Source of the DNA: a virus
Direction: 5' to 3' (one strand)
DNA: 24,635 nucleotides
Virus record (IMG/VR): IMGVR_UViG_3300009551_000116
Span: 1-24,635 of that record
Shown: piece by piece, positions 1 through 24,635 of the stretch
Layout of the letters: every line of letters starts with the position of its first letter
How positions within the stretch are numbered: the first letter of the stretch is position 1
Notes under the pieces: model-generated
Told to the model about the DNA's origin: nothing
The model's database searches: none
Seen by the model: the letters and a program-made list of their open reading frames with translations, nothing else
Program-made: the position numbers and the translations under genes

Positions 1-1
1 A

Positions 2-166
2 ACGGGAGACCTGCTTAACTATCTCGCGGCCGTGTCGGATGCCCTGGAGACAGCTGGCGTGATTGTGAATGACAAGCAGGTGGTATCGCTCGACGGATCG
101 CGGCTGGACAAGGATGCCAAGAGGCCGCGCGTGGAGGTGGAGTTGATGACGCTGGAAAGCACGTAG
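2..166 (+). CDS. RusA-like Holliday junction resolvase, C-terminal part
   Basis: The open frame enters from the left edge and stops at 164-166, giving the last 54 residues of a protein. The visible tail reads DLLNYLAAVSDALE, then VIVNDKQVV, then KRPRVEVEL. RusA-type crossover-junction endodeoxyribonucleases have this pattern: an acidic D-x-D/N segment before a helix ending in DAL, a second acidic pair before QVV, and a closing beta strand rich in Arg, Pro, Val and Glu. RusA enzymes resolve four-way DNA junctions and are common in phage replication/recombination regions. The N-terminus lies outside the window, so the catalytic set cannot be checked fully. The sigma-factor gene starts at the next base after its stop, suggesting one transcript. 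An unrelated protein with the same tail motif is possible but less likely. Confidence 0.72.
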   Translation, partial: TGDLLNYLAAVSDALETAGVIVNDKQVVSLDGSRLDKDAKRPRVEVELMTLEST

Positions 167-877
167 ATGACCATGCCGCTCCCGCTCGACGAGCAACACC
201 GCTTGATCGTCAACAACCGCGCGCTCGTCTACCACATCTCGCGCCAAATCGGCAGTTCACTAGAGTACGACGAGAAGGTATCGCTGGGCTTCCTGGGGCT
301 TGCCGAAGCCGCCCGCCGGTACGATCCAACCATTGCCGCGTTCACGACATATGCGGCGCTCTGGATACGCGCTTATATTTACCGCGAGATGATGGCCGCT
401 TCCGGGATTCCGCAAGGCAGCGACGCGCGGAAGGTGTTTTTCAAGATCCGCAAGGTCATCCGCTCCATCGAAGGCGCTGGGCAAGAGGCCACGAACGAGC
501 GTGTGGCAAAGCGCATCGGCGTGTCCGAGGAGTCGGTAAGCCGCATTCGGGCATTGCTATTCGGCGCGCATGTTCGCTTGGACGCGCATCCCGACGTGGC
601 GAAGCTGATGGGCGTGAAGTCCGACGACAACCCCGAGCAGTCGGTGATTGAGGCTGACGGGGCGGCTAAGAGCAAGGCGCGTGTGCGGCGGATGCTGCAG
701 CGGCTGGCTCCTGTTGAGCGGGAGGTTATCAAGCGGCGATTCGTGCAGGACCCGCCGAGTACGCTGCAGCAGATTGGCGATGACCACAACCGTACGCGCG
801 AATGGGCGCGGTTGATCGAGGCTAAGGCATTGCGCAAGATTAAGGCGACGTGGGAGCGAACAAGGGAATCGGCATGA
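167..877 (+). CDS. Phage-encoded RpoH-like sigma-70 family RNA polymerase sigma factor
   Basis: Encodes 236 residues with the sigma-70 layout. Region 2 lies at about residues 12-80 and includes GFLGLAEAARRYDP, then FTTYAALWIRAYIYREM, matching the core-binding and -10 recognition helices. DARKVFFKIRK at about 87-96 resembles the segment after region 2 in RpoH (sigma-32) proteins. A region-3-like helix-turn-helix sits near 108-131 (RVAKRIGVSEESVSRI). Region 4 runs from about 175 to 230, with LAPVEREVIKRRF and a -35-binding helix-turn-helix ending in EAKALRKIK. It should direct host RNA polymerase core to a distinct promoter set, plausibly phage late or middle genes; the targets are not visible. 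The first ATG follows the RusA-like stop directly, with GGAAAG about 7 bases upstream; a second ATG two codons in is possible. Overlaps the next gene by ATGA. Confidence 0.88.
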   Translation: MTMPLPLDEQHRLIVNNRALVYHISRQIGSSLEYDEKVSLGFLGLAEAARRYDPTIAAFTTYAALWIRAYIYREMMAASGIPQGSDARKVFFKIRKVIRSIEGAGQEATNERVAKRIGVSEESVSRIRALLFGAHVRLDAHPDVAKLMGVKSDDNPEQSVIEADGAAKSKARVRRMLQRLAPVEREVIKRRFVQDPPSTLQQIGDDHNRTREWARLIEAKALRKIKATWERTRESA

Positions 878-1176
878 TCAAGATCTACGGCCACAGCGAT
901 GATGTCGTCGTCATCACGGGTGATATCACTGATGAATTAGGCGCCTTTGATCGCGAGCGCGTGATCACAATCGGCGGCGATGGCGAGGGACTAGAGGTAA
1001 CCGCGATCTATGCGAAGGGCGGCACCTGGAAGTTTTCGCTTAGGCAAATCGACGAGGATGTGCCAATGCCGTGGCCGGTGCGCATCGTACCAGCGCATGC
1101 GTACTCACTGGCTGTAATCGTCGATTGTCCGCCGGGTACGCCAGTTGACTTCGGGGAGGAGCCGGAAGAGCCATGA
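874..1176 (+). CDS. Small phage protein of unknown function
   Basis: Encodes 100 residues beginning MIKIYGHSDD. I chose the ATG at 874, not the upstream in-frame GTG at 850, because AAGGGA sits 6 bases before the ATG and the ATG overlaps the sigma-factor stop as ATGA. The protein is acidic with alternating beta strands and no visible membrane segment or catalytic motif. The opening pattern (MIK-x-YG-x-SDD, then a ...ITGDI... segment) resembles small uncharacterised proteins I associate with phage and prophage genomes, but I cannot name a family with certainty. It is coupled to both neighbours by 4-base overlaps, so it is co-translated with the sigma factor and the zinc/HTH protein. No function is assigned. 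Confidence 0.75.
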   Translation: MIKIYGHSDDVVVITGDITDELGAFDRERVITIGGDGEGLEVTAIYAKGGTWKFSLRQIDEDVPMPWPVRIVPAHAYSLAVIVDCPPGTPVDFGEEPEEP

Positions 1177-1643
1177 CAGGCCATCCTTACCGCTGTCGAA
1201 CATGCCAACGCGGTTCGCCGTACGTCTTCTGCTCCAACGACTGCTTTCGCGCCAATCCCACCAAGCGTTCCCGTTCAAGCTGCGCCGTGTGTAGCAACCG
1301 CGGCGGCATCGTCGGCAATATCGACTCCAATCGCATCTGCCCGCGCTGTCGCAAGGACCCGGCTAACTCCAAGTGGGTTCGCGCCCCGCGTCGCGAGTTC
1401 AATGGCTTTGATGCTGACTTCTTTGAGGCTGCTAGTCGTGGCCTAGAGATGGTCGAGTCTCGTCCGCACCGCGGACCATTGGCGATTCGCATCGTGCGCC
1501 TGATAGCCGGCGGCGTGCGTTACCGCGAGATTGTCGAATTGCTGCAGTGTAGTCGGCAGTATGTCGATAAAGTGGCGACATATTGGAACAAAGAGACCGA
1601 CGGCAGGCTACGCATGATCCGGCAAAGGGCGATAATGGGCTGA
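1173..1643 (+). CDS. Protein with two Cys-pair zinc motifs and a C-terminal helix-turn-helix
   Basis: Encodes 156 residues. The N-terminal half has cysteines arranged as C8-x2-C11, C20-x3-C24, C37-x2-C40 and C56-x2-C59, enough for two zinc sites. The C-terminal third, about residues 103-140, looks like a resolvase/LuxR-type helix-turn-helix: LAIRIVRLIAGGVRYREI, then ELLQCSRQYVDKVATYW. Zinc ribbon plus helix-turn-helix suggests nucleic-acid binding. With the sigma factor three genes upstream in the same coupled run, I infer a transcription regulator, possibly acting with that factor. The start ATG overlaps the previous stop (ATGA at 1173). An alternative is a recombination-associated zinc protein. 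No catalytic motif is visible, and I do not recognise the family. Confidence 0.75.
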   Translation: MTGHPYRCRTCQRGSPYVFCSNDCFRANPTKRSRSSCAVCSNRGGIVGNIDSNRICPRCRKDPANSKWVRAPRREFNGFDADFFEAASRGLEMVESRPHRGPLAIRIVRLIAGGVRYREIVELLQCSRQYVDKVATYWNKETDGRLRMIRQRAIMG

Positions 1644-1654
1644 AAATCCCTACT

Positions 1655-2053
1655 ATGCCGGTGGCTCATAGAGAAATGACAGGGGCTCAACGCGAAAAGA
1701 TTAACGAGATGTGGACCGAGTTTAAGTCCTGCTCACAATTCGCCACTATGTGGACGCCGGTAGAGAATTGGCTGCATGCGCAGGCTATCCAGCGCGGCGT
1801 CCCGGCCCCGAAGTCGAATGAGCCCGAACCTGAACGTCCCGGCGCCCCCGTTGGCGCATCGTTCCGGTGGATGGAGTTGATCGCGGTTGAGCCGTGGTTC
1901 TATCGCGAGCTTGGTATCGGAACCGTCGAAGACTACTTCGGCCCCCGTCAAGCCAAACTCCGCTCCCGCCGACTAAAGCAGATTGCCGAGGCTGCTCGAG
2001 CACAAGCCGCCGAAGAGAAGCGCGAAATCCTCAAGCGAACCGTTAAGTCGTGA
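1655..2053 (+). CDS. Hypothetical phage protein with charged C-terminal helix
   Basis: With the ATG at 1655 this encodes 132 residues. The start is uncertain: the frame is open from an upstream TTG at 1583, and another ATG lies at 1676 with only an AGAGA immediately before it. I prefer 1655 because it begins 12 bases after the previous stop, though its ribosome site is weak. Visible features are a Trp-rich middle (MWTEF, MWTPVENWL, FRWMEL, VEPWFYREL) and a long Ala/Arg/Glu-rich C-terminal helix (LRSRRLKQIAEAARAQA) ending KRTVKS. There is no signal peptide or catalytic motif. I do not recognise the family. It ends 8 bases before the next small gene. Confidence 0.62.
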   Translation: MPVAHREMTGAQREKINEMWTEFKSCSQFATMWTPVENWLHAQAIQRGVPAPKSNEPEPERPGAPVGASFRWMELIAVEPWFYRELGIGTVEDYFGPRQAKLRSRRLKQIAEAARAQAAEEKREILKRTVKS

Positions 2054-2061
2054 GGTACGAA

Positions 2062-2205
2062 TTGACCACGTACGAGGAAGACGAGATCGAGTTCGAACGG
2101 TGTCTTCAGGCGGCGCGCGATAAGTCGTACAAATGGGTGACGGGCAAGGCTGAGCGCCGCGACGTTGATGGTTGGTTTGATGCCATGGCGGATGTTGACG
2201 GTTGA
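2062..2205 (+). CDS. Small hypothetical protein, TTG start
   Basis: A 47-residue frame beginning MTTYEEDEIEFERC and ending DGWFDAMADVDG. The TTG start at 2062 is preceded by GAGGT with about 6 bases of spacing, a good ribosome site just after the stop of the preceding gene at 2053. The protein is acidic and probably helical, with Trp and Cys residues and no recognised domain. Its stop overlaps a possible TTG start of the next small frame (TTGA at 2202-2205), continuing the end-to-start coupling of this region. Support is the ribosome site and the tight packing; function is unknown. Confidence 0.55.
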   Translation: MTTYEEDEIEFERCLQAARDKSYKWVTGKAERRDVDGWFDAMADVDG

Positions 2206-2330
2206 GGAAACTGCGCTTCAAAGTCAGCCACCGTTCGACGTTCGCGAAGCCCAAAAAGCCCCGCAAACCCGAGACGCCAGTCAAAGGCGATCGCGAGCGG
2301 GTGCAAAAGAAGACGAAGAGACGCAAATGA
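2202..2330 (+). CDS. Possible very basic 42-residue protein
   Basis: A short frame from a TTG at 2202 to a TGA at 2328-2330. The product would begin MRKLRFKVSHRSTF and end VQKKTKRRK; it is full of Lys, Arg and Pro, like a nucleic-acid-binding tail. Its start overlaps the previous stop as TTGA and its stop overlaps the next ATG as ATGA. Without it there would be an untranslated gap of about 120 bases in a region that otherwise has none. There is no convincing ribosome site, so it would depend on translational coupling. Arginine- and lysine-rich frames also arise by chance in GC-rich DNA, so this stays tentative. Confidence 0.38.
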   Translation: MRKLRFKVSHRSTFAKPKKPRKPETPVKGDRERVQKKTKRRK

Positions 2331-2503
2331 CCACCTGGGCTGAGTTCATGCGCGAGATCAAAGACGAAGCCGAACGCGACGACGCGGCGTCTGAGTTGTT
2401 TGAGTTGGCCGAGAGCCTTCGTGGTCAGCGTTACGTGCTTCAAGGATTTCGGAACCCGAAGTTAACCCCCGAGCAGCTCGCTAACGAGGCTCGAAAGAAA
2501 TGA
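2327..2503 (+). CDS. Small hypothetical protein, charged and helical
   Basis: A 58-residue product from the ATG at 2327, preceded by GAAGAG with about 6 bases of spacing. The same frame stays open upstream to 2165, but that longer version lacks a ribosome site and would cover the preceding small genes. The protein begins MTTWAEFMREIKDEAE and continues with acidic and basic residues alternating along predicted helices, ending QLANEARKK. No domain, signal or membrane segment is recognised. Its stop overlaps the lipoprotein ATG by ATGA (2500-2503), so the two are probably co-translated. Confidence 0.62.
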   Translation: MTTWAEFMREIKDEAERDDAASELFELAESLRGQRYVLQGFRNPKLTPEQLANEARKK

Positions 2504-2736
2504 AAATCCTCCTCGCAGTCGCCATCCTGCTCGCGTCCTGCTCCATCGCCGCCCCTGGTTCGCACGTTGACGCGGTTCGCGAGCCGACTGCTGACGCCGG
2601 TGGAACGCCATGTGGCAATGGCGGCACCGTCTGCGCGGATGACGAGGTCTGCTACCACAACAACTGCCTGACGATTTGCGGCACGGCTACATGTTGGGCG
2701 AAGTTGCGGACCGCTTATGAGCAGTGCGGGAACTAA
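2500..2736 (+). CDS. Small Cys-rich lipoprotein
   Basis: Encodes 78 residues: MKILLAVAILLASC followed by Ser, a short lysine-plus-hydrophobic signal sequence with a lipobox (L-A-S-C, Cys14). Lipoprotein signal peptidase would cut before Cys14; Ser at the next position favours outer-membrane sorting in Gram-negative bacteria. The mature part carries seven more cysteines at 38, 45, 51, 56, 60, 65 and 76, spaced like a small disulfide-rich fold. A phage lipoprotein could act in lysis (an outer-membrane spanin subunit), in superinfection exclusion or as a host-surface modifier. No inner-membrane partner overlaps it and the disulfide-rich body is unlike common o-spanins, so I lean away from spanin. 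The start is fixed by the ATGA overlap and the signal peptide. Confidence 0.78.
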   Translation: MKILLAVAILLASCSIAAPGSHVDAVREPTADAGGTPCGNGGTVCADDEVCYHNNCLTICGTATCWAKLRTAYEQCGN

Positions 2737-2890
2737 GCGCCTAACCAAGCACCAACTGGCCGAGATCGCCTACCTCGACGAAGAGATCCGCGCGATGTGG
2801 CGCATGCTCGGTGGCCTGGTGTGCGACTGCGGGCAACTCGCAGTAATGGGCTCGACGATGTGCGGGGCGTGTGCGGCTAGATTGCTGTGA
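2717..2890 (+). CDS. Small protein with two CxC/CxxC-type cysteine pairs
   Basis: A 57-residue frame starting at an ATG that overlaps the 3' end of the lipoprotein gene by 20 bases. It begins MSSAGTKRLTKHQLAEI and has a charged helix around LDEEIRAMWRML, then a compact cysteine set, CDCG followed by MCGACAARLL at the end. CxC plus CxxC could bind one zinc ion. The ribosome site is weak, so translation may depend on coupling to the lipoprotein gene. It fills the gap before the next stop and its stop overlaps a GTG (GTGA). Family not recognised. Confidence 0.52.
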   Translation: MSSAGTKRLTKHQLAEIAYLDEEIRAMWRMLGGLVCDCGQLAVMGSTMCGACAARLL

Positions 2891-2982
2891 CGCTGTACCG
2901 CTTGATGCGCTGGCACTTCGCGTGGTGGGAGTGGCCGGTGGTTGTGGTGCTGTCGTTGTTCACGCGCGCGTCTACTAGGTAG
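2887..2982 (+). CDS. Possible 31-residue single-span membrane peptide
   Basis: A tiny frame from a GTG overlapping the previous stop (GTGA) to a TAG at 2980-2982. The product has a basic start (MTLYRLMRWHF), then a tryptophan-rich hydrophobic stretch WWEWPVVVVLSLF and a short basic tail, which fits one short membrane span. It lies two genes after the lipoprotein, where lysis or membrane genes can occur, but it is too short to identify and lacks a clear ribosome site. It may be a chance open frame. Confidence 0.3.
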   Translation: MTLYRLMRWHFAWWEWPVVVVLSLFTRASTR

Positions 2983-3005
2983 TTAGGTTTCAAGGGTATG
3001 CATAC

Positions 3006-3344
3006 ATGCCGTTCGAAAAGGGCAATAAACTAGGCGGGCGCACCGAAGAGGGTGAGCGGCTTCGCAAGGCATGCCGCAAGGTCACTGAGCAGGCTGTCAG
3101 GGCATGGGTTGAGGCACTAGAGGCCACTGATGATAAAGGCGCTCCCGACCACGATATTAGGATAAAGGCCGCAGCGCATCTAATGGATCGTGGATATGGA
3201 AAGCCGGCGCAGGCTATCACCGGCCCCGACGGCGGCGCTATCCAAGTTGATGCCGTTGATGACCGTCGCCGACTCGAAGAGCTTCGCGCGCGTTACCCTG
3301 AACTCCTGAGCTTGCCGGGGAGCGATGAAAACGAAAGCGCTTGA
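3006..3344 (+). CDS. Putative terminase small subunit
   Basis: Encodes 112 residues. It begins MPFEKGNKLGGRT, a glycine- and basic-rich opening seen in several phage DNA-binding packaging proteins, followed by a helical middle (EQAVRAWVEALEA) and HLMDRGYGKPAQAITG, a phrase I recognise from small terminase-like and packaging-associated phage proteins. The small subunit recognises the packaging site and recruits the large subunit. Position supports the call: the large terminase follows after one small gene. AAGGG lies about 9 bases before the ATG. It overlaps the next gene by 20 bases. A DNA-binding protein that is not a true small terminase is the main alternative. Confidence 0.6.
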   Translation: MPFEKGNKLGGRTEEGERLRKACRKVTEQAVRAWVEALEATDDKGAPDHDIRIKAAAHLMDRGYGKPAQAITGPDGGAIQVDAVDDRRRLEELRARYPELLSLPGSDENESA

Positions 3345-3543
3345 ATTCTATCGCCCGTCGCGTGACTGGTTGCAGGTGCGTTGCCCGTGTGGACATTGGT
3401 CCAAAGAGCCGACTGACGCATGGACGGCGCGTAGCAAGCGACCCGGGTTCGAGTATGGGTGCGGCGAGGGCAGACTACATTATGTGTCGCAGTCGCAAGC
3501 CGCGCAGTTGCGCACACTGATCGAACACCCCGGTTGGGACTAA
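3325..3543 (+). CDS. Small protein with CPCGHW zinc-type motif
   Basis: A 72-residue product whose ATG is preceded by GGGGAGCG and lies inside the end of the putative small terminase gene. It starts MKTKALEFYRPSRDWLQV and then has CPCGHW, followed by another Cys (YGCGEG) and His (LHYV). Three cysteines and two histidines could form a single zinc-binding site. It sits between the two terminase genes, so a role in packaging or DNA binding is plausible, but there is no direct evidence. The frame ends 12 bases before the large terminase start. Family not recognised. Confidence 0.65.
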   Translation: MKTKALEFYRPSRDWLQVRCPCGHWSKEPTDAWTARSKRPGFEYGCGEGRLHYVSQSQAAQLRTLIEHPGWD

Positions 3544-3555
3544 TCCGGTGATGAC

Positions 3556-4983
3556 TTGGACGATCAGGAAGTGCGCCGCGAGCTTGCCCAGTCGTTGTGG
3601 AAGGTTCGTGGTGTTCGTTCGCTGATTGAGTTTATCCCGATCGTAACGCCCTGGTATGGGGCGCCAATGCTTCATTTAGTCCCGCTTGCCGAACTCTTTT
3701 GGCGGGCGGGATGTGGCCAACGAATTCGCGCTCTGTCGTCAACGCCTCCACAGCATGGCAAGACGACGAGCATGCTGCACTGGATCGTCGCCTATCTTAG
3801 GGCGTTCCCGTGGCACAACGTCGCCTATGTTTCGTATGAAGCCGGCATCGCTTGGTCGAAGTCGCGCGAGGCCAGGGAGATTGCCGCCCGTGCAGGGTTG
3901 GACATCAAGCGCGGCTCCAACTCGGTAGGCGAGTGGAAGACATCCGACGGCGGCGGGTTCATCGCGACGTCAATCGGCGGCCCGCTGACGAGCAAGCGCG
4001 TTGATTTCTTGGTTGTCGACGATCCGCATAAGGACCGCGTGAGCGCGGAAAGTTCCACCTATCAGCAGCGCGCATACGAATGGTTTTCCGGCGTCGCCAT
4101 GGCGCGTCTTACGAAGGATGCGTCGGCCATCGTTAATATGGCCCGCTGGGCGCAGGGCGATCTAATTGGACGCCTACTCGATAATCGCAAAGTTGACTGG
4201 AAGGTGGTCAACCTCAAGGCGATCGAAGTCGTCGACGGCCAAGAGCGAGCGCTATGGGAAGCGCAAAAGCCGCTCAAGTTCCTTCGCGAGCAACGCGACT
4301 CGGGTCTAATCCACCCGTATGACTGGGCGGCGCTATACGAGGGTAATCCTCAGCCCCGCGGTGGCGCGCTATTTGGCGAGCCGGCGCGTTACGACGTTAT
4401 CCCGATGGACGCGAACAACGTCAAAGGATGGCGGTTCGCGATTGCGTGTGACCCGGCAGCAACGGCAAAGGACAGCGCGGACCATAGCGCGATTGTGGTC
4501 GTGGGCGCGACGGGAGACGGCGCCGATCAAAAGGTCTACGTGTTAGACGTTTGGCGCGGCCAGGTCGAGATTCCGGCCCTCGTCGAGAAGCTGAGGCAAG
4601 CACAGGCACGTTGGCGTTGTCCGGTGTGGATTGAGGCAGTTGGCGGGTTCAAGGCTGTCCCGCAAATGCTACGCGAAGTCGGCGCGGCATCTCGAGACAA
4701 AGGAACCGAGCAACTGCGCGTGTGCGAGGTGAACGGGCGCGGTGACAAGTTCACCCGAGCGCTCCCGGTTTCGGCTGCTTGGGGCGACGGTCGCGTGCTG
4801 GTTCCCCGCAACGAAGATGAGCACCCGTGGGTTCGCGACTTCCTAACCGAGGTCAAGCGGTTTACCGGCAAAGGCGACGCTCAAGACGACCAGGTTGACG
4901 CACTAGCACATGCCTTTGACGCCGTTGATCGTCGGGTGAACGCGATTGAACGCGGCGTCAGACGTGTGCCGGGTTCGTTCTAG
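3556..4983 (+). CDS. terL: Terminase large subunit
   Basis: Encodes 475 residues, a normal length. The ATPase domain shows a Walker A-type loop STPPQHGKTT at residues 62-71 and a Walker B strand DFLVVDD at 150-156. The C-terminal nuclease domain (RNase H-like fold) shows FAIACDPAAT with D299, then VWIEAVGG with E360, and DDQVDALAHAFDA with D444/D448, the usual acidic triad positions. The enzyme uses ATP to drive DNA into the procapsid and cuts the concatemer. The start is a TTG at 3556: it is the first start codon after an in-frame stop at 3541 and follows GGTGAT. It is flanked by the putative small subunit and the portal, the standard packaging order. Confidence 0.95.
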   Translation: MDDQEVRRELAQSLWKVRGVRSLIEFIPIVTPWYGAPMLHLVPLAELFWRAGCGQRIRALSSTPPQHGKTTSMLHWIVAYLRAFPWHNVAYVSYEAGIAWSKSREAREIAARAGLDIKRGSNSVGEWKTSDGGGFIATSIGGPLTSKRVDFLVVDDPHKDRVSAESSTYQQRAYEWFSGVAMARLTKDASAIVNMARWAQGDLIGRLLDNRKVDWKVVNLKAIEVVDGQERALWEAQKPLKFLREQRDSGLIHPYDWAALYEGNPQPRGGALFGEPARYDVIPMDANNVKGWRFAIACDPAATAKDSADHSAIVVVGATGDGADQKVYVLDVWRGQVEIPALVEKLRQAQARWRCPVWIEAVGGFKAVPQMLREVGAASRDKGTEQLRVCEVNGRGDKFTRALPVSAAWGDGRVLVPRNEDEHPWVRDFLTEVKRFTGKGDAQDDQVDALAHAFDAVDRRVNAIERGVRRVPGSF

Positions 4984-4993
4984 GGGTTAGGCG

Positions 4994-5128
4994 ATGCCAC
5001 TCAAAAACGGCAAGAGCAAATCGGCCGTTTCTCATAATGTGAAGCAGCTGATTAAAGACGGCTATTCGCAGGCTCAAGCAGTCGCGATTTCGCTCAAAAA
5101 GGCCGGGCGTTCGAAGAAAAGCAAGTAG
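4994..5128 (+). CDS. Short conserved-type phage protein between terminase and portal
   Basis: A 44-residue product, MPLKNGKSKSAVSHNVKQLI and onward, ending KKAGRSKKSK. The pattern of a short basic N-terminus, a helix (NVKQLIKDGYSQAQAVAI) and a lysine-rich end is one I recognise from many very small phage and prophage proteins, usually near packaging or replication genes; its function is not established as far as I know. AGGGG and TTAGG precede the ATG at 4994. It fits exactly between the terLike stop and the portal ribosome site. It may bind DNA or a capsid component, but that is inference from charge and position only. Confidence 0.75.
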   Translation: MPLKNGKSKSAVSHNVKQLIKDGYSQAQAVAISLKKAGRSKKSK

Positions 5129-5144
5129 CACCAGGGAGCGCGCA

Positions 5145-7304
5145 TTGATCGATTACAAGACGCTCTCGACTACTCGCCACCGCGCGTACGACGGCGACTA
5201 CTGGTGCAAGATTCGCATTCTTTACGAGGGCGCCAAGACGCTGAAAGATGCGTTGGCCACGTCGTCGAAGGTGCGTACCGAGATCTTCCCGCAGCATCTC
5301 GGCGAGGAGCCTGACGTCTACGCGGAGCGGATCAAGCGCTCCTGCTATGTCAACTACCTGTCGCAGTTGGTTGACTACATCATTAGCGTGCTTTTCTCGG
5401 ACCCGGTCAAGGTTACGGCCGGTGGCGACGGTGAAGATCTAAAACCGGGCTCGGTTGCGCCGTTCTACGAGGACTTTTATCGCAACACAGCGCAGCCTGG
5501 GTCGCGCCCGGTTACGTTTAACGAGGCGTTGCGCCGAGTGGCGCTCGACGCGCTGTTGTTTAAGCGTGCATGGCTCCTGGTCGAGTTTCCGAAGAAGCCG
5601 ACCGACGCCGACGGCAATCCGATTGCACCTGCCAGCCGTTATGACGAGGAGCAACTAGAGGCTGGCGGGCAATACAAACGCGCCTATTGCTGCTCGGTCG
5701 ATCCTGAGTGCGTCTATGACTGGGAACGCGCCGAAGACGGCGAGTTGGCGTGGGCGCTGATTCACGACAAGGACTACCCGCGGCCGACTGTTGACGCCAA
5801 ACGCACCACGTGCGTTGAAACATTCACAGTGTACGACCGTAGCACTTGGACGCGCTACGTCTGGGAGTACGACGAGGAAAAGAGCGTCCCCAAGGACACT
5901 GACAAGCCGACGCGAGTGGAGTCGGGCCCGCACAACTTTGGCCGGGTGCCGTTGCTTGATTTCACGATCCCCGATGGCCTCTGGGCTGGCGGCAAGATGG
6001 AAAACATCGCCGTCGAACTGTTCAATAAGCTGTCGGCGCTGTCGTGGGGACAATATCGGTCGCTGTTTCAGGTTATCGCCGTCACACTGCAAGACGCTGA
6101 CCCCAAGAACGGGTTTAGCCCGATCGCGGAAGACCAGAACCGCGCGATCAACCAGACGCTTGGCCCTGGGCGTGTGTGGGTGGGCGCCGAACGCGACCAG
6201 ATTCGATACATCGGGCCTGACTCTGCACCGTTTGCCGAGGCGCGTGCTTATCTCGCTGAATTGCGCGATGAGATGCACCGTGTCCTGCACCAGATGGCGC
6301 AATCGGTCGACAACTCGGGAGCTGCGCTCAAGCGGTCGGGCGAATCGAAGAAGATGGACCGGGCGGCGGGCGCGATTGTGTCGCGCGAGCTTGGTCGCCT
6401 GTTTCGCGAGATTACCGTTGCGATTTACCAGACGATCGCGGCGGGTCGCAACGAACGCGATAAGGTGTGGTCGGTCTCTGGGCTCGAAAGCTACGACGAG
6501 CAGAGCCCGATGGACGTTATCACTGAGGCCGTGCAACTCGAAAATGTGAACATTCCGTCGCCGACTTGGCAGACGATCCATCGGCACAACCTGGCGATCA
6601 AGCTGACGCCAGGCTTGACCGACGAGCAGCGCGACAAGGTTTACGAGGAAATCCAAAACACGCTAGCGTCAACCGCAGCGGCCAAGAGTCCCGACGAACA
6701 ACGCGGCATCGTGCAGGCAACCGCGGCGGCGCATCAAGCGGGTATCATCTCCAGGCAGACCGCGACGCAACACCTCGCGAATATGTTCGGCGTGAAGGAT
6801 GTGGGAGTCGAGCACGCGAAGATCGACGCCGAAGCCGACGCGGCCATGAACCGCGAAGGCGCAAGCCTAATGGGGGGCAAGTCCGGCGACGCTGGGGACA
6901 TGGACGACGGCGCCGAAGGCACAGAAGCCGTTGACGCCGTGTACCAGCAACTCGCCGATGACTTCGAGCCCAAAGCGATCGAGTGGGTGCATGAGGTCGA
7001 TTGGGAAGGCCCGACCGATGTGCCGCTTGAAGAAATCGACTTCTCGGGTCAAGACGCGTGGGCAGCGTCGAAACATGAGGCGAAAGTCAATAAGTTCGCC
7101 AAGAAGATCAGCGACGGGTTCAAGAAGCCGGCGATCCTGGTCAAGGGTCCCGATGGCGGCAAGTATCGCGTGGCTGACGGGCATCATCGTGCGCTGGCCT
7201 ACAAGCAACTGAATAAGCCGGTGCGTGCGTACATCGCGACCGTGGACAAGGACGGATTTGCGGCTGCGATGGAGATGCATTCTAGCCAGAAGGTCCAAAG
7301 CTAA
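5145..7304 (+). CDS. Portal protein with C-terminal ParB-like domain
   Basis: Encodes 719 residues. The first 550 or so look like a portal of the DUF4055/SPP1-gp6-like type: YVNYLSQLVDYIISVLFSDPV near residues 66-88, a long middle clip/stem region (ENIAVELFNKLSALSWGQYR), and helices with GAALKRSGESKKMDRAAGAI near 390-415. The portal ring sits at one capsid vertex and is the channel for DNA. After an acidic linker (about 565-600) comes an extra domain with PAILVKGPDGGKYRVADGHH and RALAYKQLNKPVRAYI; the DGHHR at about 678-682 is the hallmark of ParB/sulfiredoxin-like nuclease folds. The start is a TTG after AGGGAG with good spacing; no ATG is available. The MuF-like gene follows 12 bases later. 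The portal call is strong; the activity of the added domain is unknown. Confidence 0.85.
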   Translation: MIDYKTLSTTRHRAYDGDYWCKIRILYEGAKTLKDALATSSKVRTEIFPQHLGEEPDVYAERIKRSCYVNYLSQLVDYIISVLFSDPVKVTAGGDGEDLKPGSVAPFYEDFYRNTAQPGSRPVTFNEALRRVALDALLFKRAWLLVEFPKKPTDADGNPIAPASRYDEEQLEAGGQYKRAYCCSVDPECVYDWERAEDGELAWALIHDKDYPRPTVDAKRTTCVETFTVYDRSTWTRYVWEYDEEKSVPKDTDKPTRVESGPHNFGRVPLLDFTIPDGLWAGGKMENIAVELFNKLSALSWGQYRSLFQVIAVTLQDADPKNGFSPIAEDQNRAINQTLGPGRVWVGAERDQIRYIGPDSAPFAEARAYLAELRDEMHRVLHQMAQSVDNSGAALKRSGESKKMDRAAGAIVSRELGRLFREITVAIYQTIAAGRNERDKVWSVSGLESYDEQSPMDVITEAVQLENVNIPSPTWQTIHRHNLAIKLTPGLTDEQRDKVYEEIQNTLASTAAAKSPDEQRGIVQATAAAHQAGIISRQTATQHLANMFGVKDVGVEHAKIDAEADAAMNREGASLMGGKSGDAGDMDDGAEGTEAVDAVYQQLADDFEPKAIEWVHEVDWEGPTDVPLEEIDFSGQDAWAASKHEAKVNKFAKKISDGFKKPAILVKGPDGGKYRVADGHHRALAYKQLNKPVRAYIATVDKDGFAAAMEMHSSQKVQS

Positions 7305-7316
7305 GCACGGCCGGCC

Positions 7317-8153
7317 ATGAAGAAGAACGCCGCGCTAGCTGCCTTCCTGCTTCGTCGTCACGCCGAGGTCAAACGAGTCAAGCGGCGCCATGTGCGGCAA
7401 GCGGTTGCGAAGATTCGACCCCATCGGGACGGCTTGGTTACGATGCTGGAGCGCTGGGCGATTGACGGCAAGCTGAACAACGCCAATTCACACGCGGCTC
7501 GCACGTGGGCGATCATGACCGCGGCGGCGCTGGGCCTCATTGCCCGTGAATCAGTTGCTAGTGCATCCAGGGAGACGTCGCAACTCGCCGGCAATCACCT
7601 GACGCGGCTGTCTCGCATCGTCGAACGAGAATTTGATGCGGCTCCACTGGGGCATACCGAACGCGGTTATGAGGCGTCGCCCGAGCACCTGGCCGCGTTG
7701 CAAGCTAACTTCGTAGGCACTACAAGGACCGGCACGTACTCGCGACTGCTCAAGGTGGCCGGCGCAGTTGTTCTTGGCTTGGCGCTCGACGAGTTCGCCG
7801 AGTCACTGGATAGCAAGGACAGCAACGAAGATATAGCTAGCGCGTTGTTAGCTCCGATTGAATCGCGCACCGAGTTGTACATCGTCACCGAGTCCGGCAT
7901 CGCTTACAACCGGGCGCTACATGCCGACGTCGTTGGGCTCGGTTATATGAAGCGCTGGGACACCGAAGGTCACGGTTGCCAGAAGATTTGCACACCCGCC
8001 GACGGTCAGATTCGCCCGATGGGTGAGAACTTCGACATGGGCGACGGTGGCACGACTGGCTTCCCGCCGGCTCATCCGCGGTGTGACTGCTCTTGGATTC
8101 CATGGCGACGCGAGTGGATGAGCGCCGCCGAGTTTGACGACCTAGCCGCATAA
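7317..8153 (+). CDS. Head morphogenesis protein, MuF/SPP1 gp7-like
   Basis: Encodes 278 residues. The C-terminal third carries the MuF pattern: IESRTELYIVTESGIAYNRA, then a cysteine pair (GCQKICTPADGQIRP) and PPAHPRCDCSW with a second cysteine pair. In Mu gpF and SPP1 gp7 this region accompanies minor head proteins that bind the portal and are packaged in the capsid. The N-terminal half is basic and helical with an alanine-rich segment. It follows the portal directly, as is usual. The ribosome site is weak, so translation may be coupled to the portal gene. No toxin-type extension is seen after the MuF region, unlike many Firmicutes relatives; here the extra nuclease-like domain is on the portal instead. 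Confidence 0.85.
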   Translation: MKKNAALAAFLLRRHAEVKRVKRRHVRQAVAKIRPHRDGLVTMLERWAIDGKLNNANSHAARTWAIMTAAALGLIARESVASASRETSQLAGNHLTRLSRIVEREFDAAPLGHTERGYEASPEHLAALQANFVGTTRTGTYSRLLKVAGAVVLGLALDEFAESLDSKDSNEDIASALLAPIESRTELYIVTESGIAYNRALHADVVGLGYMKRWDTEGHGCQKICTPADGQIRPMGENFDMGDGGTTGFPPAHPRCDCSWIPWRREWMSAAEFDDLAA

Positions 8154-8160
8154 TCCGAAA

Positions 8161-8201
8161 CGCCCGCGGACCGAATCGGGCGCACATTCCCGAATAGGGA
8201 A
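8161..8201 (+). promoter_or_regulatory. Two inverted repeats in the leader of the scaffold gene
   Basis: CGCCCG at 8161-8166 pairs with CGGGCG at 8177-8182 around a 10-base loop, and TTCCC at 8187-8191 pairs with GGGAA at 8197-8201 around GAATA. The second stem partly covers the AGGGAAGGGAA ribosome site of the scaffold gene (ATG at 8212). This could tune scaffold translation. No T-run follows, so it is not a typical terminator. Short GC-rich stems also arise by chance. Confidence 0.4.
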
Positions 8202-8211
8202 GGGAACCAGT

Positions 8212-8970
8212 ATGGCAAACGAGCAGAATCCTCCGAATAACGCCCCGCCCGCTACTGAGACGACCGCGGAACCCGCTACACCAAAGTTTATGACCGCAGA
8301 AGACTTCAACGGCGCCATGACGGCCCGCGATCGTCGGCTCCAACAGCAGCTTGCCAAGCAGTTCGAGGAGTTCCAGAAGACGCTGTCTGCGCGCTTCATG
8401 CAGGCTCCCGCGGCTCCGGTTGACGGTGGCGACGATGGCGAAGGCGTTGCTTCTACTCCAGCCACGCAGCCGGCGATTACGCAGAGTGAGCAGCCGTCGA
8501 AGGAAGTCCTTAAGCTCAAAGACGAAGTTGCGCGCATCAAGAAAGAGCGTCAGCGGGAGCGCGAGGAAATCGAGCGCGAGCGTCAAGCGCGGCTCGTCGA
8601 TGATGCGAATACTCGCGTCCAAGCCGCGTTGTCCGAGGCTGGCTCGTCTGGTCCGCATGCTCGCGCCGCATGGGCGCTTTTGAGCGCGGAGGGGCGCATT
8701 AAGCGCAATGAGCAGGGCGAGGTCTGTATCGAGTTGCCCCGTACCTATCTTGGCAAGACCGAGCCCGAGCTTGTGCCGCTCAAGGAAGCGATCCCCGAGT
8801 GGTTGAATTCGGACAGTGGCAAACTTTTCATGCCGCCGCGTGGTGGCGGCGAAGGTTCGGGCACCGTTGTGCGTGGTAGTGCTCCGCGTACTGGCGCGCC
8901 GCTGTCCAAAGAAGAAGCAAAGCGTGAAGCGCAGAAGGCGCTGACCAGTTTCGTTCTTGGCGGGCGATAG
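8212..8970 (+). CDS. Capsid scaffolding protein
   Basis: Encodes 252 residues, strongly hydrophilic with no globular core visible. It opens with a Pro/Ala/Thr-rich segment (MANEQNPPNNAPPATETTAE), has a central coiled coil at about 97-142 (EVLKLKDEVARIKKERQRE and a run of Glu/Arg) and a basic, glycine-rich end (EEAKREAQKALTSFVLGGR). This composition and the place directly before the major capsid gene are characteristic of phage scaffolds, which guide capsid assembly and are then removed. No protease motif is visible here or in neighbours, so release without cleavage, or cleavage by a protein outside the window, is likely. A strong AGGGAAGGGAA ribosome site precedes the ATG. Confidence 0.82.
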   Translation: MANEQNPPNNAPPATETTAEPATPKFMTAEDFNGAMTARDRRLQQQLAKQFEEFQKTLSARFMQAPAAPVDGGDDGEGVASTPATQPAITQSEQPSKEVLKLKDEVARIKKERQREREEIERERQARLVDDANTRVQAALSEAGSSGPHARAAWALLSAEGRIKRNEQGEVCIELPRTYLGKTEPELVPLKEAIPEWLNSDSGKLFMPPRGGGEGSGTVVRGSAPRTGAPLSKEEAKREAQKALTSFVLGGR

Positions 8971-8990
8971 TCGTTCGCTGAATCAATAGG

Positions 8991-9008
8991 TTTCTAGTTT
9001 CTAGTTTC
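8991..9008. repeat. Short tandem repeat TTTCTAG in the capsid gene leader
   Basis: TTTCTAG occurs twice in a row (8991-8997, 8998-9004) followed by TTTC. It lies in the 148-base gap between scaffold and major capsid genes (8971-9118), the longest gap in the structural region, and is AT-rich compared with its surroundings. I see no confident -35/-10 pair. It could be a promoter upstream element, a regulator site or a slip-generated repeat. Confidence 0.5.
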
Positions 9009-9052
9009 GAATACTCACGGCACGCATTTACTGCGTAGTCGAACGGTCTCCT

Positions 9053-9120
9053 ATGAGGCTGCACGCCCGGCGCGGCGTATAGGCGCAATGCAACCAAGAG
9101 AAACCAGGAGAAAGCCTCAT
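9053..9120 (+). promoter_or_regulatory. Inverted repeat that includes the capsid start codon
   Basis: ATGAGGCT at 9053-9060 is the exact reverse complement of AGCCTCAT at 9113-9120, and the second arm contains the first two bases of the major capsid ATG (9119-9121). Pairing would close a 52-base loop that holds the CCAGGAG ribosome site and place the start codon in a stem. This is a candidate control of capsid translation; effect not shown. Confidence 0.4.
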
Positions 9121-10189
9121 GTCGTCTATTGCCTTGTCGGATATTACCTCAGCGCTTGCGACGCTGTTCGAAGATCAGCTCGTCGCCCAGTGGAACCGCG
9201 CCGTCGTTCTTACCAAACTCCTCCCCGTCGTGCAGGGCAATTCGCAGAACATCAACTGGGACATCAAGGGTACCGATGGCTCGGTCGCCCATGGCTCGTC
9301 GATGATCTCCGAAGGTGGCACCGTGACGACCTTCAGCGATGACGCGCTGAACAAAGCTACGCTGTCGTTTTGCAACTATTACGATGCGTTCGGTGTCTCG
9401 GGTCTCGCGCTGAACGCGGCCCGCGCTACCGGCAACCCGGCCGCCCTCGCTGACCTGTTCGGCGAGAAGATGATGGACAGTGTTACGCGCCTCGCCAAGA
9501 ACCTGAACCAAGAATGGTACCTTGGCACCGGCGCGAGTAACCACATTGCCGGCCTCGTGGATGCCACTAACGGCGCTCTCAAGGCGTCGGGCACCTACGC
9601 CGGCATCGACAAGAGTTCGGTCACCCTCTTCCAGGGTAACGAGCTTACCAATGGCGGCAGCGCGCGTCCGGTCAGCTTCCAGTTGATGCGCGACGTGATC
9701 CGCTCGGTCTACGTCGCCTCGGGCGAGACTCCGGATCTGATTGTGTGCGACCCGATCCAGTTCGCTCGCTACGGCATGCTGTTCGGCGATCAGCGCCGCT
9801 ACCTCGCCGAGATGAGCACCGCTGGCGGTAACTACAAGTTGGACGGTGGTTTCAAGGCGCTCGAGTTTGATGGCATCCCCGTCGTTCAGGACAAGGACGC
9901 CAGTGCGGGTCAAATGCTGTTCTTGAACACGAATCATGTGCGTGTTCAGCAGCTTCCTGATTACCTGGCGGCTGCCGGTCAGCCGGGCGCGGTTGGTAAG
10001 GCCGCCATGGTCAAGTTGTCGGGCACTCCTGAGACACAGATGGGCGCGGGTACTACCTCGCTGCAGGCGCGCCTCTTGCCGCTGGCGATCGTCGGCGATA
10101 ACTACACCTTTGAGTTGATCATCTACCCGCAGCTCCAGGTCCGTCGTCCGAACGCTTGCGCGATGCTCGGCGATCTGGTCTCGGCGTAA
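9119..10189 (+). CDS. Major capsid protein, HK97-fold type
   Basis: Encodes 356 residues, a typical length for an uncleaved HK97-fold major capsid protein. It starts MSSIALSDITSALATLFEDQ, has LVAQWNRAVVLTKLLPVV and NINWDIKGTDGS typical of the N-arm and E-loop area, a P-domain-like stretch with LMRDVIRSVYVASGETPDLI and CDPIQFARYG, then GFKALEFDGIPVVQDKDA and a beta-rich end (FELIIYPQLQVRRP). The phrase where the protein states its target residue range, then the short 'FDGIPVVQD' strand, is a recurrent pattern in these capsid proteins. Position supports it: right after a scaffold-like gene, with a strong CCAGGAG ribosome site and the largest leader of the region. No delta-domain propeptide is visible. 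Confidence 0.9.
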   Translation: MSSIALSDITSALATLFEDQLVAQWNRAVVLTKLLPVVQGNSQNINWDIKGTDGSVAHGSSMISEGGTVTTFSDDALNKATLSFCNYYDAFGVSGLALNAARATGNPAALADLFGEKMMDSVTRLAKNLNQEWYLGTGASNHIAGLVDATNGALKASGTYAGIDKSSVTLFQGNELTNGGSARPVSFQLMRDVIRSVYVASGETPDLIVCDPIQFARYGMLFGDQRRYLAEMSTAGGNYKLDGGFKALEFDGIPVVQDKDASAGQMLFLNTNHVRVQQLPDYLAAAGQPGAVGKAAMVKLSGTPETQMGAGTTSLQARLLPLAIVGDNYTFELIIYPQLQVRRPNACAMLGDLVSA

Positions 10190-10201
10190 GGAGAAACATA
10201 G

Positions 10202-10543
10202 ATGGCTTCTAGAGAAATTATCGTTCGCAATATGCCGTTTGCGACGGGGACTTCGTCCCCGGGTGCGGCGGTCTACATTGGCGATATGGATCCGGCTACG
10301 GTCGTCCTTCAGGCCGGCGGGACGTTCGACGCCACTGTGCAGTTCCAGGGTAGCCTGGATAAGCAAGTGTGGTACTCGATCGGAGCCGCGACTACGATCG
10401 ACGTCGGTGGGCTTGTGAACATGACCACCACTGGCACGAGCCCGATGGCTGCGGCTGCTTGGGTGCGTGTCCAGACGCCGTCGGATTACACCTCGGCGTC
10501 GGCCCCCGTCTGCACCGTCGCCGGCTATCTCCGCGCCTCGTAA
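10202..10543 (+). CDS. Small beta-rich protein, possible capsid decoration protein
   Basis: Encodes 113 residues with a strong AAGGAG ribosome site, 12 bases after the major capsid stop. The sequence is almost all beta strands: VVLQAGGTFDATVQFQGSL, WYSIGAAT, VNMTTTG, then AAWVRVQTPSDY and a final VCTVAGYLRAS. This strand order, with an aromatic at 'VWYSI' and 'WVRV' near the end, suggests an Ig-like or jelly-roll beta sandwich. The last domain of the protein at 11427-12044 has a similar layout. Co-transcription with the capsid protein, before the terminator at 10550, suggests a protein needed in high copy such as a capsid cement or decoration protein. Exact family not recognised. Confidence 0.72.
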   Translation: MASREIIVRNMPFATGTSSPGAAVYIGDMDPATVVLQAGGTFDATVQFQGSLDKQVWYSIGAATTIDVGGLVNMTTTGTSPMAAAAWVRVQTPSDYTSASAPVCTVAGYLRAS

Positions 10544-10549
10544 TTCTAC

Positions 10550-10590
10550 CGGACCCGGCGGGAATCGTCCTTTGCCGGGTCCGTTTCTTT
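10550..10590 (+). terminator. Rho-independent terminator after the capsid genes
   Basis: A perfect 10-bp stem, CGGACCCGGC at 10550-10559 pairing with GCCGGGTCCG at 10574-10583, encloses a 14-base loop and is followed by TTTCTTT. It lies seven bases after the stop of the small beta-rich protein and just before the ribosome site of the next gene. It should end or weaken transcripts from the capsid genes, giving capsid a higher mRNA level than the neck and tail genes. Confidence 0.88.
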
Positions 10591-10605
10591 CACATCGGAG
10601 AGTGA

Positions 10606-11013
10606 ATGCTGTTCTTGAATCAAAGCGACGGCCCTGTGTATCTCGCGATTGGCCGCGGGATTCGCGTTCAGCCTAAGGGCACCATCGAAATCCCTGACGG
10701 CTATTCTCACCCTCGCCGGGCGGACAACGGCTCTCGTCGTCCGTCGGTGGTTGAGGAGCTTTGCGGCGACACCGGGGAGAACTGCAAGCTGATTCCGGCC
10801 GATCCGTCTGAGAAAGCGATTTGGCTGCAAGCGCCTCCGGCTTCCAATAGGCATAATCAGATGGTGTCTAATATGCCCACGGTCGAGAGTTACGTGGCGC
10901 AGGGTGTGCCCCGTGGCCAAGCGGAAATCCTCGTCCGTCAGGCGCACCAGGCCGTGATCGATGCGCTCGGCGGCGGTAAAGATGACGTCAAGCCGTCCAA
11001 GGAAAAGCGGTAA
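10606..11013 (+). CDS. Hypothetical neck-region protein
   Basis: Encodes 135 residues with GGAGAG before the ATG. The N-terminal half is beta-rich (MLFLNQSDGPVYLAIGRGIR, then VQPKGTIEIPDGY), similar in style to small virion proteins that pack against the capsid or neck. The C-terminal half is helical (ESYVAQGVPRGQAEILVRQA) and ends in a charged tail KDDVKPSKEKR. No membrane, signal or catalytic motif is visible. It is the first gene after the terminator and the first of the head-tail connection genes. I do not recognise the family; a capsid-vertex or neck role is inferred only from position. Confidence 0.65.
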   Translation: MLFLNQSDGPVYLAIGRGIRVQPKGTIEIPDGYSHPRRADNGSRRPSVVEELCGDTGENCKLIPADPSEKAIWLQAPPASNRHNQMVSNMPTVESYVAQGVPRGQAEILVRQAHQAVIDALGGGKDDVKPSKEKR

Positions 11014-11016
11014 CTA

Positions 11017-11427
11017 GTGGCACTCACCGACGCGCAAAAGGACTCCGTTCGGCAGTATGTCGGATGGACCTTTCGCTTTCGCCAAACCGATAGTCAACTG
11101 GAGTTGGCGTTGAACGCGGTTGATTTGGACGCCACCGTCCAGACGACGGTTATCGCTATGCTGGCGGCTCTGGCGAACATCGACGCGGCGATCTTGGATG
11201 CGTATTCGCGCATCAAGGCTAAAGCGCTCGTCGGCGAGATCGAACTGATGGAATCACAGGAGATCGCGATCCTGCGCAGCGAGGGCCGCCGTAACGTCGG
11301 GCGTCTCGCTGGCTATCTCGGCGTGCCGGTCAAGCAGGATGTGTATTCCAGTGCGTTGCCGACGCACTTCGCTGGATACGCTGGGCCCTATGGTGGTACC
11401 GGCGGTAACTTGCCGAGGCTCGGATAA
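11017..11427 (+). CDS. Putative head-tail connector protein
   Basis: Encodes 136 residues from a GTG at 11017, preceded by GGAAAAG. It is mostly helical: ALTDAQKDSVRQYVGWTF, a middle of short helices (ATVQTTVIAMLAALANID) and ILRSEGRRNVGRLAGYLGVP near residues 87-106, a phrase like those in phage head-tail adaptor proteins (HK97 gp6-like group), which bind below the portal and link head to tail. The C-terminal 20 residues are glycine-rich and flexible. The gene lies between capsid and neck genes and its stop overlaps the next ATG (TAATG), in agreement with the call. Family membership is by eye only. Confidence 0.6.
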   Translation: MALTDAQKDSVRQYVGWTFRFRQTDSQLELALNAVDLDATVQTTVIAMLAALANIDAAILDAYSRIKAKALVGEIELMESQEIAILRSEGRRNVGRLAGYLGVPVKQDVYSSALPTHFAGYAGPYGGTGGNLPRLG

Positions 11428-12044
11428 TGGCTCGTATCTTCAAAGTGCCCGTGCAACAGTTCGTGACCAATCCGACGCTTACCAGCGTTACCCCCACCGG
11501 CGGATCGGCCACGACTTGGACATACAAAATCGTCGGAGTGGATGCCAGCGGCGGGACCACAGCGGCTAGCGCTGGCGTGTCTACGGCAGCCGGCGCCGCT
11601 ACGCTCGACGGTACGCATTTCAATACCCTTGCCTGGACCGATCCGGCTAACGCGGTGTCGATCAAGATTTATCGCACCGCTGCCGGCGGGACTCCGAATA
11701 CGACTGGCTTGATTGGCACCGTTGCCGCTGGCGTGCAGACATTCGTTGATAGTGGGTTAGCCGGTGACGGCTCTACCGCGCCCGCGGCAAACACGACTGG
11801 CATCGGGGCAGCGGTCGAATGCGCGTCGCTTCGAGATAAGAGCGTGCAGATTGACGGCACATTCAGTTCGACTAATCAGATTTTCGGCTCCATCGATGGC
11901 ACCAATTGGCAGGGCGAGGGATCGTCTGGGTCTACCAAGACCGTCGTGAATATTACGACATCATGGGTGTTTGTTCGCAATCAGCAGACCGCATTTACCA
12001 GCGGCGTTCCGACTATTACTCTTTGTGGACATGAAGAGAGGTAA
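11427..12044 (+). CDS. Two-domain virion protein: FN3-like module plus beta-sandwich
   Basis: Encodes 205 residues. Residues about 15-130 form an FN3-like beta sandwich: TWTYKIVGVDASGGTTAAS, then GAATLDGTHFNTLAW, VSIKIYRTAAGGTPNTTG and FVDSGLAGDG. The same residue pattern reappears as an insertion in the tail sheath (about 14250-14570). The remaining about 75 residues (VQIDGTFSSTNQIFGSI, TSWVFVRNQQ, TITLCGHEER) form a second beta-rich unit resembling the small protein at 10202-10543. FN3/Ig-like modules on virion proteins are thought to help weak attachment to cell-surface sugars; the C-terminal unit probably anchors it to the particle. I infer a head or neck decoration protein. Start overlaps the previous stop. 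Confidence 0.75.
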   Translation: MARIFKVPVQQFVTNPTLTSVTPTGGSATTWTYKIVGVDASGGTTAASAGVSTAAGAATLDGTHFNTLAWTDPANAVSIKIYRTAAGGTPNTTGLIGTVAAGVQTFVDSGLAGDGSTAPAANTTGIGAAVECASLRDKSVQIDGTFSSTNQIFGSIDGTNWQGEGSSGSTKTVVNITTSWVFVRNQQTAFTSGVPTITLCGHEER

Positions 12045-12047
12045 ACA

Positions 12048-12359
12048 ATGGCCATCAACGCAGCCATTTCGTTTCAATTTATGTTCATTGATGATGCAAC
12101 CAGTGAATCAATGACCATCGACCTCGTTCGCGGTCCTGTTGGATACGCTCCTGATTTGTATACATCTGGAATGGTGCTTAGTTCTCGGTTTGATTATGAG
12201 CCAGTCGACGTGGCTAGCCTGAGTTGCACAGATGGCTCTAATTCGTTTAGTGTCTCCGCTGCGTCGTTGGCGCATGGTGTCTTAACTCTATCAGTTCCTT
12301 CTGATGGTAATAGAGTTGCTGGACATCATATGCACGTCTCTGGATATTTGCTGTTTTAA
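12048..12359 (+). CDS. Hypothetical protein on an AT-richer segment
   Basis: Encodes 103 residues with AGAGGT before the ATG. It is beta-rich (AINAAISFQFMFIDDATSES, VASLSCTDGSNSFSV, GVLTLSVPSDG) and ends HMHVSGYLLF. No family is recognised. The composition stands out: by hand count the gene is about 45 percent GC, against roughly 65 percent or more in the first 120 bases of the following gene, and its codons use many A/T third positions. Its stop abuts the next start (TAA then ATG), so it is in the same transcript. It looks like a more recently acquired accessory virion gene placed among neck genes; a host-range or decoration role is only a guess. Confidence 0.7.
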   Translation: MAINAAISFQFMFIDDATSESMTIDLVRGPVGYAPDLYTSGMVLSSRFDYEPVDVASLSCTDGSNSFSVSAASLAHGVLTLSVPSDGNRVAGHHMHVSGYLLF

Positions 12360-12812
12360 ATGGGCACCATTCGCGACGGTCTGCTCCCCGTCGTCGACGC
12401 CCTGCGCCAGTTGCCGAGCGACTTCGGTATCCGTCGCTACTCCGTTACCCTGCGCTCGCGTGCATGGTCCGGTGGCTCTCCTGGCCTTGGCACCGCTACC
12501 GATACCGATACGCTGATTTCACCGGCTCCTCGGGTCCGCGTCTTGTCCCCCAAAGAGGTCGCTTCGTCGGGCGGTACGTATCAGGACGGCGACTTCATGA
12601 TCGAGAAGATCACGCCGGCTTACACGTCGCCGACTACGGGCGGGTGGGCCCCGAGCGTGTTGCAGCAGGTCCCCGGCGCTAGCGCTGACGATGTGGTTAT
12701 CGTCATGGTTGGCGACGAGGGAACGATCGAATGCACGGCGGTCAAGTTCTTCTTCGACCGGCCGTTTAACTATCGTGTCGTCGCGCGTGCTCGCCGCGTG
12801 GTCAGCGGATGA
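12360..12812 (+). CDS. Hypothetical head-tail joining protein
   Basis: Encodes 150 residues. It begins MGTIRDGLLPVVDALRQLPS and then is beta-rich (IRRYSVTLRSRAW, PRVRVLSPKEVASSGG, DFMIEKITPAYT, VVIVMVGDEGTIECT, FNYRVVARARRV). The layout of a short helix followed by a beta barrel fits several small neck or head-closure proteins. It precedes, and overlaps by ATGA, the HK97 gp10-like gene, and is followed by the likely tail terminator, so a role in closing the head or building the head-tail joint is reasonable. Family not recognised. The start directly after the previous stop lacks a clear ribosome site and probably depends on coupling. Confidence 0.68.
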   Translation: MGTIRDGLLPVVDALRQLPSDFGIRRYSVTLRSRAWSGGSPGLGTATDTDTLISPAPRVRVLSPKEVASSGGTYQDGDFMIEKITPAYTSPTTGGWAPSVLQQVPGASADDVVIVMVGDEGTIECTAVKFFFDRPFNYRVVARARRVVSG

Positions 12813-13300
12813 GCGTCGTCGACGTCCCGCTTGGCAAGGCGGCCGAAGTCATCGCCCGAGACGAGAAGCGCCGCGTTGCGTCGGTCTACTCGGCGATCGT
12901 GGATGCTTCCAATGTCGGTGCCAAGATTATCAGCGCGCGCGCCCCGCAAGACATCGGCAAACTGGCGGCCTCGTCGCATTCCGAAGGCAACGGCATCGGG
13001 CAGGTTATCCAAACGATTGTCGATGCGCCTTATGCGGCGTGTGTCGAGTTGGGCACGCGTCCGCACTATCCACCAATTGCTCCGCTCATCGACTGGGTTC
13101 ACCGGCACATCGGTTCGTACTCGTCGGTCGGCGCTGGTTCGTCGGCTGACGCAGATCGAGTCGCCTACAGGATTGCGCTCGGTATCCAGCGCAAGATCGG
13201 CGAGCGGGGTACTGAGCCTACATTCTTTGTGCGCGACTCACTGCCCGACATGGCTAAGACGCTGCACTCGTTCATGGCGCTACGACTCGCCGGGTGGTGA
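12809..13300 (+). CDS. HK97 gp10-like head-tail joining protein
   Basis: Encodes 163 residues. Matches to the gp10-like family by eye are a long N-terminal helix (AAEVIARDEKRRVASVYSAI), a beta pair with APQDIGKLAASSH, then YAACVELGTRPHYPP, PLIDWVHRHIG and a conserved-type ending KIGERGTEPTFFVRDSL. In this family the phrase 'VE-x-GT-xx-H-xx-P-P' and the terminal 'G-x-P-x-F' are typical. These proteins are placed at the neck or tail tip junction and help tail attachment. The start overlaps the previous stop (ATGA), and the next gene, a likely tail terminator, follows after 3 bases, consistent with the standard order connector, gp10-like, terminator, tail tube/sheath. Confidence 0.82.
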   Translation: MSVVDVPLGKAAEVIARDEKRRVASVYSAIVDASNVGAKIISARAPQDIGKLAASSHSEGNGIGQVIQTIVDAPYAACVELGTRPHYPPIAPLIDWVHRHIGSYSSVGAGSSADADRVAYRIALGIQRKIGERGTEPTFFVRDSLPDMAKTLHSFMALRLAGW

Positions 13301-13303
13301 TGC

Positions 13304-13927
13304 ATGTCGGTCGCAGATCCACGAGCAGCCGCGCGCAACGCGTTGGCGACCTGGCTTACGTCTAGGCTCACCGGCGTCGCTATCTCGGAATCGTGGCCGA
13401 CTCCCGGCAAGAAACTGACCGTTCCCGCCGTGACGGTGATTGCTGGCCCGCGTATTCGGCCGTTGTATCACCAACCGCGTTTGTGGAAGTCCACGATTAC
13501 ATCGGGATCCGCTGGTACAGCACTGTACAGCTACGGGCGCGCTGAAATGGACTTGCAACTCGATTGTTGGGAGGCGTTCCCGGCGTCTCGAGATGTCCTC
13601 GCGCAACGCGTGGAAGCGGCCGTGAACGTGCCGCCGACCGTGAGCCTAGGCATCAGCGGACTGACTGACTTTAGCGCCGCCGGTGGTCTCGTGCTCGCGA
13701 TGCCGAACTATTACGGCGTCTATTGCGAATATATCAGCGAGCCGATTACTGGCGTGCTTCCCGAAAATTCAAATATGGCTCAAGCGGGCGAGTGGCGGCA
13801 GACATTCACCGTCAAGGCCAATCTATTTCTTGTCAATCAAGACTCGGTGCCGTTGCTGCAGACCGCAATCGCGGAACTCGGACTCAACGGCGAAACTCCC
13901 GAAACCATCACCATCGCGTCGACGTAG
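13304..13927 (+). CDS. Putative tail terminator / tail completion protein
   Basis: Encodes 207 residues with GGTGGTGA before the ATG. It starts with a helix (DPRAAARNALATWLTSRLTG), followed by KLTVPAVTVIAGPRIRP and a series of strands (AEMDLQLDCWEAFPASRDVL, WRQTFTVKANLFLVNQ). A helix then an alpha/beta sandwich with 'D-L-Q-L-D-x-W' is the shape of tail terminator (gpU-like or gp17-like) proteins, which cap the tail tube and bind the neck. The position right before the sheath supports this. Length is a bit above the usual 130-180 residues, mainly from a mid-section loop (about 105-145). No single diagnostic motif, so the call is by layout and place. Confidence 0.65.
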   Translation: MSVADPRAAARNALATWLTSRLTGVAISESWPTPGKKLTVPAVTVIAGPRIRPLYHQPRLWKSTITSGSAGTALYSYGRAEMDLQLDCWEAFPASRDVLAQRVEAAVNVPPTVSLGISGLTDFSAAGGLVLAMPNYYGVYCEYISEPITGVLPENSNMAQAGEWRQTFTVKANLFLVNQDSVPLLQTAIAELGLNGETPETITIAST

Positions 13928-13951
13928 GTCGGCGGCTAATAGGAGTGGCGT

Positions 13952-15766
13952 ATGCCTTTGTTCGTTGACGCGATCAGCGACATTCAGCAGCCTGGCGTTT
14001 TTGCGATTGAGGTCGCGTCTCCGCTCGTCGTCGAAGGCGTGCCTAATGGCTATATCGGCTATTCGTTTCAGTCGAATTGGGGTCCGGTCAAGACGGCTTA
14101 TTTGCCTTCGAGCCAGGGCGACCTGATCGCGACCTACTTCCCGCCGGGATCGCCGCATACGTCTACGGGTTACTATGGCATCGTGCGACGCAAGAAGTTC
14201 AACGCGGTCATGGTGCGCGTGCTCGGGGGTAGCGCTGGCATCGAACCGCCGATGATTACCGCCGTCACGAACGTTGGCACCCCCGGGGCTACGGCGTACA
14301 CGTACGTTGTTACCGCCGTCAACGCGGCTGGCGAAACCATCGGGTCGGAAGCGTTCAAGACGTCGACGGGTAACGCGACGCTGGATAGTACCAACAAGAA
14401 CACGATCACTTGGTCTTCGGTGACGGGCGCTGTCTCCTACAACGTCTACCGAACCACTTCGGCTGGCACGCCGTCGTCGACTGGCAAGATCAACGCCTCG
14501 CCGGTGATGACTGCCACCTTCACTGATACCGGCCTCGCTGGTTCGGGTTCGGTGCCGGCGTCGAATACCACCGGCTACACGCAAGCGGTTGCATACCTGC
14601 TCGATTCCAGCAACGTCGCCGTGGCGCGCTTGACTGCGATCTGGCCGGGTACGCTGTCCAATACCGCGCTGACCGCCCAGGTGGAAGCCGCTAGCGATGG
14701 TGTGGCCAACCATTTTGACCTTGTGGTGACGCTCGCCGACTCGAGCACGGGCAGCACGTCGGAGCGCTTCCCGAACCTGCAGACGCAGGCTACGAGCATC
14801 CTGCCCAACACGACTACTTCGCGCCTGCTCGCGAAGTTCGAACTCGTCAACACGCCCAGCACGCGACCGGCGAACGCCACTTACGCCTTTGCCGGTGGTT
14901 CGGATGGCAGCGCGGTTGCTGCGAGCGATTATCAGGCTGCGCTTGATCAGTTGGCGTTGCGCGATGACATTCTCGTTGTGGTTACCGATGATGTCGGTGA
15001 CTCGATTCGTTCGGCAGTTAACAGCGACCTGTTTGATCACGCGGCGGCCAAGACTGACCGTATCTGCATGCTGCAGGGGCCGGCTAGTCAGTCACTGAGC
15101 GCCACGTTGACCGATAAGGCGAACTATGCTGGCGACCGCGTGCGCTACGTGGGTAATTGGGTCACCGTTCTCGACGACCAGGGTAATGCGGTTACTTCGC
15201 CGGCCGCTACGTTCATGGCGAGCGCGTATGTGAATCTTGAGCCGCAGGAATCGCCCGCATGGTGGGCGGACTCGGTTACAGATTTCTATACCGGCATCAA
15301 CTCGATCTTGTCGCCGGTGTTTTCGAGCGCTGACGATGGCGCGCAGAAGGCTTGCACGCAGGCCGGCGTCACGCTGGTGATTCGTCGCCCGAGCGGTCGC
15401 TATGCCTTCCTGAATGACCGCACCACGTCGAGCGAGATTAGCCGGCGGTTCGGTCTCACGCGGCGAATCAAAGACTTCTTGGCTAAGTCGTGGTCGAACG
15501 CGCTGGATCCTTATGTCAACGGGCCGAACCTGCCGAGCCTTTGGCAGCAGATCAAGATCGGACTCGACAACTTCAATAATCTACAGGTTGCCGCGGGGCG
15601 CCTGATCGCCGTGGACCCGACCGATATCGTGTCGGGTAACAACAACACGACGCAGACGGCCGGGCAGTTTATTTTCAAAGTGACCGCCAAGAGCCCGACT
15701 GCGATGGAAGACATTATTGCCATGGTTAACGTCGGTCCCGGCGTTACGGGCGTGACATTCCAGTAG
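13952..15766 (+). CDS. Contractile tail sheath protein with FN3-like insertion
   Basis: Encodes 604 residues. Sheath features: an N-terminal segment GVFAIEVASPLVVEGVPNGY, GYSFQSNWGPVKTAYLPSS, MVRVLGGSA, then AWPGTLSN-like TAIWPGTLSNTALTAQV, a middle with NAVTSPAATFMASAYVN, and the C-terminal domain with NDRTTSSEISRRFGLTRRIK, RIKDFLAKSWSNALDPYV and FNNLQVAAGRLIAVDPTDI. The sheath contracts on infection and drives the tube into the cell. Residues about 99-207 interrupt the usual path from VRVLGG to the PGTLSN strand with an FN3-like module, the same kind as in the protein at 11427. AGGAG lies 9 bases before the ATG. It makes the phage a myovirus. Confidence 0.93.
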   Translation: MPLFVDAISDIQQPGVFAIEVASPLVVEGVPNGYIGYSFQSNWGPVKTAYLPSSQGDLIATYFPPGSPHTSTGYYGIVRRKKFNAVMVRVLGGSAGIEPPMITAVTNVGTPGATAYTYVVTAVNAAGETIGSEAFKTSTGNATLDSTNKNTITWSSVTGAVSYNVYRTTSAGTPSSTGKINASPVMTATFTDTGLAGSGSVPASNTTGYTQAVAYLLDSSNVAVARLTAIWPGTLSNTALTAQVEAASDGVANHFDLVVTLADSSTGSTSERFPNLQTQATSILPNTTTSRLLAKFELVNTPSTRPANATYAFAGGSDGSAVAASDYQAALDQLALRDDILVVVTDDVGDSIRSAVNSDLFDHAAAKTDRICMLQGPASQSLSATLTDKANYAGDRVRYVGNWVTVLDDQGNAVTSPAATFMASAYVNLEPQESPAWWADSVTDFYTGINSILSPVFSSADDGAQKACTQAGVTLVIRRPSGRYAFLNDRTTSSEISRRFGLTRRIKDFLAKSWSNALDPYVNGPNLPSLWQQIKIGLDNFNNLQVAAGRLIAVDPTDIVSGNNNTTQTAGQFIFKVTAKSPTAMEDIIAMVNVGPGVTGVTFQ

Positions 15767-15835
15767 TCCTCGCTTCTCCTCGTTCGTCTATAAGGCGCCC
15801 ATCGCGCCGATTCACCCTCCTACAAGGAATTAGCA

Positions 15836-16282
15836 ATGGCCGCTGGCATTCCTGATCTCGCACTACACGGAAAAGATTGTCAAATCTCGATTTTCGTCGG
15901 CAAGACGCCCTTGCCCGATACTGATAACGCGATGTCCGTTGATATTCGCGAGGTGGTGACGCAGCACGCAGATAAGCTACTCGGGCGTCCTAATGACCGC
16001 CTAGATGAGACGCCTAATCATTGGGAGATCGATTTTTCTGGTCTATACCCCAGTGCTAAGATCGTGTTGGCGTTAATGGCGCAGAAGGCGGCGCGCGCTG
16101 CTAATCAGCCATTCGACGATATCTCGGTCGGCATGGTGTTCAGCAATCGTGATGGGTCGCAGAGCGCGCTTATCGCGAGTACATGTACTACCAGCATGAA
16201 TATCAAGATCGGCGGCAAAGATGAGCCGCTGAATCAGTCGCTCAAGATTCAGGCTGAAACACTCACGATGCAAGACCTGTAG
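15836..16282 (+). CDS. Tail tube protein
   Basis: Encodes 148 residues, a normal tube length, with AAGGA before the ATG. It begins MAAGIPDLALHGKDCQISIF and has a beta-rich pattern (HWEIDFSGLYPSAKIVLAL, GMVFSNRDGSQSALI, TTSMNIKIGGKDEPLNQS, KIQAETLTM). Placement directly after the sheath gene and before the tail assembly chaperone pair is diagnostic: the tube is the rigid inner pipe that the sheath surrounds. The 69-base gap after the sheath holds a weak stem, GGCGC with GCGCC, and nothing else I can support. No other virion protein in this position would be expected. Confidence 0.85.
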   Translation: MAAGIPDLALHGKDCQISIFVGKTPLPDTDNAMSVDIREVVTQHADKLLGRPNDRLDETPNHWEIDFSGLYPSAKIVLALMAQKAARAANQPFDDISVGMVFSNRDGSQSALIASTCTTSMNIKIGGKDEPLNQSLKIQAETLTMQDL

Positions 16283-16298
16283 CCTTCGCCTCACCTTC

Positions 16299-16336
16299 GC
16301 GAGCAGTCCTGGTGCCATTCTCGGCACCACGCTCGC
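16299..16336 (+). promoter_or_regulatory. Stem-loop before the tail assembly chaperone gene
   Basis: GCGAGC at 16299-16304 pairs with GCTCGC at 16331-16336, and inside it TGGTGCC at 16310-16316 pairs with GGCACCA at 16323-16329 around the loop ATTCTC, with a small bulge between the stems. The AAGGA ribosome site follows at 16340-16344. No T-run follows, so it is more likely an intercistronic mRNA structure than a strong terminator. Confidence 0.6.
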
Positions 16337-16350
16337 ATTAAGGACCCACC

Positions 16351-16803
16351 GTGGCCGAATTCGCCGAAACCCTCTTGCCTTCCGGGCGCGCCATCCGCAT
16401 CGATGCCAAGTTAGGCGTCAAAGAGTACCGCGCGGCCAAGCAGCGCGCCGGTAACAAAGCAGCCAAAACCGGCATCACTTACCAAGACGATCTAGCGCAC
16501 GAGCTATTGCTCACTTCCCTGCGCGCAATCACCCTATCGCCAGTGCAAATCGTCATGACGACGCCTGCGGATGACTCGCCGGCAGAGTTTGACTTCGACG
16601 CGACGCTTGAGCAGGTGCCGCTGGGAGCGTGGACGCAGTGTGATTACCAGTCGCTGGTGACTGCGGGTCCGACGTCGCTGAATGAGTTGATTACTACGCC
16701 CGCGGATTATGACGCGGCTTGCTTGTTTGCGCGTCAGGTGGTGACCCCTGCAAGCCCTTTGGAACTTCTCGTGATGGGCAAGAGGCGGACGGTGTCGAAG
16801 TAG
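16351..16803 (+). CDS. Tail assembly chaperone, short form (gpG-like)
   Basis: Encodes 150 residues from a GTG at 16351, with AAGGA 6 bases upstream. It opens MAEFAETLLPSGRAIRIDAK, an 'LPSG' strand common to tail assembly chaperones, and is followed by helices (KEYRAAKQRAGNKAAKTGI, AHELLLTSLRAITLSP). The gene lies between tube and tape measure, where nearly all long-tailed phages have a chaperone pair, and an overlapping frame downstream (16761-16934) gives the usual extended form by -1 frameshift. The chaperone coats the tape measure while the tube grows and is absent from the finished particle. The stop at 16801 is reached only in the unshifted frame. Confidence 0.82.
   Translation: MAEFAETLLPSGRAIRIDAKLGVKEYRAAKQRAGNKAAKTGITYQDDLAHELLLTSLRAITLSPVQIVMTTPADDSPAEFDFDATLEQVPLGAWTQCDYQSLVTAGPTSLNELITTPADYDAACLFARQVVTPASPLELLVMGKRRTVSK
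16755..16761 (+). promoter_or_regulatory. Predicted -1 ribosomal frameshift heptamer C CCT TTG
   Basis: In the chaperone frame the codons are AGC CCT TTG, so the heptamer C CCT TTG at 16755-16761 has the canonical X XXY YYZ form. A one-base back-slip moves the ribosome into the frame that runs open to the TAA at 16932-16934. It is the only heptamer of this form I see near the overlap. Confidence 0.72.
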
Positions 16804-16934
16804 CCATCGCCTTCCTGATGCGTCACGGCGGGCAACAGAAGTCCGAGATCGAATCGTGGTCGATCGATGAACTGTGGCGCTATCACGAGTTGATTTGGGA
16901 TCTCGTCGAGAAAGAATGGAAGGCTAGGGGATAA
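16761..16934 (+). CDS. Tail assembly chaperone frameshift extension (gpT-like)
   Basis: This is the -1 frame read after the slip: the short form up to SPL is joined to GTSRDGQEADGVEVAIAFLM, then a helical tail with SWSIDELWRYHELIWDLVEKE and WKARG, giving a fusion of about 194 residues. In lambda-type systems gpGT is the form that binds the tape measure. The extension has no good start codon or ribosome site of its own: the ATG at 16818 lies in a poor context, and the frame overlaps the short form by 43 bases after the slip. Its stop overlaps the tape-measure ATG (TAATG). Such coupling and the acidic, Trp-rich helical end match known extensions. Confidence 0.78.
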   Translation, partial: GTSRDGQEADGVEVAIAFLMRHGGQQKSEIESWSIDELWRYHELIWDLVEKEWKARG

Positions 16935-18622
16935 TGGCGGACACCGTCTACCGGATCCGGGTCGACTGGACCGCCAATACCAGCGAAGCCGAACGCGGGG
17001 CCGAGCGTGTCTCGTCGGGATTCAGGGGCGTCGCCGCCGCCGTTACTGGTGCTGCGGCTGCCCTTGGCGTCTCGGGTCTCGCGCGCCAAATCTTCGAGAT
17101 CGGCAAGCAGACCGAAGACCTCAAAATATCCATGGCCGGCATGTTCCAGGCGTTCGGTGCCGCCGGGCTGACCAATAGCGCCGATGATTTTAATAAGTCC
17201 ATGGGGCTGTCTAGTGCCATCTTCGAGAAGATGCGCGTTGACGCCCGTGAACTGCCCGGCGAGCTTGAAGACCTGACCAATATTTTTCGCATGGCCATCG
17301 GCGGCGGCATGGATGCGGGCAAGAGCATCAACGACATTGAACGCCTGAGCGCCAAAATGATGGCGTTCGGTGCAATGGAAACGCTCCCGTCACAGCAGAC
17401 CGCCCGCGAATTCGCGATGATGATGGAGGGGAGGACCGGGACGCATAACGTCCTCTTCCAGCGCCTCCATACGCAGATCGGCATGACCGCAAAGGAGTTC
17501 AACGCACTCACGGCTGCCGACAAGTGGAAGACCATCGAAAACGCACTCAAGGGTTACGAGCCGGCGATCAAGGAATTCGGCAAATCGTGGAGCGCTGTCT
17601 CGTCGACTACGGTCGATATCGTCAAGAACCTAATCCGAATCGGCGGATTGCCTATCTTTGATACCGTCAAGCGCCACCTGTCAGACTGGAATGACTGGTT
17701 CGAAAAAAACCAAGCCTACGTCGACAAAATCGCTACCGAATGGGGCGAGAAACTGGCGAGCGGGCTCGAGACGGCATTCGGCTACGCCAAATCGCTCGTC
17801 GAGGTCATTGTCAACAACCGTGACACACTGCTAAAGATCGCCGAAGCCTACGTCGCCTTCAAGGGCGTGTCCGCGTTCGGTGGTGGCGGCAGGGGAGTTG
17901 GCAACACGCTCGGAAACATGGTCGGTGGCGCTGGTATGGGCGTCGCGATCTCGGCGATGTTCGGTGACATCACGCAGACTGGCGGCACACTTAACGCGAC
18001 CATGATGGGCGTCGAAGGTGCCATGTCGCGTTTGCCGGGCGTCATCGGTGACGTGTCCACGGCTCTTTTAGTATTCCATGCGGCGCTGCAGTATGGCGCC
18101 GATGAGGTGGATAAGGCGCATAAGCGGGACATCGACAAAGAGACCGAAACGGCTCGGTTGATGTCCGCCTATAAGGCGTTTGAGTTTAACGGTCAGCGCC
18201 AGTCTTCGTTTGAAGCAACCGATGCGCGCACGGCTCTCCTAATCATGAAGGAGAACCGTCTTCTCACTGCTGACGGTAAGATCGACAACGCACGGTTTGC
18301 TGCCTATATCGGCGCGCGTACGAACGTTGATTTAGCTGGGGCCGCCGCCGCTCGCAGGACGTTTGAGGCTGCCGCTCGCTTTCACCCGGAGAGCAACGTC
18401 CCGTTCGGCCCCGCGATGCCTACGCCCGAGCAACTGGCGCTCAATCGCAGCATGCCGGCGCGTAATACCAACGTCAATATCACGAATAACAACAGCATCG
18501 TTCAGACGATCGAAAACGCCAACGATCCCGACCGCGTGCTCGTCAAGACGCGCGAGGCGCTAGAGTCGATCTACCGTCATCCACAAGTGAGTCCGTATAA
18601 CCGTCTCGCGACCATCCGGTAA
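16934..18622 (+). CDS. Tail tape measure protein
   Basis: Encodes 562 residues. The N-terminus has a beta strand (YRIRVDWTANTSEAERGAE), then a hydrophobic alanine-rich stretch (about 33-50), followed by long helices. A glycine-rich hydrophobic region lies at about 314-345 (GVGNTLGNMVGGAGMGVAIS). The C-terminus has VNITNNNSIVQTIENANDP and then DRVLVKTREALESIYR, a shape often seen at tape-measure ends that contact the baseplate hub. The protein sets tail length; using about 0.15 nm per residue, 562 residues suggest a tail near 80 nm, a short one for a myovirus. The gene starts at the chaperone stop and ends overlapping the hub start. Confidence 0.86.
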   Translation: MADTVYRIRVDWTANTSEAERGAERVSSGFRGVAAAVTGAAAALGVSGLARQIFEIGKQTEDLKISMAGMFQAFGAAGLTNSADDFNKSMGLSSAIFEKMRVDARELPGELEDLTNIFRMAIGGGMDAGKSINDIERLSAKMMAFGAMETLPSQQTAREFAMMMEGRTGTHNVLFQRLHTQIGMTAKEFNALTAADKWKTIENALKGYEPAIKEFGKSWSAVSSTTVDIVKNLIRIGGLPIFDTVKRHLSDWNDWFEKNQAYVDKIATEWGEKLASGLETAFGYAKSLVEVIVNNRDTLLKIAEAYVAFKGVSAFGGGGRGVGNTLGNMVGGAGMGVAISAMFGDITQTGGTLNATMMGVEGAMSRLPGVIGDVSTALLVFHAALQYGADEVDKAHKRDIDKETETARLMSAYKAFEFNGQRQSSFEATDARTALLIMKENRLLTADGKIDNARFAAYIGARTNVDLAGAAAARRTFEAAARFHPESNVPFGPAMPTPEQLALNRSMPARNTNVNITNNNSIVQTIENANDPDRVLVKTREALESIYRHPQVSPYNRLATIR

Positions 18623-20019
18623 TGGCTGACCTCGGCGACTTCTCGGTCATCTACCCGCGTGCATGGATCGAAGTCGTTGTTGTTTACGACGATGGCGACA
18701 CGGTAACGACCGGAATGGCTCCGTCTATGGTGTCGGTAACGAGGTCGCCGCATCACCATGCCGATACATGCGAGGCCGAAGTAAACCTAGGCGCTATCAC
18801 GTTCGGCCATCGCGCCATCACGAGCATGTTCCTGTCCGCGTTCATGGGCGTCGTGGACCGCATCGACGGGCAGATCAAGACGTCGGACAAGCGCAATCTG
18901 CAATTCATTGGCTACGTAGACGTCTCGCGCGACCATCGTAGCGCCAAGGGTCCGGTGGTGAACCTGAAGGCGCGCGACATGTCGGCTCTACTTCGCGAAC
19001 AGCGCATCATCGCCAAAAAGGATGCGAAAGGCGTCGTGCTCGACCCGACGCCGCGCTACAGCGACACCGTGCTGTCGGCGATTCAGCGCATCCTGCAATG
19101 GGCAGAGATCCCCGATAGCGTGTTGCAGATTAGCGACCCGTTCAACCTCGGCAATATCAAGCTCAGCCAAGCGGTCAGTAAACGCGAGCAGACGTCGTAT
19201 CTGCCGATCAAGAACAACGCTAGCGCCTGGGACGCGATCGAGCACGTGGCGGCGCTGGCTTCGTTGCTCATCACCGTGGACCTGGGCAGCATCGTCATTC
19301 GCCCACCGTCAGACCTGTTTGGTGCCAAGAACGGCGCGCCGCAACCGAGTGCGTATAACTTCGTGTTCGGCTTCGATGGCGCTAATACGATCGAAGTCGA
19401 GCGCGAAAAGAAATTCATCCGCAATCGCAAGGGCGTTAAGGTCGTTGCCTTCGACCCTAAGACGCGGCGTAGCATCTCGGCTGTCTACCCGCCTGATTCG
19501 GGACTAGAGCCGAATCACATCGCCGGGGCTCGCCACAAACAGCACGCAAAGAAGGCCGCGAACAGCACCGCCGTCGGTTCTTCGGCGAAGGATAGTGCCC
19601 CCGCGCCGCCCGATCGTGACATCTACACCTTCGGACTCGAAGGCATATCCAGCGTGGACCAAGTGCAAGCCATTGCCGACCGCATCTATGGCGAACGGTC
19701 GCGCCAGGAGATGGAAGGTTCGATCGTGACACGCAATTGGACGCCCGAACTTTTCCAGCTGCGCAACGGTTCGCGCATTAGCGTGCGTATCAGTCAGCGC
19801 CTCGAGCAAGAACTGCGCTCGTTCAACGACGAGTCGCGCAAGCTCGACTTCCTGCGCAACCGGCTGCAAATCGGGACCGATGAGGCGCGGGTGTTACTAC
19901 GGAACGCGGCGCGCGAAGAGGAAAATATTCCTTATTACGTGCGCAGCATTAAGCACTCGTGGTCGCCTAAGACGTTCGCCACTCACTGCGACTTTATCAA
20001 CTTACTGGTGCTCAAATGA
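18622..20019 (+). CDS. Baseplate hub protein, gpD/gp27-like
   Basis: Encodes 465 residues. It follows the tape measure directly and precedes the spike, the usual place for the hub. The middle includes GYVDVSRDHRSAKGPVVNLK and RDMSALLREQRIIAK, an arrangement seen in hub proteins of the late-control gpD type; later there is VRISQRLEQELRSFNDESRK and a final beta-strand pair (YYVRSIKHSWSPKTFATHC). About residues 290-330 hold a charged, low-complexity linker (KQHAKKAANSTAVGSSAKDS) that seems to be an insertion. The hub is a trimeric ring that carries the spike and closes the tube tip. The family call is by position and general layout. Confidence 0.72.
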   Translation: MADLGDFSVIYPRAWIEVVVVYDDGDTVTTGMAPSMVSVTRSPHHHADTCEAEVNLGAITFGHRAITSMFLSAFMGVVDRIDGQIKTSDKRNLQFIGYVDVSRDHRSAKGPVVNLKARDMSALLREQRIIAKKDAKGVVLDPTPRYSDTVLSAIQRILQWAEIPDSVLQISDPFNLGNIKLSQAVSKREQTSYLPIKNNASAWDAIEHVAALASLLITVDLGSIVIRPPSDLFGAKNGAPQPSAYNFVFGFDGANTIEVEREKKFIRNRKGVKVVAFDPKTRRSISAVYPPDSGLEPNHIAGARHKQHAKKAANSTAVGSSAKDSAPAPPDRDIYTFGLEGISSVDQVQAIADRIYGERSRQEMEGSIVTRNWTPELFQLRNGSRISVRISQRLEQELRSFNDESRKLDFLRNRLQIGTDEARVLLRNAAREEENIPYYVRSIKHSWSPKTFATHCDFINLLVLK

Positions 20020-20177
20020 AACACGTGGTCAATATCCTTCGGTCGGCCATGGCTGCTTTGGTGTCTCGTCGTATCACGGTTAATATTCATCAGACGATTT
20101 CATCTGATGCGGACTCCGATCGAATCATGGTGAATATGCGCGACGCGCTAGAGCGAGTCTGCCGCGGGCGCGATTAG
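20016..20177 (+). CDS. Small protein resembling the tape-measure C-terminus
   Basis: A 53-residue product whose ATG overlaps the hub stop (ATGA at 20016). The second half, TVNIHQTISSDADSDRIMV and DALERVCRGRD, aligns with the C-terminal end of the tape measure: shared residues are V-N-I, Q-T-I, D-x-D-R, V, R, A-L-E and a final R, with one deletion of about 5 residues. The N-terminal 20 residues are basic with short hydrophobic stretches (MKHVVNILRSAMAALVS). It ends one base before the spike ATG, so spacing is that of a real gene. I infer a duplicate of the tape-measure tip that could bind the hub, with function unknown. Too short to be seen by standard gene calling. Confidence 0.62.
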   Translation: MKHVVNILRSAMAALVSRRITVNIHQTISSDADSDRIMVNMRDALERVCRGRD

Positions 20178-20178
20178 A

Positions 20179-20811
20179 ATGCTCAAAGAACTAGAGCAGG
20201 TGTTCACCGGCGCGATGTTGCGCTCGATTGCTGGCATCGTCGACGTGGGCGAGGCTATCCTGTCGCACTTCGCCGATCCCGACGGCGGTCCCGTGTGGGA
20301 GATCGCCGACGACAAAAGCGACATCTGGGTGCATACGCAGTGCTCAACTGACGAGACTCCGACCGGGCGCAAGACGTCGCGATTGTTCACGCCGGGCAAT
20401 ATGCTGTTCAACCTTCCATCCGATGGTGAATCGGCTTTGGTGGTGCGCGGTCGCGATTCGGATGGTCCTGGGCAGCCGTACGCGCTTTACGGCGACTGCG
20501 GTGCGGCGAATCAGGTGCCGTCGTGGCTGGATGATTCCAATGCGGGGATCAGCCACAAGAAGACCGTACATCTAGAGTCGACGCAGGGCGAAATCGAGGT
20601 CAAGTCAAACGCGACTGGCGTTAGCGTCACGTTGAAGTTCAATAGCGACGGTTCAGTAACTCTTGATTGCCCGTCGACGATTATGATTGGTGGAACATCG
20701 TTGACAGAACTAATCAACGGCATCGTTCTCGCTAAAGGTATTGATCCGTTTACCGGGCTTACATATGGGGCATTAGGCAATGCCTCAACAACGGTGATGG
20801 CCAAGCCGTAG
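20179..20811 (+). CDS. Baseplate spike protein, gpV/gp45-like
   Basis: Encodes 210 residues. An N-terminal helix (LKELEQVFTGAMLRSIAGI) is followed by an OB-fold-like part (DKSDIWVHTQ, LFTPGNMLFNLPSDGESALV, VVRGRDSDGPGQPYALYG) and then a repetitive beta stretch (VHLESTQGEIEVKSNATG, VSVTLKFNSDGSVTLDCPS, TIMIGGTS) typical of the beta helix that forms the spike needle. These proteins form a trimer at the tail tip and pierce the outer membrane. The place between hub and wedge genes supports the call. A C-terminal segment (LINGIVLAKGIDPFTGLTYG) could be a tip extension. The last 170 bases are less GC-rich than neighbours. Confidence 0.8.
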   Translation: MLKELEQVFTGAMLRSIAGIVDVGEAILSHFADPDGGPVWEIADDKSDIWVHTQCSTDETPTGRKTSRLFTPGNMLFNLPSDGESALVVRGRDSDGPGQPYALYGDCGAANQVPSWLDDSNAGISHKKTVHLESTQGEIEVKSNATGVSVTLKFNSDGSVTLDCPSTIMIGGTSLTELINGIVLAKGIDPFTGLTYGALGNASTTVMAKP

Positions 20812-20819
20812 GTGAAGTT

Positions 20820-21041
20820 ATGTCGATGAACGGTAACGACCTGGGCGATCTTCTCCTGTCTACGCTCAATACGGCTGCCGGACTGACACTGGGAGAACGG
20901 CAGGCTCTCTATCGAGCGCTCGGCAATGCCATTGTCGACTATATTAAGGCGAACGCTGTTGTTACGGTGGCTACGTCCACACCAAATGCCGCGGCGGGTC
21001 CTGCAACGCTTCCTGGAACGGGAACGGGGACGATCGCATAA
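20820..21041 (+). CDS. Small phage protein with Gly/Thr-rich tail
   Basis: Encodes 73 residues, with GGTGAAG just before the ATG. It begins MSMNGNDLGDLLLSTLNTAA and has a helix (LYRALGNAIVDYIKANAVV), then an Ala/Pro/Gly/Thr-rich end. A phrase like 'GNAIVDYIKANAVV' followed by a Thr/Gly-rich tail occurs in many small prophage proteins near the baseplate, whose function I do not know. Gene order places it with the spike and wedge genes. The unusual composition of its tail, (PGTGTGTIA), suggests a flexible end. It has a good ribosome site and no overlap with the next gene, which starts 3 bases after its stop. Confidence 0.7.
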   Translation: MSMNGNDLGDLLLSTLNTAAGLTLGERQALYRALGNAIVDYIKANAVVTVATSTPNAAAGPATLPGTGTGTIA

Positions 21042-21044
21042 TCC

Positions 21045-22145
21045 ATGGCCGACGACGATCTCCTGGGATTCAATGGCACCGTCGGCACGGTCCAGACAAA
21101 GCCCGTTATTCATCCGATCGTGATCGAGGAGTTGATCGGCGGCTTGTCCTGCACGCTGACCGAGCACGAGTTGCCTTACGGTCGTCGGCACGAGCTTGCC
21201 GCGTTTGAGGCAGGCGTTGAAGTCGACATCGCCGAAGATGGCATCTACAACCCCGGCTCCGATCAGGTCACGCTCGCCATCATGCAGCCGCGTTACCTGC
21301 CCATGCAGATCCGCGGTGCTTTTCACGACGTCTTCTTTCCCCGCGACCCGGGACATGCTCGCAAACAGCGCGATCTGCTGACCCGCATTGCTCAGCGTGC
21401 CAATCCGGTCAAAGTCACATGGGGCGACGACGAGCGCCAGGGGCTATTGCGCATTGCCCGTTTTGGCGAGCAATCAGAATTTGACATCGCCTACGACCTG
21501 ACCTTTTTCGTCGCCAAGCCCCCAACGGGTACCGCGCCGGCCCGTGACGATGGTCTACTTTCGCCTACCGATGACCCGTCGGACCTCGTGGACCAGTTGC
21601 GCGCGACTGCGGCACAGCATCAGGCTGCATTGGCAGCGGTTGCCTTGCGAGCCGAGATTGCGTCGGCATATGCTAACTCATTCGCGACAATCGGGGCAGC
21701 GCTAGACGTCCTGGCAACGGCAACGCTCGCGTTTTCGAGTGCCCTCATCTCGGGTCCGCACCAGGGTCTAAGCGCAGCGCGTGGCGTCGTGGCGGCTGCG
21801 AAGGCGGCAGCGGACAGCGTCGAGTCGTTGCGTTCGTATACCGATGAGTTGACGGCTGACGATGCCGTGAATCCCGTGACCGGCGACAACCTTGGTTCGT
21901 GGTGGGCGTGGTCGTATGACGCGCAAGATGACTTTCTCGGCATCCTAGACCAGTTACGTACGATCGCGCACGTGGCACTGCTGGCGCTACGCAAGGCGAC
22001 TCGGCTGTATCGCGTGCAGGATGGCGACACGCTGGAGTCGATCGCGCAGATGCAACTCGGTTCGCGTGGTCGTTCGCTCGACCTTGGTATCTCGCAAGCC
22101 GACCTTGTGCCTGGCAATTACGTTCGCATTCCACAGGCCAGCTAA
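21045..22145 (+). CDS. Baseplate protein with C-terminal LysM-like domain
   Basis: Encodes 366 residues. The N-terminal part (about 20-165) is beta-rich with QVTLAIMQPRYLPMQIRGAF and RQGLLRIARFGEQSEFDIAY, a pattern of baseplate wedge or hub-adaptor proteins. The middle is a long alanine-rich helical region (RATAAQHQAALAAVALRAEI). Residues about 318-365 form a LysM-like motif: TRLYRVQDGDTLESIAQMQL, then LVPGNYVRIPQ. In phage tails a LysM-like domain is common in T4 gp53-like proteins that lock baseplate parts together, and does not have to bind cell wall. Located between the spike and gp25-like wedge genes. The ribosome site is weak, suggesting coupling. Confidence 0.72.
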   Translation: MADDDLLGFNGTVGTVQTKPVIHPIVIEELIGGLSCTLTEHELPYGRRHELAAFEAGVEVDIAEDGIYNPGSDQVTLAIMQPRYLPMQIRGAFHDVFFPRDPGHARKQRDLLTRIAQRANPVKVTWGDDERQGLLRIARFGEQSEFDIAYDLTFFVAKPPTGTAPARDDGLLSPTDDPSDLVDQLRATAAQHQAALAAVALRAEIASAYANSFATIGAALDVLATATLAFSSALISGPHQGLSAARGVVAAAKAAADSVESLRSYTDELTADDAVNPVTGDNLGSWWAWSYDAQDDFLGILDQLRTIAHVALLALRKATRLYRVQDGDTLESIAQMQLGSRGRSLDLGISQADLVPGNYVRIPQAS

Positions 22146-22154
22146 GGGGCGCAC

Positions 22155-22841
22155 ATGCAGATTATCGCCGCGCGCTCTGCGCAGCCGCGCCGTATTACGA
22201 TCAGCACTTCCGCGACGCCTTCGACCACGGCCACTGACTACGCCGTCGAGCGCGCCGACGGTGGTTACTCACCTATTGGCGTTAGTCTCGCGTGGCTTGT
22301 CGGCGCCAAGTCGGTTGAACTCGCGCTGTCGAATCCGCTTCTCGAAGGCATCACCTACACCGTCTCGATCCCTGGCGACGTTGACGCCCCGTCGTTCAAT
22401 CTCGTCTACTACGGGCAGGCTGACCCGGCTCCGATTGCTCCTGCGAACGATGAGGACCCGGCAGCCGAAGCTTACGGCGTCTCGATTGACTGGCTGTCGG
22501 GCGGGCTTACCGGAGGCGGCGATCTTGTCGAGGTTCGCGGGCGCCAGTGCCTGCTTGATGACCTGATGTCGATCGCGGTCATCGAACCTGGCGAACTCTT
22601 CCACCGTCCCGATGACGGCGGCTCGCTTACGCAAAACGTGAACGGCCCCGCGACGCCTCAACAACTTGGGCAGATTCGCAGCCGGCTCAAGCGGCAATGG
22701 GCGAAAGACTCTCGCGTGAAGTCGGTTGACTCGGTGGACTTCGTCGTGGATCAGGGTGGTCAAATTCAAATGCGCTCCAAGATTACCGAGTCGGTCACCG
22801 GCGAGCAGATCATGGCGAATGTCCCGGGGAGTAACGGCTAA
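22155..22841 (+). CDS. gp25-like baseplate wedge protein with N-terminal extension
   Basis: Encodes 228 residues with AAGGGG before the ATG. The last 120 residues carry the gpW/gp25 pattern: a helix with LLDDLMSIAVIEPGELFHRP, then a short polar stretch and LGQIRSRLKRQWAKDSRVKS, VDSVDFVVDQGGQIQMRSK. In T4 gp25 this is an adapter that joins the sheath to the wedge. The first 110 residues (YAVERADGGYSPIGVSLAWL, then ITYTVSIPGDVDAPSFNLVY) are a beta-rich addition beyond the usual 110-150 residue protein. Order (LysM protein, gp25-like, J-like) is the standard baseplate set. The stop overlaps the J-like start. Confidence 0.82.
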   Translation: MQIIAARSAQPRRITISTSATPSTTATDYAVERADGGYSPIGVSLAWLVGAKSVELALSNPLLEGITYTVSIPGDVDAPSFNLVYYGQADPAPIAPANDEDPAAEAYGVSIDWLSGGLTGGGDLVEVRGRQCLLDDLMSIAVIEPGELFHRPDDGGSLTQNVNGPATPQQLGQIRSRLKRQWAKDSRVKSVDSVDFVVDQGGQIQMRSKITESVTGEQIMANVPGSNG

Positions 22842-24007
22842 TGGCGTCGACGCTTCCCACGACTCCTGAAATGCTCGCCGTCGGTCAAGCGGCACTGCGA
22901 CAGAAGATCGACCCCAGCGGTACAGGAGCGGTTGACCTGAATCCCGGTTCGCGCCTCGATATCTTCCTGTCGACAAACCTGGCGATGATGGCGCGTTTGA
23001 CAGCGCACGTTGCCAATCGCGTTGCGGCGCGGTCTAAGCAAACGTCCCGTGGCGATGACCTCGATATCATCGCCTCCGACCTCTACAACACGACGCGCAA
23101 GCCTGCAAACGCCGCTACGGGTACCGTCTACCTCACGCGCGCTGGCACATCGGCCACGGTCATTCCAGCGGGTAGCCGCTTCGCCGTCCCTGCCTCCGGG
23201 TCGCAGAAGTCGATCACGTTCTTTTCCACCGAAGACGTGCCATCGTCGGCGACTACCGCATCGGTCCCGGTTCAGGCAGTTACCGCCGGTAGCGATGGCA
23301 ATGTGGCGCTCGCGTCCATTACAAAGATCGTCGACACGCTACCGGATACAACATGGTCGCTCTATGTTCCCGGTAGCCCCGATGTGATCGCGGGCGGAGA
23401 CGACGGCGAAGTTGGCAACGACGATACTTTTATCGCGCGCCTCAATAAGTCGTCTTTCGACGCAGCTCGTACTCCGGGAACGTATCTCGGCATCAAGTCA
23501 ACCGTGCTGGCGGTCCCTGGCATCTCCGACGCGACGGTGATTAGTCCCGGCGACGGGACGATCCGCATCTATACCGGCGACGTCAACTACATGTTGTCGA
23601 CTGCGCTGAAGGCGAGCGTGTTGGCGGCCGTCGAAGCTGTGCGCGCCTTCGGTAATCCCGTCTTCGTGCTTCCGTATACGGTCGTTAACGTGTCGGTGGT
23701 TGGTAATATCTATATGCGCCGGCCGGTGCGTAACTACGACTCGACCAGCATCGCGGCGCAAGCGGTGCAGAACGTGCTCGACTATTTCGCCACTGGGCGC
23801 GAATCGCCGGACTCGTACTTCACCGACAAGATTTCGGCGGCGATGGAGAAGGCCGATCCCGAGACGCAGTCGGTTACGCTTTCGGCGCCGGCATCCAGTA
23901 TTCCGCCGCAAGCCGCGAGCGAATACGCAGGCGCTTCGACCATCAACCGCTATGTGACTAGCACGTCGCTGATTAGCGTGGCCGTGCTCGACCCGCTGAC
24001 GTCATAA
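22841..24007 (+). CDS. Baseplate J-like wedge protein
   Basis: Encodes 388 residues. Baseplate J features are an N-terminal helix region with RLDIFLSTNLAMMARLTAHV, a beta-helix-like middle (GTVYLTRAGTSATVIPAGSR, FAVPASGS), then DGEVGNDDTFIARLNKSSFD, AARTPGTYLGIKSTVLAVPG, and ISDATVISPGDGTIRIYTGD. The 'E-x-D/N-x-x-x-R-x...' arrangement and the 'PG-I-x-x-A-x-V' strand are hallmarks of the family. In Mu and P2 the J protein forms the wedge that joins hub to fibre region. The gene starts at the gp25-like stop and is followed by a small spacer with AGAGGTAG before the next gene. Confidence 0.88.
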   Translation: MASTLPTTPEMLAVGQAALRQKIDPSGTGAVDLNPGSRLDIFLSTNLAMMARLTAHVANRVAARSKQTSRGDDLDIIASDLYNTTRKPANAATGTVYLTRAGTSATVIPAGSRFAVPASGSQKSITFFSTEDVPSSATTASVPVQAVTAGSDGNVALASITKIVDTLPDTTWSLYVPGSPDVIAGGDDGEVGNDDTFIARLNKSSFDAARTPGTYLGIKSTVLAVPGISDATVISPGDGTIRIYTGDVNYMLSTALKASVLAAVEAVRAFGNPVFVLPYTVVNVSVVGNIYMRRPVRNYDSTSIAAQAVQNVLDYFATGRESPDSYFTDKISAAMEKADPETQSVTLSAPASSIPPQAASEYAGASTINRYVTSTSLISVAVLDPLTS

Positions 24008-24016
24008 GAGGTAGAG

Positions 24017-24550
24017 ATGCCCACGCCAGAATACCCGAATACAGGTTTCATTAGCGGCGATGTTGACGACCCGTTTGGTGGTCAGCCTGCGAACCGCTTC
24101 GGAGTCCCGCAACACTCGTTCCAAGACGCACAGATTACCGAACTCCAGCGCCAGGCTCAAGATCAGTGGTGGTCGCTTCGCCCGGTGCAGTATCTTCCGA
24201 TTACCTCGGGTGGCATCGCCGGAGACGTGATCGCCTTTGATTCGTCAGCCACCGCGGTTGATGGCGGGCCCGTTTTCAGCGCTATTTCATCGCTTAGCTA
24301 TGACGCCGACGTTACGCCCATCGTCGCCATCCTTCTCGAGCCTGTCAGCGCCAACGAAACGGGGCGCGTTTGTCTTGGTGGTGGTGTGGTTGATTCGTCG
24401 GTGACGGGTCTTTCGGGTGCGGACATCGGGCCGATTACGATCGATACGACGACGGGACGACTGCGCGTCAAGGCAGTTGGCGAGACTACGTACGGCTACT
24501 GCGACGGCAATGGTAACTGTTACATCAAGACGTTGGACACGGTCCTGTGA
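24017..24550 (+). CDS. Hypothetical beta-rich virion protein after baseplate J
   Basis: Encodes 177 residues with AGAGGTAG before the ATG. After a Pro/Gly-rich start (EYPNTGFISGDVDDPFGGQP) there is a small helix (FQDAQITELQRQAQDQWWS), then beta strands: GGIAGDVIAFDSSATAV, VAILLEPVSANETGRVCL, SGADIGPITIDTTTGRLRV. The repeated pattern 'GDVIAFDSS', 'GRVCLGG', 'GRLRVKAVGE' resembles small trimeric beta-tripod domains of phage cement or fibre-base proteins. From its place I infer a tail-fibre network or baseplate periphery component. Its stop overlaps a GTG start (GTGA). The family is not identified. Confidence 0.65.
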   Translation: MPTPEYPNTGFISGDVDDPFGGQPANRFGVPQHSFQDAQITELQRQAQDQWWSLRPVQYLPITSGGIAGDVIAFDSSATAVDGGPVFSAISSLSYDADVTPIVAILLEPVSANETGRVCLGGGVVDSSVTGLSGADIGPITIDTTTGRLRVKAVGETTYGYCDGNGNCYIKTLDTVL

Positions 24551-24635
24551 TCCTCGCCTCCGATGACTCGATCGTCCTTCCTGACTCGGACGATGGCGCG
24601 CTGGTCATCGATGCTACGCCGCTGTTGTGGGACGG
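24547..24635 (+). CDS. Start of a further protein, cut by the window edge
   Basis: A frame opens at a GTG overlapping the previous stop (GTGA) and runs open to the window end; only 29 complete codons are visible. The product starts MILASDDSIVLPDSDDGALV and continues IDATPLLWD, an acidic, beta-like opening. Its position after the baseplate genes suggests a tail fibre or another peripheral tail protein, but this cannot be tested here. Only the left end is visible. Confidence 0.5.
   Translation, partial: MILASDDSIVLPDSDDGALVIDATPLLWD

Follow-up and report, generated by a model that had tools for sequence, protein, structure and literature searches.

The viral DNA that we analyzed (hereafter the window) comes from a soil phage and covers positions 1 to 24,635 of the IMG/VR record IMGVR_UViG_3300009551_000116. 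We found that its portal protein continues into a C-terminal domain that is modeled, with high confidence, with the ParB/sulfiredoxin fold. Similar domains with a conserved DGHHR motif are fused to several types of phage portals and have been exchanged between them. Our preferred interpretation, which we consider about an even bet (a probability of roughly 0.5), is that this is a mobile, probably catalytic, NTP-dependent enzyme of the DGHHR class, attached to portals as a module of the phages' effector arsenal, and that it performs phosphotransfer or NTP hydrolysis rather than acting as a dedicated DNase.

The fusion is encoded by an open frame of 719 codons (5145-7304), and the encoded protein has 719 amino acids (Table 1). 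This agrees with the sequence-only reading of this DNA, which had described a continuous portal frame and had placed VADGHHR at about residues 676-682; these are exactly the residues of the motif. The frame starts at TTG. Two observations support this start: the homolog in another contig (L009) begins with ATG at the equivalent residue, and a GGGAG lies shortly before the TTG. The gene order (terminase, portal, MuF, capsid) is as expected for a phage portal. The MuF-like protein is separate, begins 12 bases past the stop codon of the fusion, and has no such tail, as had also been read from the sequence. The next gene, probably for a scaffolding protein, has no significant profile match. (Further along, downstream of the tail sheath gene, the window encodes a 562-amino-acid protein at 16934-18622 that has no match in PHROG or NCBIfam.)

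Table 1. The portal fusion and neighboring genes in the window.
Feature	Positions	Strand	Evidence
Terminase large subunit (gene before portal)	3556..4983	+	phrog_38 E=9.5e-75; Terminase_6C E=6.2e-15
Portal part of fusion, residues 1-515	5145..6689	+	phrog_145 (residues 9-515, profile search) E=8e-25; solved portals E=3.4e-12
Linker, residues 516-592	6690..6920	+	pLDDT <50 over residues 511-592; ~60 residues shorter in L009
ParB/sulfiredoxin-fold domain, residues 593-719	6921..7301	+	pLDDT 95.2, pTM 0.88; VIA Z; phrog_1033 'ParB-like' (last 127 residues) E=8.8e-8
VADGHHR, predicted nucleotide/metal-binding motif, residues 676-682	7170..7190	+	translation
Separate MuF-like head protein, no effector tail	7317..8153	+	phrog_3517 head morphogenesis E=1.6e-5
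Probable scaffolding protein (position only)	8212..8970	+	homologs in same place in L004, L005, L009
Major capsid protein	9119..10189	+	phrog_9953 E=4.3e-20

Judging from its profile matches, residues 1-515 are a phage portal protein of the phrog_145 or SPP1 type. The SPP1_portal profile scores 25.4 bits on the fusion (the cut-off is 25.5), and a model of the full-length protein matches solved portals, including that of cyanophage A-1(L). At a pLDDT of 58, this model is too poor to show where the domain sits with respect to the crown of the portal. A ParB/sulfiredoxin-type domain is covalently joined to the portal, as had been proposed.

The fusion is real. In L002 and L003, 14 of 2157 bases are different from the window's, and the frame is continuous. 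L009 has the same continuous frame, with a portal that is 79% identical and a domain that is 62% identical to the window's. Since these three contigs carry the same frame, we exclude a frameshift or an assembly artifact. The same portal-linker-domain layout is found in L163, L137, and L139, whose portals are only about 27% identical to the window's; L163 also speaks against a sequencing error or frameshift that separates portal and domain. Within the domain, pS is 0.755 and pN is 0.249 between the window and L009 (dS is saturated), which indicates purifying selection. We also considered a nested gene that would start at residue 586 of the window's protein, the conserved methionine of MDDGA(E/A)G. 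We rejected this because the methionine is missing from most members and because L009 and L163 have no clear ribosome site there.

The domain model was built from 32 sequences, and the order of its elements is that of the ParB/sulfiredoxin fold. As is characteristic of that alpha+beta superfamily, the motif lies where the helix after the third strand begins. The closest fold is sulfiredoxin (6ky4; VIA Z = 9.4 over 87 residues, rmsd 2.3), followed by PadC and Noc (both 8.7), ParB-CDP (8.5), and SerK (6.7). Structure prediction, which had been suggested as a check, thus gave the fold that had been read from the sequence, but in a longer domain: about 125 residues, including the first two helices, rather than the last 110 codons. 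No Pfam ParB family matches the window's domain, even at E up to 10, so surveys based on Pfam would miss it. It is not a canonical ParB/RepB partition protein either: the protein ends with the fold, with no helix-turn-helix after it, and models for partition proteins score far below their cut-offs (20.7 versus 58.45 bits for TIGR00180 and 22.2 versus 201.5 bits for TIGR03454).

In a sequence-profile search against solved structures, the only relatives found were SerK (E=1.5e-5) and SbnI (E=8e-4). In these proteins, a ParB fold binds nucleotide for the phosphorylation of serine (PMC12704722). Also, the origin of the label "ParB is a nuclease" is disputed (PMC3482391). Because of these two points, we favor an NTP-dependent enzyme, either a phosphotransferase or an NTPase, over a nuclease. 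The resemblance to SerK is incomplete. The NCBIfam model for SerK scores 18.3 bits (the cut-off is 380), and the second domain of SerK and SbnI is absent from the window's protein. A glutamate in the window's domain aligns with the catalytic Glu30 of SerK, but L009 has a lysine there, most members have their acidic residue one column away, and Glu30 has no invariant counterpart in the family.

The sequence-only reading had raised the idea of a nuclease or DNA-binding ring, which would cut, bind, or remodel DNA at the portal or be delivered with the genome. DNase activities have been reported for some members of the ParB superfamily (reviewed in PMC5512222), and in the Tox-ParB toxin domains a conserved DGHHR has been predicted to bind metal (PMC3482391). 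But nothing here points to a nuclease over NTP binding or phosphotransfer: besides the disputed label, the only solved relatives found by sequence profile are small-molecule kinases, and both the lack of a helix-turn-helix and the low scores of the partition and RepB models argue against this idea. Furthermore, a nuclease that is not regulated would put the phage's own genome at risk if it sat beside the packaged DNA. We consider this explanation improbable.

How conserved is the motif? In the initial set its invariance was circular, as the motif itself had been used to find those loci. As an independent test, we used members that were collected with a different pattern (GPWDExHxxQ) and scored with a hidden Markov model that was masked at DGHHR. 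All 49 of the members with the region present keep DGHH, so it is likely, from this conservation, that the motif forms a catalytic or ligand site. In 45 of the 49 the motif is DGHHR, and in the other four (L198, L209, L224, and L227) it is DGHHH. These four variants are what might be expected of a structural or degenerate decoration with no catalytic role, but the motif is otherwise kept in all members and the domain is under purifying selection. Decoration seems to us the least probable of the explanations. Alternatively, since DGHHR is present in the Tox-ParB domains of polymorphic toxins (PMC3482391), the domain could be a lysogen-type toxin that is delivered to competing cells, as has been put forward for MuF toxins (PMC5576092). 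There is no candidate immunity gene directly after the fusion in the window, where the MuF gene follows almost at once, and a virulent or temperate lifestyle cannot be read from the window's fragment. A toxin of this kind is very unlikely, in our opinion.

We surveyed the spread of the domain in an arbitrary part of the IMG/VR viral contigs, with open reading frames counted from stop to stop. Members came from three scans (the VADGHHR motif, a profile-derived scan, and the independent GPWDExHxxQ pattern) and had to score at least 75 bits. This gave at least 68 non-redundant members. Such a survey had been proposed with the original reading; among the matches listed that have an intact 5' end, 41 of 55 are fused to portals. 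(Forty of these were called as portals by HMMs built for this analysis, and L235 was called by phrog_146.) The portals among the matches listed are of at least five types: phrog_145, HK97-like, Mu, phrog_64, and phrog_146. Pfam and PHROGs independently support many of the calls: Phage_portal (PF04860) in L019, L036, L070, L088, L130, L143, L144, and L145; Portal_Mu in L154 (E=1.8e-50); phrog_64 in L151; and phrog_145 in L137, L139, and L163. The portal-ParB fusion is widespread and is not peculiar to the window's phage. In L221 and L097/L165, the fusion seems to be split. (In L097/L165, the domain is in another frame just past a phrog_145 portal, so that the fusion is either split or frameshifted.) The non-portal members among the matches listed are either small proteins that stand alone or very large ones; among the latter, L157 carries a rifampin-type ADP-ribosyltransferase (ART) domain.

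With a consensus query, no record of this subfamily was found in cultured phages and plasmids at E<=1e-3, and with the window's domain alone, the only hit there was a ParB-like protein from a Rhizobium phage (E=9e-3). A genome scan gave only archaeal, low-scoring hits among the matches listed (500 candidate stretches).

Many of the portal fusions have companion domains. NUDIX domains are present in at least 17 intact portal fusions and 2H domains in at least two, and many of the chains also include MuF. The order of the companions varies (ParB-NUDIX, NUDIX-ParB, ParB-2H, and 2H-ParB), as does the distance from the portal to the domain, with a linker or other domains between. The window's fusion has no NUDIX, 2H, or ART domain beside the ParB-like domain. 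Portals with both a ParB-like and a 2H phosphoesterase (2'-5' RNA ligase-like) domain include L130:2961-6878 and L208:1295-4792, and their 2H domains might be related to anti-signaling enzymes.

Several unusual architectures turned up in the survey. L138:39-5387 encodes a portal-MuF-NUDIX-ParB chain of 1783 amino acids whose portal is interrupted by an intein-like segment (CYSSDTEILT...WCGNT) with a weak match to LAGLIDADG_3. In L241:8394-12308, an intein also seems to interrupt the MuF part of a ParB-NUDIX fusion (it ends in ...GIIAHN before CRC). Finally, a second and more distant family of DGHHR domains (VPPLVLVHRHGVYQVADGHHRA) is embedded in very large phage proteins in L015, L016, L032, L074, L114, and others, and L168 has both families in one chain.

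The domain is accessory: L004 and L005, whose portals are about 45% identical to the window's, end at 552-575 residues without it. It has also moved independently of the portal. Between the window and L163, the portals are 27% identical and the domains are 68% identical, versus 79% and 62% between the window and L009. The window's domain is nearer to L163 than to L009 with a bootstrap of only 0.84, but the contrast of 27% to 68% in these alignments holds regardless. In a tree of the domain, L009 and L163 form a pair with the window outside (support 96/83). This contradicts the relationships of the portals, so exchange of the domain between phages is needed. The tree is poorly resolved overall and is compatible with either a single origin or multiple origins on portals. 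Separately, an Ig-like repeat protein in the window (11427-12044) is 62% identical to the gene directly after the portal-ParB gene of L163, unlike the core genes of the two phages, which are only about 27-31% alike. This link is not evidently tied to the ParB/sulfiredoxin domain, and we set it aside.

The spread and exchange of the domain bear on the main rival explanation, namely that it senses nucleotides and serves as a switch in the packaging machine. Such a switch would bind NTP at the portal and regulate terminase docking, DNA retention, or ejection, with no action on the host. The domain is joined to a portal far more often than to anything else (the 41 of 55 among the matches listed), and ParB folds act as CTP switches (PMC12704722). 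The window also has a separate MuF gene without an effector, and this gene, rather than an obvious immunity gene, comes next after the fusion. On the other hand, the close relatives L004 and L005 package DNA without the domain. The exchange of the domain among portals that are very different, and the varying distance at which it sits from them, would also be odd for a tightly coupled part of the packaging machine. Overall, we think that a packaging switch is unlikely, although less so than a nuclease.

Instead, we favor a module of the virion-carried effector arsenal. A portal ring has twelve copies. In known portals, the C-terminal part makes up the crown, which lies within the capsid, so the domain should project into the capsid interior. 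As many as twelve copies would be located beside the DNA exit, each on a flexible linker beyond the C-terminal end of the portal, and they would presumably face the packaged DNA. The domain is then most likely one module of the known arsenal, along with NUDIX, 2H, ART, and MuF, and would act early in infection, on nucleotides, small molecules, or host or defense components, by phosphotransfer or NTP hydrolysis. Because many unrelated phages have this domain on their portals, and because it moves between portals, it is probably not a one-off but a weapon or helper that recurs in virions.

There are several caveats for the effector interpretation. First, a domain that is held by the portal could not be injected unless it were cut off, and we identified no cleavage site. 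Second, most members are on portals and not on MuF alone, which is more plausibly ejected; this would also fit a role in packaging. Third, the window's fusion lacks the companion domains, and its likeness to SerK stops short of an invariant Glu30 and the second domain.

A bolder version of this proposal, which we hold only tentatively and think is less likely than not, is that the portals of many unrelated tailed phages are themselves enzymes. Each would carry a swappable ring of ParB/SerK-like phosphotransferases, with at most 12 copies in the capsid, as an anti-defense or takeover device in the virion or at the genome exit, and the family, which Pfam does not recognize, would have been missed. 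If the domain is active, then portals, which are usually seen as passive DNA channels, would commonly serve as the mount for an enzyme that travels in the particle. The roughly 40 fusions on five portal types (among the matches listed), several with NUDIX or 2H partners, are material for asking whether portal-borne enzymes counter bacterial defenses that rely on nucleotide signals or regulate packaging.

How does the fusion compare to known systems? Among solved folds, sulfiredoxin is the closest, but its motif has a catalytic cysteine before the His-Arg, where the window's domain has a histidine. The CTPases ParB, Noc, and PadC share the fold, while the window's domain has DGHHR and lacks the helix-turn-helix and any Pfam ParB match. 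A survey of the ParB-CTPase fold from December 2025 (PMC12704722) does not refer to portals in its main text. SerK and SbnI are the best matches by sequence profile, and SerK shares DGHHR, with the differences described above. The Tox-ParB domains have a ParB fold with a conserved DGHHR, as in the window; their listed carriers are the T2SS, T5SS, T6SS, T7SS, and PVC delivery systems, and neither MuF nor portals are listed there (PMC3482391). In place of an adjacent immunity gene and a toxin-delivery N-terminus, the window has a MuF gene and a portal.

Among head proteins, Microbacterium phages have portal-MuF fusions (PMC7302621), which are likewise portals with an extra C-terminal head module. 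That layout is also present in L036, L088, and others, and no ParB domain on a portal is described in that paper. The DdrB-like ParB domains of phage P1 (PMC5512222) are, by their description, also ParB/sulfiredoxin domains of a head-packaged phage protein, but they are in a large polyvalent protein instead of a portal. The sequence-only reading had suspected that a portal with a ParB-like domain was undescribed. This stands for the combination itself, which we did not find in the open-access papers that we searched, but not for effector domains on portals in general. PBECR and 2H domains on portal and MuF head proteins were already known (PMC5512222), and NUDIX, 2H, and ART domains on portal and MuF proteins have been described as head-packaged effectors, with NUDIX and 2H interpreted as packaged into heads and injected (PMC9503650 and PMC5512222). 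No ParB domain fused to a portal is reported in the passages of those two papers that our search found. So, the fusion is of a known kind, while the portal-ParB combination is new to the open literature that we searched and is broad in its spread. Like the known portal and MuF effectors, it places an enzyme-type domain on a head protein, with NUDIX, 2H, and MuF as companions in the window's relatives, and this domain family is mainly on portals.

Follow-up and report, generated by a model that had tools for sequence, protein, structure and literature searches.

The tail sheath and a small protein, P0001, encoded in the 24,635-nucleotide stretch of viral DNA analysed here (the window) appeared to have a domain in common. 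From the letters alone, this domain had been read as one FN3-like module carried by a neck protein and, as an insertion, by the sheath. The locus raises the question of whether the module is truly common to both proteins, whether the two copies belong together, and what such a domain would do on two different parts of the particle.

P0001 and the tail sheath carry homologous modules

Residues 13–131 of P0001 and 97–214 of the sheath form a common module (Table 1). BLASTP aligned the two proteins over residues 13–139 and 97–220, with 57 of 128 positions identical (45%) and 75 of 128 similar (78.6 bits, E = 2e-21), while the highest score against P0001 after shuffling the sheath module 1000 times was 24.3 bits. 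An independent profile, built from 19 modules all of other phages, strongly matched exactly two frames of the window, P0001 (E = 1.6e-34) and the sheath (E = 2.5e-33). The next match among the other frames reached only E = 0.1, and the top score of 2000 shuffled modules was 5.4 bits. In an all-against-all BLASTP comparison of the 24 window proteins, only this pair and one weaker pair were found, the latter consisting of the 113-aa protein encoded after the major capsid gene and the C-terminal half of P0001. The two modules are homologous, as had been claimed.

The sequence-only reading also held that the bases differ more than the residues, and that the copy is not very recent. Taken literally, the former does not hold: the modules are identical at 52% of bases but at 45% of residues. 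The latter stands: just 37% of third codon positions are identical and the same codon is used at 19 of the 52 identical residues, indicating that the copies are not recent despite the higher base identity. Both P0001 and the sheath are visibly rich in Thr, Ser and Ala.

Table 1. Features of the window discussed in the text.
Feature	Coordinates	Strand	Basis
P0001, 205 aa, N-terminal FN3/Ig-like module and C-terminal jelly roll	11427..12044	+	Model, relatives' domain split
FN3/Ig-like module of P0001, residues 13-131	11463..11819	+	Sheath identity, outside profile, structure matches
C-terminal jelly-roll domain of P0001, residues 123-205	11793..12041	+	YomS/XepA structure matches, stand-alone homologues
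113-aa protein, gene directly following that of the major capsid protein; stand-alone jelly roll related to that of P0001	10202..10543	+	
103-aa protein after P0001	12048..12359	+	Synteny
Tail sheath P0002, 604 aa	13952..15766	+	PF04984, phrog_23, Foldseek
FN3/Ig-like module inserted in the sheath, residues 93-206	14228..14569	+	Empty-site comparison with relatives

Both copies are predicted to be β-sandwiches resembling an Ig-like domain of the phicrAss001 muzzle. The modelled P0001 module matched the SPO1 capsid (9vel_B; Z 8.9, rmsd 3.2, 102 residues aligned) and the muzzle (7qol_P; Z 7.2, rmsd 3.2, 97 aligned), and the modelled sheath module matched residues 161–290 of 7qol_P (Z 6.2, rmsd 3.5, 104 aligned), values below 9 that may reflect a common arrangement. 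The 7qol_P domain is termed immunoglobulin-like in the available text of PMC10172136. By sequence, searches of the PDB gave only marginal Fn3-like matches for the module (including 3mpc, E = 0.003–0.017) and none above chance for P0001; in Pfam and PHROGs no family rose above chance-level matches for either module. The label FN3 is reasonable for the fold, whereas Pfam fn3 (PF00041) had no match at E ≤ 1 in P0001, the sheath or any of five module rows, and scored 19.8 bits, under its cut-off of 25, in one relative (L033).

The sheath module is an insertion

The identity of the sheath is supported by matches to the sheath subtilisin-like domain PF04984 (33.7 bits, above the curated cut-off of 31.4) and to phrog_23, tail sheath (E = 8.9e-20 across residues 13–593); the C-terminal domain PF17482 scored 16.5 bits, under its curated cut-off of 26.9. 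Foldseek returned solved sheaths as the top matches of the model. In the sheaths of relatives L011 and L012, whose cores are 48–60% identical to that of the window sheath, RVLG is followed directly by TGY, while in the window residues 93–206 lie precisely between these motifs. The module is also missing from four more distant sheaths. Comparison with the empty sites in L011 and L012 identifies the sheath module as a true insertion, as proposed. Its model has seven predicted strands with pLDDT mostly 75–87, the whole sheath model being weak (pLDDT 58). With an extra β-sandwich interrupting the conserved core, as judged from the empty sites and the seven predicted strands, the window sheath agrees in this feature with sheaths that have an additional Ig-like domain (type 2/3). 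The insertion site is presumably that of T4 gp18 domain I.

The TGY kept in L011 and L012 matches the TTGY with which the window copy closes. This hints at a possible scar, and so at loss rather than primitive absence, in a stretch of three residues that is too short to support the claim.

P0001 is a two-domain protein

P0001 (model pLDDT 69) consists of the module and a C-terminal jelly roll. The latter resembled YomS (6i5o; Z 9.7, rmsd 1.9, 80 residues aligned) and XepA (6i56; Z 9.2, rmsd 2.0, 81 aligned) at 14–16% identity, and, at lower Z scores, the KHP40 capsid cement protein (7dou; Z 6.9, rmsd 2.4, 83 aligned) as well as a jelly-roll chain in the capsid of a Bordetella phage (3j4u; Z 6.5, rmsd 2.9, 80 aligned). 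The 113-aa protein is 29% identical to the C-terminal half of P0001 over 96 aa (E = 5e-5) and matched a shared jelly-roll profile with E = 6.5e-28, its own row being included in that profile. In L050-L053 the jelly-roll homologues stand alone, and P0001 together with the 103-aa gene holds the position of two such stand-alone genes; the 103-aa protein had no family match in Pfam or PHROG. The number of modules in the P0001 family is none in L050-L053, one in the window and G008, and two in L022.

Because relatives encode the jelly roll alone or with two modules, P0001 looks like a Hoc-type decoration protein. The earlier label of neck protein is better widened to decoration protein of the head or neck, given that the jelly roll making up the C-terminal half is a domain of its own, encoded separately in relatives; this assignment is likely, gene order and fold both pointing to a place in the virion. 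That two different proteins carry the module is upheld.

Separate occurrence of the two copies

A pattern search found 59 stretches, 24 of which were kept by tblastn; as the search was built on the module's own motifs, the sample is biased to copies that retain them. Presence and absence were scored on the eight contigs in which both genes could be judged, a small set in which L052 and L053 are near copies. The module was present in both the sheath and the P0001-type protein on two of the eight (the window and G008), in the sheath only on two (L006 and L017), in the decoration protein only on one (L022/L049) and in neither on three (L051, L052 and L053). The L006 contig includes little sequence upstream of its head genes, and a P0001-like gene beyond that end could escape notice. 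In G008 three proteins carry the module; the third is encoded next to the capsid gene, and comparison with the L006 homologue of this protein shows a clean insertion of the module. In L011, where the sheath has none, two tail-end ORFs carry it. The module was also found in fibres, spikes and major tail proteins. The relatives show that the sheath and P0001 modules were gained or lost separately.

Among 50,697 isolated-phage records, tblastn with the whole sheath and whole P0001 found nothing at 1e-5, and neither the L016 module (at 0.001) nor the P0001 module (at 0.01) found a match. The sheath module alone gave weak matches in 54 of the 50,697 (E = 2e-4 to 9e-3 among the matches listed), all annotated as major tail protein, 51 of them in Arthrobacter and 3 in Bacillus phages. 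Prokaryote genomes contained 179 pattern stretches, with no sheath relative among them.

The relationship of the copies was assessed in a tree of 31 modules, from which same-contig duplicate loci, L003 (a near copy of the window), L029 (which duplicates L027) and, by E value, domains above 1e-9 were left out; 4 of its 28 inner branches were well supported, the bootstrap being unsettled. Pairing of the window copies was rejected (AU p = 0.0003). They are 46% identical to each other, and up to 53 and 56% identical to modules of unrelated phages. On the evidence of trees and identities, an intragenomic duplication of the window pair is rejected. In G008, pairing of the P0001 copy was rejected with the sheath copy (p = 0.032) and with the capsid-adjacent copy (p = 0.003); pairing of the capsid-adjacent and sheath copies was not rejected (p = 0.55). 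Nor was monophyly of the sheath modules (p = 0.12), so that one old insertion with loss in L011 and L012 and repeated gains are equally possible.

The proposal that the two copies belong together is therefore not supported, since they do not group in the tree and unrelated phages have copies as close or closer. As a joint set they fare no better: the sheath module is found without its partner in L006 and L017, and partner modules without a sheath module in L022/L049. The sequence-only reading had also named, as grounds for refutation, the case in which all close sheaths have the insertion without the other protein. This is borne out in part: the insertion does occur without the partner, but L011 and L012 lack it.

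Possible roles of the modules

We consider it probable that a promiscuous FN3/Ig-like domain has been plugged repeatedly into outward-facing virion proteins, where it would provide weak surface binding. The window holds two copies of this domain of about 115 residues. The sheath copy separates the N-terminal portion of the core from the rest of it; it would point outward from the tube and would be dispensable for sheath assembly and contraction. In P0001 the module would be an arm at the N terminus of a decoration protein of the Hoc kind, with the jelly roll as the likely virion anchor. The copies were gained or lost independently, as neither an intragenome duplication nor a matched pair. Their most likely function would be to aid adsorption through numerous weak contacts to polymers of the cell surface or the environment.

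The modules could instead be mainly structural, the sheath copy tying neighbouring subunits and the P0001 copy cementing the head or neck, with no surface binding. We regard this as possible, if rather unlikely. Stabilisation has been raised for sheath domains, with contacts in phage 812 cited (PMC9230969, available text), and there is the likeness of the P0001 jelly roll to the KHP40 cement protein and the Bordetella phage capsid jelly roll, but Z values near 7 to these two may mean just a common arrangement. Moreover, the module is lacking in the close sheaths L011 and L012 and is carried by fibres, spikes and major tail proteins alike, a diversity easier to reconcile with display than with a single fixed contact. 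A joint origin of the two copies, by in-genome duplication or joint acquisition, would account for the window and G008 holding both; the AU tests, and the relatives with either copy alone, make it highly improbable and largely refute it for the window pair. Chance resemblance of Thr/Ser/Ala-rich β proteins has next to no probability, as the composition of both proteins is outweighed by the BLASTP score, the shuffles and the independent profile, which refute it.

A bolder extension, which we hold to be doubtful, is that FN3/Ig-like cassettes of a single family serve this lineage as an exchangeable coat on the particle surface, with set docking sites and selected combinations, through which the whole contractile particle, and not just its tip, would make the first weak contact with cells. 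The docking sites would be the sheath, the decoration-protein N terminus, the capsid-adjacent protein and tail-end proteins. If so, the empty L011 and L012 sheaths would be a natural null for measuring the contribution of the sheath coat. Since related sheaths either have or lack the domain at one exact junction, and the same family occurs on other proteins of the phage, the role of the sheath domain becomes testable. Our results also caution that similar domains occurring twice in one phage genome are not necessarily duplicates.

Comparison with known systems

The comparisons below hold for the available text of each cited paper. In a study with 112 models, additional Ig-like domains of sheaths sit away from the tube, and their role was left open as adhesion or stability (Evseev et al. 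2022, PMC9230969). The window sheath is like the type 2/3 sheaths described there, with N- and C-terminal core parts and an extra β-sandwich between them. It differs from those sheaths, as described, in that the family of its module is recognisable by sequence in a second protein, and in that close sheaths with an empty site exist.

Ig-like and FN3 domains are promiscuous plug-ins on outward-facing virion proteins (Fraser et al. 2006, via PMC9022992 and PMC8718954), and the window modules appear to behave likewise. The five classes named in PMC9022992 (tail fibre, baseplate, tail tube, major capsid and Hoc) include neither sheath nor small jelly-roll decoration proteins, and the window copies are unmatched by Pfam fn3. 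T4 Hoc and relatives such as Sf14 gp20 combine a capsid-binding domain with a variable number of Ig-like domains (PMC11821841). The P0001 family likewise varies in module number, with 0, 1 or 2, whereas its putative anchor is, from the model, a YomS-like jelly roll: the predicted fold of residues 123–203 resembles that of YomS and the XepA C-terminal domain (PMC6834076), at the low identity given above.

In lactococcal phages of the 936 group, carbohydrate-binding modules occur on the neck, the major tail protein and Dit, and two of them bind host cells (PMC6669499). As in the window lineage, modules of one kind are spread over different parts of the particle, and the combinations vary; those are BppA-type or other modules on siphophages, as opposed to an FN3/Ig-like domain and a contractile sheath. 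The nearest isolated-phage matches of the sheath module are Arthrobacter major tail proteins (about 39–43% identity over 46–65% of the query). They belong to siphophages (phage Urla is a Korravirus) with non-contractile tails, in which the tube itself is the outer surface, while the window sheath is contractile. These sources have already described both Ig-like domains on sheaths and the sharing of one module type among different parts of a particle. Given the separate gain or loss in relatives, we conclude that the window presents a clear case of a known phage habit rather than a new system.

Homology, insertion and age of the shared module

The sequence-only reading had placed one module in both P0001, a candidate head/neck decoration protein, and the tail sheath P0002. 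Alignment confirmed this (45% identity across 128 alignment columns, E 2e-21). Against a profile made from 19 modules, all of other phages, the two frames scored E 1.6e-34 and 2.5e-33; no other window frame did better than E 0.1, and the top score among 2000 shuffled modules was 5.4 bits. At the base level the two copies are 52% identical, with 37% identity at third codon positions and the same codon at 19 of 52 identical residues. Because of these values the copies are taken as old, in keeping with the earlier view that they are not very recent.

PF04984 (33.7 bits against a cut-off of 31.4), phrog_23 and fold search each identify P0002 as a sheath. Of the related sheaths, all on viral contigs, those of L017, L006 and G008 (L039/L044) have 111-114 residues at the module site. 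The site is empty in the L011 and L012 sheaths, where RVLG runs straight into TGY; this exact junction bears out the proposed insertion of the module, as judged by sequence comparison. The module is also absent from four distant sheaths (L049, L051, L052 and L053). The L011/L012 sheaths, which lack it, are nearer to the window sheath (about 50% identity) than are the module-bearing L006 (42%) and G008 (38%) sheaths. On a sheath core tree built without module columns, module presence and absence requires two changes, the branch order being open.

Relationship and distribution of the copies

A tree of 31 modules, poorly resolved, placed the P0001 copy of the window with its G008 homologue (95/92) and the window sheath copy nearest the L017 sheath copy. 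Forcing the two window copies together cost 60 log units (AU p 0.0003). The module of L031, an unrelated phage, is closer to the sheath copy (53%) and to the P0001 copy (56%) than these are to each other (46%). The suggestion that the two belong together was thus not upheld, and sequence evidence indicates that they are not a pair. A single group of all sheath copies was not rejected in the same tree (p 0.12).

Both genes could be judged on eight contigs. Two carry both modules (the window and G008), two the sheath module alone (L006 and L017), one the P0001-family module alone (L022/L049) and three neither (L051, L052 and L053). The module is single across the whole 63.5-kb L017 contig and the whole 85-kb L006 contig, the latter ending near the head genes. 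Outside this count, L011 and L012 start after the head genes, so that only their sheaths were judged, and L050 stops before the sheath. G008 has the module in three proteins; the third, a homologue of L006 4932-5528, adjoins the capsid gene and shows a clean insertion just behind the position matching residue ~157 of its L006 counterpart. Two tail-end ORFs of L011 carry the module, and carriers elsewhere are tail fibre or spike proteins and proteins without a named family. Among isolated phages, the sheath module matched 54 of 50,697 records (51 Arthrobacter, 3 Bacillus), all annotated as major tail protein.

Coordinates of features in the window and its relatives
Feature	Sequence	Position	Observation
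P0001	window	11427-12044 (+)	205 aa
P0002	window	13952-15766 (+)	604 aa
P0003	window	10202-10543 (+)	113 aa
Sigma-70-type factor gene	window	167-877	upstream of packaging genes; regions 2 and 4 both exceed their Pfam cut-offs
Portal gene	window	5145-7304	C-terminal ParB-like domain, residues ~644-715 (phrog_1033, E 8.8e-8)
Portal	G008 (L038)	7743-9623	similar C-terminal ending visible
Baseplate-like protein	window	22155-22841	N-terminal part weakly resembles Big_5, an Ig-like family (E 0.008, under the cut-off)
Homologue of window 12360-12812	G008 (L038)	15046-15777	additional Big_2 Ig-like domain at the C terminus (28.5 bits against a cut-off of 22.8); a second Ig family thus decorates the same region
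Capsid-adjacent repeat protein	G008 (L038)	~13298-14131	compared with L006 4932-5528, module in one of two relatives
Weak relative of P0001 jelly roll	L022/L049	11238-11663	E 1.2e-9; at end of and after capsid gene, a position like that of P0003

Domains and predicted folds of P0001

P0001 consists of two domains. The C-terminal one, of ~80 residues, resembles P0003 (29%, E 5e-5), which is encoded directly after the major capsid gene. L050-L053 encode two ~100-aa proteins, each consisting only of this domain, at the site that P0001 and 12048-12359 occupy in the window, flanked by homologues of 11017-11427 and 12360-12812 (on the short L051 contig, the pair is seen upstream of the 12360-12812 homologue only). 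In L022/L049, two modules precede a P0001-type C-terminal domain, between homologues of 7317-8153 and 8212-8970. The full-length G008 homologue (62% identical) directly follows the portal gene.

In the P0001 model (pLDDT 69), residues 123-203 match YomS (Z 9.7, rmsd 1.9, 80 aligned) and XepA (Z 9.2, rmsd 2.0, 81 aligned). Residues 9-117 match SPO1 capsid chain 9vel_B (Z 8.9, rmsd 3.2, 102 aligned), and residues 10-117 match residues 163-282 of the phicrAss001 muzzle, 7qol_P (Z 7.2, rmsd 3.2, 97 aligned), as does the modelled sheath module (Z 6.2, rmsd 3.5, 104 aligned). Muzzle residues 163-292 are named immunoglobulin-like domain 1 in PMC10172136. From these matches an FN3/Ig-like fold is a reasonable prediction, as the earlier FN3-like label had it, although the module falls outside Pfam fn3.

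Comparison with known systems

Ig-like domains on sheaths, and reuse of one module kind on several particle parts, are already published; our open-literature searches, only partly aimed at this point, turned up no case of a single phage bearing one FN3-like family on its sheath as well as on a second protein. Because additional sheath domains sit away from the tube (PMC9230969), the sheath module would most likely decorate the outside of the tail in its extended state. P0001 is best read as Hoc-like, with the jelly roll as putative anchor and the module as outward arm; Hoc relatives differ in Ig-like domain number, according to PMC11821841. As putative function we favour many weak contacts with surface polymers, reasoning by analogy with 936 phages, whose neck and tail modules bound host cells (PMC6669499), and with SPP1, whose tail FN3 domain is described as dispensable in PMC8718954.
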